Shown: positions 1 to 64,000 of the stretch, one piece after another | How the letters are laid out: the number at the start of each line of letters is the position of its first letter | How positions within the stretch are numbered: position 1 is the first letter of the stretch | Assembly (NCBI RefSeq): GCF_013363755.1 | Contig: NZ_CP054840.1 | Span: 510,001-574,000 of the forward strand | DNA: 64,000 bases | DNA from: Comamonas antarctica | Lineage (GTDB): Bacteria > Pseudomonadota > Gammaproteobacteria > Burkholderiales > Burkholderiaceae_C | Direction: 5' to 3' | Program-made: the position numbers and the translations under genes | Notes under the pieces: generated by a model | The model's database searches: none | Seen by the model: only the letters and a program-made list of their open reading frames with translations | Told to the model about the DNA's origin: nothing

Positions 1-2
1 CG

Positions 3-1163
3 ATGACCGCTCCCAACGCTTCCAGCGATTCCTGGTATCGCAGCTCTGTGCACAAAACCGGCCAGACTGACGACGAACGTATCAAGGACATCACTGTGTT
101 ACCCCCTCCAGAGCATCTCATCCGCTTCTTCCCGATCTGTGGAACCCCGGTGGAGGCATTGATCGCCAACACCCGGCAGACGATCCACAACATCATGGCG
201 CGGGAAGACGACCGGCTGCTGGTGGTGATCGGCCCCTGCTCGATCCATGATCCGGCCGCGGCGCTGGAGTACGCACGCCGCCTGGCCGTGGTGCGCGAGC
301 AGTACAAGGACACGCTGGAGATCGTGATGCGGGTGTACTTCGAGAAGCCGCGCACCACCGTGGGCTGGAAGGGCCTGATCAACGACCCTTACCTCGACCA
401 GAGCTACCGCATCGACGAGGGCCTGCGCATCGCGCGCCAGTTGCTGATCGACATCAACCGCCTGGGCGTGCCGGCCGCCAGCGAGTTCCTCGACGTGATC
501 TCGCCCCAGTACATTGCCGACCTGATCAGCTGGGGCGCGATCGGCGCGCGCACCACCGAAAGCCAGGTGCACCGCGAACTGGCTTCGGGCATCTCGGCGC
601 CCATCGGCTTCAAGAACGGCACGGACGGCAACATCCGCATCGCGACCGACGCCATCCAGTCGGCGAGCCGCGGCCACCACTTCCTGTCGGTGCACAAGAA
701 CGGCCAGGTGGCCATCGTCAATACCACCGGCAACCAGGACTGCCATGTGATCCTGCGCGGCGGCAAGACCCCCAACTACGACGCGGACAGCGTGGCCGCG
801 GCCTGCGCCGACCTGCGCGCGGCGGGCCTGCCCGATACGCTGATGGTCGACTGCAGCCATGCCAACAGCTCCAAGCAGCACGAACGCCAGAAGGACGTGG
901 CACGCGACATCGGCGCGCAGATCGCCGGCGGCTCGGACTCGATCTTCGGGCTGATGATCGAAAGCCACCTGCATGGCGGCGCGCAGAAGTTCACGCCGGG
1001 CAAGGACGAGGTGTGCGGTCTGAAGTACGGCCAGAGCATCACCGATGCCTGCATCGACTGGGACGATTCGGTGCAGACCCTGGCCGGCCTGTCGCAGGCC
1101 GTGCTGGCACGGCGCGCGCGCCAGGCAGCGCCCGCCGAAGCGGCGACGGCCGAGCTGGCCTGA
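3..1163 (+). CDS. aroG: 3-deoxy-7-phosphoheptulonate (DAHP) synthase, class I
   Basis: This 386-residue protein condenses phosphoenolpyruvate and erythrose 4-phosphate into DAHP, the first step of the shikimate pathway, in the cytoplasm. The class I (AroFGH) signature GPCSIHDP lies near residue 78, followed by the KPRTTVGWKG segment, and later by GGSDSIFGLMIESH; these match the metal- and PEP-binding parts of the TIM barrel. Length is slightly above the E. coli enzymes (about 350) because of N- and C-terminal extensions, the latter alanine-rich. The ATG lies two bases from the window edge, so the promoter and ribosome binding site cannot be seen and a further upstream start cannot be excluded. 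Which amino acid inhibits it cannot be read from the sequence, so the symbol aroG is a family label. Confidence 0.95.
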   Translation: MTAPNASSDSWYRSSVHKTGQTDDERIKDITVLPPPEHLIRFFPICGTPVEALIANTRQTIHNIMAREDDRLLVVIGPCSIHDPAAALEYARRLAVVREQYKDTLEIVMRVYFEKPRTTVGWKGLINDPYLDQSYRIDEGLRIARQLLIDINRLGVPAASEFLDVISPQYIADLISWGAIGARTTESQVHRELASGISAPIGFKNGTDGNIRIATDAIQSASRGHHFLSVHKNGQVAIVNTTGNQDCHVILRGGKTPNYDADSVAAACADLRAAGLPDTLMVDCSHANSSKQHERQKDVARDIGAQIAGGSDSIFGLMIESHLHGGAQKFTPGKDEVCGLKYGQSITDACIDWDDSVQTLAGLSQAVLARRARQAAPAEAATAELA

Positions 1164-1172
1164 GGGCCGGGC

Positions 1173-1535
1173 TCAGTGCGGGCCGGAGCCTGAGCCCGCC
1201 GGGCCCGCGTTGAGGCGCTGGTCGATGCGCAGCAGCACGGCCAGCAGCGCGCTCACGTCGCGCGGCGCCAGGCGCGCGAATTCATGCTCGCCCAGCGCAT
1301 GGGTGTTGCAGTTGCCGGGCAAGGGGCGGCCCGCTTCGATCAAGGCGTGCAGCCGCGGCACGAACACCCACTGCAGCCACTGGTGGAATTCCAGCGTGTC
1401 ATACATGAAGGGCATGGTCGACGCCATGGCTTCGGCACTCGGCGGCGCCGCAGACCACAGGTCGAGCGCCTGCAGGTGCTCCTGCAGGACCTGGAGCTGC
1501 TCCCGGATTTCCGCGTGCTGGGCAGTGAGGGACAT
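1173..1535 (-). CDS. YqcC family protein
   Basis: A 120-residue soluble protein with the pattern of the YqcC/DUF446 family: a helical N-terminus, then a segment reading MPFMYDTLEFHQWLQWVF, then RPLPGNCNT. It is convergent with aroG, nine bases from its stop, and has no signal peptide or membrane segment. Members are small helical proteins of unknown biochemical role, often found near pseudouridine synthase truC in gammaproteobacteria; that context is absent here. The family call is good, function unknown. Confidence 0.75.
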   Translation of the reverse strand: MSLTAQHAEIREQLQVLQEHLQALDLWSAAPPSAEAMASTMPFMYDTLEFHQWLQWVFVPRLHALIEAGRPLPGNCNTHALGEHEFARLAPRDVSALLAVLLRIDQRLNAGPAGSGSGPH

Positions 1536-1690
1536 GGGGATTGCCTGTGGTGAGAAAGGGAGGGCGATTTTAGCCAGCCCGCGCCGCCACTGCTCGCTGA
1601 CCCGCTGGCGCCCGCGTCGCGATTGTGTTTAAGCTGATGCATCCCGGTGCGCCGCGCCGCTTCTTCAGTTCCCGATCAAAGGTTTTTCCC

Positions 1691-2002
1691 ATGCACAGCG
1701 AAGTGACCGTGACCCTGGCCCCCGAACAGGAATTCCATGCCGATCTGCGCGGCGTCGAGCCGCTGGGCCACGAAGCCGCGCGCAAGTGGCTCGATGACCA
1801 GTTCATCGCGCTCGACTGCGAACCGCTGCGGCCCAGCGGCAAGGTGCTGCTGGCCGACAAGCTGCTCACGGTCGCACACGCCGCAGGCGCGCGGCGCCTG
1901 TCGGACCCCGACTGGCTGTTTGCCTATGCGCGCGCCGCCACCGGCGTCACGGCGCGGCCCGTGGTACGCGTGGATGTGCCGGGGATGACGGTCGGATATT
2001 GA
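1691..2002 (+). CDS. Conserved hypothetical protein, 103 residues
   Basis: The reading frame is open from further upstream, but the ATG at 1691 gives a plausible protein starting MHSEVTVTLAPEQEFH; the residues before it look like a translated leader. The protein is acidic and soluble with no signal peptide. It is divergent from the yqcC-like gene, with a 155-base shared upstream region. I do not recognise a domain. Third-position GC and the absence of a better competing frame support it being coding. Confidence 0.6.
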   Translation: MHSEVTVTLAPEQEFHADLRGVEPLGHEAARKWLDDQFIALDCEPLRPSGKVLLADKLLTVAHAAGARRLSDPDWLFAYARAATGVTARPVVRVDVPGMTVGY

Positions 2003-2241
2003 TATTTCCAGGCTGCCAGGGCGCTGTTTCCTGACGGGCTTGGGAGCAAACTGCTCGTGGTGAGCCTGCCAGTAACCGTTTGTGGTGAGAGCTTGCTAAT
2101 ACCGATCGCGGTGAGCCTGCCTGCGCGGCCCGGTCTAGGCGACCCCGCCTGCGCGGCCCGGTCTAGGCGACCCCGTCGAACCACGGACGGCCGGCCCTCG
2201 ATGTCTGCGGTCCTTCGAGTGGCGACGCCCGTGCTGGCTCC
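2003..2241. repeat. Intergenic dispersed repeat with a 28-bp tandem duplication
   Basis: Between the small hypothetical gene and mpl there is no credible gene. The region contains degenerate copies of the window's main dispersed repeat (forms of GGTGAGCCTG and GTCGAACCA). Inside it is an exact 28-bp tandem duplication: 2120-2147 is repeated at 2148-2175. The duplicated unit contains the string GCGCGGCCCGG, which also occurs in reverse complement inside the repeat near 23660. Its role is unknown. Confidence 0.75.
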
Positions 2242-3672
2242 TCAGGGAGTTTGGCGTCCCAGCCGCTCCAGCAGTCTGGCGTGGATGCCGCCAAACCCGC
2301 CATTGCTCATGCACACGATCTGATCCCCGGGCCGGGCCGCCGCGGCGACCTGTTCCACCAGCGTGTCGATGTCCGCGGCGGTCTGTGCGCGCCGGCCCGG
2401 GCCCACGCCCAACGGGGCCAGCGCGGCGGCCGCGTCCCAGTCGAGCCCGGCGGTGTGGCAGAAGACCAGGTCGGCGCCTTCGAGCGACCAGGGCAGCAGC
2501 GCCTTCATCGCGCCCAGCTTCATGGTGTTGCTGCGCGGCTCGAAGACGGCCAGGATGCGTTGGTCGCTGGAAGTCGAGCGGCGCAGGCCGTCCAGCGTGG
2601 TGCGGATGGCGGTGGGGTGGTGGGCGAAATCGTCGTAGACCGCGATGCCGCGCACCGTGCCGCGCAGTTCCATGCGGCGCTTGACGTTCTGGAAACGCGC
2701 CAGCGCCGCGCAGGCCTGGGCTGGCGTGACGCCCACATGCTGGGCCGCGGCAATCGCGGCCAGCGCATTGAGCTGGTTGTGCACGCCGCCCAGGGCCCAT
2801 TCGAGCCGGGCCACGACCCGGCCGCGCTGCAGCACGTCGAAGGCATTGGGTTCACCCTGGGCGCTGAAGTCGCTCACGGCCGAGCCGAAGTCGCAGACAT
2901 CGCTCCAGCAGCCCTGGTGCAGCACGCGCGTGAGGCTCTCCTCGAGCGCATTGGTCACGATGCGCCCCGACGAAGGCACGGTGCGCACCAGGTGGTGGAA
3001 CTGGCGCTCGATCGCGGCCAGGTCGTCGAAGATGTCGGCGTGGTCGAACTCGAGGTTGTTCAGGATGGCGGTGCGCGGGCGGTAGTGCACGAACTTGCTG
3101 CGCTTGTCGAAGAACGCGGTGTCGTATTCATCGGCTTCGATCACGAACAGCGGCTCGGCGCCCGCCGGGCCGGGCCCGGCAACGGGACGCGTGGCCGCGC
3201 CCAGCCGTGCCGAGACGCCGAAGTCCAGCGGTACGCCGCCGACCAGGAAACCGGGCTGCAGGCCCGCGCATTCGAGGATCCAGGCCAGCATCGAGGTGGT
3301 CGTGGTCTTGCCGTGGGTTCCGGCCACGGCCAGCACATGGCGGCCGCGCAGCACATGCTCGCTGAGCCATTGCGGGCCGCTGGTATAGGGCACGCCGGCA
3401 TCGAGGATGGCCTCCATCAGCGGATACTTGGCCCGGCCGTCGGGCAGGCGCGCGCGGCTGACCACGTTGCCGACCACGAACATGTCGGGACGCAGGCTGA
3501 TCTGGTCGGCGTCATAGCCCTCGATCAGCTCGATGCCGAGCGCGCGCAACTGGTCGCTCATCGGGGGGTAGACGCCGGCATCGCAGCCGGTCACGCGGTG
3601 GCCCGCTTCGCGTGCCAGCGCGGCCACGCCGCCCATGAAGGTCCCGCAAATCCCCAATATATGTATGTGCAT
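2242..3672 (-). CDS. mpl: UDP-N-acetylmuramate:L-alanyl-gamma-D-glutamyl-meso-diaminopimelate ligase
   Basis: Mpl reattaches the recycled tripeptide L-Ala-gamma-D-Glu-mDAP to UDP-MurNAc, returning wall turnover products to peptidoglycan synthesis. The 476-residue protein starts MHIHILGICGTFMGG, a typical Mpl N-terminus with a Rossmann-like GTFMGG loop. It carries the Mur-ligase ATP loop GTHGKTTTT at residues 118-126 and a conserved EADEYD segment followed by FDKRSKF. The frame is open 30 codons further upstream, but the ATG at 3672 fits the family start. It is divergent from the gene at 3907. AmpD, which acts earlier in the same recycling route, lies at 17 kb but is not linked. Confidence 0.95.
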   Translation of the reverse strand: MHIHILGICGTFMGGVAALAREAGHRVTGCDAGVYPPMSDQLRALGIELIEGYDADQISLRPDMFVVGNVVSRARLPDGRAKYPLMEAILDAGVPYTSGPQWLSEHVLRGRHVLAVAGTHGKTTTTSMLAWILECAGLQPGFLVGGVPLDFGVSARLGAATRPVAGPGPAGAEPLFVIEADEYDTAFFDKRSKFVHYRPRTAILNNLEFDHADIFDDLAAIERQFHHLVRTVPSSGRIVTNALEESLTRVLHQGCWSDVCDFGSAVSDFSAQGEPNAFDVLQRGRVVARLEWALGGVHNQLNALAAIAAAQHVGVTPAQACAALARFQNVKRRMELRGTVRGIAVYDDFAHHPTAIRTTLDGLRRSTSSDQRILAVFEPRSNTMKLGAMKALLPWSLEGADLVFCHTAGLDWDAAAALAPLGVGPGRRAQTAADIDTLVEQVAAAARPGDQIVCMSNGGFGGIHARLLERLGRQTP

Positions 3673-3906
3673 GGCCCGGGATTCTACGTTTGGCCCGGCG
3701 GTGGCCGGCGCTGCGGGTCGTGCGCGGACACCAGGGGTTGCAAAAAAAGCCGGTCCGGGCATTTAATGGCGTGATGCCTGCATCCCATGCCTGGCGCACG
3801 GCATCTGGAATTTCCGCTGGCATGCCGGAACGGCGCCATGCCGTTATCCTGTCGGCAAGGCCTGCGCTGCAGGTGGTTGCCGGACTGGCGTTTTTCGGGG
3901 GGCTAT

Positions 3907-4536
3907 ATGCAGCAAGACTCACTCATGGATGAAATCGCCCACACCGCTGCGCGCCTGGTCGTCGAGGACGGCCTGGACTGGGGCGCCGCCAAGCGGCGTG
4001 CGCTGCGCGAACTGGGTCTGCCGGCGCGCACCGCGCTGCCCGACAACGACCATGTCGAGGATGCGGTGCGCGAATACATTGCGCTGTTCTGCGCCGACAC
4101 GCAGCCCGCCGAACTGCGCGCGCTGCGCCGTCTGGCGCTGGAGTGGATGGAGCGCATGGCCGAGTTCCGCCCGCATCTGGGTGGGGCGGTCTGGCGCGGC
4201 ACCGCCACGCGCGCGTCCGACATCTATATCCAGCTGTTCTGCGATGACTGCAAGTCGGCGGAGATCGCGCTGATCAACCACCATGTCGATTACGACCCGA
4301 GCACGGTGACCGGCTTCCATGGCGAGGATGTCGAGGCCTTGAGCCTGGGCGTGATGTCGCGCGAACTGGGCGCGATCATCGGCTTGCACCTGCTGGTCTA
4401 CGATCTCGACGATCTGCGCGGAGCGCTCAAGCCCGATGCGCGCGGCCGCAGTCCGCGCGGCGATACCGCCGCCGTGCGCCGGCTGCTGTCCGAAGAAAAT
4501 GGAAATCATGACGAATCCCTTGCACCAGTCCGTTGA
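3907..4536 (+). CDS. Conserved hypothetical protein upstream of the TlpA-like gene
   Basis: A 209-residue soluble protein starting MQQDSLMDEIAHTAARLVVEDG. Its first half (AAKRRALRELGLP, then EDAVREYIALFC) is helical and its second half (DIYIQLFCDDCKSAEIALINH) looks like an alpha/beta domain. The fold suggests a nucleotidyltransferase-like protein, but I see no complete catalytic motif, so no activity is claimed. The ATG at 3907 is preferred over an open extension of 40 codons because the extension has leader-like composition. Its end overlaps the start of the following TlpA-like gene by 29 bases, which suggests translational coupling. Confidence 0.75.
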   Translation: MQQDSLMDEIAHTAARLVVEDGLDWGAAKRRALRELGLPARTALPDNDHVEDAVREYIALFCADTQPAELRALRRLALEWMERMAEFRPHLGGAVWRGTATRASDIYIQLFCDDCKSAEIALINHHVDYDPSTVTGFHGEDVEALSLGVMSRELGAIIGLHLLVYDLDDLRGALKPDARGRSPRGDTAAVRRLLSEENGNHDESLAPVR

Positions 4537-5071
4537 TCCCTCTTCCACGCATTCCCCGCGCCGCCGGCTGTGGCTGGGTGCCGGCGTGGCCGCCGCGGCG
4601 GCCGTGGCGGGCGCAGGCGTGGCCTGGTGGCGCCTGGCGCCCGGCGCGGCCCTGCCCGGGGTCGAAGAGGCGCTTTGGCAGCGCAGCTTCTCCACGCCCG
4701 ATGGCGCGCCGCTGGCTTTTGCCGAATGGCGCGGCCAGCCGCTGATCGTGAATTTCTGGGCCACCTGGTGCCCGCCGTGCGTGCGCGAGTTGCCGCTGCT
4801 GAGCGAGTTTGCCGGCCGCAAGGCCGCGCATGGCATCCAGGTAGTGGGCCTGGCGGTGGACAAGGAGCCGGCAGTGCAGAAATTCCTGCAGCGCCAGCCG
4901 CTCGCATTCCCGGTCGGCATGGCGGCGGACGGCAGCCAGCTCACGCGCGAACTGGGCAATATCAACGGCGGACTGCCGTTCACGGTCTTTCTGGGCAGCG
5001 ATGGAAAGTTGCGGCAACGTAAAATAGGCGAATTGAGCGCGCAGGATCTCGCCGATTGGGCTCGAAGCTAG
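4508..5071 (+). CDS. TlpA-family thiol:disulfide oxidoreductase
   Basis: A 187-residue membrane-anchored thioredoxin. An N-terminal hydrophobic segment after RRRLWLGAGV acts as signal anchor, placing the domain in the periplasm. The thioredoxin-like domain carries FWATWCPPC, with the CxxC active site of reducing TlpA/ResA-type proteins, and a GGLPFTVF cis-proline region. Such proteins typically reduce apocytochrome c or copper-site cysteines. The ATG at 4508 has GGAA about seven bases upstream; an ATG nine bases earlier (4499) is the alternative. The gene overlaps the preceding reading frame and is followed after 126 bases by accB. Confidence 0.88.
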   Translation: MTNPLHQSVDPSSTHSPRRRLWLGAGVAAAAAVAGAGVAWWRLAPGAALPGVEEALWQRSFSTPDGAPLAFAEWRGQPLIVNFWATWCPPCVRELPLLSEFAGRKAAHGIQVVGLAVDKEPAVQKFLQRQPLAFPVGMAADGSQLTRELGNINGGLPFTVFLGSDGKLRQRKIGELSAQDLADWARS

Positions 5072-5197
5072 CCCGCGACATTGCTTTTTTCCCTAATCCC
5101 CCTGGTGATGTTGGTGAAAAATGTGCCACGAAACGTGAAATAGGGCGAAATTGGAGTAAATTCGCGCCCTTAACAAGTTTTAGTCGCTGGAGCTCCC

Positions 5198-5650
5198 ATG
5201 GATTTGCGAAAACTCAAGACCTTGATCGACCTGGTCTCTGAATCCAACGTGTCAGAGTTGGAAATCACCGAAGCCGAAGGCAAGGTCCGTATCGTCAAGA
5301 GCGAAGGCAAGATCGTTCAGCAGTATGTCGCCGCCCCGGTGGCCGCTCCTGTTGCCGCCGCGCCTGCCGCAGCGCCCGCAGCCGAACTGCCCGCACCCGC
5401 CGCTGCCGCCGAGTCCGGCCATGTCGTGAAGTCGCCCATGGTCGGCACCTTCTACCGTTCGTCGAGCCCGGGCGCCAAGCCCTTCGTCGATGTCGGCACC
5501 GAGGTCAAGGAAGGCGACACCATCTGCATCATCGAAGCGATGAAGATCCTCAACGAGATCGAGGCCGACAAGTCCGGCAAGATCACCCGCATCCTGGGCG
5601 AGAACGGCCAGGCGGTAGAGTACGGACAACCGCTGTTCGTGATCGAGTGA
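5198..5650 (+). CDS. accB: Acetyl-CoA carboxylase biotin carboxyl carrier protein
   Basis: AccB carries the biotin that AccC carboxylates and that the carboxyltransferase AccA/AccD uses to make malonyl-CoA for fatty acid synthesis. The 150-residue protein has the usual N-terminal helix ([13 protein letters not shown]), an Ala/Pro-rich mobile linker at about residues 46-72, and a C-terminal biotinyl domain with [11 protein letters not shown], whose lysine at position 116 is the biotinylation site. GGAG lies eight bases before the ATG. The gene is followed by accC after 110 bases and the two are almost certainly one operon. No aroQ precedes it, unlike in many proteobacteria. Confidence 0.97.
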
Positions 5651-5760
5651 TCGGCGATCGATGCTGCGTGAAGCAACAAGTAGCGGCCGCGCCCTGGCGC
5701 CGGCTGAGCCCATGACTGTGGCGTGCGCCCATACGCAGGCACTGCGCCGCGAGGACTTCC

Positions 5761-7116
5761 ATGTTTAAGAAAATTCTGGTGGCCAACCGGGGCGAGATTG
5801 CCCTGCGCATCCAGCGTGCCTGCCGCGAGCTGGGCGTCAAGGCCGTGATGGTCTACTCCGAGGCCGACCGCGACGCCAAGTACGTCAAGCTGGCCGACGA
5901 AGCCGTCTGCATCGGCCCCGCGCCGTCTCCGCTGAGCTACCTCAGCATGCCGGCCATCATTTCCGCGGCCGAAGTGACCGACGCCGAAGCCATCCACCCC
6001 GGCTATGGTTTCCTGAGCGAGAACGCCGACTTCGCCGAGCGCGTGGAAAAGAGCGGCTTCCAGTTCATCGGCCCGACCCCCGAGTCGATCCGCATCATGG
6101 GCGACAAGGTCTCGGCCAAGCAGGCCATGATCAAGGCCGGCGTGCCCTGCGTGCCCGGCTCCGATGGCGAGCTGCCCGATGATCCGGTGCAGATCCGGCG
6201 CATCGCCAAGGCCGTGGGCTATCCGGTGATCATCAAGGCCGCGGGCGGCGGCGGTGGCCGCGGCATGCGCGTGGTGCATACCGAAGCCGCGCTGATCAAT
6301 GCGGTGCAGATGACCAAGGCCGAGGCCGGTGCGGCGTTCGGCAATCCTGCGGTCTACATGGAAAAGTACCTGCAGAACCCGCGCCACATTGAAATCCAGG
6401 TGCTGGCCGACAAGTTCAAGAACGCCGTCTACCTGGGCGAGCGCGACTGCTCGATGCAGCGCCGCCACCAGAAGGTGATCGAAGAAGCGCCCGCGCCCGG
6501 CATTCCACGCCGGCTGATCGAGCGCATCGGCGAGCGCTGCGTCGCGGCCTGCAAGAAGATCGGCTACCGCGGCGCGGGCACGTTCGAGTTCCTCTACGAG
6601 AACGGCGAGTTCTACTTCATCGAGATGAACACCCGCGTGCAGGTCGAACACCCCGTGACCGAAATGATCTCGGGCGTGGACATCGTGAAGACGCAGATCA
6701 TGGTCGCGGCCGACGAGAAGCTGCCGTTCACGCAGCGCCAGATCGAGCTGCGCGGCCATGCGATCGAGTGCCGCATCAATGCCGAGGACCCGTACAAGTT
6801 CACGCCGTCCCCCGGCCGGATCACCACCTGGCATGCGCCGGGCGGCCCGGGCGTGCGCGTCGACTCGCATGTCTACACCAACTACTTCGTGCCCCCGAAC
6901 TACGACTCGATGATCGGCAAGATCATCGTCCACGGCGACACCCGCGAGCAGGCGCTGGCGCGCATGCGCACGGCGCTGCTGGAGACCGTGATCGAAGGCA
7001 TCAACACCAACGTGCCGCTGCACAAGGACCTGATGGTGGATGCCAAGTTCATGGAAGGCGGCACCAACATCCATTACCTGGAAGAGTGGCTGCAGCTGCG
7101 CAACCCCAAGCGATGA
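5761..7116 (+). CDS. accC: Acetyl-CoA carboxylase, biotin carboxylase subunit
   Basis: AccC uses ATP and bicarbonate to carboxylate the biotin on AccB. The 451-residue length matches E. coli AccC (449). The protein begins [16 protein letters not shown], has [15 protein letters not shown], the glycine-rich ATP-grasp loop [14 protein letters not shown], and the ATP-grasp catalytic segment [26 protein letters not shown], here cited only as a region around residues 275-300. It is in operon with accB and followed by prmA after 81 bases. Confidence 0.97.
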
Positions 7117-7197
7117 GTCAGGCCATCGGGCTGTGACCGCACATGCTGGCCTCTGGCAACGGGGGCCGGCATTTTCATTTTTACAAGGAACGGCGTC

Positions 7198-8082
7198 ATG
7201 TTTGAACTGACCCTGCTGTGCCCGGAAGACCGGGTTGAAACCATCAGCGACGCGCTGGATGCGCTGGACGCATTGAGCGTGTCGGTCGAAGACGCCGATG
7301 CGCAGACCGAGGCCGAACAGGCCCTGTTCGGCGAGCCCGGCATGCCGCCGCCCAAGGATGGCTGGCAGCGCAGCCGCGTGGTGGCGCTGTTTCCCACCGA
7401 GGAACTGGCCCAGGAAGCGCGCCAGCTGCTGAGCCTGCAGGACTTCTTCGCCGGCTGCACCGTGCTGGGCGTGAACGACGTGCCCGAGCAGGACTGGGTG
7501 CGGCTCACGCAATCGCAGTTCACGCCCGTGGACATCACGCCCGAGTTCTGGATCGTGCCGACCTGGCATGAACTGCCCGAGCAAGCCAGGGTCAGCATCC
7601 GCCTCGACCCGGGCCTGGCATTTGGCACCGGCACGCACCCGACCACGCGCATGTGCCTGCGCTGGATCGCGCGCCAGCCGCAGGGATCGCTGGGCCGCGT
7701 GCTGGATTACGGTTGCGGCTCGGGCATCCTGGCCATTGGCGCCGCCAAGTTCGGCGCGGTCGACATCGATGCCGTCGACATCGACACCGCGGCCGTGGAG
7801 TCGACGCTGCAGAATGCGCAGGCCAACGAGGTGCAGCTGTCCGCAGGCCTGCCCGACAAGGCAAAGGGCGAATATGGCACGGTGCTGGCCAATATCCTGG
7901 CTTCGCCGCTGAAGGTGCTGGCCCCGCTGTTGTGCGCGCATGTGGCCGCGGGCGGCCACCTGGTGCTCGCCGGTATCCTCGAACGCCAGGCCGACGAGCT
8001 CAAAGAGGCCTATGCGCCTTATATTCAGCTCGAGGTCGCGGACAGCGAAGACGGCTGGATCCTGATGACCGCCACGCGCTGA
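7198..8082 (+). CDS. prmA: Ribosomal protein L11 methyltransferase
   Basis: PrmA trimethylates lysines and the N-terminus of ribosomal protein L11 using S-adenosylmethionine. The 294-residue protein has the family's N-terminal substrate-recognition domain, then GLAFGTGTHPTT and the SAM-binding loop DYGCGSGILAIGAAKFGA at about residues 170-187. It follows accC in the order accB-accC-prmA, which is common in betaproteobacteria. The stop lies 40 bases before the DUF3426 gene, so co-transcription is likely. Confidence 0.96.
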   Translation: MFELTLLCPEDRVETISDALDALDALSVSVEDADAQTEAEQALFGEPGMPPPKDGWQRSRVVALFPTEELAQEARQLLSLQDFFAGCTVLGVNDVPEQDWVRLTQSQFTPVDITPEFWIVPTWHELPEQARVSIRLDPGLAFGTGTHPTTRMCLRWIARQPQGSLGRVLDYGCGSGILAIGAAKFGAVDIDAVDIDTAAVESTLQNAQANEVQLSAGLPDKAKGEYGTVLANILASPLKVLAPLLCAHVAAGGHLVLAGILERQADELKEAYAPYIQLEVADSEDGWILMTATR

Positions 8083-8122
8083 CCGGCGCACCGGTTCGCC
8101 CCACTTTTGCCAGGAACTGCCG

Positions 8123-9196
8123 ATGAGCCAGACGACGCGCTGCCCTTCTTGTGGAACGAGGTTCAAGGTGGTGGCCGACCAGTTGCGGATCTCCGAAGGC
8201 TGGGTGCGCTGCGGCCAGTGCCAGGAGGTCTTCGACGCCACGCTGACGCTGGATGCGGCCGCAGCTGCGCCCGTGCCGGCGGTACCCGCAGCACCCGTGG
8301 CCGCCGTAGCCGAGCAGGTGCCGGCGCAGGAGTCCGGTTACGCGCTGCCGGCAGCCGTCGACGATGAAGACGATCTGCCGCTGGCGCCTGACGCGCCGGA
8401 GTTCGACGCGCAAGCGCAGCCGCAGCCGTCTGGTGCATCCGAGCCGGGCGCTGAAGCGTTGCCGGAACCGGCGCCGGAGCCGGAGCCGGAACTGAAAGCT
8501 GAACCGGAAGCCGACCCTGATCTCGAATCGGGGCCGCAGCCGCCGCTGGAGCGCCAGCCCGAAGTCGATCTGGATATCGATCTGCGCCACGAATCCGAAC
8601 TGGCGCCGCTACCGCTTGCCGGCGCCGCGCCAGACCCGTTTGCGCGGTCGCACGGCGAGCGGCCGCCCCAGACCGAAGCCGAACCCGGCTTCATGCGCAC
8701 CGCGCGGCGCAAGGCGTTCTGGCAGTCGCGCGGCGTGCGCGCGGCACTTGCCGCGGGCAGCACGGTGCTGCTGCTGGCATTGGCGCTGCAGGTCGCGCTG
8801 CAGGAGCGCAATGCGCTGGCCGCGTGGAATCCCGCGCTGCGCCCGGCGTTGCAAGGCCTGTGCGCGCTGTCCGGCTGCACGCTGTCGGCGCGCCAGGACA
8901 TCGCGCAGATCGTGATCACGGCCTCGGCCTTCACGCGCACCGCGCAGGAAGGCAGCTACCTGCTTACGCTGACCATTGAAAACCAGGCCAGTACCGAACT
9001 GGCCATGCCCGCGGTGGAGCTCACGCTCACCGACCTGCAGGACCAGCCGGTGCTGCGCCGCGTGCTGCTGCCCGCCGATCTGCAGGCCCCGGCCACGCTG
9101 GGCGCCCAGGCCGAGTGGAGCGCGCGCGTTCCGCTGGCCGTCACCGCCACGCCAGCCCGCATCGCGGGTTATCGTGCGCTTGTCTTCTACCCCTGA
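8123..9196 (+). CDS. MJ0042-type zinc-ribbon and DUF3426 membrane protein
   Basis: A 357-residue protein of three parts. The N-terminal 37 residues form a zinc ribbon (CPSCGTRF and VRCGQCQEVF). Residues about 50-190 are a low-complexity, Pro/Glu/Ala-rich linker. A single membrane helix (about residues 210-230) is followed by a DUF3426 beta-rich domain, expected in the periplasm. This architecture is common directly after prmA in Burkholderiales, but the function is unknown. A start SD is weak (CAGGAACTGCCG). The next gene starts 13 bases after its stop. Confidence 0.9.
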   Translation: MSQTTRCPSCGTRFKVVADQLRISEGWVRCGQCQEVFDATLTLDAAAAAPVPAVPAAPVAAVAEQVPAQESGYALPAAVDDEDDLPLAPDAPEFDAQAQPQPSGASEPGAEALPEPAPEPEPELKAEPEADPDLESGPQPPLERQPEVDLDIDLRHESELAPLPLAGAAPDPFARSHGERPPQTEAEPGFMRTARRKAFWQSRGVRAALAAGSTVLLLALALQVALQERNALAAWNPALRPALQGLCALSGCTLSARQDIAQIVITASAFTRTAQEGSYLLTLTIENQASTELAMPAVELTLTDLQDQPVLRRVLLPADLQAPATLGAQAEWSARVPLAVTATPARIAGYRALVFYP

Positions 9197-9209
9197 CTAC
9201 CTTACCAAC

Positions 9210-10106
9210 ATGGCCGCCCTCATTTGTGGATCCCTCGCGTTTGACACCATCATGACCTTCGAGGGCCGCTTTGCCGACCAGATCCTCCCGGACCAGTTGC
9301 ACATACTCAATGTCTCGTTCCTGGTGCCGACGCTGCGCCGCGATTTCGGCGGCTGCGCCGGCAACATCGCCTACAGCCTGAAGCTGCTGGGCGGCGAGCC
9401 GCTGCCGATGGCCATGCTGGGCAGCGATGGCGAAAGCTATCTCGAGCACATGCGCAATCTCGGCATCTCGACGCGCCATGTCGGCGAGAGCAGCGAGATC
9501 TATACCGCGCAGGCGATGATCATGACCGACGCCGACAACAACCAGATCACCGCCTTCCATCCCGGCGCGATGTCGCATGCCCATCTGCTGCAGGTCACGT
9601 CCGAGACGCCGGCTGCGGTGGGCATCGTCGCACCCGATGGCCGCGAAGCCATGCTCCAGCATGCGCGCCAGTTCCACGAAGCCGGCATTCCGTTTGTGTT
9701 CGATCCGGGCCAGGGCCTGCCGATGTTCAATGGCGAAGAGCTCAAGGCCTTCATCGCGCAGGCCGACTGGATTGCCGTCAACGACTACGAAGCCAAGGTG
9801 CTGTGCGACCGCACCGGCATGGACCTCGCGGCGTTGTCGCAGCAGGTCCGTGGCCTGGTCGTGACGCTGGGCGCCGAAGGCTGCGAAGTCTGGGAGCAGG
9901 GCGAAAAGACGCATGTGCCGCCGGTGGTGCCCAAGCAGGTCGTCGATCCCACGGGTTGCGGCGATGCCTGGCGCGGCGCGCTGCTGTTCGGGCTGGAAAA
10001 GGGCTGGCCGCTGGTGCGCTGCGCCGAACTGGGCAACCGCGTCGGGGCGCTGAAGATCGCCAGCAAGGGTCCGCAGAACTACCGCCTGGACTTCGCGGCG
10101 GAATAA
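9210..10106 (+). CDS. PfkB-family carbohydrate/nucleoside kinase
   Basis: A 298-residue ribokinase-family kinase, probably phosphorylating a sugar or a nucleoside such as adenosine. It begins MAALICGSLAFDTIM; the first family signature is GGCAGNIAYSLKLLGG and the second is DPTGCGDAWRGALL, where the catalytic aspartate is present but GAGD is changed to GCGD, a form I have seen in adenosine-kinase-like proteins of this group. The start at 9210 is 13 bases after the preceding stop; longer frames upstream are overlaps with the DUF3426 gene. Substrate is not decidable from sequence. Confidence 0.88.
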   Translation: MAALICGSLAFDTIMTFEGRFADQILPDQLHILNVSFLVPTLRRDFGGCAGNIAYSLKLLGGEPLPMAMLGSDGESYLEHMRNLGISTRHVGESSEIYTAQAMIMTDADNNQITAFHPGAMSHAHLLQVTSETPAAVGIVAPDGREAMLQHARQFHEAGIPFVFDPGQGLPMFNGEELKAFIAQADWIAVNDYEAKVLCDRTGMDLAALSQQVRGLVVTLGAEGCEVWEQGEKTHVPPVVPKQVVDPTGCGDAWRGALLFGLEKGWPLVRCAELGNRVGALKIASKGPQNYRLDFAAE

Positions 10107-10174
10107 GCCGCGCGCCCGGTCATGGGCGCGCCATGCGTCCATGGTGGAATTTGCCTTTTTGAGCCTGGACGTCC

Positions 10175-11173
10175 ATGGATTCCGTTTCGCAGATCGCGCT
10201 GGGTTCAGCGCTGACCATTGCCACCATGGGCCGCCGCACGGCCGTCTGGAAGTCCGCGTTCTGGGGGCTGGTCGCGGGCACGCTGCCCGACCTCGATGTG
10301 TTCATCGACCATGGCAACGCGCTGGCCAACATGATCAACCATCGCGGCAACAGCCATTCGCTGCTGTACCTCTTGCTGCTGTCGCCGCTGCTGGGCTGGT
10401 GCATCGCGCGGCTGCAGGGCGAGGGCGCATATTGGCGGCGCTGGTCGCTGGCAATGGCACTGGTGCTGGTCACGCACCCGGTACTCGACTGGTTCACGGT
10501 CTACGGCACGCAGCTGCTGCGGCCGTTCAGCCGCGAGGCCTACGGCCTGGGCAGCGTGTTCGTGATCGATCCGCTCTATACGCTGCCGCTGCTGATCGGC
10601 GTCGGGGTCGCGCTGTGCCGCAAGTCGTTTGCCGGGCTGCGTGGCAACCAGGTCGGGTTGCTGCTCAGCAGCCTGTATCTGGCCTGGAGCGTGTTGGCGC
10701 AGCAGCATGTGAGTGGCGTTGCGCGCGCCTCGCTGGCAGCGCAAGACATCGCGGCGCCGCAGCTGCTGGTGACGCCGACTCCGCTCAATACGCTGCTGTG
10801 GCGCGTGGTGGCCATGGACGATACGCATTATTGGGAAGGCTATCACTCGGTGTTCGACAAGAACCGCGCGACGGCCTGGACGCGCCATGAACGCGGTACT
10901 GCGCTGCAGTCCCAATATGCGCCGCACGCGCCGGCGATTGCGCAGTTGGCGCGTTTTGCCGATGGCTTCATGAAGCTTGAACAGGAAGACGACGCGCTTT
11001 ATCTCAGCGATCTGCGCATGGGCAGCGAAGGCCGCTACAGCTTTCGTTTCCGGCTCGGCAGTCCGGAGGAAATCCGCGCGGGCCGGACCGTCATCGCGCA
11101 GCAGCCGCTGGAGGTTCCGGTGCGCGAAGCCCTGATCGAACTGTGGCAGCGGATCTGGCACAAGCCTGAATGA
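10175..11173 (+). CDS. Membrane-bound metal-dependent hydrolase (YdjM/DUF457 family)
   Basis: A 332-residue inner-membrane protein. The conserved segment MDSVSQIALGSAL and the histidine/aspartate motifs GTLPDLDVFIDH and HRGNSHS are typical of the DUF457 (YdjM, phospholipase C-like zinc hydrolase fold) family; HPVLDWFTVYGTQ follows. Several hydrophobic helices alternate with these motifs in the first 200 residues, and a soluble C-terminal part of about 110 residues follows. The true substrate is unknown. It is followed by a bidirectional terminator shared with the convergent histone-like gene. Confidence 0.82.
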   Translation: MDSVSQIALGSALTIATMGRRTAVWKSAFWGLVAGTLPDLDVFIDHGNALANMINHRGNSHSLLYLLLLSPLLGWCIARLQGEGAYWRRWSLAMALVLVTHPVLDWFTVYGTQLLRPFSREAYGLGSVFVIDPLYTLPLLIGVGVALCRKSFAGLRGNQVGLLLSSLYLAWSVLAQQHVSGVARASLAAQDIAAPQLLVTPTPLNTLLWRVVAMDDTHYWEGYHSVFDKNRATAWTRHERGTALQSQYAPHAPAIAQLARFADGFMKLEQEDDALYLSDLRMGSEGRYSFRFRLGSPEEIRAGRTVIAQQPLEVPVREALIELWQRIWHKPE

Positions 11174-11176
11174 AAA

Positions 11177-11204
11177 AAGCCCGAGGCCTTGCGGCTTCGG
11201 GCTT
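11177..11204. terminator. Bidirectional intrinsic terminator
   Basis: A 12-bp stem with one G-T pair and a TTGC loop, preceded by a run of A on the plus strand and followed by T residues, sits between the convergent ends of the DUF457 gene (11173) and the H1-like gene (11224). It can serve both transcripts. Confidence 0.85.
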
Positions 11205-11223
11205 TGCTGGCGAGTGCCATCGC

Positions 11224-12288
11224 TCAGGGCTTGGTGCCCGTCGGGAAGGGCCATGCGGCCTGGGGCTGGAGCTGGGTCTGTGCCACGGGTGCCGCGGCCA
11301 CGGCGGCCGGTGCAGCAGCGGCCTTTGCCGGCTTCTTTGCAGCGGCCTTCTTGGCAGAGGCGGCCTGTGCCGGAGCGGCCTTGGCCGAAGCAGCGGTCTT
11401 GGCTGGAGCGGTGGCCTTTGCCGGAGCAGCGGTCTTGGCTGCAGCGGGGGCCTTTGCCGGAGCAGCAGCCTTCTTGGCGGGCGCAGCAGCCTTGGCAGAG
11501 GCAGGAGTGGCGGCCTTCTTGGCGGGTGCCGCAGCCTTGGCAGAGGCAGGAGCGGCGGCCTTCTTGGCGGGTGCCGCAGCCTTTGCTGGAGCAGCGGCCT
11601 TCTTGGCGGGGGCCGCAGCCTTTGCTGGAGCAGCGGCCTTCTTGGCGGGGGCCGGGGCCTTTGCTGGAGCAGCAGCCTTCTTGGCGGGGGCCGCGGCCTT
11701 TGCCGAGGTGGCCGGTGCCGGTGCAGCAGCCTTGGGCGCAGCGGCCTTGGCGGATGCCGCAGACTTCGGTGCGGCGGCCTTGGCGGAAGCAGCAGCCTTT
11801 GGTGCGGCAGCCTTGGCGGATGCAGCAGACTTCGGTGCGGCCGCCTTGGCAGAAGCTGCAGACTTCGGTGCGGCAGCCTTGGCAGAAGCTGCAGACTTCT
11901 TCGCCGGTGCAGCAGCCTTGGCCGGCGTTGCCGCCTTGGCCGCGGTGCCGGTCTTCTTGGCCGTGCTGGCCTTGGCAGGAGCAGCAGCCTTGGCCGAAGC
12001 CGTGGAGGTCTTGTTCACCGCGGCTTTGGTAGAGGTTGCGGCCGGCTTGGCAGCAGCGGTCTTCTTGGCGGCTGCGGGCTTGGCGGCTTCAGCCTTCTTG
12101 GCTGGAGCGGCGGCCGTGGCGGGCTTGGCTGCGGCCTTGGGCGCAGCTGCTGCCTTCTTCGGTGCCGCAGCCTTGGTCACGGTCGTGGCCTTGGTTGCCG
12201 TCTTGGTGGCGGGAGCCGCTTTCTTCGCGGTCTCTGCCGGGGTCGCAGTCGTGGCCTTCTTGTCGGCCGTTTTCTTCGCAGTTGCCAT
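11224..12288 (-). CDS. Lysine/alanine-rich histone H1-like DNA-binding protein
   Basis: A 354-residue, strongly basic, low-complexity protein resembling the C-terminal tail of eukaryotic histone H1 and bacterial H1-like proteins such as Bordetella BpH1. It is built from repeats of the type AAAPAKKA and, in the middle, KSAASAKAAAP. It ends with a non-repetitive tail rich in Gln and Pro (QTQLQPQAAWPF). No folded domain is evident. The start at 12288 (second of two adjacent ATGs) is chosen because AAGGAG lies six bases before it. It likely binds DNA and compacts the nucleoid; PHA-granule PhaF-like proteins have similar tails but this one lacks their phasin domain. Three overlapping frames remain open antisense because of the repeat composition. 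Confidence 0.85.
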   Translation of the reverse strand: MATAKKTADKKATTATPAETAKKAAPATKTATKATTVTKAAAPKKAAAAPKAAAKPATAAAPAKKAEAAKPAAAKKTAAAKPAATSTKAAVNKTSTASAKAAAPAKASTAKKTGTAAKAATPAKAAAPAKKSAASAKAAAPKSAASAKAAAPKSAASAKAAAPKAAASAKAAAPKSAASAKAAAPKAAAPAPATSAKAAAPAKKAAAPAKAPAPAKKAAAPAKAAAPAKKAAAPAKAAAPAKKAAAPASAKAAAPAKKAATPASAKAAAPAKKAAAPAKAPAAAKTAAPAKATAPAKTAASAKAAPAQAASAKKAAAKKPAKAAAAPAAVAAAPVAQTQLQPQAAWPFPTGTKP

Positions 12289-12465
12289 CATCTTCTCCTT
12301 GGTCGATTTGCACAAAACACTTCGACTGCGCATCGGCAGGAAGCGATCCATAGCGATGTGGAGTGACGCATCGCAATGAACTCGGAATCGCCCCGTGCAG
12401 CACCTTGACGCAAGGTGATTTGCATGGGGCGGTTGATGAGTGCCATTGTGCCTGCGGAAGAGCGA

Positions 12466-13557
12466 TTAATCCCAGGAAAGTGCGCCGCCGGTCTGATACT
12501 CGATCACGCGTGTCTCAAAGAAGTTACGTTCCTTCTTCAAATCGATCATCTCGCTCATCCAGGGGAAGGGATTTTCCTCACCCGGGAAGAGTTCCTCGAG
12601 GCCGATCTGCGTCGCGCGGCGGTTGGCGATGTAGCGCAGGTAGCCCTTGAACATCGATGCGTTCATGCCCAGCACGCCGCGCGGCATGGTGTCTTCGGCA
12701 TACGCGTATTCGAGCTCGACGGCCTTGATGAAGAGCGCCTTGATTTCTTCCTTGAACTCGTTGGTCCAAAGGTGCGGATTCTCCAGCTTGAGCTGGTTGA
12801 TCAGGTCGATGCCGAAGTTGCAGTGCATCGACTCGTCGCGCAGGATGTACTGGTACTGCTCGGCGGCACCGGTCATCTTGTTCTGGCGGCCCAGCGCGAG
12901 GATCTGCGTGAAGCCGACGTAGAAGAACAGGCCTTCCATCAGGCAGGCGAAGACGATCAGCGACTTGAGCAGCGTCTGGTCGGTTTCGGGCGTGCCGGTG
13001 TGGAAGTTCGGGTCCATGATCGCCTCGATGTAGGGGATCAGGAACTCGTCCTTGTCACGGATCGACTTGATCTCGTTGTAGGCGTTGAAGATCTCGCCTT
13101 CCTCGAGGCCCAGCGACTCGACGATGTACTGGTAGGCGTGGGTGTGGATCGCTTCCTCGAAGGCCTGGCGCAGCAGGAACTGGCGGCATTCGGGCGCGGT
13201 GATGTGGCGGTAGGTGCCCAGCACGATGTTGTTCGCGGCCAGCGAGTCGGCCGTGACGAAGAAGCCCAGGTTGCGCTTGACGATGCGGCGCTCGTCTTCG
13301 GTCAGGCCGTTCGGGTCCTTCCACAGCGCGATGTCGCGCGTCATGTTCACTTCCTGCGGCATCCAGTGGTTGGCGCAGGTGGCCAGGTACTTTTCCCAGG
13401 CCCACTTGTACTTGAACGGCACCAGCTGGTTGACGTCGGTCTTGGCGTTGATGATGCGCTTGTCGGCGGCATTGACGCGCTTGACGGAGGCGGCGGGAGT
13501 CGCCGCGGCATTGCTGGCGGAGGTGCTGGGGGTGGTGTCGTCGTCGAAGGTCAGCAT
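12466..13557 (-). CDS. nrdB: Ribonucleoside-diphosphate reductase, beta subunit (class Ia)
   Basis: NrdB holds the diiron-tyrosyl cofactor that generates the radical used by NrdA to reduce ribonucleotides. The 363-residue protein keeps the metal ligands (TADSLA, EEAIHTH, LMEGLFF, RDESMHC) and the radical tyrosine in EAIHTHAY, spaced E-x2-H-x3-Y as in class Ia. The first 35 residues are a Ser/Thr/Ala-rich extension. The C-terminus ending GGALSWD supplies the tail that docks on NrdA. The start at 13557 (MLTFDDD) is preferred to longer upstream frames. It follows nrdA on the same strand after 179 bases. Confidence 0.97.
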
Positions 13558-13736
13558 GGTGTGTTCCTGAAGAGGGCTGCAAGAGGCGCGGTGGCGTGGG
13601 GCGACGGCGGCCTTGGCAGGGTCCAGCGAAGCCACGGGCCAGGCTGGAAGAGGGAGCCGCCCGCGCGGCGCAGGGCGCCGGCGGGCGGGTGGCGCAGGCC
13701 CGAAGCGCTAGGGCTTGAGGCCTGTGCCCGGTGCCA

Positions 13737-16667
13737 TCACTGGCAGGCTTCGCAGCCCGGGTCGTCGATCGCGCAGAACTTGATGTCCGTGGCGGGCGTG
13801 CTGGCCAGCGCGGCGGCAGCGGCCTTTTCCAGCGCGCTGGGCACGGCGGCGGCCGCGGCCGATGCGACGGTGACCGCAGCCGTGGCGGCGGCCGCCGTGG
13901 CAGCAGCGGGAGCCGACGACGACACGGCGTTGAGCGTGCGGCTTTGCACGGTCGACTTCTCGACCTGCGTGGCGCTGGTGGTGCGCAGGTAATAGGTGGT
14001 CTTCAGACCGCGCAGCCACGCCAGCTTGTAGGTGTCGTCGAGCTTCTTGCCCGAGGCGCCGGCCATGTAGATGTTCAGGCTCTGCGCCTGGTCGATCCAT
14101 TTCTGGCGGCGCGACGCGGCTTCGACCAGCCATTCGGGCGAGACTTCGAACGCCGTGGCGTACTGGTCCTTGATTTCCTGGGGCACACGGTCGATGGGGC
14201 GCAGCGAGCCGTCGAAGTGCTTCAGGTCCATGACCATCACGTCATCCCACAGGCCCAGGCGCTTGAGGTCGCGCACCAGGTAGTTGTTGATGATGGTGAA
14301 CTCGCCCGACAGGTTGGACTTGACGGACAGGTTGCCGAACGAGGGCTCGATCGAGGCATCGACGCCGACGATGTTGGAGATCGTCGCCGTGGGGGCGATG
14401 GCCACGCAGTTCGAGTTGCGCATGCCGTCGGCCGCGATCTTCTTGCGCAGGCCGTCCCAGTCGAGGCGCATCGAGCGGTCGACTTCGACATGGCCGCCAC
14501 GCGCCTTTTCCAGCAGGTCCAGGGTGTCCAGCGGCAGGATGCCACGGTCCCACAGCGAGCCCTTGAAGGTCGAGTAGCTGCCGCGTTCCTTGGCCAGCTC
14601 GGTCGAGGCCCAGTAGGCGTAGTAGCAGATGGCTTCCATCGACTGGTCGGCGAACTCCACGGCCGACAGCGAGGCGTAGGGCATGCGCATCTCATACAGC
14701 GCATCCTGGAAGCCCATCAGGCCCAGGCCCACGGGGCGGTGGCGCAGATTCGAGTCCTTGGCCTTCTGCACCGCGTAGTAGTTGATGTCGATCACGTTGT
14801 CGAGCATGCGCATCGCCGTGGTGATGGTCTTGCGCAGCTTTTCGTGGTCGAGCTGGCCGTCCTTGATGTGGCGCACCAGGTTGACCGAGCCGAGGTTGCA
14901 GACCGCGGTTTCGGTGTCGCTGGTGTTGAGCGTGATCTCGGTGCACAGGTTGGACGAGTGCACGACGCCCACATGCTGCTGCGGCGAGCGGATGTTGCAG
15001 GGGTCCTTGAACGTGATCCAGGGGTGGCCGGTCTCGAACAGCATCGACAGCATCTTGCGCCACAGGTCGGTGGCGGGCAGCGTCTTGTGCAGCTTGAGTT
15101 CGCCGCTCTGGGCCTTGGCTTCGTAGGCGGTGTAGGCCTTCTCGAAGTCGGCGCCGAACAGGTCGTGCAGGTCGGGAACGTCGGCGGGCGAGAACAGCGT
15201 CCAGCTGCCCTTTTCGATCACGCGGCGCATGAACAGATCGGGGATCCAGTTCGCGGTGTTCATGTCGTGCGTGCGGCGGCGGTCGTCGCCGGTGTTCTTG
15301 CGCAGCTCCAGGAACTCCTCGATGTCGAGGTGCCAGCTTTCCAGGTAGGTGCAGACCGCGCCCTTGCGCTTGCCGCCCTGGTTCACGGCCACGGCCGTGT
15401 CGTTGACCACCTTGAGGAAGGGCACCACGCCCTGCGACTCGCCGTTCGTGCCCTTGATGCGCGAACCCAGGGCGCGCACGCGCGTCCAGTCGTTGCCCAG
15501 GCCGCCGGCGAACTTCGACAGCAGCGCGTTTTCCTTGATCGATTCGTAGATGCCGTCGAGGTCGTCGGGCACCGTGGTCAGGTAGCAGCTCGAGAGCTGC
15601 GAACGCAGCGTGCCGCTGTTGAACAGCGTGGGCGTGCTGCTCATGAAGTCGAACGAGCTCAGCAGCTCATAGAACTCGATGGCGCGCGCGTTGCGGTCGG
15701 ACTCGCCTAGCGCCAGGCCCATGGCCACGCGCATGAAGAACGACTGGGGCAGCTCGATGCGGGTCTTCTTGACGTGCAGGAAGTAGCGGTCGTAGAGCGT
15801 CTGCAGGCCCAGGTAGTCGAACTGCTGGTCGCGTTCGGCCTTGAGGGCCTTGGCCAGGCGCGGCAGGTCATAGGTGAGCAGCTCGGGGTTGAGCAGTTCG
15901 TTGTCGACACCCTTTTGCACGAAGCCGGGGAAGTATTCGGCATAGGCGGCGCCCATTTCGGCCGGCGCGACATCGCGGCCCATGACTTCGCGCACGATGG
16001 TGTGCAGCAGCAGGCGCGCGGTGGCGTAGGTGTAGTCGGGGTCCTTCTCGATCAGCGTGCGCGCGGCCAGGATGGCGGCCTTGAACACTTCGTCGATGGG
16101 CACGCCGTCGTACAGGTTGCGCAGGGTTTCCTGCACGATGGGCGCGGACTGGATGTCGGCGTTCAGGCCCTGGCACGCGGATTCGATCAGCGCCACCAGG
16201 CGTTCGCGGTTCAGCGGCACGCGCTGGCCGTTGTCGGTGACCTGCAGTTCGGGCGCCGGGGCGGCCGCGGCCTGGGTGGCCTTCTTCTGCTCGGCGCGTT
16301 CCTGGTTGCGGCGCTCGCGGTACAGCACGTAGGCGCGCGCGACTTCATGGTGGCCGCCGCGCATCAGGCCCAGTTCGACCTGGTCCTGGATGTCTTCGAT
16401 GTGGAACGTGCCGCCGCCCGGACGCGAACGCACCAGCGCGCGCACCACGCCTTGCGTGAGCTCGTCCACCATCTCGCGCACGCTGGCCGAGGCCGCGCCC
16501 TGGGCGCCGCGCACGGCGAGGAAGGCCTTGGTCACGGCAACGGCGATCTTCTGCGGCGTGAAGTCCACGACATCACCGCTGCGGCGCATGACGTGGTACT
16601 GCTGATTGGCCGCGGTGGTCGCCGCATCGGCGGACGCGGAGGAGACGGGGTTCAACGCTTCTTGCAT
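13737..16667 (-). CDS. nrdA: Ribonucleoside-diphosphate reductase, alpha subunit (class Ia)
   Basis: NrdA is the catalytic subunit that reduces ribonucleoside diphosphates to deoxyribonucleotides. The 976-residue protein is longer than E. coli NrdA (761). It has an N-terminal ATP-cone (YHVMRRSGDVVDFTPQKIA), catalytic-site segments SSCYLTTVPDD, NLCTEITLN and TAVCNLGSVNL, and a C-terminal redox pair in CEACQ. Between the barrel and that pair lies an alanine-rich low-complexity stretch of about 50 residues (about 905-955), probably a swinging arm for reduction by thioredoxin. AGAGGA precedes the ATG at 16667. Promoter boxes lie just upstream. Confidence 0.96.
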   Translation of the reverse strand: MQEALNPVSSASADAATTAANQQYHVMRRSGDVVDFTPQKIAVAVTKAFLAVRGAQGAASASVREMVDELTQGVVRALVRSRPGGGTFHIEDIQDQVELGLMRGGHHEVARAYVLYRERRNQERAEQKKATQAAAAPAPELQVTDNGQRVPLNRERLVALIESACQGLNADIQSAPIVQETLRNLYDGVPIDEVFKAAILAARTLIEKDPDYTYATARLLLHTIVREVMGRDVAPAEMGAAYAEYFPGFVQKGVDNELLNPELLTYDLPRLAKALKAERDQQFDYLGLQTLYDRYFLHVKKTRIELPQSFFMRVAMGLALGESDRNARAIEFYELLSSFDFMSSTPTLFNSGTLRSQLSSCYLTTVPDDLDGIYESIKENALLSKFAGGLGNDWTRVRALGSRIKGTNGESQGVVPFLKVVNDTAVAVNQGGKRKGAVCTYLESWHLDIEEFLELRKNTGDDRRRTHDMNTANWIPDLFMRRVIEKGSWTLFSPADVPDLHDLFGADFEKAYTAYEAKAQSGELKLHKTLPATDLWRKMLSMLFETGHPWITFKDPCNIRSPQQHVGVVHSSNLCTEITLNTSDTETAVCNLGSVNLVRHIKDGQLDHEKLRKTITTAMRMLDNVIDINYYAVQKAKDSNLRHRPVGLGLMGFQDALYEMRMPYASLSAVEFADQSMEAICYYAYWASTELAKERGSYSTFKGSLWDRGILPLDTLDLLEKARGGHVEVDRSMRLDWDGLRKKIAADGMRNSNCVAIAPTATISNIVGVDASIEPSFGNLSVKSNLSGEFTIINNYLVRDLKRLGLWDDVMVMDLKHFDGSLRPIDRVPQEIKDQYATAFEVSPEWLVEAASRRQKWIDQAQSLNIYMAGASGKKLDDTYKLAWLRGLKTTYYLRTTSATQVEKSTVQSRTLNAVSSSAPAAATAAAATAAVTVASAAAAAVPSALEKAAAAALASTPATDIKFCAIDDPGCEACQ

Positions 16668-16730
16668 GGATTCCTCTTGGGCGTTTAGGTGATGGCGCTG
16701 CAGCCGCCGGGGCCGGCAGCGCGAAACTGA

Positions 16731-16762
16731 TTGTCCACAAGCCGTACACACACTGTGCACAA
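16731..16762. promoter_or_regulatory. Two DnaA-box-like 9-mers upstream of nrdA
   Basis: TTGTCCACA at 16731-16739 differs from the DnaA box TTATCCACA at one position. TGTGCACAA at 16754-16762 is, in reverse complement, TTGTGCACA, two changes from consensus. In E. coli, DnaA binds two boxes in the nrdAB promoter and tunes it to replication initiation. Presence of sites is seen; their function here is inferred. Confidence 0.5.
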
Positions 16763-16769
16763 GTTTTTA

Positions 16770-16785
16770 ACACTAAATGTAGTGC
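16770..16785. promoter_or_regulatory. NrdR box 1 (nrdA-proximal)
   Basis: The 16-mer ACACTAAATGTAGTGC is close to the NrdR box consensus (acaCwAtATaTwGtgt), an inverted repeat bound by the repressor NrdR when dATP is plentiful. Its start is 32 bases from that of box 2, about three helical turns, the spacing typical of paired NrdR boxes. Confidence 0.85.
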
Positions 16786-16801
16786 CTGTGGAGGCTATTG
16801 A

Positions 16802-16817
16802 CCACTACAGGTAGTGT
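16802..16817. promoter_or_regulatory. NrdR box 2 (distal)
   Basis: CCACTACAGGTAGTGT is a second NrdR-like inverted repeat (CACTAC and GTAGTG arms). Together with box 1 it forms the usual tandem pair that represses class Ia ribonucleotide reductase genes. nrdR itself is not in the window. Confidence 0.82.
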
Positions 16818-17035
16818 CTTTGCTTCGAGGGCTAGTGTAGCGCGATGGCTTCGCCAAGAGCATGTTCCGCGCTGGAAAAACCTTGTCTTGGCGCAGGAAA
16901 GCCGCCGGTGAAAACCACAAAAACCAAGGCCCGCGCGGGCTTGCGCCGCATGGCCGGGACGACAAAAAATTTTGCCGGCGTGGCGAAAAAGCCGGCCTCC
17001 CGATGGTCATGGATTGACGCTGGTGGAAAAACGCC

Positions 17036-17668
17036 TTAGACGTCCGCTGCGGTAGCCGCAGGCCATTGCAGGGCCTGGCCCGCGAGCGCACTGCGCAGCC
17101 GCGGCCAGTCGAAGCCCGGCCCGGGATCGCGCTTGCGGCCCGGCGCGATATGTTCATGGCCGGCCACATGGCGAATCGGGTAATGCGCGGCGAGATCGGC
17201 GCACAGCTGCGCGAGCGCCGCATACTGCGCCGGCTCGAACGTCAGCCCCTCGAGCCCTTCGAGCTCTATGCCTATCGAGTCGTCGTTGCAGTTGCCGCGC
17301 CCGCGCCAGTGCGACGCGCCCGCGTGCCAGGCGCGCTGGCCGCAGTCGACGAACTGCCAGACCCTGCCTTCGCGCGTGATGAAGAAGTGCGCCGAGACCT
17401 CCACGCCGCGTATGCCCTGGTAATAGGGGTGCGCATCCCAGTCGAGCCGATTGGTGAACAGCTGCTGCACCGCGCCCGTGCCGTATTCGCCGGGCGGCAG
17501 GCTGATCGAGTGCAGTACCAGCAGATCGATCTGCGCGCCCTCGGGCCGCGCGCCGAAGTTGGGCGAAGGCAGGATCTGCGCCGGCAGGTACCAGCCGCCG
17601 TTCCAGGGGCTGGCCGGCCAGCGGCCTGCGGCTTCAGTGTTCGGGGCTGTCGGGGGCTTCGCTGTCAT
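17036..17668 (-). CDS. ampD: 1,6-anhydro-N-acetylmuramyl-L-alanine amidase
   Basis: AmpD cleaves the peptide from anhydroMurNAc fragments in the cytoplasm during wall recycling and so controls the inducer level for AmpR-type regulators. The 210-residue protein has the Amidase_2 zinc ligands in LLVLHSISLP, AWHAGAS and HVAGHEHIAPGRKRDPG; the last contains the catalytic and third zinc ligand region. It also has NDDSIGIELEG, typical of AmpD. There is no signal peptide, which separates it from periplasmic AmiD. Its ATG lies 35 bases inside the pilR reading frame, so translation is probably coupled to pilR. Confidence 0.95.
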   Translation of the reverse strand: MTAKPPTAPNTEAAGRWPASPWNGGWYLPAQILPSPNFGARPEGAQIDLLVLHSISLPPGEYGTGAVQQLFTNRLDWDAHPYYQGIRGVEVSAHFFITREGRVWQFVDCGQRAWHAGASHWRGRGNCNDDSIGIELEGLEGLTFEPAQYAALAQLCADLAAHYPIRHVAGHEHIAPGRKRDPGPGFDWPRLRSALAGQALQWPAATAADV

Positions 17669-19103
17669 GGGGGGCGGAGATGTTCAGGCGGGCAATGCGG
17701 TAGCGGATCTGGCGCAGGCTGATGCCCAGCCGCGCCGCGGCGGCGGTGCGGTTGAAGCCCATTTCCCGCAGTGCGCGCACCAGGATGTCGCGCTCCTGCT
17801 GGTCGAGCCAGGCCTGCAGGTCATGCGGCAGGTGGCCGGCGTCCGCGGCAAGGGGCGCGGCGGCGGTAGCTGGCACGGGCACGGGCGCCAGCGTTTCATC
17901 GGCGGCCGCGCCGAGCGACAGCTGCTGGTCTTCGCTGAGCGTGAGCGCGCGGTGCAGCTGGTTTTCAAGTTCACGCACGTTGCCGGTGAGCGGCAGGCGT
18001 GCGAGCTGCTCGAGCAGCTGCGGGGTGACCGGCGGCACCGGGCAGCCGGTTTCGGCGGCAATGCGCGCCAGCAGCACTTCGCACAGCGCCGGCAGGTCCT
18101 CGCGGCGTTCGCGCAGCGGCGGCAGCCGGATCTCGATGACGTTGAGCCGGTAATAGAGATCCTGGCGGAAGCGCCCCGCGGCGACTTCGGCGGCCAGGTC
18201 GCGGTGCGTGGCGCTGATGATGCGCACATCGACCGTCTCCTCCTGGGTCGAGCCCAGCGGGCGCACGCGCCGCTCCTGGATGGCGCGCAGCAGCTTGGCC
18301 TGCATGGCGAGCGGCAGGTCGCCGATCTCGTCGAGAAACAGCGTGCCGCCGCGCGCGGCCTGGAAATAGCCGCCGCGATCCTGCGTGGCGCCGGTGTACG
18401 AGCCCTTGCGCGCGCCGAAGAACTCGGCCTCGAGCAGGTTGTCGGGAATCGCGCCGCAGTTCACCGCCACCAGCGGGCCGTCGGCGCGGTGGCTGCTGGC
18501 ATGCAGCGCGCGCGCCACCAGTTCCTTGCCGGTGCCCGATTCGCCCTGCACCAGCACTGGCGCCATGCCTTTGGCGACCTTGAGAATGTTCTGCTTGACC
18601 GCGCGCATGGCCGGCGATTCGCCCACCAGCAGTGCCAGCGCGCCGGCCGGATCGGCCAGGCGCGGCTCGGACTCGCGCCCGCCCGCGGCCGGGGCGCGCG
18701 TGCCACGCGCCGCGGACGAACCGCCGGTCGCGGGCCGATGCACGGCCGAGGCGACGACGGCGCGGAACTGCTTGAGGTCCACGGGTTTGCTCAGGTAGTC
18801 GAAGGCGCCCGCGCGCAGCGCCTCGACCGCATTCTCGGCCGAGCTGTGCGCGGTGATGACCACGCAGCGCTCGGAGCGCTGCTGCGCGCGCAGCTCCAGC
18901 AGCAGGTCCAGGCCCAGGCCGTCGGGCAGGCGCATGTCGGTGAGCACGGCGTCGAAGCGCTGGGCCTGCAGCTGGGCGCGCGCCTCCTGTACGCTGTCGG
19001 CGGTCTCGACGCGGTAGCCTTCGCGCAGCAGCGTCAGCTCGTAGAGCGTGCGCAGGTCGGGCTCGTCGTCGATGACCAGGATGGAGGCGGCAATGTCAGG
19101 CAT
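17634..19103 (-). CDS. pilR: Sigma-54-dependent two-component response regulator PilR
   Basis: PilR activates sigma-54 transcription of pilin genes when phosphorylated by PilS. The 489-residue protein has a receiver domain (VIDDEPDL, phosphoacceptor in [10 protein letters not shown]), an AAA+ domain with Walker A GESGTGKE, the sigma-54 contact loop GSYTGA (GAFTGA variant), Walker [14 protein letters not shown], and a C-terminal Fis-type helix-turn-helix ([20 protein letters not shown]). pilS lies nine bases upstream on the same strand, the expected operon. Confidence 0.93.
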
Positions 19104-19112
19104 GGGCAGGTG

Positions 19113-20831
19113 TCAGACAACGAGGGTGTCGAGGCGGGACGCGGGGGTGCCCAGCACGGCGGTCGGATAGAACACCAGCGTGAAGGCATTGCCCTCGATG
19201 CTGCCGCGCGTGGTGTCGCGCGCCAGCCGCTGGTAGCCCAGGCGCGCGCCGTAGCGCTCGCAAAGCTCGCGGCAAATGTACAGCCCCAGGCCCGTCGAGC
19301 GGCTGTGCGACGAGAAAAAAGGCTCGAACAGATGGCGTTGCACCGACGCGTCGAGCGGCGCGCCATCGCTCCAGACCTGCAGCCACACCTGCGGCACGCC
19401 GAGCATCGGCACCGGGCCCGCATGGCCGGTCAGCAGCTGCAGGCCGTCGGCTGCGCCGCTGCGAAAGCGCTGGGCGTTGTCCAGCAGGTTGACCAGCACG
19501 CGGCGCAGGTGCTCGGCATCGAAGGCCACCAGCGCCTGCTCGGCGTGCAGCAAGACGCGGGCCTCGCGCGCCTCGCCCCCCTGGGCGCGCCATTCGTCCC
19601 AGATCGCCGCGACCTGCTCGTCCAGCGGCAGCGCGCTGGCCTCGGCCGCATGGATCTGCTGCTGCACGCGCGCGATGTCGAGCACTTCCTCGGCGATGCG
19701 CGCCAGGCGCTGGGCGTTGTGCGCGACCATGGCGCTCAGGCGCTGCTGGCCCGGATCGCTCAGGTCCTCGGCCAGCAGCGCGTTGGCCTGGCTGATCGCG
19801 GCCAGCGGATTGCGGATCTCGTGCGCGACGGCCGCCGACATGCGGCCCATCGCCGCCAGCTTCTCGGTGCGCAGCCGGGCCTGCATCTCGCGCAGGTCAT
19901 GCAGGAACACCACGCACCACTGCGCCGCCGCGGGCGCATCGCCCTGCATCGGCGCGGTGAGCCAGGTGCGCACATGCAGCCCCAGCGGATTGTGGGCGGC
20001 GTGCACCAGGTCCATGTCCGCGGTCAGCGCCGCGCCGCTGGCAAAGGTCTGCTCGACCAGCGTCGACAGCGGTGCATTGCCTTCGGTGGCGGACAGCGCG
20101 AACGGCAGCTGCGGGCCCGCGCTGCAGTCGAGCAGCAGCAGCGCCGCGGGATTGGCGGTATGCACCAGGCCCTGGCGGTCGATGGCCAGCACGCCGTCGT
20201 CGAGGTGGTGGATGATGAGGTGATTGACCTGCTCCTGCAGATGCGCCGCCTCGCGGCTTTGCTGCGTCAGCTGCTGCTCGCGCTGCAGGCGCTGCGCCAG
20301 CTGGTGCGTGAGGTAGGCCATCAGGAAATAGCCGGCGCAGGTCAACGCGGTCTGGAAGTACTGCTGCGTGAGATCCGACATGCCGAGGCGGCCGGTCCAT
20401 CCGGTCCAGCCCAGCAGCAGCAGCGTGACGCCGGCCGTGGTGGCAAACGCCAGCAGCAGCGTGCCCAGCGCCGACGCCATGAGAATGGGCAGCGCCAGCA
20501 GCGGCGCATAGTTGATCGGGCTGGTCTGCTGCAGCTGCAACAGGCAGACCACGGCAATGTCGACGCCGATCAGCGGCAGCCAGTGCCAGCCGGCCTGCGG
20601 CGGCGGCGGCGTGCGGCGCCCGGCAATGCGCGTGAACAGCGCAAGCGCCAGATAAACCGCGCAGACGGTCCACAGCAGCGGCGCGTTCTGGCTCTGTACC
20701 GTGAGGCTCAGCCCTTGCAGCGCCAGCAGCACCGCGGCCACCAGCACGCGGCCATTGAGAAAGCCGTTCCAAAGCCGCACGGCCTGCGGCTCGGCCGGGA
20801 AGGGGCGGGGCGGGGCAGGGGCTGCAGCCAT
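19113..20831 (-). CDS. pilS: Membrane sensor histidine kinase PilS
   Basis: PilS is the inner-membrane kinase that senses pilin and phosphorylates PilR. In the 572-residue protein, about six hydrophobic segments occupy residues 25-190, followed by a PAS-like segment (LDDGVLAIDRQGLVHTANPA), the H-box HEIRNPLAAISQA and a HATPase domain ending with GLGLYICRELCERYGARLGY. It precedes pilR directly. No pilin genes are in the window, so the assignment rests on the pair, the topology and the ampD neighbour. Confidence 0.9.
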   Translation of the reverse strand: MAAAPAPPRPFPAEPQAVRLWNGFLNGRVLVAAVLLALQGLSLTVQSQNAPLLWTVCAVYLALALFTRIAGRRTPPPPQAGWHWLPLIGVDIAVVCLLQLQQTSPINYAPLLALPILMASALGTLLLAFATTAGVTLLLLGWTGWTGRLGMSDLTQQYFQTALTCAGYFLMAYLTHQLAQRLQREQQLTQQSREAAHLQEQVNHLIIHHLDDGVLAIDRQGLVHTANPAALLLLDCSAGPQLPFALSATEGNAPLSTLVEQTFASGAALTADMDLVHAAHNPLGLHVRTWLTAPMQGDAPAAAQWCVVFLHDLREMQARLRTEKLAAMGRMSAAVAHEIRNPLAAISQANALLAEDLSDPGQQRLSAMVAHNAQRLARIAEEVLDIARVQQQIHAAEASALPLDEQVAAIWDEWRAQGGEAREARVLLHAEQALVAFDAEHLRRVLVNLLDNAQRFRSGAADGLQLLTGHAGPVPMLGVPQVWLQVWSDGAPLDASVQRHLFEPFFSSHSRSTGLGLYICRELCERYGARLGYQRLARDTTRGSIEGNAFTLVFYPTAVLGTPASRLDTLVV

Positions 20832-20851
20832 GGCCTGGGCGCAGCGCCGGC

Positions 20852-21100
20852 TCAGGCCGGGCCTTGCGCGCGATGCTCGGCGCAGCAGTAATAGGTGGGC
20901 TGCGCCGGGCCGCCCAGCGCCAGCGCATCGCTGCGCGGCAGATGCAAGCCGCAGCGCGCGCAGGCCACCATGTCCTGGGGCGGCTGCAGCCGGGTCTCAC
21001 GCTGCGCCGCCGGGCGCGCCACCTGTTCGGCGCGGCGGCGGTTGCTGCGCCAGATGCCGACGGCAATCACGACGACCAGAAGAACGAGGAGATATTTCAT
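20852..21100 (-). CDS. Small PP0621-type protein with C-terminal cysteine cluster
   Basis: An 82-residue protein that is too short to stand out among overlapping frames. It starts MKYLLVLLVVVIAVGIW, a single N-terminal membrane helix, then a basic segment and a cysteine/histidine cluster VACARCGLHLP...YYCCAEH that could bind zinc. Its ATG overlaps the stop of ccsA as ATGA, and it lies 20 bases upstream of pilS, so it is part of a ccsA-(this)-pilS-pilR-ampD transcription unit. Homologous small ORFs sit at this place in other Burkholderiales. Function unknown. Confidence 0.8.
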   Translation of the reverse strand: MKYLLVLLVVVIAVGIWRSNRRRAEQVARPAAQRETRLQPPQDMVACARCGLHLPRSDALALGGPAQPTYYCCAEHRAQGPA

Positions 21101-21900
21101 GTGAAGCGTTCGAGGAGCACTTCCATCACGAAGCGCGAACCCGCATAGGACAAGAGCAGCAGCAGTGCGCCCGCATACAGCATGTGCACCGCATGCCGGC
21201 CGCGCCAGCCAAAGCGCGCGCGCCCGACCAGCAGCGTCGCGAACGTGATCCACGACAGCAGCGAGAAGATGGTCTTGTGGTCCCAGCGCCAGGCGCGGCC
21301 GTACAGCGCCTCGCCGAACAGCCAGCCGGCCAGCAGCGTGGCGGTCAGAAGCCAGAAGCCCGCGCCCACGAAGCGGAAAGTGAGGCGTTCGAGCGCCAGC
21401 AGCGGGATGCCGCTGTCGTCGTCGGCCGCGAGGCGGATGCGCTTTTCGGCGTGGTTCATCAGCGCCGCATGCACCACGGCCGCGGTGAACAGGCCATAGG
21501 ATGCAATGCCCAGCGCCAGATGCAGCGGCAGCCAGACCGAGGAGTTGACCTGCAGCGGCAGGCCCGGAAACAACGCCGCCAGCACCACCGCGGCCGCGCC
21601 CAGCAGCCCCAGCAGCGCGCGCGTGCGCAGCCGGGGATAGAGCTGCTGCTCGACCCCATAGACGGTGAGCATGAGCCAGGCCGTGACCGACAGCGCCGTG
21701 GCAAAGCCGAAATGCGGCGCGGTGCCCAGCAGCCCCCAGGCCAGAGAGCCCGCGTGCAGCGCCCAGGCCACGGCCAGCGCCCAGCGCGCCGCGGTTTCCC
21801 CGATGCGCAGCGCGGGAACGGCATAGGCGCAGGCCGCGGACAGGGCCAGCAGCCAGGTCAGGGTCGGGGAGGGAGAATGCATGGAGGCAAAGGAAACCAT
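21097..21900 (-). CDS. Cytochrome c assembly protein CcsA/YpjD family
   Basis: A 267-residue membrane protein with eight hydrophobic helices. The conserved tryptophan/histidine features of the cytochrome c assembly (CcmC/CcsA) family are present: a WLPLHLALGIASYGLF histidine helix, RAWRWDHKTIFSLLSW and HAVHMLYAGALLL. Such proteins bind heme; the YpjD branch, which is usually beside ffh, has an unclear role. It is divergent from ffh. The start may be at 21900 or at the next ATG (21882). Confidence 0.85.
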   Translation of the reverse strand: MVSFASMHSPSPTLTWLLALSAACAYAVPALRIGETAARWALAVAWALHAGSLAWGLLGTAPHFGFATALSVTAWLMLTVYGVEQQLYPRLRTRALLGLLGAAAVVLAALFPGLPLQVNSSVWLPLHLALGIASYGLFTAAVVHAALMNHAEKRIRLAADDDSGIPLLALERLTFRFVGAGFWLLTATLLAGWLFGEALYGRAWRWDHKTIFSLLSWITFATLLVGRARFGWRGRHAVHMLYAGALLLLLSYAGSRFVMEVLLERFT

Positions 21901-22164
21901 CGCTCAATGATAGACCGGCGCAGGCAGGCTCCGCGCCGGCAGGGCCGCGTGGCGCACCCCGCGGCGTGGATGTGTCAAATCGTACACGTTTGCCCGCTGC
22001 CGCCAATCCCCGCGAACCCGCGCCGGCAAGGGCATGGGCGGCTGCCGCAGGCCGCACCAGCAGGTAAAATTCAAGCCTTCACTCCTGCCTGCTGCCGCCT
22101 CTGCGTGCCCATCGGCGCGCCCGGACCCAATCGCGGCCGCAGCATCTACCGGAATTTCCCGCCT

Positions 22165-23556
22165 ATGGCCTCCGCTCTTACCGAAAAACTCTCGCGCCTC
22201 GTCAAGGAGATGCGTGGCCAGGCCCGCATCACAGAATCCAACGTGCAGGACATGCTGCGCGAGGTGCGCATGGCGCTGCTCGAGGCCGATGTGGCCCTGC
22301 CCGTGGTGCGCGACTTCATCGCGCGCGTCAAGGAAAAGGCGCTGGGCCAGGAAGTGCTGTCTTCGCTGCAGCCGGGCCAGGTGCTGGTGTCCATCGTCAA
22401 CGCCGAACTGGCCGCGACCATGGGCGAGGGCGTGAGCGACATCAACCTCAATGCCCAGCCGCCGGCGGTGATCCTGATGGCCGGCCTGCAGGGCGCGGGC
22501 AAGACCACCACCACTGCCAAGCTGGCCAAGCACCTGATTGAAAAGCGCAAGAAGAAGGTGCTCACGGTGTCGGGCGACGTGTACCGCCCCGCGGCCATCG
22601 AACAGCTCAAGACGGTCACGGCCCAGGCCGGCGCCGAATGGTTCCCGAGCACGCCCGACCAGAAGCCGCTGGATATCGCGCGCGGCGCGCTCGATTACGC
22701 CAAGCGCCATTTCTTCGATGTGCTGCTGGTCGATACCGCGGGCCGCCTGGCCATCGATGAAGCGCTGATGCGCGAAATCCAGGAACTGCACGGCGCGCTC
22801 AAGCCCGTCGAGACGCTGTTTGTCGTCGATGCCATGCAGGGCCAGGATGCGATCAACACCGCCAAGGCCTTCAAGGAAGCGCTGCCGCTGACCGGCATCG
22901 TGCTGACCAAGCTCGACGGCGACTCGCGCGGCGGTGCGGCGCTGTCGGTGCGCCAGATCACGGGCGCGCCGATCAAGTTCGCGGGTGTCTCGGAAAAGCT
23001 CGACGGCCTTGAAGTCTTCGACGCGCAGCGCCATGCGGGCCGCGTGCTGGGCATGGGCGACATCGTCGCGCTGGTCGAGCAGGTCACGGCCGGCGTCGAC
23101 ATGGAGGCCGCGCAGCGCCTCGCCGCCAAGGTCAAGAGCGGCGACGGCTTCGACCTCAACGACTTCCTGGGCCAGATCCAGCAGATGAAGCAGATGGGCG
23201 GCCTGTCCAGCCTGATGGACAAGCTGCCAAGCCAGCTCACGGCCAAGGCCGGCCAGGTCGACATGGACAAGGCCGAGCGCGAGGTGCGCCGCAAGGAAGG
23301 CATCATCTGCTCGATGACCGCCAAGGAGCGCGCCAAGCCCGAGCTGATCAAGGCCACGCGCAAGAAGCGCATTGCCATGGGCGCGGGCGTGCAGGTGCAG
23401 GAAGTCAACCGCCTGCTCAAGGAGTTCGAGCAGATGCAGGACATGATGAAGAAGATGAAGGGCGGCGGCCTGATGAAGATGATGAAGCGCATGGGCGGCA
23501 TGAAGGCCATGAAGGGGATGATGGGCGGCGGCGGCATGCCCAAGCTGCCGTTCTGA
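22165..23556 (+). CDS. ffh: Signal recognition particle protein Ffh (SRP54)
   Basis: Ffh binds the signal sequences of nascent membrane proteins together with 4.5S RNA and delivers them to FtsY. The 463-residue protein has an N domain, a G domain with GLQGAGKTTTTAKLA, DTAGRLAIDE and TKLDGDSRGGAAL, and a methionine-rich M domain ending in repeated GGMKAMKGMM segments. The ATG at 22165 begins MASALTEKLSRL; the much longer open frame upstream is an antisense shadow of pilS and ccsA. An intrinsic terminator follows. Confidence 0.97.
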   Translation: MASALTEKLSRLVKEMRGQARITESNVQDMLREVRMALLEADVALPVVRDFIARVKEKALGQEVLSSLQPGQVLVSIVNAELAATMGEGVSDINLNAQPPAVILMAGLQGAGKTTTTAKLAKHLIEKRKKKVLTVSGDVYRPAAIEQLKTVTAQAGAEWFPSTPDQKPLDIARGALDYAKRHFFDVLLVDTAGRLAIDEALMREIQELHGALKPVETLFVVDAMQGQDAINTAKAFKEALPLTGIVLTKLDGDSRGGAALSVRQITGAPIKFAGVSEKLDGLEVFDAQRHAGRVLGMGDIVALVEQVTAGVDMEAAQRLAAKVKSGDGFDLNDFLGQIQQMKQMGGLSSLMDKLPSQLTAKAGQVDMDKAEREVRRKEGIICSMTAKERAKPELIKATRKKRIAMGAGVQVQEVNRLLKEFEQMQDMMKKMKGGGLMKMMKRMGGMKAMKGMMGGGGMPKLPF

Positions 23557-23957
23557 TCTTTCTTCGGTTTCCTGCCAAAACCGGCCTTGCGTGATGCGCG
23601 GGCCGGTTTTTTTTTGGCGCGCCAGGCTGCTGGAGGGCCGGCCGTTCATGGTTCGACCGGGCCGCGCAGGCGGGCTCACCACGAACGGTTCTTGCAACGC
23701 TCACCACATATGGTTTTCCTCCGCTCGTCCTGAGCTTGTCGAAGGATGGCGCGCCTGTGGTCAGGTTTTGAGATGTGGCCGTCCATGGTTCGACGGGCTC
23801 ACCACGAACGTTTATCAGCAAGCTCACCACGAACGGTTTGTCGCAGCGCTCAACACGAGCGGTTGTCAGCAGGCTTATGACGAACGGTAGACCCCGTCCG
23901 TCTCAGGACAAAGACTTCGGATTTGGCCCCTCTGCGCCCCTTGCCCATAATGGCCGC
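23557..23957. repeat. Cluster of degenerate dispersed repeats between ffh and the NlpC gene
   Basis: No credible gene is present in these 401 bases. After the ffh terminator (23577-23615) there are at least five degraded copies of the window's main repeat: GTTCGACC...GGCTCACCACGAACGG near 23651-23688, with an inserted GC-rich segment; CGTCCTGAGCTTGTCGAAGG near 23728-23747; GTTCGACGGGCTCACCACGAACG near 23788-23810 (given here only as a form); and further partial ones to 23888. Several short frames are open through them by chance. Confidence 0.8.
23577..23615 (+). terminator. Intrinsic terminator after ffh
   Basis: CCGGCC at 23581-23586 pairs with GGCCGG at 23601-23606, preceded by AAAA and followed by nine T residues. 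It ends the ffh transcript 21 bases after the stop. Confidence 0.9.
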
Positions 23958-24494
23958 ATGCAAACGCTGCCTGAAATCCATGCCGCGCCGCCACGCCGGC
24001 TTCTTCTGTCCGCGGCGCTCGCTGGCGCTGCCGTGTTGGCTGGCTGCAGTTCGTCACCCGCGCGCCGCGGCCGTCCGGCGCCGCCGCCGGTGGTGCCGCT
24101 GGCGCTCGATGGCACGCTGCGCGATGCGCTCTATGCACGCACCATGCTCGTGGTCAACACGCCCTATACCTATGGCGGCAATACGCCCGAAGGCGGCTTC
24201 GACTGCAGCGGGCTGGTGCAGTACGCGCTGCAGGGCATCACCGAGAAGCGCCTGCCGCGCAGCACCAGCCAGTGGGCCAGCGTGAGCACCACGCTGAACC
24301 GGCGCGACCTGCAGCGCGGCGATTTCGTGTTCTTCAACACCTCGGGCGGGCGCTATTCGCACATGGGCATCTATGTCGGCGGCGAGCGCTTCGTGCATGC
24401 GCCCTCGAGCGGCGGCATCGTGCGCGTGGTCGACATGGACAACGTCTATTTCAGCAAGCGCTTCACCGAAGCGCGCACGGTGTTTGCCGGCTGA
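23958..24494 (+). CDS. NlpC/P60 (C40) peptidase lipoprotein
   Basis: A 178-residue cell-wall endopeptidase of the Spr/NlpC type, which cuts stem-peptide crosslinks. The signal peptide ends with the lipobox LAGC near residue 31, so it is an outer-membrane or inner-membrane lipoprotein. The catalytic cysteine is in GGFDCSGLVQYAL, the histidine in YSHMGIYVGGERF and the polar residue in RFVHAPSSGG. The ATG at 23958 is chosen because it precedes the signal peptide; the frame before it reads through repeats. Confidence 0.93.
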   Translation: MQTLPEIHAAPPRRLLLSAALAGAAVLAGCSSSPARRGRPAPPPVVPLALDGTLRDALYARTMLVVNTPYTYGGNTPEGGFDCSGLVQYALQGITEKRLPRSTSQWASVSTTLNRRDLQRGDFVFFNTSGGRYSHMGIYVGGERFVHAPSSGGIVRVVDMDNVYFSKRFTEARTVFAG

Positions 24495-24601
24495 GCTGAG
24501 CTTGGTTCACGGCGCATGAGACAGGCGCGCTCCAACATGGGGGCGCCGAGCAAGGGCCGCCCCGCAGCGAGGGCGCCGTCCCTAGCCGGGCGCCCCCCCT
24601 C

Positions 24602-24645
24602 CACCGAAGGTTGAGAGGGGGAAGCGACGTGAGTCGCTCAGGGGG
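24602..24645. repeat. Dispersed hairpin repeat overlapping the miaB stop
   Basis: The sequence around GAGGGGGAAGCGAC and GTCGCTCAGGGGG belongs to a repeat type I know as common in Comamonadaceae intergenic DNA. A 6-bp stem (24623-24628 with 24633-24638, loop GTGA) is flanked by G-runs. The miaB stop codon (24638-24640, minus strand) is inside it, so the repeat gives the last residues and the stop of MiaB and may act as a 3' mRNA hairpin. Confidence 0.65.
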
Positions 24646-25972
24646 TGTTGCTGATTATGACTTCGCCGCGCAGCGTGTAGGCCTTGGCTTCGGTGATCTT
24701 CACATCGATCATCTGCCCGATCAGCCGCTCCTGCCCGGCGAAGTTCACCACGCGGTTGCATTCGGTGCGGCCCATCAGTTCGCTGCCGTCGCGCTTGCTC
24801 AGGCCTTCGACCAGCAGGCGCTGCACGGTGCCCACGCGCTCCTCGCTGATGTCCTTGATATTGCGGTTGATCACGGCCTGCAGCTCCTGCAGGCGGCGCA
24901 GCTTGACTTCGTGCGGCGTGTCGTCGTGCAGGTTGGCGGCAGGCGTGCCCGGACGCGGGCTGAAGATGAAGCTGAAGCTGTTGTCGAAGCGCACGTCGTC
25001 GATCAGCTTCATCATCTTCTGGAAGTCTTCCTCGGTCTCGCCCGGGAAGCCGACGATGAAGTCGCTGCTCATGGCCAGTTCGGGGCGGATCGCGCGCAGC
25101 TTGCGGATGGTGCTCTTGTATTCCATGGCCGTGTAGCCGCGCTTCATGGCCATCAGGATCTTGTCCGAACCATGCTGCACCGGCAGGTGCAGGTGGCTCA
25201 CCAGCTTGGGCAGCCTGGCGTAGGCCTCGATCAGCCGCGGCGTGAATTCGTTCGGGTGGCTGGTGGTGAAGCGGATGCGCTCGATGCCCGGGATCTCGCT
25301 GACGTATTCGAGCAGCAGCGCGAAGTCGGCGATTTCCTGGGTGTCGCCCATCTTGCCGAGGTAGGCGTTGACGTTCTGGCCCAGCAGCGTGACTTCCTTC
25401 ACGCCCTGGTCGGCCAGGCCCGCGACTTCGACCAGCACGTCGTCGAACGGCCGGCTGACTTCCTCGCCGCGCGTATAGGGCACGACGCAGTAGCTGCAGT
25501 ACTTGGAGCAGCCTTCCATGATCGACACGAAGGCCGAGGCGCCCTCGACGCGCGCCGGCGGCAGGTGGTCGAATTTCTCGATCTCGGGAAAGCTGATGTC
25601 GACCTGCGGCTTGGCCTTGGCGGCGCGCGCGTTGAGCAGCTCGGGCAGGCGGTGCAGCGTCTGCGGACCGAACACCACGTCGACATAGGGCGCGCGCTTG
25701 ATGATCTCGGCGCCTTCCTGGCTGGCCACGCAGCCGCCCACGCCGATCAGCACGCCCTTTTCCTTGAGGTGCTTGATGCGGCCGAGGTCGCTGAACACCT
25801 TTTCCTGCGCCTTCTCGCGCACCGAGCAGGTGTTGAACAGGATCAGGTCGGCTTCGTCGACATCCTGCGTGGGTTCATAGCCCTGGGCCGCGCCCAGCAC
25901 ATCGGCCATCTTGTCCGAGTCGTACTCGTTCATCTGGCAGCCGAAGGTCTTGATAAATACTTTTTTGGACAT
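24638..25972 (-). CDS. miaB: tRNA-2-methylthio-N6-dimethylallyladenosine synthase
   Basis: MiaB adds a methylthio group to i6A37 of tRNAs reading UNN codons. The 444-residue radical-SAM protein has the N-terminal UPF0004 cluster cysteines ([27 protein letters not shown]), the radical SAM motif [15 protein letters not shown], and a C-terminal TRAM domain ([14 protein letters not shown]). It lies alone, convergent with the NlpC gene. The last three residues and the stop come from a dispersed repeat. Confidence 0.97.
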
Positions 25973-26048
25973 CGTGGAATTCTCGGAAAGCGGTAGGCTG
26001 CTGCGGAGCGCAGCGGCCAGGTTGCAGCGCGGGCGCGCGGCCGCGAAA

Positions 26049-26423
26049 TCAGGGGCGCTTGAGCGCAGCTTCTTCAGGCGTCAGCACCCAGGCGGTGTGC
26101 AGCCACTGCGTGCTGGGCTCGATCACATAGTTGACCAGCAGGTTCTGCCCGGCGAACTGGTAGGCCATGAGCAGCCGGCCTTCGGGGCTGAACAGCCGAA
26201 AGCCCGGGGTGGTGCGGATGGGCTTGCCGTTGAGCATGACCTCGGGCATGGTGCCGATGACCAGCTTGCCGCGCTGGGCATCGGGCGGAAAGTTGCGCGT
26301 GCCGGCGGCGGCAGCGGTCACGGCCGGTGCAGGCTGTGCCTGGGCCGGCGGCGCGGCGGCGGCCAGCAGCAGCAGGCTGCCTGCGAGCGCGCGCAGCAAG
26401 GGGAATCGGAAACAGCGGTGCAT
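26049..26423 (-). CDS. Secreted hypothetical protein, 124 residues
   Basis: A small exported protein. The N-terminus [21 protein letters not shown] with an AQA cleavage region near residue 30 is a clear Sec signal peptide. The mature part of about 95 residues contains [13 protein letters not shown] and a [17 protein letters not shown] segment; I do not know the family. It lies upstream of miaB on the same strand, separated by 76 bases. Function unknown. Confidence 0.75.
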
Positions 26424-26497
26424 GGTGTATATCCAGTGGCTGAGGCCGCGATTCTACGGACTGCGCCGTGGCGCAGCGCCGCAGTCGGGCAATGCGC

Positions 26498-27385
26498 TCA
26501 GCGGGCAATCGGCGGCTGGCCCGCGCCGGGCGCGTAAAGCACGGCGCCGGGCGCGCGGGACAGGCCCCAAAAACGCAGGCCCGTGAGCTCGGCCAGGCGC
26601 ACGCCCATGGCCGTGGGCGCGGAAATCGTGGCCAGTGCGCCTATGCCCAGCTTGGCGCACTTGCGCACCAGCTCATGGCTGCCGCGGCTCGACAACACGG
26701 CGAAGCCGGGCTCGCCCAGCCGGCCGGTGCGCGCCAGGCGGCCCAGCAGCTTGTCGAGCGCGTTGTGCCGGCCCACGTCCTCGACCACATCCTGCAGCGC
26801 GCCATCGGCCAGCGCCCAGCCGGCCGCATGAATCGCGCCGGCTTCGGCGTTGAGCAGCTGCTTGCCGCGCAGCGCTTCCATGGCGCGCAGCACCTGCGGC
26901 AGTTCGATGCCGCCCACCCAGTCGCGCGCGGGGAGCGGCGCAAACGACAGGTCCAGCGCCGCGAAGCTTTCCACGCCGCAGACACCGCAGCCGGTGCGCC
27001 CGCTCATGCTGCGGCGATGGTCCTTGAGGCGCGCAAAGCAGCGCGAGGAAATTTCAATCTGCACTTCCATGCCGTCCATGCCCTCGGGCAGGCCCGCGGC
27101 GCTGGCCGCGACCGGCGCGACGTCGACGCCAAAGCAGTCGGCCGCGCTGTCGATCAGGCCTTCGCTGAGCGCAAAGCCCAGCGCGAAATCCTCGAGGTCC
27201 AGCGGCGTGGCCAGCATGACCGCATGCGAGATGCCGTTGAAGACCAGCGCCACCGGCACTTCGCTGGCCAGCGTGCGCTGCTGCGTCTGTACCTGGAGCG
27301 CGCCATCGGCCTCCAGGCGATGCAGCGCGACGGTCTGCGGATGCAGGGGGGCAAGCGAGGGCAGGGGGCTGGCGGCGGAGGACAT
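26498..27385 (-). CDS. fdhD: Formate dehydrogenase accessory sulfurtransferase FdhD
   Basis: FdhD transfers sulfur to the molybdenum cofactor of formate dehydrogenase, which the enzyme needs for activity. The 295-residue protein has the sulfur-transfer cysteines in GRTGCGVCG, and further family features EVPVALVFNG and EDVGRHNALDKL, and SSRGSHELVRKCA. The divergent ModE-like regulator suggests molybdenum control of the locus. No formate dehydrogenase genes are in the window. Confidence 0.96.
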   Translation of the reverse strand: MSSAASPLPSLAPLHPQTVALHRLEADGALQVQTQQRTLASEVPVALVFNGISHAVMLATPLDLEDFALGFALSEGLIDSAADCFGVDVAPVAASAAGLPEGMDGMEVQIEISSRCFARLKDHRRSMSGRTGCGVCGVESFAALDLSFAPLPARDWVGGIELPQVLRAMEALRGKQLLNAEAGAIHAAGWALADGALQDVVEDVGRHNALDKLLGRLARTGRLGEPGFAVLSSRGSHELVRKCAKLGIGALATISAPTAMGVRLAELTGLRFWGLSRAPGAVLYAPGAGQPPIAR

Positions 27386-27441
27386 GGCGCATTATCGGCC
27401 GCGCGGCCGCCTGGCAGCAGGATCCGCGGCATGATGGCGGC
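27386..27441. promoter_or_regulatory. Divergent promoter region of fdhD and the ModE-type gene
   Basis: Only 56 bases separate the two divergent starts, so both promoters must overlap here. No clear operator could be picked out by eye. Confidence 0.4.
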
Positions 27442-28209
27442 ATGCACGATCCGTCTTCCTCCCTGTCATTGGCCGCGGCGCTGGACCACGGCCCTGCCGA
27501 CCGGCGCATTGCCATCCTGCGCCAGATCGGCGCGGGCGGCTCGATTTCCGAGGCCGCGCGCAGCGTGGGCGTGAGCTACAAGGCCGCCTGGCAGGCGCTG
27601 GACACGCTCACCAACCTGGCGGGCGTGCCGCTGGTCGAACGCGTGGTCGGGGGCGCGGGCGGCGGCGGCGCCGAACTCACGGCCGCGGGCCGGGCGCTGC
27701 TCGATGCGGCCGCCGCCATGGATGCGGCGCGTGCCGACGTGCTCGCGCGCCTGAGCGGCCAGGCGCCGGTGGCGGCGCGGCTGGCGCTGCGCACCAGCAT
27801 GCGCAACCAATGGCCTTGCGTGGTCGAGGCCCTGCAGGCCCAGGGGCCACTGGTGCGGGTGCAACTGCGCGGCGCGGATGCAGCGGCGCTGCAATTGGTA
27901 GCGCGCATCACGCGGGAAAGCGCCGAGCTGCTGGGTCTCGCGCCGGGCCTGCCGGTGCTGGCGTTGGCCAAGGCCACGGCGGTGCAGGTGCAGCCCATGA
28001 CGGGTGCGCCGGCCACGGCGCACGAGAACTGGTGGCCCGCGCGCGTCACGCGCGTGGCGCGCGGCGACGGCGGCGACGAAGTCGCGGCGCAACTCGATGC
28101 GGGCGTGCACATGGTGGGGTTTGCGCAAGCCGCGAGCGGGCTGCGTGCGCGCACGCGCGTGCTGCTGCGCGTGCCGGCCTCCGCGCTGGCGCTGGCCGTG
28201 GTTTCCTGA
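27442..28209 (+). CDS. modE: ModE-type molybdate-dependent transcriptional regulator
   Basis: A 255-residue regulator with a LysR-like N-terminal winged helix (ISEAARSVGVSYKAAWQALDTL), and a C-terminal part with the TOBE-like fold of ModE (SMRNQWPCVV, then HMVGFAQ). ModE binds molybdate through its TOBE domains and represses or activates molybdenum genes. The C-terminal molybdate-binding motifs are less clear than in E. coli ModE, so whether it binds molybdate itself or acts as a single-TOBE variant is open. Divergent from fdhD. Confidence 0.82.
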   Translation: MHDPSSSLSLAAALDHGPADRRIAILRQIGAGGSISEAARSVGVSYKAAWQALDTLTNLAGVPLVERVVGGAGGGGAELTAAGRALLDAAAAMDAARADVLARLSGQAPVAARLALRTSMRNQWPCVVEALQAQGPLVRVQLRGADAAALQLVARITRESAELLGLAPGLPVLALAKATAVQVQPMTGAPATAHENWWPARVTRVARGDGGDEVAAQLDAGVHMVGFAQAASGLRARTRVLLRVPASALALAVVS

Positions 28210-28261
28210 AGCGCAGCCCTGGCGGCAGCACCCGCCGGGCTGGACGCCGCAAGGCGGCGCC

Positions 28262-29503
28262 TTATTGCAGTTCCTGGCCCTTGAGTTCGGGAATCAGCAA
28301 GGCCGTGGCAATCATGTCCAGGACGTAGATCGCGGCCAGCAGCGCAATCGCCACCTGGAAGGAGTAAGCCATGGCCACGGCGCCGACGACGATCGGGCCC
28401 AGGCCGCCAATCGCGCGGCCGATGTTGAACAGCACGTTCTGCGCGGTGGCGCGCGCTTCGGTCGGGTAGGCCTCGCTCATCACCGCGCCATAGCCGCCCA
28501 TCATGCCGTTGACGAACAGGCCCAGCAGCGCGCCGGCCCAGAGCATGGCCGTGGGATCGCTGAGCTGGGAATAGGTCAGCAGCATGACCACCGAGCCGAC
28601 CTGGAACAGGATGAAGCTGGGCTTGCGGCCGATGCGGTCGGCAAGCTGGCCGAAGACCCAGATGCCGGCCATCATGCCCAGCACCGTCACGGCGGTCCAG
28701 AGCGAGGACTTGGTCAGATTGAAGCCCAGTTGCTTGGACAGGAAGCTGGGCATCCAGATCATGATGCCGTAGTAGCCGAAGTTCTGCACCGAGGTCAGCA
28801 CGATCATGCCTATGCTCACGCGCGTCGTGGCCGCATTGGCCATCAGCAGCCTGAGCGCATGGAAGCGCGGCTGCTTGACGCGCTGCTTGCGCACGAACAC
28901 TTCGGGCTCGTGCAGCTTGTTGCGGATCACCCAGGCGACCAGGGCAGGGATCACGCCGACCAGGAACATGCCGCGCCAGCCGATCATCGGCAGCAGCAGC
29001 GGCGTGAGCAGCGCGGCGGCCAGCACGCCGACCTGCCAGCCCAGCGCCACATACGACGACACGCGCGCGCGGTGGCGTGCGGGCCAGGCTTCGGCGGCCA
29101 ACGCCATGCCGATGCCGAATTCGCCGCCCAGGCCGATGCCGGCAATCGTGCGGTAGACCAGCAGGTCCCAATAGCCTTGCGCAAACGCGCACAGGCCGGT
29201 GAACACCGCAAACAGCACGATGGTCCAGGTCAGCACGCGGATGCGGCCGTAGCGGTCGCTGAGCGCGCCGAAGAAGAAGCCGCCGGCGACGGCGCCGATC
29301 AGCGTCCAGGTCACGAGCGAGCCGGCCTGGCCTGGCGTCAGGTTCAGATCGGCCGAGATCGCCGACAGCATGAAGCCCAGGATCAGCAGGTCGAAGCCGT
29401 CCATGGCATAGCCCACGGCCGAGCCCGCGAGGGCCTTCCAGCTGTAGCCGTTGATCTCGGAGGGGGCTGATGCTGCTTCAGCCGTATGGGGAATGGAAGA
29501 CAC
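28262..29503 (-). CDS. MFS transporter, probable metabolite:H+ symporter
   Basis: A 413-residue protein with twelve hydrophobic helices and the MFS signatures GALSDRYGRIRVLT after helix 2 and GQLADRIGRKPSFILF after helix 8. VYRTIAGIGLGGEFGIGMAL is typical of the sialate/aromatic-acid type symporters (SHS/AAHS groups), which import organic acids. The substrate cannot be told. It is divergent from the hydroxypyruvate-isomerase-like gene with a 301-base region between them that contains a stem-loop in its leader. Confidence 0.85.
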   Translation of the reverse strand: MSSIPHTAEAASAPSEINGYSWKALAGSAVGYAMDGFDLLILGFMLSAISADLNLTPGQAGSLVTWTLIGAVAGGFFFGALSDRYGRIRVLTWTIVLFAVFTGLCAFAQGYWDLLVYRTIAGIGLGGEFGIGMALAAEAWPARHRARVSSYVALGWQVGVLAAALLTPLLLPMIGWRGMFLVGVIPALVAWVIRNKLHEPEVFVRKQRVKQPRFHALRLLMANAATTRVSIGMIVLTSVQNFGYYGIMIWMPSFLSKQLGFNLTKSSLWTAVTVLGMMAGIWVFGQLADRIGRKPSFILFQVGSVVMLLTYSQLSDPTAMLWAGALLGLFVNGMMGGYGAVMSEAYPTEARATAQNVLFNIGRAIGGLGPIVVGAVAMAYSFQVAIALLAAIYVLDMIATALLIPELKGQELQ

Positions 29504-29804
29504 GTCGATCCTTGCTGGTCAAAAGGCCCCTTGCGCCAGTTCGCCGGTTGTCCGGGCGTGCGGCAGCCGCCACCAGGCGCGGCTGCGCCAGCAACGGACA
29601 GGGGAGAAATCGGGGTTTGGCCTGCCGTGGCTGCGCGGGGCAGCAGGCAAGGGCCTCTGATAAAAGCAAAAGCCCGGCAAATCGGCAATTTGCAGGGCTT
29701 GCAGCGCGAGCGCGGGGCTCAGGGACGGGCGCCATTGTAGCCGCAAAGCAAAAATGTCGCTGCGCGCCGTCGTCATAATCGGCCGGTTGCCAACGAGGAC
29801 CCGC
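29504..29804. promoter_or_regulatory. Divergent region between MFS gene and hyi, with leader hairpin
   Basis: No gene is visible in these 301 bases. On the minus strand, a possible -10 (TACAAT, 29734-29739) would start a transcript near 29727, and a strong hairpin lies at 29670-29700. The plus-strand promoter of hyi must lie near 29740-29790, with GAGG before its ATG. Confidence 0.55.
29670..29700 (-). terminator. Leader hairpin with T-rich flank upstream of the MFS gene
   Basis: AAGCCC and GCAAAT arms (29670-29682) pair with ATTTGC and GGGCTT (29688-29700) with one mismatch, giving a 12-bp stem. Read on the minus strand, it is followed by TTTTGCTTTT, the look of an intrinsic terminator. It precedes the MFS start by about 165 bases, so it could be an attenuator or the end of a small RNA. 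Confidence 0.6.
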
Positions 29805-30593
29805 ATGCCACGCTTTGCCGCCAATCTTTCGATGCTCTACCGCGAAGTCGATTTCCTCGAGCGCTTTGCCGCGGCCGCGGCCGATGGTTTCCAGGGCGTC
29901 GAGTATCTGTTTCCCTACGCGCATGCGCCCGCGCAATTGGCGGCGCAACTGCAGGCGCACGGCCTCGCGCAGGTGCTGTTCAATGCACCGCCCGGCCAAT
30001 GGGACGCGGGTGAGCGCGGGCTGGCCTGCATTGCGGGGCGCGAGGACGAATTCCGCGCCGGCATCGAACAGGCGCTGCACTATGCGCAGCAGCTGAACTG
30101 CCCGCGCATCCATGTGATGGCCGGCATCGTGCCGGGGTGCATCGACGGCGCGCATGCCACTTATGTCGCCAATCTGCGCCTGGCGGCGGCGCTGGCCGCG
30201 CCGCTGGGCGTCACGCTGATGATCGAGCCGATCAACGGCCGCGACATGCCCGGCTATTTCCTGCAGCGCCAGGCCCAGGCGCATGCGCTGCTGGCCGAGA
30301 TCGGCGCGGCCAACGTGCAGGTGCAGATGGATCTCTACCACTGCCAGATCGGCGAAGGCGACCTGGCCATGAAGCTGCGCCAGTACCTGCCCGGCGGCCG
30401 CGTCGGCCACCTGCAGATCGCGGGCGTGCCCGGGCGCCATGAGCCCGATGTCGGCGAGATCCACTATCCCTATCTGTTTGCGCTGCTCGACGAGCTGGGC
30501 TACGCGGGCTGGGTCGGCTGCGAATACCTGCCCGCGGGCGCGACCAGCGCCGGCCTGGGCTGGCTGCGGCGCCAGCCTCAAAGCGTCATGTGA
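29805..30593 (+). CDS. Hydroxypyruvate isomerase-like TIM barrel protein
   Basis: A 262-residue sugar-phosphate-isomerase-type TIM barrel. Family features are [37 protein letters not shown] and [13 protein letters not shown], which match the hydroxypyruvate isomerase (Hyi/OtnI) family, with metal-binding Glu/Asp/His. Likely interconverts hydroxypyruvate and tartronate semialdehyde or a related 2-keto acid. The ATG at 29805 has GAGG about nine bases upstream; the earlier ATG in frame is not needed. Its 3' end overlaps by 16 bases the convergent Bug gene. Confidence 0.88.
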
Positions 30594-31573
30594 CTGTCCT
30601 TGATGACCTTGCCCCAGCGCGCGAGGTCCTTGGCAATCAGCTGGCCGAAGACCGCGGGGCTGCTGGGCATGGGCTGCGCCCCTTCGGCCTGCAGCCGCTC
30701 GAGAATGGCGGGGCTCTTGAGCGCGGCGTTGATCTGCGCATTGATGCGCGCCACGAGTTCCGCGCGCATGCCGGCCGGGCCGACCACGCCATACCACTGG
30801 TCGGCTTCGAAGCCGCGCAGCGTCTCGGCCACCGCCGGCACCTCTGGCAGAACGGCAACGCGCTGCGGCGATGACACCGCCAGCGCCTTGATCTGGCCCG
30901 CGCGCAGTTGCGCCAGCACCGCGGGAACGCCGGTGAACAGGGCCTGCACCTGGCCCGCGACCAGGTCGTTGACGGCCGGTGCCGTGCCCTTGTAGGGCAC
31001 ATGCTGCATGTCGATGCCGGTCTGCTGCGCCAGATAGGCCATGGTCATGTGCGCGGCGCTGCCGTTGCCGCCCGAGCTGTAGTTGATCCTGCCGGGGTTG
31101 GCCCTGGCGTAGGCAATGAACGAGGCCAGGTCCTTGACCGGCAGCGACGGATGCACCACCAGCACGTTGGGCACGCGCGCGACCCAGGCAATCGGCGTGA
31201 AGCTCTTGACCGGGTCGTAGGGCAGCCTGGGATACAGCCCGGGCGTGATGGCCAGCGTGCCGACATGGCCCATCAGCAGCGTATGGCCATCGGGCGCGGC
31301 CTTGGCCACGCGGTCGGCGCCGATGCTGCCGCCCGCGCCCGCGATGTTCTCCGGCACCACCGACTGGCCCCAGGCCAGCGTGAGTTCGTGGCCGATGGCG
31401 CGGCCGAGGATATCGGCCGAGCCGCCGGGCGTGAACGGGATGACCAGGCGAATGGCCTTGCTGGGATAGCCGGCCTGGGCCAGCGCCGGGTTCAGCGCCG
31501 CGCCCAGGCTGCCGGCCAGTGCGAATTGCAGCCATTGGCGGCGGTCCAGCGTGGTGTCGAGGGGTGCAGTCAT
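30578..31573 (-). CDS. Bug-family periplasmic solute-binding protein
   Basis: A 331-residue tripartite tricarboxylate transporter (TctC/Bug) receptor. It has a twin-arginine type leader ([12 protein letters not shown]) before [23 protein letters not shown], the typical Bug start (shown in part). The segments [18 protein letters not shown] and [11 protein letters not shown] are family markers. Such proteins bind carboxylates or other small organic acids; in Burkholderiales most have no linked transporter. The start at 31573 has GGAA six bases upstream; an ATG at 31585 is possible. No TctA/TctB genes are near. Confidence 0.9.
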
Positions 31574-31729
31574 CAAAGTTTCCATGCGTCGAAAATCGGT
31601 GCGCCAGTCTACGGAGTGCTACATTGGCCCGGCACAGGGTTTGCCCGCGAGGGCGGCCGCCATCAGGGCCCGAGCCCGTTCTGCGGGAGCCGGGCGTTTC
31701 TTTGTCTGCACCTACGAGGATGATCGACT

Positions 31730-32692
31730 ATGCAAGCAACACGCCGTCAATGGCTGGTCTGGGGAGCGGGTAGCGTGGCTGCGGCCGCGGGCATCACGGG
31801 CTGCGCGAACACGCCAGCGCCTGCCAGCGCGCCCGGCGGCGCGCCGGGATTCGTGCGCCGCAAGGTCGGCAACGCGCGCGTGGTGGCGCTGAGCGACGGC
31901 GTGGGCCGCAGGCCGCTGGCCGAGGGCTTCGTGCGCAACGCCACGCTGGCCCAGGTAAAGGCCACGCTGGCGGCGCAGGACCTGCCCACCGACTACATCG
32001 ATGTGCCCTACACCTGCTTCGTGCTGGAAACCGAGGGCAAGCGCTATCTGCTCGATACCGGCTTTGCCGACAACGGCCCGCCGGGCACGGGCCAGCTCGT
32101 GAAGCACATGCGCGCTGCGGGCATCGACCCCGAGTCCATCGACGCCGTGGTGCTGAGCCATCTGCACGGCGACCACATCAACGGCCTGCGCCGCAAGGAC
32201 GGCAGCCTGGTGTTTCCGCAGGCGCTGGTCTATGTGCCCGCGCCCGAGCATGCGTTCTGGCTCGATGCCGACCGGCGCAACGCCGCGCCCGAGGCCGCGC
32301 GCGCCGGCTTCATGGCGGTGCAACGCGTGTTCCAGGACTATCCGGCCGACCAGCTGCGCCTGTTCGAGCCCGGCATGGCCGTGGTCGGCGGCATCGAGAG
32401 CATTGCCGCCTTCGGCCACTCGCCGGGCCATACGGCGCTCGCACTGCGCTCGGGCAACGAACGCTTCACCTATCTGGGCGATGCCGCGCATTTCCCGGCG
32501 CTGTTCGTGCGCAACCCCGACTGGCAGGTGCAGTTCGACATGGACCCGGCGCAGGCCCGCGCCACGCGCCACGCGCTGCTGGCGCGCATGGCGCAGGAGG
32601 GCGGCCTGGTCGGCGGCTTCCACTTCCCGCTGCCGGCGCTGGGCCGTATCCGCAAGCAGGGCGACGGCTACCAGTTCGTGCCGGAAAAATAA
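31730..32692 (+). CDS. Tat-exported MBL-fold metallo-hydrolase
   Basis: A 320-residue metallo-beta-lactamase fold enzyme. The N-terminus RRQWLVWGAG is a twin-arginine motif and is followed by a lipobox-like TGC near residue 24. The zinc motif is VVLSHLHGDHING, with a later histidine in GHSPGHTALAL and an aspartate in YLGDAAHFPALF. This resembles lactonase/AHL-type or generic hydrolases, substrate unknown. Export suggests a periplasmic or outer-membrane substrate. Confidence 0.88.
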   Translation: MQATRRQWLVWGAGSVAAAAGITGCANTPAPASAPGGAPGFVRRKVGNARVVALSDGVGRRPLAEGFVRNATLAQVKATLAAQDLPTDYIDVPYTCFVLETEGKRYLLDTGFADNGPPGTGQLVKHMRAAGIDPESIDAVVLSHLHGDHINGLRRKDGSLVFPQALVYVPAPEHAFWLDADRRNAAPEAARAGFMAVQRVFQDYPADQLRLFEPGMAVVGGIESIAAFGHSPGHTALALRSGNERFTYLGDAAHFPALFVRNPDWQVQFDMDPAQARATRHALLARMAQEGGLVGGFHFPLPALGRIRKQGDGYQFVPEK

Positions 32693-32696
32693 GGCG

Positions 32697-33416
32697 TCAA
32701 TGCACGGCGAAGCTCAATAGGGCTTCGTAGCTTCTTTCGGTGATTTGGGCATCTCCCGCCACCGGCTGGCGGAAGATGGCCTGTACATGGTTGGTGCCGC
32801 GCACGGTCTGGAGGCGCGCGCGGCCCTGGGCGTCGGTGGTGGCCGGGGGGCCGTTTTCGCCCAGGCTCACGCGCGCGCCCGCCAGCGGTTTGCCCTGCAA
32901 CTGCACCTGCAGTTCCAGCCAGTCGCCTGCATGCGGCGCGCGGCCCTGCTGCGGCGTGATCTCGAAGGCCTGGCCGATATCGCGCTGGGTGAGCGCGTTC
33001 CACACGATCACCGTCTTGTGGAACTTGCGCGCATGCACGCCGCGCGTGGCGCCGGGATTGTGGTCCATGGGCAGGTTGCGCATCGCGCCGCCCGCGCTGC
33101 CGCTGAAAAAGCCATTGTCGAGTTCGACGGCAATCAGGGCCGCCTCGGGCGCGGGCAGCACGCGCAGTCCTTGCGCGGCCGGCGCGACGCGTGCCTCGGT
33201 GCTGCGCCCGCGCCGGTCGAAGGCGCGCACGCTTTGCAGCTTCTCGGGCGCAAAGGCTTCGAGCTGGCCTGCATGGCCGCCAAACTGGATCAGATAGCCG
33301 CCCTGGGCATCGGGTTCGAGCCAGACGTTGTGCGCCAGGGCCGCGCCGGCCAGCAAGGCGGCGCTGCACAGCGCGGCATGGCGCGCGCGGCGCGCGAGCA
33401 AGGTGAGGGTCTGCAT
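32697..33416 (-). CDS. DUF4198 periplasmic protein (NikM-like), nickel locus
   Basis: A 239-residue exported protein. The signal peptide ends near residue 28 (AGAALAHN); the mature N-terminus HNVWLEPDAQGGY, with an N-terminal histidine, is typical of DUF4198 proteins, which are linked to nickel and cobalt uptake as periplasmic or membrane-bound parts. Two beta-rich halves follow, the second with a PATTDAQGRARL carboxypeptidase-regulatory-like repeat. It follows the TonB receptor by 15 bases on the same strand and is probably co-transcribed and NikR-controlled. Confidence 0.82.
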   Translation of the reverse strand: MQTLTLLARRARHAALCSAALLAGAALAHNVWLEPDAQGGYLIQFGGHAGQLEAFAPEKLQSVRAFDRRGRSTEARVAPAAQGLRVLPAPEAALIAVELDNGFFSGSAGGAMRNLPMDHNPGATRGVHARKFHKTVIVWNALTQRDIGQAFEITPQQGRAPHAGDWLELQVQLQGKPLAGARVSLGENGPPATTDAQGRARLQTVRGTNHVQAIFRQPVAGDAQITERSYEALLSFAVH

Positions 33417-33431
33417 GTCGTTGTTCCCTTG

Positions 33432-35462
33432 TCAAAGCGAGAAAGTCAGTCCCAGCAGCAGCGTGCGCGGCGCACCCGGGGCGACCAGCACTTCGCCGCC
33501 GATCACGGACATGCTGGACGCATAGGCCTTGTCGGCCAGGTTGCGCAGCGTCACGCTCAGCGTGCCGTCGGCCAGGCCGGTTGAGGCCGGCAGGCGGTAC
33601 TGCAGGCCCAGATCGGCGACGTGATAGGCCGGGTTGGAAACGGTGTTGGCGGCATCGACCGCCATGCGGCCCACATGGCGCAGCGCGCCTTGCACTGCCC
33701 AGTCGGCATTCATGCGCCAGCGCGCCTGCAGCGTGCTGGTGTAGCTGGGCACGCCCGCGACCTGGCGGCCGATCAGCGCGGCATTGGCGTTCTGCGTCAC
33801 GCGCGACGCGGCGCGGCCATAGTTCCAGCGCAACTCGACGGCGTTGACGGGGGTCCAGAGGGCCAGGAGTTCGGCACCCTCGCGCAGCGTCTGGCCGAAG
33901 TTCTCGTAGATGCCGGGCGCGACGTTGCGGATTTCCTGGCTCGAGGCCATGCGGTACAGCGCCAGGTCGAGCCACAGCTTGTGGCTGGCGCGCCATTGCA
34001 AGCCGACTTCGGTCTGGCGGAAGATGTTCGGGTCGAGCTGCGCGGCGCCCAGCGCATATTTGGCGAAGTTGCCGGGCAGCGCGAAGCCTTCGCTCCAGCT
34101 CGCGCGCAGCGCCACGCGCTCATGCACCTGGGCGCTGATGCCCAGCTTGGGGCTGGTATGCGCCACCGGCTGCATGCGCGTGCAGGGATCGCTGCCGGTC
34201 TCGGCGCCCAGCCGCTCGCAATCGCCGGTGAAGCGGTCGCGGCGCAGGCCCAGGCTGGGCTGGAGCAGCGGATGCGGCTGCCAGGCCAGCTGCGCAAATA
34301 CCGCGGCATTGTCCAGCGTGGCCTGGCGGTTGCTGATGGCCGGCGCGCTGCGCTGGCGGTTTTGCAGATCGTCCCAATAGCCGTAGCCGGTGGATTCGCG
34401 CAGCGCTTCGAGGCCCAGCGTCCACTGTGCCGGGCCGCCGGCCCAGCGCGCATCGCCGCTCAGGTTCAGGCCGGTGCCGGAAACGCTGCGGTCATAGCGC
34501 TCCTCGCGCTGCGCCCAGCGGCCGCCGCGCGGGCGCGTGAACCAGCGCACGAAATCCTGTTGCGTGCCGTAGGCATAGGCCAGCAGGCGCGTGTCGTTGT
34601 CCAGGTCGTAGTTCACATCCAGGCGCAGTGTCTTGAAGTGCTTTTGCGCGCCATCGCCCGCCACGCGCGGGTCCTTGCCCTGGGGATCGAGGCGCCACTG
34701 CGCGAGGCCCAGATAGCCGGGCGAGTCGCCATCGGCCGCATGCAGGCGCCCCGACAGCGCCACGCGCAGGCGCGCATCGAGCTGGTGCTGCCAGCGCGCG
34801 CTGAGCGTGCTGCGCTCGTAACCGGCATCGGGCCGCGTGCCGTTGCCGCGCGCATGCTGCGCGGCAACGAACAGCTCGCTGGCCGCGCCCAGGCGCAGGC
34901 CCAGCGCGGCCTGGGCATCGCGCGTGCCATGGCTGCCGGCCTGCAGCGCGACATCGCGGTATTCGCCGCTGCGGCGCGTGCGCAGCTCGATCAGCCCGGC
35001 GCGGTTGAAGTTGCCCTGCAGCACCGAGACCGGGCCCTGGTGCACCGCGACTTCCTCGAGCTCCAGCGGCACGACCACGTTCAAGTCGAAGTAGCCATCG
35101 GCATGCGACATGGCCTCGTTGAGCGAGATGCCATCCAGCGTGGCCGCGATGTCGCCGCCATGCCCGCCGCCGCCGAAACCGCGCAGCACCACGCTGTTGG
35201 CGACGCCGCTGAGCTGGTAGTCGTTGACATGCATGCCCGGCACCTGGCGCCACAAGGCCTCGACTTCGGAGACCGCCGCGGCCTGGATGTCCTCGCGGCC
35301 CAGCGTGGGCACCGAGTAGGCGGCGCGGCTGGTTTCAAGCGCCTGGCCCTTGACGGTGATGGCGTCGAGTTCCTGCGCTGCAGCGGCCAGGGGCAGGCAG
35401 AGAACGAAGGCGCAAGTGAGCCGCGCGCGGCGGCAGGGCGGGAAGGCGGTAGGAAAGGGCAT
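33432..35462 (-). CDS. TonB-dependent outer-membrane receptor, probable nickel uptake
   Basis: A 676-residue receptor: signal peptide (AAAAQELD cleavage), TonB box-like ELDAITVKG, plug domain (VVLRGFGGGGHGGDIAATLDG), and a beta barrel ending TLLLGLTFSL. The plug's GGGGHGG is histidine-containing, which fits metal binding. The NikR-like operator immediately before the start and nikR upstream point to nickel or a nickel chelate as substrate. The ATG at 35462 is chosen; the frame could start at a TTG (35480), but that would place the operator inside the gene. Confidence 0.88.
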   Translation of the reverse strand: MPFPTAFPPCRRARLTCAFVLCLPLAAAAQELDAITVKGQALETSRAAYSVPTLGREDIQAAAVSEVEALWRQVPGMHVNDYQLSGVANSVVLRGFGGGGHGGDIAATLDGISLNEAMSHADGYFDLNVVVPLELEEVAVHQGPVSVLQGNFNRAGLIELRTRRSGEYRDVALQAGSHGTRDAQAALGLRLGAASELFVAAQHARGNGTRPDAGYERSTLSARWQHQLDARLRVALSGRLHAADGDSPGYLGLAQWRLDPQGKDPRVAGDGAQKHFKTLRLDVNYDLDNDTRLLAYAYGTQQDFVRWFTRPRGGRWAQREERYDRSVSGTGLNLSGDARWAGGPAQWTLGLEALRESTGYGYWDDLQNRQRSAPAISNRQATLDNAAVFAQLAWQPHPLLQPSLGLRRDRFTGDCERLGAETGSDPCTRMQPVAHTSPKLGISAQVHERVALRASWSEGFALPGNFAKYALGAAQLDPNIFRQTEVGLQWRASHKLWLDLALYRMASSQEIRNVAPGIYENFGQTLREGAELLALWTPVNAVELRWNYGRAASRVTQNANAALIGRQVAGVPSYTSTLQARWRMNADWAVQGALRHVGRMAVDAANTVSNPAYHVADLGLQYRLPASTGLADGTLSVTLRNLADKAYASSMSVIGGEVLVAPGAPRTLLLGLTFSL

Positions 35463-35489
35463 GTATGAACTTTTGAGCAAACTTCATAC
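35463..35489. promoter_or_regulatory. NikR-type operator before the TonB receptor
   Basis: GTATGAA at 35463-35469 and TTCATAC at 35483-35489 form a perfect 7-bp inverted repeat, matching the NikR half-sites GTATGA and TCATAC. The spacer between half-sites is 15 bases, one less than in E. coli. The site abuts the receptor start codon, so bound Ni-NikR would block transcription or its start. Confidence 0.8.
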
Positions 35490-35555
35490 CAGCCAATGCG
35501 CCCGCCGGACGCACCGTTGCAGTGCGGGCGCACGCGCGCGGTGCGCGCGCCGGCC

Positions 35556-35990
35556 TCAGGCGTGTCGATGCTGGTGCGTATCGGCTGCGTCGCTGCCCAT
35601 GACGACGTTCAGTTGCCCATGGTGCACGCCGCGCTCCGCCATCAACTGGTTGGCGAACTGGCGCACCTGCTCGGCCGGTCCCTTGAGCATCACCGTCTCC
35701 AGGCAGCGCGAGTGGTCGAGGTGCACATGGGTCGTGGCAATGGTCAGGTGGTGGTGCGCATGCTGGAGCCGCGCCAGGCGCTCGGACAGCTCGCGCTCGT
35801 GGTGGTCGTAGACATACGACAGATTGGCCACGCAGGGACCCATGGCCTGCGCCGCCTCGCGTTGCTGCCCCAGGTGCGTGAGCAGCAGGTCGCGGATGGC
35901 CTCGGAGCGATTGCTGTGGCCCGTGCGCGCCATGTAGGCGTCGAATTCCTGGGCCAGGCGGTCTTGCAGGGAAATGGTGAAGCGTTGCAT
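35556..35990 (-). CDS. nikR: Nickel-responsive regulator NikR
   Basis: NikR represses nickel-uptake genes when nickel is bound. The 144-residue protein has a ribbon-helix-helix N-terminus (MQRFTISLQDRLAQEFD...SNRSEAIRDLL) and a C-terminal ACT domain with the high-affinity nickel ligands: His77, His88, His90 and Cys96, at a constant +1 offset from E. coli His76, His87, His89 and Cys95. The start at 35990 is taken; an upstream in-frame ATG adds eleven residues not seen in the family. Gene order nikR-TonB receptor-DUF4198 on the minus strand, with the ABC transporter divergent. Confidence 0.96.
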   Translation of the reverse strand: MQRFTISLQDRLAQEFDAYMARTGHSNRSEAIRDLLLTHLGQQREAAQAMGPCVANLSYVYDHHERELSERLARLQHAHHHLTIATTHVHLDHSRCLETVMLKGPAEQVRQFANQLMAERGVHHGQLNVVMGSDAADTHQHRHA

Positions 35991-36034
35991 GGCGGCAATG
36001 CTAGCGACGATCGTGCCGGACACCGATGCGGGAA

Positions 36035-36058
36035 AAACCGATTTTGCTTACTCGGTTT
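36035..36058. promoter_or_regulatory. Inverted repeat in the nikR/nikB divergent region
   Basis: AAACCGA (36035-36041) and TCGGTTT (36052-36058) form a perfect 7-bp inverted repeat with a 10-base spacer in the 147-base region between divergent nikR and the permease gene. It does not match the NikR half-site. It may be an operator of another regulator or a transcript hairpin. Confidence 0.45.
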
Positions 36059-36137
36059 CGTTCGTTGCGCGCGCCCGGGCGGCGCTCCTATGCTGGCGGA
36101 CGCAGCCGATTTGCGTTTTCCAAGGCACCCCTTTCCC

Positions 36138-37121
36138 ATGAATCTTCTCAAAGCCGGCCGGGTTCTGCGGCGCACCTTATGGCAGGCCGTGCCGACCGTG
36201 ATTGGCGTGGTCATCCTCAATTTCTGCCTGCTGCAACTGGTGCCCGGCGATGCGGCCGATGTCATTGCCGCCGAATCGGGCTCGGCCACGGCCGAGTCCA
36301 TGGCGCAGCTGCGCAGCCATTTCGGCCTGGACCTGCCGGTGCTCGAGCAACTGGGCGCCTACCTCGACAACCTCGCGCATTTCAGCCTCGGCACCTCGCC
36401 GCGCTACAACCTGCCCGTCACCGAACTGATTGCCTCGCGGCTGCCCAATACCTTGCTGCTGATGCTGGCCGCGCTGGGCACGGCGCTGGTGGCGGGCGTG
36501 CTGCTGGGCAGCCTGATGGCGAGCCGCGTCGGGCGCTGGCCGGACCGCGTGCTGTCGGTGCTGGCGCTGCTGCTGTATTCGACGCCCAGCTTCTGGCTCG
36601 GCCTGATGGCGGTGGTGCTGTTCTCGGTGCACCTGGGATGGCTGCCCACGGGCGGCAGCGCCAGCATCGGCGTGCAGATGACGGGCTGGGACAGCCTGGT
36701 CGACCGCCTGCGCCACCTGGTGCTGCCGGCGCTGGCCATGTCGGGCTTCTATGTCGCGATCTTCGCGCGGCTCACGCGCGCCTCGATGCTCGAAGTCAGC
36801 CGCCAGGACTTCGTGCGCACCGCGATGGCCAAGGGCTTGCATCCGCTGCGCGTCACTTTGGGCCATGTGCTGCGCAATGCGCTGATTCCCGTGACCACGG
36901 TGGCGGGCATGCACTTCGGCACGCTGCTGGGCGGCGCGGTGGTGGTCGAGACGGTGTTCAGCTGGCCCGGCCTGGGCCGGCTGGCCTTCGAGTCGGTGAT
37001 GGCGCGCGACTACACCGTGCTGCTGGGCATCCTGCTGCTGTCCTCGCTGCTGGTGATCCTGGCCAACATGCTGGTCGATCTGCTGCATGCCTGGCTCGAC
37101 CCGCGCATCCAGCTGCGCTGA
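36138..37121 (+). CDS. nikB: ABC transporter permease, NikB/DppB type
   Basis: A 327-residue inner-membrane permease of the nickel/peptide class. It starts MNLLKAGRVLRRTLWQAVPT, has six hydrophobic helices and the EAA-type cytoplasmic loop (DFVRTAMAKGLHP). The segment LQLVPGDAADVIAAESGSA is the usual NikB/DppB periplasmic start. In the open frame, upstream residues are a shadow of nikR. The nickel assignment rests on the divergent nikR; a dipeptide or opine substrate is not excluded by sequence. Confidence 0.85.
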   Translation: MNLLKAGRVLRRTLWQAVPTVIGVVILNFCLLQLVPGDAADVIAAESGSATAESMAQLRSHFGLDLPVLEQLGAYLDNLAHFSLGTSPRYNLPVTELIASRLPNTLLLMLAALGTALVAGVLLGSLMASRVGRWPDRVLSVLALLLYSTPSFWLGLMAVVLFSVHLGWLPTGGSASIGVQMTGWDSLVDRLRHLVLPALAMSGFYVAIFARLTRASMLEVSRQDFVRTAMAKGLHPLRVTLGHVLRNALIPVTTVAGMHFGTLLGGAVVVETVFSWPGLGRLAFESVMARDYTVLLGILLLSSLLVILANMLVDLLHAWLDPRIQLR

Positions 37122-37141
37122 ATTCATTCGAGAACCCTTCC

Positions 37142-38092
37142 ATGTCCACTCCCTTTCCCGTGACCGACGCGCGCCCCGCGCCGGCGCTGCCCACGCTCTG
37201 GCGCCGCCTGCGGCGCGCCGGGCCGGCCGCCGCCGCGGTGCCCACGCCCCATGCCGGGCGCAGCGCCGCGCTGCATGCCTTTGCGCGCAATGCCGCAGCC
37301 GTAGGCGCGGTGGTATTCCTGCTGGCCGTGCTGGCCATGGCGCTGCTCGCGCCCTGGCTGTTTCCGGGCGATCCGCTGGACATGGTGGCCACGCCGCTGC
37401 TGTGGCCCGGGCAGGACCCGGGGTTTGCGCTGGGCAGCGATTCGATGGGCCGCGACGTGCTGGCCGGCATTGCGCATGGCGCGCGCATGTCGCTGTCGGT
37501 GGGCGTGGTGGCCGCGGTGCTGAGCCTGCTGATCGGCATCGTGGTCGGCGCCACGGCCGGCTATTTCGGCGGCCGCGTCGACGATGTGCTGGTGCGCATC
37601 ACCGAGCTGTTCCAGACCATGCCCTCGTTCCTGTTCGTGATCGTGGTGGTGGCCATCGGCCAGCCGTCGATGGCGGTGATCGTGCTGGCCATCGGCCTGG
37701 CTTCGTGGCCGGTGATCGCGCGCCTGGTGCGCGCCGAGTTCCGCACGCTGCGCGAGATGGAGTTCGTGCTGGCCGCGCGCAGCCAGGGCTTCGGCCACCT
37801 GCGCATCATGCTGCAGGAGATGCTGCCCAACGCGCTGCCGCCGGTCATCGTGACCACCTCGGTGCTGGTGGCCAGCGCCATCCTGATCGAATCGGCGCTG
37901 TCCTTCCTGGGCATGGGCGATCCGAACACCGTGAGCTGGGGCAGCATGATCGGCGAGGGCCGCGAACTGCTGCGCACCTCGTGGTACCTGTGCGCGCTGC
38001 CCGGCACGGCCATCGTGCTGACGGTGCTGGCGCTCAATCTCGTGGGCGAAGGCCTCAACGATGCCCTCAACCCCCGACTGCGCAACCGCTGA
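37142..38092 (+). CDS. nikC: ABC transporter permease, NikC/DppC type
   Basis: A 316-residue permease partner of the preceding gene, 20 bases downstream. It has an N-terminal Ala/Pro-rich extension of about 45 residues, six helices, the LGSDSMGRDVLAGIAHGARMSL signature (given partly) of the NikC/DppC group, and an EAA loop (EFVLAARSQGFGHLRIM). It ends one base before the ATPase start, consistent with one operon. Confidence 0.86.
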   Translation: MSTPFPVTDARPAPALPTLWRRLRRAGPAAAAVPTPHAGRSAALHAFARNAAAVGAVVFLLAVLAMALLAPWLFPGDPLDMVATPLLWPGQDPGFALGSDSMGRDVLAGIAHGARMSLSVGVVAAVLSLLIGIVVGATAGYFGGRVDDVLVRITELFQTMPSFLFVIVVVAIGQPSMAVIVLAIGLASWPVIARLVRAEFRTLREMEFVLAARSQGFGHLRIMLQEMLPNALPPVIVTTSVLVASAILIESALSFLGMGDPNTVSWGSMIGEGRELLRTSWYLCALPGTAIVLTVLALNLVGEGLNDALNPRLRNR

Positions 38093-38093
38093 C

Positions 38094-39812
<1,719 letters not shown>

Positions 39813-39852
39813 AGCTCGGGGCGCGCAGCCCGGGGCACGCAGCCCGCGGCGC

Positions 39853-41613
39853 TCAGGCGGCTTGCAGGTGGGCATGCTGCCCCAGCCAGGGCAGCAGCGC
39901 CGCCTTGTCCATGGGCCGGGCGATATGGTAGCCCTGGCCTTCGTGGCAGCCCATGGCGCGCAGCGCATGCCAGGCGGCCGCATCCTCTATGCCCTCGGCC
40001 AGCACGCTCAAGCCCAGCTTGCGTCCCAGTTGCGCGACCATTTCGGCGATGCGCGCGCCATGCGGATCGCCAAGCTGGCGCGTGAAGGAGCGGTCGATCT
40101 TGATGCGGTCCAGCGGCAGGCGTTCGAGATAGCTCAGCGATGAATAGCCGGTGCCAAAGTCATCGATGGCAATCGAGATGCCCTCGGCGCGCAAGGCGCA
40201 GAGCGTGAGGTCCAGCAGCTGGGTCGGAAGCGCCGCCACCGATTCGGTGATCTCCAGTTCCAGATGCCGCCCCTGCAAGCCGTGCGCCGCGAGCGCCGCG
40301 CACACCAGGTCGAAGAAGCCCGGGTCGCGCAACTGCACGGTCGAGACATTGACCGCCATGCGCCGCGGCGCCAGCCCGGCGTCAAGCAGTTCGCGCATGG
40401 TCGCGCAGGCGGTCTCCAGCACCCATTGTCCCAGCGCCACGATCAGGCCCGAATGCTCGGCCACGGGAATGAACTGGTCTGGCGGAATGAAGCGCTGGTC
40501 CTCGGTGCGCCAGCGCAGCAGCGCCTCGAGCCCGGTGACCTGGCGCGTGCCGAGCTCGAGCTGCGGCTGGTACACCAGGAACAGCTGCTGCTTCTCGATG
40601 GCATCGCGCAGCTCCGACAGCAGCCGCGCGCGCGCACGCGCCTCGGTGCCCATCTGGTCGGCATATTGCAGGTATTGGCCGCGGTGGTCGCGTTTGGCGC
40701 GCTTGAGCGCAATCGTCGCATCCTTGATCAGATCGGCGCCCGGTTGCGGCGCCTTGGGCAGCAGCACATAGCCGCAGGTCAGCGACACCTTGTGCGCCAC
40801 GCCCTCGAAATGCAATGGCTGGCGCACGCACTCCAGCAGGCGCCGGGGCTGTACCTGCGGCACCGGGCCCAGCACCGCGAACGTGTCCGCGCCCAGCCGC
40901 GCCAGCAGCACGCCCGCGGGCAGCGAGCTTTCGAGGCGGCGTGCGACCTGTTCAAGCAGGCGGTCGCCAAAATGGTGGCCCATCATGTCGTTGGTCGCGC
41001 TGAAATCGTCGATGTCGATCAAGGCCACCATATGGTCGTCGAGCCCGCGCTGTTCACAGGCATTGACGCGGTCGATGAAGTGCGCGCGGTTGGGCAGATT
41101 GACCAGCGGGTCGTGGTAGGCGCTGGCGTGCACCGCGCACAGCTGCTTGTAGGAGCGCACGGCGGTGACGACCATCGCCAGCAGCCGGTCGCGCGTCAGC
41201 TCGGCCTTGGTGCGGTAGTCGTTGATGTCGTAGCGCAGCAGTGTCTCGAGATCGGGCACCTGCCCGGGCCGGCCGGTGCGCAGCACGATGCGGGTGTTGC
41301 CCAGGCCCGCGCTGTGGCGGATGAAATCGACCAGTTCCAGCCCCGAGCTGCCGGGCTCGGACACCACGTCGATCAGCACCATGGCCAGGTCGTGTTCGCG
41401 CAGCAGCAGGGCGCGCGCCTCGTCGCCGGAGAACGCATGCATGAACACCAGCGGGCGTCCGAACAGCAGCTGGCCTTCGAGCGCGGCGCAGGTCGCGGCA
41501 TGCACGTCGGGGTCGTTGTCGACCACCAGCACGCGCCAGGCGGGCGTATCGTCGGGCGCGGCCACGCGCGCGCCGGGCACGGCACGCGGGCCCGGTGCAG
41601 GTTCAGACCACAT
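39853..41613 (-). CDS. Response regulator with degenerate GGDEF and intact EAL domain
   Basis: A 586-residue c-di-GMP phosphodiesterase candidate. The N-terminal receiver reads LVVDNDPDVHAAT and VLIDVV, and carries RTGRPGQVPDLETLLRYDINDY, a form typical of two-component receivers linked to c-di-GMP proteins. The middle GGDEF domain is degenerate (GADTF in place of GGDEF). The EAL domain is intact: EALLRW, ELEITES, IDDFGTGYSSLSYL, KIDRSF and EGIED with GCHEGQGYHIARPM. The start is uncertain; 41613 overlaps siaD by 11 bases. It terminates the siaABCD operon and would oppose SiaD. Confidence 0.88.
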   Translation of the reverse strand: MWSEPAPGPRAVPGARVAAPDDTPAWRVLVVDNDPDVHAATCAALEGQLLFGRPLVFMHAFSGDEARALLLREHDLAMVLIDVVSEPGSSGLELVDFIRHSAGLGNTRIVLRTGRPGQVPDLETLLRYDINDYRTKAELTRDRLLAMVVTAVRSYKQLCAVHASAYHDPLVNLPNRAHFIDRVNACEQRGLDDHMVALIDIDDFSATNDMMGHHFGDRLLEQVARRLESSLPAGVLLARLGADTFAVLGPVPQVQPRRLLECVRQPLHFEGVAHKVSLTCGYVLLPKAPQPGADLIKDATIALKRAKRDHRGQYLQYADQMGTEARARARLLSELRDAIEKQQLFLVYQPQLELGTRQVTGLEALLRWRTEDQRFIPPDQFIPVAEHSGLIVALGQWVLETACATMRELLDAGLAPRRMAVNVSTVQLRDPGFFDLVCAALAAHGLQGRHLELEITESVAALPTQLLDLTLCALRAEGISIAIDDFGTGYSSLSYLERLPLDRIKIDRSFTRQLGDPHGARIAEMVAQLGRKLGLSVLAEGIEDAAAWHALRAMGCHEGQGYHIARPMDKAALLPWLGQHAHLQAA

Positions 41614-42355
41614 GCTCGGCGGCATGCAGGCAGGCGGCTGCCTGCCGGACCTGGTTGCGGCCCGCGCGCTTGGCGATGAACAAGGCCTCGTCGGCCAGCC
41701 CGTAGGCGCTGTCGAAATCGCCGCCCGCGCCGGCCCAGCAGACGCCGAAGCTGGCGGTGACGCGGCTGCCGTCGGGCAGATTGAACGCATGGTTCTCGAT
41801 GGCGCGCCGCAGCGCCTGCGCCACCTGCTCGGACTCGGCGCCGCTGTGCCGCGGCAGGGCGACGGTGAACTCCTCGCCGCCCACGCGGCCGACGTGGGCG
41901 GACGCGGGCACGACGGCCTGCAGGCAGGCCACCACGCCCAGGATCACGCGGTCGCCCATGGGATGGCCGAAGCTGTCGTTGATGCGCTTGAAGTGGTCGA
42001 TGTCGAGCACGATCAGCGCCAGGTCCTGGTGCGCGAACATGCGGTTCACGCGGTCGATGATCGCCGCGCGGTTGAGCACGCCGGTGAGCGGATCGTGGTT
42101 GGCGCGGTGCTCCAGCTCGGCCGCGAGGTCTTGCAGCCGCGTGTTCAGCTGGTTCATCTCCAGCTCCGCCTTGTCGCTGCGCCGCACCAGCCGGCGCGTC
42201 TCGCGCAGCAGCCGCTCGTAGGCGACGATCAGGTCGGCCAGCGCCTCGCCGCCCGGCGCTGGCGCGGCGGCCGCATGCGCCGACTTCGCGGCCTGCAGCG
42301 CCTGGTTCTCGGCATCGAACAGATCGGGCACGGGCCCGGCGTCGGCGCAGGCCAT
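41603..42355 (-). CDS. siaD: Diguanylate cyclase SiaD
   Basis: SiaD makes c-di-GMP when activated by SiaC. The 250-residue protein has an N-terminal helical/coiled-coil region (about residues 35-85, RLLRETRRLVRRSDKAELEM) and a GGDEF domain with NHDPLTGVLNRAA, DIDHFKRINDSFGH and the active site RVGGEEFTVAL. No RxxD inhibitory motif precedes GGEEF. SiaD starts directly after the SiaC stop, with no gap. The order matches the Pseudomonas siaABCD operon. Confidence 0.9.
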   Translation of the reverse strand: MACADAGPVPDLFDAENQALQAAKSAHAAAAPAPGGEALADLIVAYERLLRETRRLVRRSDKAELEMNQLNTRLQDLAAELEHRANHDPLTGVLNRAAIIDRVNRMFAHQDLALIVLDIDHFKRINDSFGHPMGDRVILGVVACLQAVVPASAHVGRVGGEEFTVALPRHSGAESEQVAQALRRAIENHAFNLPDGSRVTASFGVCWAGAGGDFDSAYGLADEALFIAKRAGRNQVRQAAACLHAAEHVV

Positions 42356-42751
42356 TCAGGCACCTCCCACCGCGCGGGTGACGAAGTCGATGGCCGGGAA
42401 ATCCTCGCTCAGCTCCTGGCCGAATTCGAGAATCGTGTCGTCTTCTTCATCGTGGTACCAGTTCAGGCGCACCGGGTTGCCGTCCTCGGCGGCATTGCTC
42501 AGCGCCTCGATCAGGTTGAACAGCATCTTGGTGCTGGAGCTGTTGAAGTAGGCCAGCGCGATGTGCACTTCCAGCGCGCTGCCCGACTGCGCCGCAAGAA
42601 ACGCCTTGAGGCGCGCAATGATGTCGCCATAGAAAGCCGCGGCGTTCTCGGGATAGGACTCGCCGCGCAGGCTCAGGCTGCGCGCGTCGAACTGGAAATC
42701 CACCTCGGGAGAGCTGGGCGTGGGGGCGATGTAGAGGTTTTCCATGGGCAA
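42356..42751 (-). CDS. siaC: SiaC, anti-sigma-antagonist-like regulator (DUF1987)
   Basis: SiaC in Pseudomonas is phosphorylated by SiaB and, unphosphorylated, binds SiaD and activates it. The 131-residue protein matches the DUF1987 family, with IAPTPSSPEVDF near the start, LRGESYPENAAAFY, and AYFNSSSTKMLF at residues 67-78. The Ser/Thr run SSST is where the phosphorylated threonine would lie. The start is at 42751 or the next ATG (42745). It overlaps neither neighbour, but abuts siaD. Confidence 0.92.
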   Translation of the reverse strand: MPMENLYIAPTPSSPEVDFQFDARSLSLRGESYPENAAAFYGDIIARLKAFLAAQSGSALEVHIALAYFNSSSTKMLFNLIEALSNAAEDGNPVRLNWYHDEEDDTILEFGQELSEDFPAIDFVTRAVGGA

Positions 42752-42779
42752 TCTTGCTGCGTTGGCGGGCGGGGCGGGC

Positions 42780-43352
42780 CTAGATGGCGGCCTTCAGGTA
42801 GAAGACCGGCGAGTCGCCCGAAGCGTCAGCGGTGTCGAAATCGAACTCCAGGGGCTGGCTTGCATCCCGGGCCACGGTGAGAAATCCCATGCCCGCGCCC
42901 TTGCTGCCTTCGGGCGTGTCCTCGCGCAGCGTCTGGCGGTAGGCCTGCTTGATTTCGTCCAGCGTCATGTTGCGCAGCGCCCCGAGCTTCACGCGCAGTT
43001 CCTCGGCCACCGGCGGCGCGATCGGGTTGGCGCACAGCAGCAGGAAGCTGCCGTCGGCCTCGCGGCGGATGCACACCGAGCCGTGGCGCAGCTCGCCGTT
43101 GTTCTGGCTCGGCGGGGTCAGCGCATCCGCCGAGTAATGGATGATGTTCTGCGCCATCTCGACAAACGACGAGAACAGCTTGCGCCGCGTGGGCGCGGGC
43201 ACGCCCGCGACTTCGAGTTGCAGCTTCACCGCATCGGCCATCGCGGCCACGATGTGCTGCGAGAAGTAGCCGACGTAGTAGAAGATGACCTGGTGCTGGC
43301 GCGCCAGGTGGAAGAAGGCGCCGTACTTTTCGGCAATCAGCGGGGAGGGCAT
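42780..43352 (-). CDS. siaB: SiaB-type protein kinase (DUF6272)
   Basis: SiaB phosphorylates SiaC and so switches off SiaD. The 190-residue protein matches the SiaB/DUF6272 family with a HATPase-like fold: EMAQNIIHYS carries the N-box-like asparagine region, GSKGAGMGFLTVARDA the glycine-rich ATP lid. It lies 28 bases upstream of siaC and 12 bases downstream of the phosphatase gene. Assigned from fold features and operon position. Confidence 0.88.
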   Translation of the reverse strand: MPSPLIAEKYGAFFHLARQHQVIFYYVGYFSQHIVAAMADAVKLQLEVAGVPAPTRRKLFSSFVEMAQNIIHYSADALTPPSQNNGELRHGSVCIRREADGSFLLLCANPIAPPVAEELRVKLGALRNMTLDEIKQAYRQTLREDTPEGSKGAGMGFLTVARDASQPLEFDFDTADASGDSPVFYLKAAI

Positions 43353-43364
43353 GGCGGGCAGGGC

Positions 43365-44597
43365 TCAGGTTCGGAAGCAAAAGAAGGTCAGGTCGTCGCG
43401 GCGCGGCTGCTCGCCCTGCCAGTCGCGCAGGGCCTCCACCAGCGCGGCATTGACCTGCGCCGGGGTGTGGGCGTGGTGTTCGCGCAGCAGTTCGCGCACC
43501 CGGCGCTTGCCGAAGGCAATGCCGCGCGGCCCGCCGATCTGGTCGATCAATCCGTCGGTGCTCACGAACACCAGGCTGCCCGCGGGCAGCTGCAGTTCCT
43601 GGTTGCGCCACACGTAGTTGAAATCGCTGTCGACATAGCCCACGCCCTGGCGCTGGCCGTCGAGCATCTCCACGCCGTCGGCACCGGGGCGCAGCACGAA
43701 CATCGTCAGCCGCGCACCCGCAAACACCAGCTGGCCGCTCGCGGGCTCGAACCAGAAGCAGGCCGCATCCATGCCGTCGTCCGACCCCGGCGTGTCGTCC
43801 TGGCCGTCGACCTGGCCCAGCATCTGCTTGATGCTGCGGTTGACATGGCCCAGCAGCCCGGCCGGGTCCTTGGGGCCGTTCTGCTCGATCGCCTGGCTCA
43901 GGCTGGTGGACGCGATCAGCGTCATGAACGCACCCGGCACGCCGTGGCCAGTGCAGTCGGCGACGGTGGCGAACCAGCCGTCTTCGGCGGTGCAGAACTG
44001 GTAGAAATCGCCGCCCACGATGTCGCGCGGCTCCCACACCAGATGCGCCTGCGGGCAGGCGCGCGCCAGGGCCTCCAGGGAACTGCGCAGCGTCGAGCGC
44101 TGGATCACGCTCGCATATTCGATGCTGTGCATGATCTGGCGGTTGCGCGAGGCCTGCATGTCGGCGACCACGCGCATCAGCTGCAAGCCGTTGCCGGTAC
44201 CCGCGAATGCGCCGTCGCGCGTGATGATGAAGCCATCGGTCAGCGCCTTCTCGCCGTATTCGACGGTCTTGCGCGTCAGCGCGTCGATGTCGAGGGCGGC
44301 GTCGACGACCAGCGGCTCCTTGTCCATGAACGCAATGCAGCTCTTCCTGCCATACAGCTCGTTGCGGAACTGCTTGCTCATCTGCGACAGGAAGATGCTG
44401 CGGCTGATGAGGCCGATGGGCTTTTGGCCTTCGACCACGGGAAGGCTCACCAGGTCCTTGTGCCGGCCGAAGACCTCCATGACCTTTTCATTGGTCTCGT
44501 CGGGCGCCATGCTCGGCACCTCGATGCACAGATCGGCGGCACTGGGCTGGCGAAAGCGCGGCCGGACGCCGCTGAGGTACTCGGGGAGATCGCGCAT
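43365..44597 (-). CDS. siaA: SiaA-type PP2C/SpoIIE phosphatase with N-terminal CBS domains
   Basis: This 410-residue protein is the expected phosphatase that dephosphorylates SiaC. The C-terminal PP2C (SpoIIE) domain has PRDIVGGDFYQF, VADCTGHGVPGAFM, STDGLIDQI and RRDDLTFF. Unlike Pseudomonas SiaA, which has a transmembrane periplasmic sensor and HAMP, the N-terminal 160 residues are soluble and look like a CBS pair: VSLPVVEGQKPIGLISRSIFLSQM and a second half FIITRDGAFAGTGN; the FRNELYGRKSC segment is typical of CBS pairs found in c-di-GMP enzymes. It may sense a nucleotide in the cytoplasm. Overall order siaA-B-C-D is kept. Confidence 0.85.
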   Translation of the reverse strand: MRDLPEYLSGVRPRFRQPSAADLCIEVPSMAPDETNEKVMEVFGRHKDLVSLPVVEGQKPIGLISRSIFLSQMSKQFRNELYGRKSCIAFMDKEPLVVDAALDIDALTRKTVEYGEKALTDGFIITRDGAFAGTGNGLQLMRVVADMQASRNRQIMHSIEYASVIQRSTLRSSLEALARACPQAHLVWEPRDIVGGDFYQFCTAEDGWFATVADCTGHGVPGAFMTLIASTSLSQAIEQNGPKDPAGLLGHVNRSIKQMLGQVDGQDDTPGSDDGMDAACFWFEPASGQLVFAGARLTMFVLRPGADGVEMLDGQRQGVGYVDSDFNYVWRNQELQLPAGSLVFVSTDGLIDQIGGPRGIAFGKRRVRELLREHHAHTPAQVNAALVEALRDWQGEQPRRDDLTFFCFRT

Positions 44598-44736
44598 GAC
44601 AGCTGGGAAGAAACGATGTACGCAAATGTTACTTTTGCTGTATTTCGTATTTATGACAGCTTGGTTTCAGCGCCACTCCCTCCCGTCTTCGCGCCGATGA
44701 ACACCGGGCGGACCCGCATCCGCCAGGCGCAGGCGC

Positions 44737-46332
44737 TTACTTCTTCGGTTCCAACCAGACATCGGCCAGGTTCGACTCGACGCCATCGGCGGTGAGCGAA
44801 TGGTCGTGCACGCGCTGGTTCGCAATGGTGATGAACTCGGGCTGGTAGAGGTTCAGGTCCGGCACGTCGCGCGCCACCTGGTCCTGGAAGTCCTTGAACA
44901 GCTTCTTGCGTTTGACCGGGTCGTTCTCGACGGCCGCGTCTTCCAGCAGCTTGTCGACCACGGGGCTGTTGTAGTGCGTGCCATTGGAGAAAGGCACGCC
45001 CTTGATGAAGTTCTTCGACCAGTACAGCCGCTGCACGCCCACCGTGGGGTCGAACAGGTTGCTCGCGCCATTGGTGGTGAACGCGAAGTCGCGGTCGGTG
45101 TAGATGCGCTTGATGAAGGCGCTCGGGTCCTGGGCGCGCACCGTCACGGCGATGCCGATGCGTGCCAGCGCGGTGCGGATGTAGTCGGGCAGGCGCGTGC
45201 CTTCGGCGCTGATCGGGTTGAAGTCCAGCGGCAGCGCGAAGCGCACGCCGCCGGCCTTGCGCGGGTAGCCGGCTTCATCGAGCAGCGCGTTGGCCTTCTT
45301 CAGGTCGTACGCATAGGGCGAGGGCGCGGGGTCGTGGTAGGCGGCGAGGCCCGGCGCGATCGGCGAGTAGCTGACCTTGCCGTAGCCGTAGTTCACGACC
45401 TTGACGATCACGTTGCGGTCCAGCGCATGCGCCACCGCCTGGCGCACCTTGTCGTTCTTGAAGTACTCGTTGTCGAGGTTGAACTCCAGGCGCGTGACAT
45501 TGTGCGAATAGCTGTTGCCCTTGGTCTCGAAGCGCAGCGTGGGAATCTTCTTCAGGCGCTCGAGATCGGCCAGCGGCACGGGCGTGCGGTAGCCCAGATC
45601 CACGGTGCCGGTCTCGAAGGCCACCGCCGCGGCCGCCGGGGCGCCGACGAAGCGCACGATCAGCTGGTCGACATAGGGCTTGGGCTTGTCCCAGTAATCG
45701 GCGTTGCGCTCATAGCCGATGTGGCTGCCGCGCACCCATTCCTTGAACCTGAACGGGCCCGTGCCCACGGGCGCGTTGTTGTTGGGGTTGGACTGGGCCG
45801 GCGTGCCTTCGTACCGGTGTTTGGGCACGATCGGGGTCTCGGACGCCACCAGCGCGCGGATCAGATAGGGCGCGGGCTTGGACAGGCGGATGATGGCCGT
45901 GTGCTTGTCCGGCGTGTCGATGCCGCTGACGTTGGCGAAGGTGTTGCGCCCGCGCGGGTGGATCTTCTTGAGCAGGTCGATGGAGAAGGCCACGTCGGCC
46001 GAGGTGAACTCGCGCCCGTCATGCCACTTGACGCCCTGGCGCAGGTGGAAGGTATAGGTCAGGCCGTCGGGGCTGATGCTCCACTTCGTGGCCAGCTGCG
46101 GCTGCGGGTTGACGCCGTAGTCGTACTTGAGCAGGCCTTCGGTGACCTTGGCGCTGACGCTCAGGATCGGCGTGGCGACATTGCTCACCGTGACCAGCGC
46201 GGTGGGCTCGGTGGGCAGCAGCAGCGTGAGCGTGCCGGAATGGTCGGGCGGCGCGGCGTGGCTGGCCAGGCCGATGCCCAGCAGCGCGGCGGCCAGCAGG
46301 GAACGGGTGCGGAAGGTGAATGGATGCTTCAT
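44737..46332 (-). CDS. Family 5 extracellular solute-binding protein (peptide/nickel type)
   Basis: A 531-residue periplasmic binding protein of the DppA/OppA/NikA family. The signal peptide ends near residue 26 (SHAAPPD). The family signature is seen in LATKWSISPDGLTYTFHLRQGVKWHDGREF (quoted partly as TYTFHLRQGVKWHDG). It lies upstream of siaA, downstream of the hyu genes on the same strand, and is separated from them by a repeat array. It could deliver a peptide, glutathione fragment or cyclic amide to the hyu system. It is far from the nik permeases (about 7 kb), so linking it to them is speculative. Confidence 0.88.
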   Translation of the reverse strand: MKHPFTFRTRSLLAAALLGIGLASHAAPPDHSGTLTLLLPTEPTALVTVSNVATPILSVSAKVTEGLLKYDYGVNPQPQLATKWSISPDGLTYTFHLRQGVKWHDGREFTSADVAFSIDLLKKIHPRGRNTFANVSGIDTPDKHTAIIRLSKPAPYLIRALVASETPIVPKHRYEGTPAQSNPNNNAPVGTGPFRFKEWVRGSHIGYERNADYWDKPKPYVDQLIVRFVGAPAAAAVAFETGTVDLGYRTPVPLADLERLKKIPTLRFETKGNSYSHNVTRLEFNLDNEYFKNDKVRQAVAHALDRNVIVKVVNYGYGKVSYSPIAPGLAAYHDPAPSPYAYDLKKANALLDEAGYPRKAGGVRFALPLDFNPISAEGTRLPDYIRTALARIGIAVTVRAQDPSAFIKRIYTDRDFAFTTNGASNLFDPTVGVQRLYWSKNFIKGVPFSNGTHYNSPVVDKLLEDAAVENDPVKRKKLFKDFQDQVARDVPDLNLYQPEFITIANQRVHDHSLTADGVESNLADVWLEPKK

Positions 46333-46380
46333 GGCTTGGAACGGGAATGCAGAGGGAAGGATTGGGGGACGTGGCCGTTC

Positions 46381-46573
46381 ATGGTTCGACAGGCTCACCA
46401 CGAACGGTTTGCATGGTTCGACAGGCTCACCACGAACGGACAGGCGCACCACGAACGGTTTGCATGGTTCGACAGGCTCACCACGAACGGTTTGCATGGT
46501 TCGACAGGCTCACCACGAACGGACAGGCGCACCACGAACGGTTTGCATGGTTCGACAGGCTCACCACGAACGG
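46381..46573. repeat. Tandem repeat array of 83-bp composite units
   Basis: Five copies of a 27-bp core beginning ATGGTTCGACAGGCTCACC start at 46381, 46413, 46464, 46496 and 46547. Spacings alternate 32 and 51, so the array is 2.3 copies of an 83-bp unit. The core has an inverted repeat (GTTCG with CGAAC). The array starts immediately after the stop codon of the hyuB gene and ends about 50 bases before the binding protein start. Confidence 0.93.
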
Positions 46574-48262
46574 TTAGCCGGGACCAGCGGCCTGCGCATA
46601 GGCTGCGGCCGCTTCGGGCGAGATCAGCCCATGGCGCAGGTCTTGCGCGATGCGCTCGGCGGGGCGCTGCGCGGGCAGGCCCAGGCCGCCGCCGCCCGGG
46701 GTCTCGACGATCAGCCGGTCGCCCGCGGGCACGACCTGGCGGCCCTTGGGCTGGAGCGTGGCGCCCGAGGCCAGGTACAGGCGCCCGGGCGCGCCGTCGA
46801 GGCCGCCGAGCGCGCCGCGCGCCGGGTGGTGCACACGGTCGAAGGCCGCGGCAATCAGCAGCGCGGCCTTTGGGTCGGCATGGCGCACTTCGATCACCTG
46901 GCCCAGCCCGCCGCGCGCCGCGCCCGCGCCGCCCGAGTCCGTGCGGAACTCCTTGCGCTCGAAGCGCAGCGGCGCCTGGGTCTCGAGGATTTCCAGCGAT
47001 ACATTGCGCACGCCGCTGGGGTAGGCGGTGACCGAAAGCCCGTCCTGGCCCGGGCGCGCGCCCGTGCCGCCGGTCGAGAAACTGATCGCATTGAAGCGCG
47101 GGCCGTTGCGCAGCGCGGCGTTGTCCTCGGCACTCGCGCCGCTCAGGCCCTCGCCGCCCACCAGCTGCAGGTTCCACAGCGACGACGCGCCTTCGGCCGG
47201 AACCAGATCGGGACGCGCCTGGCGCAGCGCGCCGAACACCACGTCGGGCAGCAACTGGCCGATCACATGGCGCGCCGTGACCGCGGCAGGGTGCAGCGCG
47301 TTGAGGATGCAGCCTTCGGGCGCAGCGATGCGGATCGGCGCCAGCGAGCCGGCGTTGTTGGGCACATCGGCGCCGACCAGGCAGCGCACGCCAAACGAGG
47401 TATAGGCGTCGGTATAGGCCTTGGGCACATTGATGCCGCGCGCCACCGTGCCCGAGGTGCCGCTGAAGTCCACGTCGATGCCGTCGTCGGAGATGGTGAC
47501 GCTGGCCGTGAGCGTGACCGGCGCGTCGTAGCCGTCGGACACCAGCGTGTTGTGCCACACGCCCCGCGGCCACTGCGCAAGCGCGTTGCGCATGGCGCGC
47601 GCCGACTGCGCAATGATGTAGTCGCCCAGCGCCTCGAGGTCGTCCAGCGCGAACTCCTGCATCAGCGTCTTCAGCCGCCGGCTGCCGACTTCGTTGCAGG
47701 CGACCAGCGCGAACAGGTCGCCTTCGACCTGGGCCGGATCGCGCACATTGGCATGGATGATGGCCAGCACCGCCGGGTCCACCTCGCCGGCGCGAATGAA
47801 GCGCAGGATGGGCAGGAACAGCCCCTCGTGGTAGATCTCCAGGCCGTCGGGGCTTGAGCCGATGCCGCCGATATCGACCACATGCAGCGTCGCCGCGAAC
47901 AGCGCCACGGCGCGGCCCGCGCGGAACACCGGCGTGACCATGGTCATGTCGAACAGATGGCCCGTGCCTTTCCACGGGTCGTTGGTGAGGAACACATCGC
48001 CGTCGCGCATGCCGTGCAGCGGGAACGCATGCAGGAAATGCTTGACCGATTCGGCCATCGCATTCACATGGCCGGGCGTGCCGGTCACGGCCTGCGCGAC
48101 CATGCGGCCGTCGGGGAGGAACACGCCGGCCGACAGATCGCCGGCCTCGCGCGTGGGCGTGCCAAAGGCGGTGCGGATCAGCGTCTGCGCCTGTTCCTCG
48201 ACCACGGACAACAACCGGTTCCACGCGAGTTGCTGGCGAATGACTTGCTTTGCGTCGCTCAT
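46574..48262 (-). CDS. hyuB: Hydantoinase B/oxoprolinase family protein, copy 1
   Basis: HyuB is the partner subunit of ATP-dependent hydantoinase or 5-oxoprolinase. The 562-residue protein has the family's NDPWKGTGHLFDMTMV, NNAGSLAPIRI and DGYDAPVTL segments and the C-terminal SGGAGAARGGLGQ. The ATG at 48262 overlaps the stop of copy 2 as ATGA. It is closely similar to the gene at 48259 over its whole length. The stop TAA abuts the repeat array. Confidence 0.93.
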   Translation of the reverse strand: MSDAKQVIRQQLAWNRLLSVVEEQAQTLIRTAFGTPTREAGDLSAGVFLPDGRMVAQAVTGTPGHVNAMAESVKHFLHAFPLHGMRDGDVFLTNDPWKGTGHLFDMTMVTPVFRAGRAVALFAATLHVVDIGGIGSSPDGLEIYHEGLFLPILRFIRAGEVDPAVLAIIHANVRDPAQVEGDLFALVACNEVGSRRLKTLMQEFALDDLEALGDYIIAQSARAMRNALAQWPRGVWHNTLVSDGYDAPVTLTASVTISDDGIDVDFSGTSGTVARGINVPKAYTDAYTSFGVRCLVGADVPNNAGSLAPIRIAAPEGCILNALHPAAVTARHVIGQLLPDVVFGALRQARPDLVPAEGASSLWNLQLVGGEGLSGASAEDNAALRNGPRFNAISFSTGGTGARPGQDGLSVTAYPSGVRNVSLEILETQAPLRFERKEFRTDSGGAGAARGGLGQVIEVRHADPKAALLIAAAFDRVHHPARGALGGLDGAPGRLYLASGATLQPKGRQVVPAGDRLIVETPGGGGLGLPAQRPAERIAQDLRHGLISPEAAAAYAQAAGPG

Positions 48263-49959
48263 GCCGGCACCTCCGCCGCAGCCGAATACTGCGCTGCGCC
48301 TTCGGCAGAGACCAGGCCGGCCTGCAGATCGCGCGCCAGGCGCGCGGGGTCGCGTTCGCGCGGATCGCCCAGGCCCGCGCCACCGGGGGTCTCGACGATC
48401 AGCACTTCGCCTGCGGGAATCAGCTGCCGGCCCTTGCCGCGCAGCAGCGTGCCCGCGTTCTGCAGCCGCGCCCGGCCTGTGGCGCCATCGCCGCCGCCCA
48501 GCGCGCCGCGCGGCGCGAAGCGCACGCGGTCCCAGCTCGCGGCCAGCACCATCGGCGCGCCGTCGGCGTTCTCCACGGCAATCGTCTGGCCCAGGCCGCC
48601 GCGCTGCGCGCCCGCGCCACCCGAGTCGGCGCGGTACTCCTTGCGCCGGAACAGCAGCGGCGCCTGCGTCTCGAGGATCTCCAGCGAGACATTGCGCACG
48701 CCGCTGGGATAGGCCGTGGCCGAGAGCCCGTCCTGGCCCGGCCGCGCGCCCGTGCCGCCAGTGGTGAAGCTGGTGATCGAGAAGCGCCGCGCCTGGGCCA
48801 GCGCCTCGTTGGGCCCGCCCGGGAACGGCCGGCCGCCGACGAGATGGATGTTCCACAGCGACGACGCGCCCTCGGCCGGCACGCGGTCGGGGCGCGCCTG
48901 GCGCAGTGCGCCGAACACCAGGTCCGGCAGCATCTGGCCGATTGCCGAGCGCGCCGTGACGGCCGCGGGCGGCAGCGCGTTGACGATCGAGCCTTCGGGC
49001 GCGGTGACCTGGATCGCGGCCAGCGAGCCCGAATTGTTCGGCACGTCGGAGCCGATCAGGCAGCGGATGCCAAACGAGGTGTAGGCATCGGTATAGGCCT
49101 TGGGCACGTTGATGCCGCGCGGCACCGTGCCCGAGGTGCCGGTGAAGTCGACGCGCACGCCGTCCTCATCGATGGTCACGGCCGCATGCAGCTCCAGCGG
49201 CGCGTCGTAGCCATCCACCGTCATGTGGTTGTGCCAGGTCCCCTTGGGCCATGCGCGCAGGGCCTCGCGCATGGCGCGCGCCGAGCGCTCCACGATGTAG
49301 TCGCCCTGGGCCCGCAGGTCATCGAGCGCGAATTCGCGCAGCAGCTGCTGCAGCCGGCGCGCGCCCACGGCGTTGCAGGCCACCAGCGCATGCAGGTCGC
49401 CCTCGACCTGTTCGGGTTCGCGCACATTGGCGCGCACGATGGCCAGGATCGCCTCCTGCAGCACGCCTTCGCGCACGAAATGCAGCAGCGGCAGGAACAG
49501 GCCTTCGTGGTAGATCTCCAGGCCGTCGGGCCCCGCGCCCAGGCCGCCGATATCGACCACATGCACCGTCGAGGCAAACAGCGCGACGATCTTCGCCTGG
49601 TGGAACACCGGCGTGACCATCACCACGTCATAGAGGTGGCCCGTGCCTTTCCATGGGTCGTTGGTGATGAACACATCGCCATCGCGCATGGTCTCGGCGG
49701 GGTAGGCGCGCAGGAAATGCAGCACCGAGTCGGCCATCGAGTTCACATGGCCCGGCGTGCCCGTGACGGCCTGCGCGATCATGCGGCCGTCGGGCAGGAA
49801 CACGCCCGCCGACAGGTCGCCGGCCTCGCGCGTCGAGGTGCCGAAGGCGGTGCGTATCAGCGCCTGGGCCTGCTCTTCGACCACGGCCAGCAGGCGGCTC
49901 CAGATCAGTTGCCGGCGGATGGTCTGGCGCAGGGCCTGGCGTTGTGCGGCGGCGCTCAT
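48259..49959 (-). CDS. hyuB: Hydantoinase B/oxoprolinase family protein, copy 2
   Basis: The 566-residue paralogue of the next gene, with the same start pattern (RLLAVVEEQAQALIRTAFGT) and family motifs (NDPWKGTGHLYDVVMV, NNSGSLAAIQV). The two proteins align without large gaps; by eye about two thirds of residues are the same. The stop overlaps the next ATG (ATGA) and its own ATG overlaps the hyuA stop. Divergence is highest in the 90 residues at the C-terminus and around the EVGSRR/AVGARR region. Confidence 0.93.
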   Translation of the reverse strand: MSAAAQRQALRQTIRRQLIWSRLLAVVEEQAQALIRTAFGTSTREAGDLSAGVFLPDGRMIAQAVTGTPGHVNSMADSVLHFLRAYPAETMRDGDVFITNDPWKGTGHLYDVVMVTPVFHQAKIVALFASTVHVVDIGGLGAGPDGLEIYHEGLFLPLLHFVREGVLQEAILAIVRANVREPEQVEGDLHALVACNAVGARRLQQLLREFALDDLRAQGDYIVERSARAMREALRAWPKGTWHNHMTVDGYDAPLELHAAVTIDEDGVRVDFTGTSGTVPRGINVPKAYTDAYTSFGIRCLIGSDVPNNSGSLAAIQVTAPEGSIVNALPPAAVTARSAIGQMLPDLVFGALRQARPDRVPAEGASSLWNIHLVGGRPFPGGPNEALAQARRFSITSFTTGGTGARPGQDGLSATAYPSGVRNVSLEILETQAPLLFRRKEYRADSGGAGAQRGGLGQTIAVENADGAPMVLAASWDRVRFAPRGALGGGDGATGRARLQNAGTLLRGKGRQLIPAGEVLIVETPGGAGLGDPRERDPARLARDLQAGLVSAEGAAQYSAAAEVPA

Positions 49960-52130
49960 GCGGCCACCACCAGTTCGGCTTCTGCCTCGGCCGCCCGCGC
50001 CAGCTGCTGCGTGTCGTCGAGAATCAGCGCGCCCAGCTGGCTCAGGCGCACTTCGAAGCCCGCGATCACATGGGTGGTGGTTTCATCTTCGACAATCAGC
50101 GCCGGGCCGGCAAGCCATTGGCCGGGCTTGAGCAGCTGGCGTTCGTAGACCGGCACGGCCTGCCATTGGCCGCTGTCGGCGTCGTAGACCTCGCGGCTTT
50201 GCGTGGAAACCGCGCGCGCCTGGTCGGCGGGAATGTGATCAGGCGCGGGCGCCGCATGTTCGCCGGCCTGCACCGCCACCGACCAGCTCACGGCCTCGGC
50301 CGCGATGTGCGGCAGGCTGCGGCCATAGAGCTCGGCGTAGCGCTGCTCGAAGCGCTGGTGCAGCAGGGAAGAAGCCGAGGCGTCGAAGGGCCCGTCGGGC
50401 AGGGCCACGGGAATCTCGTGGCCCTGGCCCGCGTAGCGCATGAACACCTGGCGCTGGCGCACCAGCACCTCGCCCGGCGCGGCGCGCAGCACCACGGCAT
50501 CGGCGGTTTCGGTGAGTTCGCCCAGCAGGCGCTCGACGGCCGTGTGGTCGATGCGGCCCAGGCGCTGGTGCAGGCTGCGCACCGTCTGGTAGGCCACGGG
50601 CGCCCAGAGAAAGCCCAGCGCCGAGCCCACGCCCGCCGAATTCGGCACCACCAGGCGCGCGATGCCCAGCTTGCGCGCCAGCAATGCGGCATGCAGCGGT
50701 GCCGCGCCGCCAAACGCGATCAGCGTGCTTTCATCGGCAGACTTGCCCAGCTCCGACGCATGCACGCGCGCGGCGTTGGCCATGTTCTCGGTGACGATGT
50801 CGATCACGGCCTGGGCCGCGGGTTCGGCCTCGAGCCCGGTCTGCGCACCGAGCCCGCGCTCCAGCGCGGCGCGGGCCAATCGCGGATCGAGCTGCACCTT
50901 GCCGACGGCAAAGCGCGCCGGGTCGACATGGCCCAGCGCCGCATGCGCATCGGTCACGGTGGGCTGCGCGCCGCCCAGGCCATAGGCCGCCGGGCCCGGG
51001 CTCGATCCCGCGCTGTCGGGGCCGACCTGCACCACGCCCAGGTGGTTGACGCGCGCGATCGAGCCGCCGCCCGCGCCGATCTCGACCATCTCGATCACCG
51101 GAATGCGGATCGGCAGTCCCGAGCCCTTGAGGTGGCGGTGCACGCGGCCGAACTCGAAGCTGCGGCTGACCTGCGGCTGGTAGTCGTCGATGAAGCAGAT
51201 CTTGGCCGTGGTGCCGCCCATGTCGAACGACAGCGCGCGCGCCGCGCCGATCTGCTCGGCCACCTGGCGCGCCAGCACCGCGCCGCCCGCGGGGCCGGAT
51301 TCGACCAGGCGCACCGGCTCGTCGATGCCGCTTTGCAGCGTGGTGAGCGCGCCGCCCGAGGTCATCAAAAAGGGTTCCGAGTGCAGGCCGCGCTGCGTGA
51401 GGCCCTGCTGCAGCCGGCGCAGATAGCCCGCGACCTGCGGCTGCACATAGGCATTGGCCGACACCGTGGACAGGCGCTCGTATTCGCGGATCTCGGGGCA
51501 CACATCGGAGGCCAGCGAGACCCACAGCTGCGGCGCATGTTTCGCCAGGATGGCGCGCACGCGGCGCTCGTGGACCGGATTCGCATAGCCATGCAGAAAG
51601 CACACGGCCACGCTCTCGATGCCATCGGCCACGAGCTGCTTGGCCAGCGCCTCGACCTGGGCTTCATCGAGCGCCGTCAGCGCCTGGCCCGCGGCATTCA
51701 CACGCTCCACGACGCCATGGCGCCAGTGGCGCGGCACCAGAGGCGCGGGTTTTTCGAGGAACACGTCGTATTGCGCGAAGCGGTCTTCGAGGCCGATCTC
51801 GACCAGATCGCGAAAGCCGTGCGTGGTGATCAGCGCGGTCTTCGCGCCCTTGCGCTCGATCAGCGCGTTGGTGGCCAGCGTCGTGCCCAGGATCAGCAGT
51901 TCGACCTGCGTCCAGTCGAGCTCCGCGAGGCGCAGGATCTCCTCGACGCCCGACAGCACGGCCTGCTCGGGCGCCTGCGGCGTGGTGAGCACCTTCACGG
52001 TGTGCTTGCGCGCGCCGTGCAGCAGCACGACATCGGTAAAGGTGCCGCCGACATCGACGGCCACGCGCACGCGCGTATCGAGGCCGGCGGAGGGGGCTTG
52101 GGGGGCTTGGGGAGTCTGGGTGGGAGGCAT
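49956..52130 (-). CDS. hyuA: Hydantoinase/oxoprolinase subunit A (HyuA)
   Basis: HyuA binds ATP and drives ring opening of 5-oxoproline or a hydantoin with HyuB. The 724-residue ASKHA-fold protein has VDVGGTFTDVVL near residue 25, FDMGGTTAKICFID near 305, and PAVGPGPAAYGLGG-like glycine segments. It has an N-terminal Pro/Gln-rich leader. The stop overlaps the start of the following hyuB. The set hyuA-hyuB-hyuB is one operon, perhaps with the binding protein. Confidence 0.94.
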   Translation of the reverse strand: MPPTQTPQAPQAPSAGLDTRVRVAVDVGGTFTDVVLLHGARKHTVKVLTTPQAPEQAVLSGVEEILRLAELDWTQVELLILGTTLATNALIERKGAKTALITTHGFRDLVEIGLEDRFAQYDVFLEKPAPLVPRHWRHGVVERVNAAGQALTALDEAQVEALAKQLVADGIESVAVCFLHGYANPVHERRVRAILAKHAPQLWVSLASDVCPEIREYERLSTVSANAYVQPQVAGYLRRLQQGLTQRGLHSEPFLMTSGGALTTLQSGIDEPVRLVESGPAGGAVLARQVAEQIGAARALSFDMGGTTAKICFIDDYQPQVSRSFEFGRVHRHLKGSGLPIRIPVIEMVEIGAGGGSIARVNHLGVVQVGPDSAGSSPGPAAYGLGGAQPTVTDAHAALGHVDPARFAVGKVQLDPRLARAALERGLGAQTGLEAEPAAQAVIDIVTENMANAARVHASELGKSADESTLIAFGGAAPLHAALLARKLGIARLVVPNSAGVGSALGFLWAPVAYQTVRSLHQRLGRIDHTAVERLLGELTETADAVVLRAAPGEVLVRQRQVFMRYAGQGHEIPVALPDGPFDASASSLLHQRFEQRYAELYGRSLPHIAAEAVSWSVAVQAGEHAAPAPDHIPADQARAVSTQSREVYDADSGQWQAVPVYERQLLKPGQWLAGPALIVEDETTTHVIAGFEVRLSQLGALILDDTQQLARAAEAEAELVVAA

Positions 52131-52315
52131 GGAAACTCTGGCGGCAGGTGGGGAAGTCGCTGCGGTCCACCCGGGGCGGGCGGACGAGCGCTGGCCTGTC
52201 CATGCTAGGTTTTGCTGCCGTTTTGCCCAACGAAGCTTTTCATGCTTCGATATCTGGAAATTGCGCGGCGCCGCGCGCTGCCGCGAAGGCCAGTCGCCGG
52301 CGCCGCGTCAATGCC

Positions 52316-53905
52316 TCAATAGCGGATCGCGATATCGAGCACCACCGGACCTGCCGCGCCGCCGATATACGAGCGCGTGGCATCGCCGCTGGTGTTGCCG
52401 TAGAGCGTGGCCGCCCCGGTGGTCAGCGACAGCGTGTAGAGGCTGAAAGGACCGGTGGGCGTGGAGCGCAGCGCGGCCAGCACCAGGCCGTTGGCGCCGC
52501 CGGCGATGTCCAGCGCCGCGGTGCCGTTGGCGGTCACGTTCAGCGGGCCGACATCGACCAGCGTGCCGTCGTTGGGCGGCGTCTGCTTGGCCAGCACGTT
52601 CTGCGCGCGTTCGATGTCATAGAGATCGGTGGCGGTCGCGCCCGCAAAGCTGTTGGTATAGGCCCCGGCGGACACCACCGGCGGCATGGCGCGGTTGATG
52701 TCGCCGTCGGTCGTGGTGCCGCCCGTGTCGACGTTGATGCGCAGGTTCTGGCCCAGGTTGCTGATCACGCGCAGGCGGTCGGCCACGGGGTTGAAGTCGA
52801 CGACGAAGCTCGCGCCGTTCAGGCGCGCATAGGGCGCGGTGGTATCGGCCGGATCGGGGCTCAGCGTCGCGGCATGCGCCGTGGCGCCCGTGGCGGGATC
52901 CACGGTCAGCAGGCGGCCGATGCTGGTCAGCGCATAGAGGCGGCCGTTGGCCGGGCGGAAATCCATGCCCAGCACGTTCTCGCCCGTGGCCAGTCCTGCG
53001 ATCTTCACCGGCGCCGACAGCGTGCCCGGCGTGGCCGGCGCGAAGCTGCGCAGCTGGGCCGCATCATCGAGCACATAGGCCAGCGGCGCGGCTGGCTGCG
53101 TCAGCGTGAGGCCGACCAGCGCCTCGCCGGTGCCGATGGTGCCCACCAGTTTGGCGCCCGCCGTGCCGCTCAGCGCAATCGTGTAGAGCTGGGCCGTGCC
53201 GTTCACGGCCAGCGCGGCATAGCCCTGGTTGTTGCGCGCATCGATGTCGAAGCCGTTGCTGGCCGAGAACGTCACGTTCTGCGCCACCGGGTTGGCCAGC
53301 GTGCCGTTGTTGGGCGGATCCTGCAGGTACAGCGTGCCCGCGGCATCGAGGTTGTAGAGCTGGGTCGTGGTCGCGCCCGCGAACGCGTTGGTATAGGCCG
53401 AAGCGGTGATCGCCGCGCCCGCCACGCCATTGATCGCGCCATCCGCGGTGGCCACGCCCGTGTTCACATCGACGCGCAGGTTCTGGCCGGTGTTGCTGAC
53501 CAGGCGCAGCCGGTCGGCCACAGGGTTGAAGTCGACACCGAACTGGCTGCCGGCCAGCGCGATGCTGAGCGCCGACTTGAAGCTCAGCGCGCCGGTCTTG
53601 GCATCCAGCGTGTAGATGCGGCTGGTCGAGCTGACCGCGTAGATCAGGCCATCGGCCGGGCGCACGTCAATGCCGACCAGCGTTTCCCCGGTCGCCAGCC
53701 CCGACAGCGCGGCGTTGCTGCTGAGCGCGCCGGGCGTGGCGCGGTCGAAGCTGATGACCCGGCCCGACGCGGTGACGGCAATGGTGTTGCCCAGCGTGAC
53801 CTCGGGCGGCGCCGGCGGGGTGTCGTCACCGCCGCCGCCGCAGGCAGCAAGTGCGAAAACAGCCGACATGACCGCTACCGGGCGAAAGATCTGGAATCGA
53901 TGCAT
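52316..53905 (-). CDS. Lipoprotein with two DUF4394 domains
   Basis: A 529-residue exported lipoprotein: signal peptide with the lipobox LAAC near residue 21 followed by a glycine stretch (GGGGDD). Two DUF4394 domains follow. They share internal segments: GSQFGVDFNPVADRLRLVSNTGQNLRV in the first and ASFVVDFNPVADRLRVISNLGQNLRI in the second (cited as the common VDFNPVADRLR), and AYTNAFAGATTTQLYN/AYTNSFAGATATDLYD. Each predicts a beta-propeller-like structure. Function unknown; it is probably on the cell surface. Start at 53905 begins MHRFQIFRPVAV. Confidence 0.85.
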   Translation of the reverse strand: MHRFQIFRPVAVMSAVFALAACGGGGDDTPPAPPEVTLGNTIAVTASGRVISFDRATPGALSSNAALSGLATGETLVGIDVRPADGLIYAVSSTSRIYTLDAKTGALSFKSALSIALAGSQFGVDFNPVADRLRLVSNTGQNLRVDVNTGVATADGAINGVAGAAITASAYTNAFAGATTTQLYNLDAAGTLYLQDPPNNGTLANPVAQNVTFSASNGFDIDARNNQGYAALAVNGTAQLYTIALSGTAGAKLVGTIGTGEALVGLTLTQPAAPLAYVLDDAAQLRSFAPATPGTLSAPVKIAGLATGENVLGMDFRPANGRLYALTSIGRLLTVDPATGATAHAATLSPDPADTTAPYARLNGASFVVDFNPVADRLRVISNLGQNLRINVDTGGTTTDGDINRAMPPVVSAGAYTNSFAGATATDLYDIERAQNVLAKQTPPNDGTLVDVGPLNVTANGTAALDIAGGANGLVLAALRSTPTGPFSLYTLSLTTGAATLYGNTSGDATRSYIGGAAGPVVLDIAIRY

Positions 53906-54086
53906 TTGCTTGTCCTTGAAGTGGAGGAAATGTCATGCACGCTGTTTTGTTGCGATTTGGTGTGCCCGACTGTTCTTCTACCCGCAAGGTCGGCGCTTGG
54001 ATGCACCGCGTAACAAAGAAATACGTCTTTGCCGCGCCTGTTTCCGAAGATGGGGGAGGGCCGCATGCGGCCTGGCCAAAAACCAA

Positions 54087-54116
54087 AAGCCCCAGGCGCT
54101 TGCGCGCTTGGGGCTT
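54087..54116 (-). terminator. Terminator after the first tRNA-Met
   Basis: AAGCCCCA and TGGGGCTT-type arms with an inner GCGC stem form a hairpin; on the minus strand it runs into TTTTGGTTTTT. It ends the transcript of the tRNA at 54122-54198. Confidence 0.85.
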
Positions 54117-54121
54117 GAATC

Positions 54122-54198
54122 TGGTGGTCGTAGCGGGACTCGAACCTGCGACATCAGCATTATGAATGCTGCGCTCTAACCGACTGAGCTATACGACC
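54122..54198 (-). tRNA. tRNA-Met (CAT), copy 1
   Basis: A 77-base tRNA including an encoded CCA. On the minus strand it begins GGTCGTATAGCTCAGTCGG; the anticodon stem CAGCA/TGCTG holds the loop TTCATAA with anticodon CAT, and the acceptor stem pairs GGTCGTA with TACGACC. It resembles elongator tRNA-Met rather than initiator. The Ile2 (lysidine) tRNA has the same anticodon but a different acceptor start. Confidence 0.95.
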
Positions 54199-54300
54199 GA
54201 TGGTCCGCGATTGTATAGGAAGAAATGGCCTTTGCCGCCAACTGGGGCATCTTTATCCCCAAGCCGAACCGGCGCCTGAAATTTCGCTGCCGCAAAGAAA

Positions 54301-54332
54301 AAACCGCAGTGTCTTTGCAAACACTGCGGTTT
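54301..54332 (-). terminator. Terminator after the second tRNA-Met
   Basis: AAACCGCAGTGT (54301-54312) pairs perfectly with ACACTGCGGTTT (54321-54332), loop of eight. On the minus strand it is followed by a T-rich run. It ends the transcript of the tRNA at 54339-54415. Confidence 0.92.
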
Positions 54333-54338
54333 TCTGTC

Positions 54339-54415
54339 TGGTGGTCGTAGCGGGACTCGAACCTGCGACATCAGCATTATGAATGCTGCGCTCTAACCGA
54401 CTGAGCTATACGACC
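54339..54415 (-). tRNA. tRNA-Met (CAT), copy 2
   Basis: Identical over its 77 bases to the copy at 54122-54198. Each copy has its own terminator, so they look like separate transcription units or one read through the first terminator. Confidence 0.95.
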
Positions 54416-54478
54416 GAAGCCAGCAATTATAGGCGAAAAATCGCCGCTTCATGGATTTCCTGCAAAAAATCTTGGGCT

Positions 54479-55258
54479 TCACTGGTGCGTGAAATGGGCC
54501 GGGCGCTTGTTGACGAACGCATCCATGCCTTCCTTCTGGTCCTGCGTGGCGAACAGCGCGTGGAACAGGCGGCGCTCGAACATCACGCCGTCGCTGAGGC
54601 TGCCCTCGAAGGCGCGGTTGACCGATTCCTTGGCCGCCATGACCGCGATCTGCGAGAAGCCGCTGATCTGCAGCGCCGCGCCCAGCGCTTCGTCCATGAG
54701 CTTGTCGAGCGCGACGACGCGGCTCACCAGGCCTGCGCGCTCGGCTTCGGTCGCGTCCATCATGCGGCCGGTGAGCGCCATGTCCATGGCCTTGGACTTG
54801 CCCACGGCGCGCGGCAGGCGCTGCGTGCCGCCCGCGCCGGGAATCACGCCCAGCTTGATCTCGGGCTGGCCGAATTTCGCGTTGTCGGCGGCAATGATGA
54901 AGTCGCACATCATGGCCAGCTCGCAGCCGCCGCCCAGCGCAAAGCCCGACACGGCCGCGATCACCGGCTTGCGGATGCTGCGGATGGCTTCCCAGTTGCG
55001 CGTGATGTAGTCGCCCTTGTAGGCATCGACAAAGCTGTACTTGGCCATCGCGCCGATGTCGGCACCCGCGGCAAACGCCTTCTCGCTGCCGGTGATGATG
55101 ACGCAGCCGATGTTCTCGTCGGCATCGAACGCCTGCAGCGCCGCGCCCAGCTCGGTCATGAGCTGGTCATTGAGCGCGTTGAGCTGCTTGGGGCGGTTGA
55201 GGGTGATGACGCCGACTTTTTCGGCTTCGGTGCGAACTTCGATCATTTCGTAGGCCAA
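54479..55258 (-). CDS. Enoyl-CoA hydratase
   Basis: A 259-residue crotonase-fold enzyme that hydrates 2-enoyl-CoA in fatty acid or aromatic degradation. It has the oxyanion-hole segment AAGADIGAM, the catalytic [15 protein letters not shown] and [22 protein letters not shown] with both catalytic glutamates. The start is put at a TTG (55258), preceded by GGAG eight bases upstream, giving a protein [16 protein letters not shown] as in homologues; the ATG at 55246 lacks a ribosome binding site. It is monocistronic. Confidence 0.92.
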
Positions 55259-55339
55259 GGGGATATCTCCGAGTCGTAGTTGTGATGGCTTGGACACTAT
55301 AACCAAGGGAGGGCAGGGGTGGTCTTGAGGGCAGGCCGG

Positions 55340-57154
55340 TCATCCTTCGACAGGCTCAGGACGAACGGTGGCCGCATTCCGCAGCCAGCGCTTCGCCAGA
55401 TCCCCATCCGCAACCGCCAGCCCCACATTCGCCGCCAGCGCCCCTTGCGGCTCGTTCAGCGCCAGTGGCAGCCACAGCAGTTGCTGATCGCGCGCCACCA
55501 GCGCCGTGAGCTGCTGCGCCTGGCCCGCGTAGAACGCGATGTCTTCGAGCTTGGTCAGGCGCCAGCCCGCGCCGCTCTCCAGTTCGATGCCCAGCCATTC
55601 ATCGCCGGCCATGAAACCCGCGCGCTCGGCCAGGCCGCCGCGCAGCACGGCCTTGATCTGGATGCTGTGGTTCTCCTGCACGCGCAGGCCCAGGCGCTGC
55701 GCGGGCTGGGGCGGCTCGGCCTGCAGGCGCACGCCGTGCGCGGCCAGCAACTCTTCCAGCGGCAGCTCGGCCGTGCCATGCACCCATTGCGCGAGTTCCT
55801 CGGCATAGCTGCGGCCCGCGACCTGCTCGAGCACGGCCAGCACATCGGCTTCGGACATCGGTCCGCCCTGGCAGCGCTGCCAGAGCACGCGCATCACGGC
55901 GTCGAGCGAGCCCTTGCCTTCGCGGCGCAGCGTCAGGTCCAGGCACAGCGCGACCAGCGCGCCCTTGGTGTAGTAGCTCACGGTGCTGTTGGCCGTGTTC
56001 TCGTCCTGGCGGTAGTACCTGACCCAGGCATCGAAGCTCGACTGCGCCACGCTTTGCAGCTGGCGGCCCGGCGTCTGCAGCACCTGGTTGATGGTCTTGG
56101 CGAGCAGCTTGAGGTAGCGCGCCTCGTCGATCAGCCCGGCGCGCAGCAGCAGCAGGTCGTCGTAGTAGCTGGTGAAGCCTTCGAAGAACCACAGCAGCTC
56201 GGTGTAGTTCTCCTGGTCGTAGTCGTAGCGCGCGAACGCGTCGGGGCGCAGGCGCTTGACGTTCCAGGTGTGGAAGTATTCGTGGCTGATCAGGCCCAGC
56301 AGCGTCGCGTAGCCGTCGCTGGTCTTGCCGTCGCCCGTGCGCGGCAGGTCGCGGCGGCTGCAGATCAACGCCGTCGAGTTGCGGTGCTCGAGCCCGCCGT
56401 AGCCGTCGTTGACGACATTCAGCATGAACACATAGCGGCCATGCGGCGCGCGGCTGCCGTCATGCGCATGCCAGAAGCCGATCGCGGCCTCGCAGATGCG
56501 GCGGCTGTCTTCGAGCAGGCGCGCGTGGTCGAAGGATTCGGCCGCGCCGGCCACGACAAACTGGTGGCTGATGCCGCCGGCCTCGAAGAAGCCGCTCCAG
56601 AAACGGCCCATCTCGACCGGGCAGTCGACCAGCTCGTCGTAGTCCTGCGCGCGGTACAGGCCAAAGCCCTGGCCGTCGATATGCACGGGTTCCAGGCCGG
56701 TGGCAATCGACCAGTTCGCTGTTGCCGGCGTGGCCGCGAGTTCGAGGCTGTGCAGCGCGTCTTCCTGGCCCAGCACGCGCAGGCACAGGCTGGTGCCGTT
56801 GAAGAAGCCGCGCTGCGCATCGAGCCAGGCGGTGCGCACCGAGTTGTCATAGGCGCAGACCTCGTAGCGCAGCGTCAAGGGCACGCCGGCCTGGCAGTCG
56901 ATCTGCCAGCGCTGCTTGCCGAGCTGGCGCACGCCCACGCTGGCGCCGGCCTGCGTGGCCTCCAGGCCTTGCAGGTTCTTCGCGAATTCCCGCACCAGAT
57001 AGCTGCCCGGAATCCACACCGGCAGCGAGACCTGCTGCTGCGCGGCGGGCGCCTGCACCAGCAGTTCGATGGCAAACAGGCGGGCCTGGAGATCCTGCGC
57101 ACTGACGCGGTAGTGCACGGGGGCGGGAAGGAGGGCGGCTGGGGTGGCGGGCAT
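55340..57154 (-). CDS. M61 family peptidase (glycyl aminopeptidase) with PDZ domain
   Basis: A 604-residue cytosolic metallopeptidase. The zinc site HEYFHTWNVKRLRP (HExxH) lies near residue 290 with the third ligand region EGFTSYYDDLLL. A PDZ-like domain (about residues 495-585, GGLAERAGFMAGDEW) is at the C-terminus. The last residues TVRPEPVEG and the stop are provided by a dispersed repeat, so the natural C-terminus was probably different. The protein lies next to dsbC but in a separate unit. Confidence 0.93.
   Translation of the reverse strand: MPATPAALLPAPVHYRVSAQDLQARLFAIELLVQAPAAQQQVSLPVWIPGSYLVREFAKNLQGLEATQAGASVGVRQLGKQRWQIDCQAGVPLTLRYEVCAYDNSVRTAWLDAQRGFFNGTSLCLRVLGQEDALHSLELAATPATANWSIATGLEPVHIDGQGFGLYRAQDYDELVDCPVEMGRFWSGFFEAGGISHQFVVAGAAESFDHARLLEDSRRICEAAIGFWHAHDGSRAPHGRYVFMLNVVNDGYGGLEHRNSTALICSRRDLPRTGDGKTSDGYATLLGLISHEYFHTWNVKRLRPDAFARYDYDQENYTELLWFFEGFTSYYDDLLLLRAGLIDEARYLKLLAKTINQVLQTPGRQLQSVAQSSFDAWVRYYRQDENTANSTVSYYTKGALVALCLDLTLRREGKGSLDAVMRVLWQRCQGGPMSEADVLAVLEQVAGRSYAEELAQWVHGTAELPLEELLAAHGVRLQAEPPQPAQRLGLRVQENHSIQIKAVLRGGLAERAGFMAGDEWLGIELESGAGWRLTKLEDIAFYAGQAQQLTALVARDQQLLWLPLALNEPQGALAANVGLAVADGDLAKRWLRNAATVRPEPVEG
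55344..55368. repeat. Dispersed repeat forming the C-terminus of the M61 gene
   Basis: CCTTCGACAGGCTCAGGACG and the following GAACGG form a full member of the dispersed repeat family, with the inverted repeat TTCG/CGAA. On the minus strand it encodes the end of the M61 peptidase and its stop codon. Confidence 0.9.
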
Positions 57155-57242
57155 GGGCGGGTCGATTCAGGACTGTGCCCCGGACGCGTGCAATGCCGTG
57201 CCCGCGGGCCGTGAATGGAAAAGGGCGCCGGGCGCTCCGGGG

Positions 57243-57947
57243 TCAACGGGCCTCGAGATGCTTCTCGACTTCGGCGGCGCTGATGGCGCCGGGCACGCGT
57301 GCGTTGTTGGCGAAGATCAGCGTCGGCGTGCCGGTGATCTTGTACTTGCGGCCGAACGCCAGGTTGCGCTGCAGCGCCGCGGTGTCGCAGCTGGCCGCGG
57401 GCGTGACCTTGTCGCGCAGCATGTGGTCATGCCAGGCCTGGACGCGGTCCTTGGCGCACCAGATGTTGCGCGATTTCTCGGCCGAGTCCGGGCTCAGGAT
57501 GGGATAGAGGAACAGGTGGATGGTGACGTTGTCGACCTTTTGCAGGTCGCGCTCGAAGCGCTTGCAGTAGCCGCAGTTCGGGTCTTCGAACACCGCCATC
57601 TTGCGCGCGCCGTTGCCGCGCACGATGGTGAAGGCGTCCTTGAGCGGCAGCGCCGAGAAGTCGACCGAGGTCAGCTGGTTGATGCGGTCCTCGGTCAGGT
57701 TGCGCCGCGCCTTGGTGTCGATCAGCTCGCCCTGGATCAGGTAGTTGCCCTTGGCATCGGTGTAGAACAGGTCGGTGCCGATGCGCACTTCAAACAGGCC
57801 GGGCATGGGCGTGGGCCGCACTTCCTCGATCTTGTCGAGCTGGGGAATGCGTTCGGTCAGCGTCTTCTTCAGCGCCGCGTCCTGGGCCTGCGCGGTCATT
57901 CCAATGGACAAAAGGCCTGCTGCAAGCAGCGAAGTCATCAATTTCAT
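57243..57947 (-). CDS. dsbC: Thiol:disulfide interchange protein DsbC
   Basis: DsbC is the periplasmic disulfide isomerase that corrects wrong disulfides and is kept reduced by DsbD. The 234-residue protein has a signal peptide (MKLMTSLLAAGLLSIGMTAQA), an N-terminal dimer domain, the active site FEDPNCGYCKRFE (CGYC), a second cysteine pair in WCAKD and SCDT, and the cis-proline region ITGTPTLIFAN. The start at 57947 is preferred. Size is typical. Confidence 0.94.
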   Translation of the reverse strand: MKLMTSLLAAGLLSIGMTAQAQDAALKKTLTERIPQLDKIEEVRPTPMPGLFEVRIGTDLFYTDAKGNYLIQGELIDTKARRNLTEDRINQLTSVDFSALPLKDAFTIVRGNGARKMAVFEDPNCGYCKRFERDLQKVDNVTIHLFLYPILSPDSAEKSRNIWCAKDRVQAWHDHMLRDKVTPAASCDTAALQRNLAFGRKYKITGTPTLIFANNARVPGAISAAEVEKHLEAR

Positions 57948-57981
57948 AGCAAATGTTCCGTAGTCAACGAGGGCCATGCCC

Positions 57982-59103
57982 TCAGGTCCCAAGTCCCATG
58001 GCCTGGCGTGCCATCCAGGCCTTGATCGGGCCGCTGTGCTCGAAGCCCTTCATGCCCCAGTTGCGCAGCGCCTGCAATGGCGCCTCGCGGCGCGTGAAGA
58101 GCTGCTGCAGGCCGTCCATGGCCAGGCCCATCGGCGCCAGCGCGGCCTTGCGTTCGCGCTCGTAGCGGCGCAGCAGCCGCAGGTCGCCGGTGCTGCGCCA
58201 GGCATCGCGCTCTTGCAGCACGCGCGCCAGGGCCTGCGCATCGCCCAGGCCCAGGTTCAGCCCCTGGCCCGCCAGGGGATGCACGTTGTGCGCGGCGTCG
58301 CCGACCAGCACCCAGCTGCCGCCATCGCCCAGCGTGCCGCTCCAGCGGTCGGCCAGGGCCTGCTGCAGCGGCCATTCGACGCGTTCGCTGGCGAGCGTGA
58401 GCCGGCCCAGCGCGCCCTGGCTGATGTCTTCGAGCCGCTGGGTGAAGGCTTCGGGGCTGGCGTTCATCCAGGCGGCGACGTTTTCCTGCGCGATCGACCA
58501 GACCACGGCCACCGTATGGCCTTGCGGGCCGTCGAGCGGCAGCAGCGCCAGGATGCCTTCGGGCGCAAGCCACTGGCGCGCGCTTTCACCGTGCGGCAGT
58601 TCGCAGTGCAATCGCGTGGCAATCGCATGCTGGCCGTAGGGCGTGATCGCGAACTCCACGCCGAACTCGGCGCGCGTGCGGCTGGCGCGGCCTTCGCAGA
58701 CCGCGGTGAGCGGCGCGGCCACTGGCGCATCGACCAGCTCGACGCCGGGCTGGTAGCGCACGGCCTCGCCAAGCCGGGCTTCGAGCGCGGGCACGTCGAC
58801 GATCCAGGCCAGCGCATCGACGTCCTGGGCCTGGGCATCGAAATGCACGTTGCCGTCGAGATCGCCATGCACTTCCATGTGCCGCACGGCCGTGGCGTGC
58901 TGGGCGTCGGGCCAGCTGCGCAGCGATTCGAGCAACTGGCGCGAGGCCGCGTTCAGGGCATAGGCCCGCACGTCATGGTGCCCGGCGGTTGCCGCGGGAG
59001 CCGCCACCAGCGCAACGCGCAGGCGCTCGCGGGCAAGCAGCAGGGCCAGGGTACGGCCGACGATGCCGGCCCCACGGATACAGATATCAAAGGTTTGCGC
59101 CAT
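57982..59103 (-). CDS. UbiH/Coq6-family FAD monooxygenase
   Basis: A 373-residue FAD-dependent hydroxylase of ubiquinone ring hydroxylation. It begins MAQTFDICIRGAGIVGRTLAL with the dinucleotide-binding glycines and has GDAAHNVHPLAGQGLNLGLGDA, the UbiH/UbiF/VisC signature. Which ring position it hydroxylates (UbiH, UbiF or UbiI role) cannot be told. It is followed 34 bases later by dsbC on the same strand, a frequent pair in this group. The start at 59103 is preferred over longer frames. Confidence 0.88.
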   Translation of the reverse strand: MAQTFDICIRGAGIVGRTLALLLARERLRVALVAAPAATAGHHDVRAYALNAASRQLLESLRSWPDAQHATAVRHMEVHGDLDGNVHFDAQAQDVDALAWIVDVPALEARLGEAVRYQPGVELVDAPVAAPLTAVCEGRASRTRAEFGVEFAITPYGQHAIATRLHCELPHGESARQWLAPEGILALLPLDGPQGHTVAVVWSIAQENVAAWMNASPEAFTQRLEDISQGALGRLTLASERVEWPLQQALADRWSGTLGDGGSWVLVGDAAHNVHPLAGQGLNLGLGDAQALARVLQERDAWRSTGDLRLLRRYERERKAALAPMGLAMDGLQQLFTRREAPLQALRNWGMKGFEHSGPIKAWMARQAMGLGT

Positions 59104-59183
59104 GCGGGGGATTGTAGGAGGCTGGGAATTCCTCGGCGTCCAGCGCGCATTGCGCACTGTCAATCGCTGGGAGAATCGCGTGC

Positions 59184-60074
59184 ATGGTGCATATAGACAA
59201 TCAAAATGCGGGAACGTTCCCGCCATCGGCCGCCACGCCCGGCCGGATTGCCCGGCTGTGGATTTATCCGGTCAAATCCTTTGCCGGCATCGAGGTCGAT
59301 TCGGCCGAACTGCAGGCCACCGGGCTGGCCTGGGACCGCAGCTGGATGCTGGTCGATGCCAACGGGCTTTTCCTGAGCCAGCGCACGCTGGCGCGCATGG
59401 CGCTGGTGCAGCCGCGGCTCGAAGCCGATGCGCTGGTGCTGGCGTTTGGCGGCACCGAACTGCGTGTGCCGCTGGCCGAGGGCGGCGTGTCGCGCACGGT
59501 GCGGGTCTGGAAGGACCAGTTGCAGGCCTGGGACCTGGGCGACGAGGCCGCGCGCCGGCTGGGCGCGTTTCTCGGCAAGGAGTGCCGGCTGGTGCGTTTC
59601 GACAGCCGCGAGCGCCGCCTGACCAGCCTCCAATGGACGGGCGGAATCGAGGCGCCCAACCAGTTTGCCGACGGCCACCCGGTGCTGGTGATCACGCAGG
59701 GCGCGCTGGACGGGCTCAATGCGCGGCTCGCGGCCCAAGGCCATGCGCCCGTGGGCATGCAGCGTTTTCGACCGAACATCGTGCTCGACGGCCTGGCGCC
59801 GCATGCCGAGGACCATCTGGCCCAACTGCGGATCGGCGAGGTGCAATTGCAGCTGGCCAAGCCCTGCACGCGCTGCCCGATTCCCGACATCGACCCGCTG
59901 ACCGCACTGGCCTCGCCCGAGGTCGGCCGGACATTGCGCAGCTACCGCCAGGATGCGCGCGTGAAGGGCGCAGTGACATTCGGCCGGCATGCGATCGTGG
60001 CCCGCGGCCTGGGGCAGGTGCTGCGCACGGGCGCGCGCGTGCTCACCATAACCGACGATCGCGCGGCTGGCTGA
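59184..60074 (+). CDS. MOSC domain protein (YcbX-like, no ferredoxin domain)
   Basis: A 296-residue protein with an N-terminal MOSC beta-barrel (RIARLWIYPVKSFAGIEV) and a C-terminal MOSC domain with KPCTRCPIPDIDP, whose cysteine is the expected molybdenum-cofactor ligand. E. coli YcbX (369) has an added C-terminal 2Fe-2S domain that is absent here. YcbX-type proteins reduce N-hydroxylated compounds with the molybdenum cofactor. A separate electron donor would be needed. It is divergent from the UbiH-like gene. Confidence 0.86.
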   Translation: MVHIDNQNAGTFPPSAATPGRIARLWIYPVKSFAGIEVDSAELQATGLAWDRSWMLVDANGLFLSQRTLARMALVQPRLEADALVLAFGGTELRVPLAEGGVSRTVRVWKDQLQAWDLGDEAARRLGAFLGKECRLVRFDSRERRLTSLQWTGGIEAPNQFADGHPVLVITQGALDGLNARLAAQGHAPVGMQRFRPNIVLDGLAPHAEDHLAQLRIGEVQLQLAKPCTRCPIPDIDPLTALASPEVGRTLRSYRQDARVKGAVTFGRHAIVARGLGQVLRTGARVLTITDDRAAG

Positions 60075-60507
60075 AGCCGCGCCAAAGCAGCAGGGCAGCG
60101 CGCGGTTTTTCCATCCGTCCCTGCGGGATGCGCTGGCTAGAATGCGCGCTGGAAGGCGGCGGCTCAGGCCCCGCCGATCTGCCTTTGGCCGCCGGGCCAT
60201 GGGTTCGGCCGAGGACGGCAATGCGTTGCCTGCGCCCCGTACGTCGAGCCCGCACTCCCGGCGGCTTTCTCGACTGCTGGCGTGCGCGCCGCGGCCATGG
60301 TCTCCGGACCCTGGCTGCGCCTGATGCGTGCCGGTGCAGTTCCTTGCTGGCGGGTGCTGCGCGCAAGACGCGCGGCCCGGCCATCGCCTGGGGCACCTGC
60401 CCCAAACCCATCGTTTCCAGACGCCGACCCGCCCCGGGCTGGCGCCCGCTTTCCGCCCGCGGAAAAGCCTTGCCGGAAACGATCCGTTCAAAGGAGAGAA
60501 ATTCATC
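60075..60507. other. Long intergenic region upstream of the porin gene
   Basis: These 433 bases between the MOSC gene and the porin show no credible gene; all frames through it are open by GC bias only. It must hold the porin promoter and a long 5' leader, ending with AAGGAGAG before the ATG at 60508. No clear terminator for the MOSC gene was found. Confidence 0.6.
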
Positions 60508-61491
60508 ATGCGCTGCAATTCCCCCCGGCTCCTGGCCTGTGCCGTTCTTGGCAGCTTCGCGGCTTCGGTGCCCGCCTGGGCGCAATCCTCGGTATCGATC
60601 AACGGCCTGCTCGATGCCGGCGTCTACCGCAGCTTCGATGGCGTGAACCAGCTGGGCACCATCCAGCGCAGCAATGTCGCGATCTCGGGCTTCGAAGACC
60701 TGGGCGGCGGCATGAAGGCCATCTTCCGCCTGAGCACGCGCCTGGAGCTCGACACCGGCGAGTCCGAGGGCGCGGGCGTCAAGCCCTTCTGGCATGACGA
60801 ATCCACCGTGGGCCTGCAGGCCGGCTGGGGCACGCTGCGCATCGGCCGCGCGTTGACGCCGATGTGGGCGCAGGACTGGAAGTTCGATCCCTGGGGCAAC
60901 TTCAACCGCATCGCCTCGCCGGCCTGGTACCAGTGGCATGCGCTCACGCCCAGCGATCCGTTCGGCAACAATGGCACGGCCGAGTACGGCCGCATCAACA
61001 ACGGCATCTTCTACGACTCGCCGAAGATGGCCGGCTTCACCGTGCGCCTGAGCGCGTCGCCCGAGCGCCAGAGCGAACTGGGCGCAACGCAGCGCCCGTA
61101 TGCCGCGGCGCTGGAGTATGAAAACCAGGGCGTGTCGGCGCTGGCGGCCTACGAGCGCAACAGCGTGGGCGACAAGGACAGCTTTCTTGCCGGCAAATAC
61201 CGCTTCGGCAACGCCGCGCTGATGCTGGCCTACGACGACAGCCGCAGCGCCGGCAACGTCGCCAAGTCGCGCGCCACCACGCTGGGCGGCACCTACACGA
61301 TGGGCGCGACCACGCTCAAGGCCGGGTATGGCCACCAGCGCCTGAACCAGGACACCAACCGCTTTGCGTCGGTGGGCGCGGACTATGCGCTGTCCAAGCG
61401 CACCACGCTGTACGCGAGCCTGGGCCACAAGCGCGATGCGAACGTCGCGTCGCGCACCGCGTTTGGCGTGGGCATGTCGCACGCCTTCTGA
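60508..61491 (+). CDS. Gram-negative outer-membrane porin (porin_4 family)
   Basis: A 327-residue trimeric-type porin. Signal peptide ends with AWAQSS; the mature start SVSINGLLDAGVYRS is typical of betaproteobacterial porins, with the FEDLGGGMKAIFRLSTRLE segment, a constriction-loop part, and a C-terminal phenylalanine (GMSHAF) as needed for outer-membrane insertion. AAGGAGAG precedes the ATG by about 10 bases. The open frame further upstream is leader. Substrate general. Confidence 0.95.
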   Translation: MRCNSPRLLACAVLGSFAASVPAWAQSSVSINGLLDAGVYRSFDGVNQLGTIQRSNVAISGFEDLGGGMKAIFRLSTRLELDTGESEGAGVKPFWHDESTVGLQAGWGTLRIGRALTPMWAQDWKFDPWGNFNRIASPAWYQWHALTPSDPFGNNGTAEYGRINNGIFYDSPKMAGFTVRLSASPERQSELGATQRPYAAALEYENQGVSALAAYERNSVGDKDSFLAGKYRFGNAALMLAYDDSRSAGNVAKSRATTLGGTYTMGATTLKAGYGHQRLNQDTNRFASVGADYALSKRTTLYASLGHKRDANVASRTAFGVGMSHAF

Positions 61492-61609
61492 GCCCGCGCG
61501 GGGCACAGGATGACGCCGCCTGGCCATGCGCCAAAAGCATGGCCGGCAAGGATATGCGGGTAAGGCTTAAAATACTCGGTTTGTCCCCAGATCTCCAGAA
61601 AGCCCTGCC

Positions 61610-62701
61610 ATGAGCCTGAAATGCGGCATCGTGGGCCTGCCCAACGTGGGCAAGTCCACCCTCTTCAATGCACTGACCAAGGCCGGCATTGCGGCCGAAA
61701 ACTACCCCTTCTGCACCATCGAGCCGAACACCGGCGTGGTCGAAGTGCCCGATCCGCGCCTGGACCAGCTGGCCGAGATCATCCATCCCGAGCGCATCGT
61801 GCCGGCCATCGTCGAGTTCGTCGACATTGCGGGCCTGGTCGCGGGCGCGAGCAAGGGTGAAGGCCTGGGCAACCAGTTCCTGGCCCACATCCGTGAAACC
61901 GACGCCATCGTCAACGTGGTGCGCTGCTTCGAAGACGACAACGTGATCCACGTCGCGGGCCGCGTCGACCCGATCTCCGACATCGAAGTCATCCAGACCG
62001 AGCTGTGCCTGGCCGACATGAACACCGTCGAGAAGGCCATCAACCGCTACAGCAAGGCCGCCAAGTCGGGCAACGACAAGGAAGCCGCCAAGCTGGTGTC
62101 GCTGCTCACGCCCATCCTTGCTGCGCTCAACGAAGGCAAGCCCGCGCGCGTGGTGCCGGTGTCCAAGGAAGACGCACCGCTGCTCAAGCCCTTCTGCCTG
62201 ATCACCGCCAAGCCCGCGATGTTCGTCGGCAACGTCAGCGAAGACGGCTTCGAGAACAACCCGCTGCTCGACCGCCTGAAGGAATACGCCGCGGCCCAGG
62301 GCGCGCCCGTCGTGGCCATCTGCGCCAAGATGGAAGCCGAGATGGCCGAGATGAGCGATGAGGACCGCGACATGTTCCTGGCCGAGATGGGCCAGGACGA
62401 ACCCGGCCTGAACCGCCTGATCCGCGCCGGCTTCCGCCTGCTGGGCCTGCAGACCTACTTCACCGCTGGCGTGAAGGAAGTCCGCGCCTGGACCGTGCCC
62501 GTCGGCGCCACCGCGCCCCAGGCCGCGGGCGTGATCCACGGCGATTTCGAGCGCGGCTTCATCCGCGCGCAGACCATTGCGTTTGACGACTACATCGCGC
62601 TCAAGGGCGAACAGGCTGCCAAGGATGCGGGCAAGATGCGCGCCGAAGGCAAGGACTATGTGGTCAAGGACGGCGACGTGCTGAACTTCCTGTTCCATTA
62701 A
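61610..62701 (+). CDS. ychF: Redox-regulated ATPase YchF
   Basis: YchF is an Obg-family ATPase that binds ribosomes and is linked to stress response. The 363-residue protein has [14 protein letters not shown] (G1), [20 protein letters not shown] (shown only in part) and the TGS domain at the C-terminus ([10 protein letters not shown], then [16 protein letters not shown]). It ends LNFLFH-stop. E. coli and most homologues end with NFLFNV or similar, so the last residues may have been replaced by insertion of the following element. Confidence 0.95.
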
Positions 62702-62737
62702 CAGGTTCACCGAGCGAAAACACATTTGACTGGAAGC

Positions 62738-62774
62738 TCCTGTATGGACACACTTGCTATGTTTACATACAGGA
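62738..62774. promoter_or_regulatory. Inverted repeat between ychF and the integrase gene
   Basis: TCCTGTATG (62738-62746) and CATACAGGA (62766-62774) form a perfect 9-bp inverted repeat with a 19-base spacer, immediately before the integrase start. It may be an operator for autoregulation, a hairpin, or part of the recombination site. Confidence 0.55.
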
Positions 62775-62780
62775 CTCTCC

Positions 62781-64000
62781 ATGCTCGAAGGGCCGTCGAT
62801 CTACACCCTACCTATCTTCCGCAACACCCAAGTTGCTGAAGAGCCGGGTTCTCGACGCATTCCGGTTGACCACATGGTCAAGGGCGAACGAGTCAAGTAC
62901 TGGCGAGAGCTACGCGCCTCCAAGTTGATCAAGTGGGAAACGTTCCCTAAGTTCCCTCTAGTTCTGAATGCCGATGGGTCACCGTGGGCACCCGCCTGCC
63001 TGTGGTTGGTAGATCGAGCGCGAGCGAACCCTCTCAAAGCATCTTCGCTGAACCCCCTTGCCCAGGGGTTGCGGGCCTATAAGAGGTTCCTCGATGAGGT
63101 AGGGCTTGACTGGGACGATTTCTCAGCGGTGGACAAGTATCTTCGTCCCACCTATCTCTACAAGACCCACCTTCAGGACTTGATCAACAGCGGCGCCATC
63201 AAGCGCAGCACCGCCAGCGGCCGTATGCAAACGGTGGTGAGCTTCTACCGGTTTCTGAAGGAGACCGAAAGGATGGCCTTCCGGCCCCAGAACGCCCCCT
63301 GGGTTGACTTAACCGTCGGCCTTCAGTACCGCGATACCCAAGGCTTCAAGCAGGTCAAAGTGGTCCAGTCAACTGACTTGTCAGTCAAAGTCCCAAAGCG
63401 AGACTATGCCTGGGACCGCGGAATTCATGATGGAGGGAACTTGGTTCCGCTGTCTCAGAATGAGCAAAAGGGGTTGATCCACGCGTTGAAGAAGCTCGGG
63501 AATCGCGAATATGAACTCATGCACCTAGTTGCGCTCCTGACTGGCGCCCGGATTCAGACTGTTCTCACGCTGCGTTGGGGCGACTTCGCCATGCCACCCA
63601 GCCAGGTCAACCAGTGGCCGTTTAAGCTGCGCTGCGGGCCGGGGACAGGCATCGACACCAAGAACAATGTGACCGACGTGTACCTATCGGTGCAGAGGGA
63701 CCTCTATGAATGGCTCCATACCTACGCAGTGTCCGAAAAAGCTATGGCGAGGCGCGTCAAGTCCGACCTAAAGGAGTCCCCTGAAAACTATCTGTTCCTC
63801 TCCAATCGGGGTGGCCCTCACTACGAGTCGAAGGACGATCTCAACGTCGCGCGGAACTCCGATGAACCGCTGAAACGCTCGTCCCCGACCGGCCAGAACC
63901 TCCGGAGCTTCATGACCGACTACCTCATCCCTGAGGTCCGGAAGACGATTCCGAATTTCTCCTTCAAGTTTCATGACCTCAGGGCATCCTTCGGGGTCAA
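62781..64000 (+). CDS. Tyrosine recombinase/integrase, cut by window edge
   Basis: An open frame from the ATG at 62781 runs 406 codons without a stop to the end of the window. AGGA lies before the ATG. It starts MLEGPSIYTLPIFR. A SAM-like N-terminal part (about 85-170, KRFLDEVGLDWDDF) precedes the catalytic domain: arginine I in TGARIQTVLTLRWGD (Arg257) and the HxxR motif in FHDLRASFG (His398, Arg401); the tyrosine lies beyond the edge. GC and codon use are clearly lower than in all preceding genes, which marks it as acquired. It is probably the integrase of an island that entered at ychF. Confidence 0.88.
   Translation, partial: MLEGPSIYTLPIFRNTQVAEEPGSRRIPVDHMVKGERVKYWRELRASKLIKWETFPKFPLVLNADGSPWAPACLWLVDRARANPLKASSLNPLAQGLRAYKRFLDEVGLDWDDFSAVDKYLRPTYLYKTHLQDLINSGAIKRSTASGRMQTVVSFYRFLKETERMAFRPQNAPWVDLTVGLQYRDTQGFKQVKVVQSTDLSVKVPKRDYAWDRGIHDGGNLVPLSQNEQKGLIHALKKLGNREYELMHLVALLTGARIQTVLTLRWGDFAMPPSQVNQWPFKLRCGPGTGIDTKNNVTDVYLSVQRDLYEWLHTYAVSEKAMARRVKSDLKESPENYLFLSNRGGPHYESKDDLNVARNSDEPLKRSSPTGQNLRSFMTDYLIPEVRKTIPNFSFKFHDLRASFGV

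Follow-up and report, generated by a model that had tools for sequence, protein, structure and literature searches.

A SiaABCD-type phospho-switch with a CBS-type SiaA in Comamonas antarctica and its probable gain of a dedicated phosphodiesterase

A window of 64,000 nucleotides from Comamonas antarctica, i.e. the whole stretch of DNA that was analysed, carries what is probably a SiaABCD phospho-switch of a CBS class that gained a phosphodiesterase of its own. The genes siaA, siaB, siaC and siaD, followed by a gene for a GGDEF-EAL protein, lie on the minus strand within 39853..44597 and all five are intact, which bears out the SiaABCD-type gene order described in an earlier note on this DNA. 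The features are as follows:

43365..44597, minus strand: siaA-like gene, 410 aa, with a CBS module, one long helix and a PP2C/SpoIIE phosphatase
44178..44549, minus strand: predicted CBS module in SiaA, made up of two helix-strand-strand-helix units and covering about residues 17-140 (Pfam of relatives, profile matches, model)
43368..44156, minus strand: PP2C phosphatase domain of SiaA, residues 148-410 (alignment A2 of 71 sequences; alignment to 6k4e)
42780..43352, minus strand: siaB-like kinase gene, 190 aa (Pfam, NCBIfam, alignment of E65)
42356..42751, minus strand: siaC-like gene (PF09345), with a TTG start in the mechanical ORF list, an ATG at 42745 being likelier
42539..42541, minus strand: Ser71 of SiaC (numbering from TTG) at the Thr68 position of P. 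aeruginosa SiaC (alignment to 6k4f/6kko; motif YFNSSST)
41603..42355, minus strand: siaD-like gene for a diguanylate cyclase of 250 aa with GGEEF at residues 159-163
42158..42187, minus strand: the one SiaC-docking-like motif (RRSDKAE) of the SiaD stalk, at about residues 57-66 (alignment to 7e6g; class comparison)
41897..41908, minus strand: absent I-site of SiaD, PASA (residues 150-153) in place of RxxD (sequence, alignment to 7e6g, class comparison)
39853..41613, minus strand: fifth gene, 586 aa, with REC 28-148, GGDEF 165-312 and EAL 334-567
41603..41613, minus strand: 11-nt overlap of the EAL gene, with its start codon, and the end of siaD (read in the sequence)

The Pfam scores of the window proteins were 91 bits for SpoIIE, 126.6 for DUF6272 (SiaB), 137.3 for SiaC, 117.5 for GGDEF and 240.3 for EAL, and SiaB passed the NCBIfam model of the SiaB-family kinase (SiaB_fam_kinase, 194.8 bits at a cut-off of 85). 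The Pseudomonas equivalog models of NCBIfam were not reached by any of the four Sia proteins (SiaA 213.5 of 700 bits, SiaB 64.9 of 225, SiaC 83.9 of 150 and SiaD 140.2 of 290). Since all four scores lie well under the cut-offs, the window proteins are regarded as relatives and not as equivalogs of the Pseudomonas proteins. The metal-site and PP2C residues of SiaA (D197, D214, C215, G217, D348, G349, D401 and D402) are kept and invariant in A2 (n = 71). E65 of the window SiaB aligns with E61 of PA0171, the predicted catalytic residue according to PMC7647112. Promoter and terminator scans found 0 and 0. A flanking transporter was ruled out as a part of the system, with strong matches only in L001/L197, L047/L198 and L199 among 59 loci scanned and weak ABC matches of 35-36% in L034, L035 and L048.

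The SiaA proteins fall into a CBS class and a long class, in which HAMP-linked, in part Cache-like, sensors stand at the place of the CBS module. The order sample comprised 71 SiaC places, 65 of which were fetched; left out were the family loci G000, G088, G280:C23 and G517, of which the first three are siaA-B-C-D loci near the CBS type, and a pair of fragments adjoining a G241 place. Among the 65 loci, CBS-type SiaA was found at 32 and long SiaA at 25, the two classes being about equally frequent in this sample. On a tree of PP2C, SiaB and SiaC the two types are separated by one change (SH-aLRT 100, quick method). The earlier note knew of no described module with exactly this set of genes; the CBS-type module itself is widespread in the order sample and not unique to the window.

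The proposal of a cytoplasmic CBS-type N-terminus instead of a membrane sensor is supported by sequence and model: the N-terminus of SiaA is best described as a soluble CBS module that replaces the sensor. The CBS family of Pfam gave no match at E <= 1 in the window's own SiaA; PF00571 was found at E <= 0.01 in 59 of the 71 relatives aligned in A2. A profile of the N-terminus matched 19 chains among the PDB sequences at E <= 0.1 (best 9e6q with 3.3e-8 and 5g5r with 1.7e-7), mostly on the first CBS repeat. By name 14 of these chains are CBS proteins, and the remaining five presumably are as well. As a check by structure prediction, the AlphaFold model of SiaA is confident (pLDDT 91.1) and shows two CBS-like helix-strand-strand-helix units at the N-terminus. 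Fold searches with the full model returned, among the matches listed, phosphatase-related chains only, which speak to the phosphatase part and not to the CBS part, and an hhalign comparison of the two repeats against each other, with probabilities of 3.4 and 2.1, lent the assignment no support. A hydrophobic 19-residue window above 1.6 was not present in the window SiaA nor in 118 of 123 CBS-type SiaA, and was present in 26 of 27 long SiaA, of which L170 and L183 were placed in this class by length alone.

Whether the module senses is a separate matter. It may instead be a structural dimerisation module, a reading that we consider unlikely. In its favour, neither repeat of the window SiaA has, by eye, the Asp that we take to mark ribose binding in CBS pairs, and Pfam also places this module between the EAL and GGDEF domains of other proteins. 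Given the lack of this Asp, the nucleotide that the earlier note offered as one possible input finds no support either. Against this role stand the strong conservation of the CBS part, in which G62, R66, F90, P95, G122 and G133 are invariant in 71 sequences, and the sensors that hold the same place in the long class.

The two classes also differ in the switch protein and in the cyclase, by features that the earlier note did not mention. All counts across loci are raw, include shared ancestry and come from tables that exclude L081-L121 (short or of other origin) and are not deduplicated, so that at least L197 (= L001), L198 (= L047) and L156 (= L055) are counted twice; L122 is a HisKA-REC-SpoIIE protein. 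The phospho-site of SiaC is Ser in 123 of 123 CBS-class proteins and Thr in 24 of 25 long-class proteins with siaD. Accordingly placed in the alignment, Ser71 of the window SiaC is a phosphorylatable residue and a putative phospho-site. An RxxD I-site was present in 25 of 25 long-class SiaD vs none of 96 in the CBS class, which includes L044 (siaA matches in two frames, script class 'other'); KxxD takes its place in five distant CBS-class proteins (L123, L127, L157, L158 and L173). With a pattern composed after inspection of the SiaD stalks, two docking-like motifs were counted in 24 of 25 long-class SiaD and one in 89 of 96 CBS-class SiaD by script, and in the other seven by eye.

For the fifth protein, 21 aligned sequences show no variation at E363, N422, E454, D484, D485, K505, E540 and Q560, which we take to be the canonical catalytic residues of EAL. 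Its GGDEF motif is degenerate and reads GADTF in 12 of the 21, window included, with variants in the others. The receiver had been called degenerate, which holds only in part: it scores 22.4 bits at a Pfam cut-off of 30.2 and its acidic pocket reads DND with one position being Asn, but Asp82 is kept at the phospho-acceptor position. This Asp is kept in 13 of 17 aligned sequences having a receiver (window included) and replaced by Gly in four. In relatives such as L001 and L014 the fifth gene encodes a REC-DUF3369-GGDEF-EAL protein, whereas the proteins of the window, L047 and L199 lack DUF3369, a domain that the earlier note did not mention, and in L023 and L031-L033 the receiver is absent or a remnant.

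The linkage of this gene to siaABCD was followed at three levels. Within the genus, the EAL ortholog and siaABCD occur in exactly the same 14 of 53 genomes (at most the best 25 candidates per genome scored). Among the best 80 CBS-siaA loci, the EAL gene directly follows siaD in 31, and 45 have no EAL gene there. The contexts of the 32 five-gene loci number 16 on the upstream side and 17 on the downstream side, as defined by set thresholds on flanks of at most 6 kb, where loci with short flanks may be wrongly split. Among the ten gene pairs of the five-gene loci, siaD and EAL show the highest distance correlation, 0.865. Only two of nine CBS-siaABCD genomes in the family sample have the ortholog (own and G069; at most the best 9 candidates per genome scored); G067, G084 and G116 carry an unrelated EAL gene at the same place and the four others none. 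One further per-genome search scored at most the best 3 candidates per genome. Of the 32 CBS loci of the order sample, 23 lack siaD beside siaC and an EAL gene adjoins siaD in 0 of the 9 others. Four family loci are left out of this tally, and two of them, those of the own genome and G280, carry the EAL gene.

The EAL gene is thus supported by gene order and co-occurrence as a part of the siaABCD unit in this lineage. The assumption of a shared circuit holds to this extent and is not general, and the proposed survey of Burkholderiales found CBS-siaA genes common without finding EAL beside siaD in the fetched CBS loci that have siaD. Chance adjacency was ruled out by the genus co-occurrence and the recurring block (EAL matches number 19 in the 5.0 Mb of the own genome). 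L011 and L013 sit in the EAL-bearing part of the tree with no EAL gene beside siaD. Unrelated EAL-domain genes directly follow siaD in L038, L042, L190/L191 and L136/L146, the last pair having an I-site plus the linked EAL gene. A strict rule by which loss of the I-site entails a linked phosphodiesterase was ruled out by L136/L146 and by 56 CBS-class rows with neither RxxD nor an EAL gene (a few end after siaD). In six loci siaA-siaC-siaB is followed by an HD_5-type protein (five of the six scanned with Pfam). These proteins keep HHExxDGxGYP and were not counted as another linked phosphodiesterase, because TMN stands at the place of the expected HD pair.

There is a minor chance that the EAL gene is a passenger, i.e. 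an independent response-regulator phosphodiesterase driven by a histidine kinase, which shares the operon by accident and has the global c-di-GMP pool as its target. The REC-DUF3369-GGDEF-EAL make-up in relatives, the receiver Asp kept in most sequences, the 45 loci without an EAL gene after siaD and one EAL ortholog that sits on a Caballeronia grimmiae IncP plasmid with no sia genes point in this direction. However, the exact co-occurrence over the genus and the recurrence of the block in 16-17 contexts argue against it, as does the sensory half, which varies in DUF3369, receiver and receiver Asp while the EAL site stays invariant; moreover, Pfam found no histidine kinase among the five encoded proteins. 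That the EAL protein is not an enzyme, and instead reads c-di-GMP or GTP and serves SiaD as a scaffold, is highly improbable, since its degenerate GGDEF motif, as regulatory GGDEF-EAL proteins have, is set against the invariant EAL catalytic positions.

For the preferred reading of a CBS-class switch with a gained phosphodiesterase, the following working is proposed. By homology, the kinase SiaB would phosphorylate SiaC at Ser71, and SiaA as a soluble CBS-PP2C phosphatase would remove the phosphate once a cue from inside the cell reaches its CBS module. In its unphosphorylated form, SiaC would then dock on the single motif of the SiaD stalk and switch on c-di-GMP synthesis. Because the RxxD I-site is absent from its sequence, SiaD should escape the kind of braking that P. 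aeruginosa SiaD is reported to undergo by its own product. The fifth protein, with its EAL active-site residues and a start inside the end of siaD, would supply the breakdown of c-di-GMP. With a phosphodiesterase co-produced with a switchable cyclase, the output would be set by the balance of both. Of all parts of this scheme, the least certain is that the phosphodiesterase would compensate for the missing feedback site.

A further reaching and quite doubtful idea is that the CBS-class Sia system forms a separate, self-balancing c-di-GMP switch, in which a cytoplasmic CBS module of the EAL/GGDEF-linker type replaces the membrane sensor, the cyclase lacks a site for product inhibition and feedback comes from a dedicated phosphodiesterase in Comamonadaceae-type bacteria. 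The ligand of the CBS module might then be a guanine nucleotide from this cycle (GTP, pGpG, c-di-GMP or an alarmone), which would close the loop on the phosphatase.

The SiaABCD work found in the literature concerns Pseudomonas aeruginosa only. Since the CBS class seems to sense inside the cell and to drive a cyclase that lacks the usual feedback site, it becomes testable how c-di-GMP stays bounded without an I-site, and the five-gene version is a candidate answer in one operon. The classes also offer a natural experiment on the control of SiaD by SiaC, with Ser vs Thr at the switch and one vs two docking sites.

Among known systems, STAS partner switches on cyclases are described for HsbA-HsbD and the Bgr system with BgrR in PMC8457831. 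In both, as proposed for the window, a phospho-switched STAS-like partner acts on a cyclase, whereas kinase and switch belong to other families. We know of no linked EAL partner for these two systems. In EAL-CBS-GGDEF proteins the linker matches the SiaA CBS module with E values of 1e-34 to 1e-43 (search of three proteins); there it joins c-di-GMP enzyme domains, whereas in SiaA it precedes a PP2C phosphatase. The REC-DUF3369-GGDEF-EAL response-regulator phosphodiesterases resemble the fifth gene of L001 and L014, unlike the window, L047 and L199 without DUF3369, and their partner kinase is absent from the five-gene block of the window. With SiaABCD of P. aeruginosa, which we take to be PA0172-PA0169, the window shares the gene order, the PP2C phosphatase, the SiaB kinase, the SiaC (DUF1987) switch and the stalk-GGDEF cyclase, and the catalytic residues and one docking motif are kept. 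It differs by the replacement of the HAMP-linked membrane sensor with a soluble CBS module, by the putative Ser phospho-site of SiaC instead of Thr68, by a SiaD without I-site and with one docking motif instead of two, and by the added fifth EAL gene.

The gene order siaA-siaB-siaC-siaD claimed by the earlier note was found intact in the window (minus strand), and the end of siaD is overlapped, as also claimed, by the start codon of a GGDEF-EAL gene, the overlap comprising 11 nt. The features of the region are as follows:

44597 down to 39853, minus strand: siaA, siaB, siaC, siaD and the GGDEF-EAL gene, head to tail
35496-39812, plus strand: flank of the five-gene block
44737-52130, minus strand: flank of the five-gene block
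35556-36023, minus strand: short ORF, antisense to the first transporter permease ORF

siaA and siaB are separated by 12 nt, and siaD starts at the very next base after the stop of siaC. The Pfam and NCBIfam families of the four Sia proteins match those expected for relatives of SiaA, SiaB, SiaC and SiaD; all four score below the cut-offs set for the Pseudomonas equivalogs (NCBIfam models). The metal-site residues of the SiaA phosphatase domain are invariant across 71 aligned sequences and agree with the reference structure 6k4e, the predicted catalytic Glu of SiaB is kept in the alignment, and SiaD contains GGEEF. Altogether, the five genes are a real unit that is well conserved within its own lineage.

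One flank comprises what we take to be a solute-binding protein with two HyuB-like genes and one HyuA-like gene, the other presumably an oligopeptide-type ABC transporter, and the short antisense ORF presumably resembles a NikR-type ribbon-helix-helix regulator. Among 59 loci scanned, this context was common only to L001/L197, L047/L198 and L199, and therefore the block seems to have been inserted at its present site within that small clade.

SiaC was detected in 61 of 399 genomes of the order-wide sample, in 15 of 150 of the family sample and in 15 of 53 of the own genus. The 80 regions fetched cover 65 of 71 SiaC places in the order sample, together with 10 loci from the family sample and 5 selected from the genus. 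The 65 order-sample loci showed 32 SiaA proteins with a soluble N-terminal CBS module, 25 long ones, 4 short and distant ones and 4 unassigned. A scan of nine long SiaA proteins found HAMP in six (not in L122, L170 and L183), three of which also show dCache below the cut-off. In an unrooted tree of phosphatase, SiaB and SiaC, built from the window and 95 of 150 loci after near-identical ones were dropped, the CBS and long types lie on opposite sides of one branch (SH-aLRT 100); long branches are flagged, among them L183, L170 and L122.

The same split is reflected in SiaC and SiaD, a point absent from the earlier note. According to PMC8457831, the RxxD I-site of P. aeruginosa SiaD consists of R170 and D173 and is tied to product inhibition, and the SiaD stalk carries two docking motifs. 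RxxD was present in 25 of 25 long-class SiaD, whereas it was found in 0 of 96 of the CBS class, where KxxD replaces it in five (L123, L127, L157, L158, L173) and the window SiaD shows PASA. At the phospho-site position, SiaC has Ser in all 123 loci of the CBS class and Thr in 24 of the 25 long-class loci that include siaD. Two docking-like motifs occur in 24 of 25 long-class stalks, and one in CBS-class SiaD (89 of 96 by pattern, the remaining seven by eye). These differences all go with a single split in the tree and do not count as independent events.

The linkage of the fifth gene was surveyed in the best 80 of 233 CBS-siaA loci. The EAL ortholog directly follows siaD in 31 of them, while 45 show no EAL gene there (L011 and L065 with short downstream sequence). 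Unrelated EAL proteins follow siaD in L038 (4HB_MCP-HAMP-GGDEF-EAL) and L042 (CSS-EAL), and L006 and L027 end in or at siaD. Membership of the EAL gene in the unit, which the earlier note had inferred, is supported within the genus, where the ortholog (E <= 1e-140) occurs in the same 14 of 53 genomes as siaABCD and G570, with siaABC only, is without it; the linkage is not general, the family sample having the ortholog in 2 of 9 genomes with CBS-type siaABCD (the own genome and G069). Another EAL gene follows siaD in G067, G084 and G116, and none in G036, G068, G077 and G088 (G067, G068, G077 and G088 being read via L038, L011, L034 and L013); exceptions to the linkage are L011 and L013, where the ortholog is missing next to siaD. 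Matches (E <= 1e-150) occurred in 7 of 150 family-sample genomes: the two sia-linked orthologs, and paralogs of 47-49% in five genomes without SiaC. In the order sample, the ortholog (E <= 1e-160) was found in 3 of 399 genomes, all with SiaC. Upstream, the 32 five-gene loci lie in 16 contexts, downstream in 17; of ten gene pairs, siaD and EAL have the highest distance correlation (0.865), these figures being uncorrected for shared ancestry. A further exception is L203 (NZ_CP084278.1), a conjugative IncP plasmid from Caballeronia grimmiae that carries the ortholog (70%) alone, with no sia genes within the 15 kb examined.

In relatives, e.g. L001 and L014, the fifth gene encodes REC-DUF3369-GGDEF-EAL. 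DUF3369 is missing from the products of the window and L047, which is most simply explained by an in-frame loss; the L199 copy aligns with the window copy along its entire length. The receiver is absent or a remnant in L023 and L031-L033, and its phospho-acceptor position is Gly in 4 of 17 aligned EAL proteins having a receiver. All 21 aligned sequences agree at the canonical EAL positions.

Further arrangements were observed at related loci. Six of them (L128, L145, L159, L160, L161, L171) have CBS-type siaA-siaC-siaB but no siaD, and an HD_5-type gene begins within ~30 nt after these three (e.g. L159:6987-8117). Its products keep HHExxDGxGYP and show TMN at the expected place of the HD pair; a possible role would be that of an alternative, perhaps non-catalytic, SiaC target. 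EAL-CBS-GGDEF proteins with the same CBS module as SiaA adjoin CBS-type loci at L176:6423-8348, immediately after siaC and with no siaD found at the locus, and at L190:8893-10683. A second, distant siaABC can accompany the five-gene block in genus members (L111-L114 in G540, G280, G539 and G588); its SiaC is 37-39% identical, and siaD is absent from the stretch examined. In the long-SiaA loci L136 and L146, a GGDEF-EAL gene starts right after siaD (PAS-GAF-GGDEF-EAL in L136), which represents a distinct case of such a gene becoming linked to siaD.

In P. aeruginosa, according to PMC7278518, PMC8457831 and PMC7647112, SiaC is phosphorylated by SiaB and dephosphorylated by SiaA, and in its free form it switches SiaD on. 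By homology, SiaB of the window would phosphorylate SiaC, SiaA would remove the phosphate, and unphosphorylated SiaC would turn SiaD on, the cue for SiaA being expected in the cytoplasm. With no I-site, the known form of self-braking is not expected of SiaD, and breakdown of c-di-GMP could come from the EAL protein, whose start codon lies inside siaD. That it stands in for the missing I-site feedback is put forward as a hypothesis: numerous SiaD of the CBS class have neither an I-site nor a linked EAL gene, and L136 and L146 have both.

Among the matches listed, titles and abstract openings of the open-access literature described neither a CBS-type SiaA nor a siaABCD-EAL unit, and the main texts of PMC7647112, PMC8457831 and PMC12834913 do not contain the term "CBS" (0 occurrences). 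The Sia module of the window is a variant of the already known SiaABCD kind, and its class differs from P. aeruginosa in a SiaD without the RxxD I-site and with one docking-like motif instead of two.
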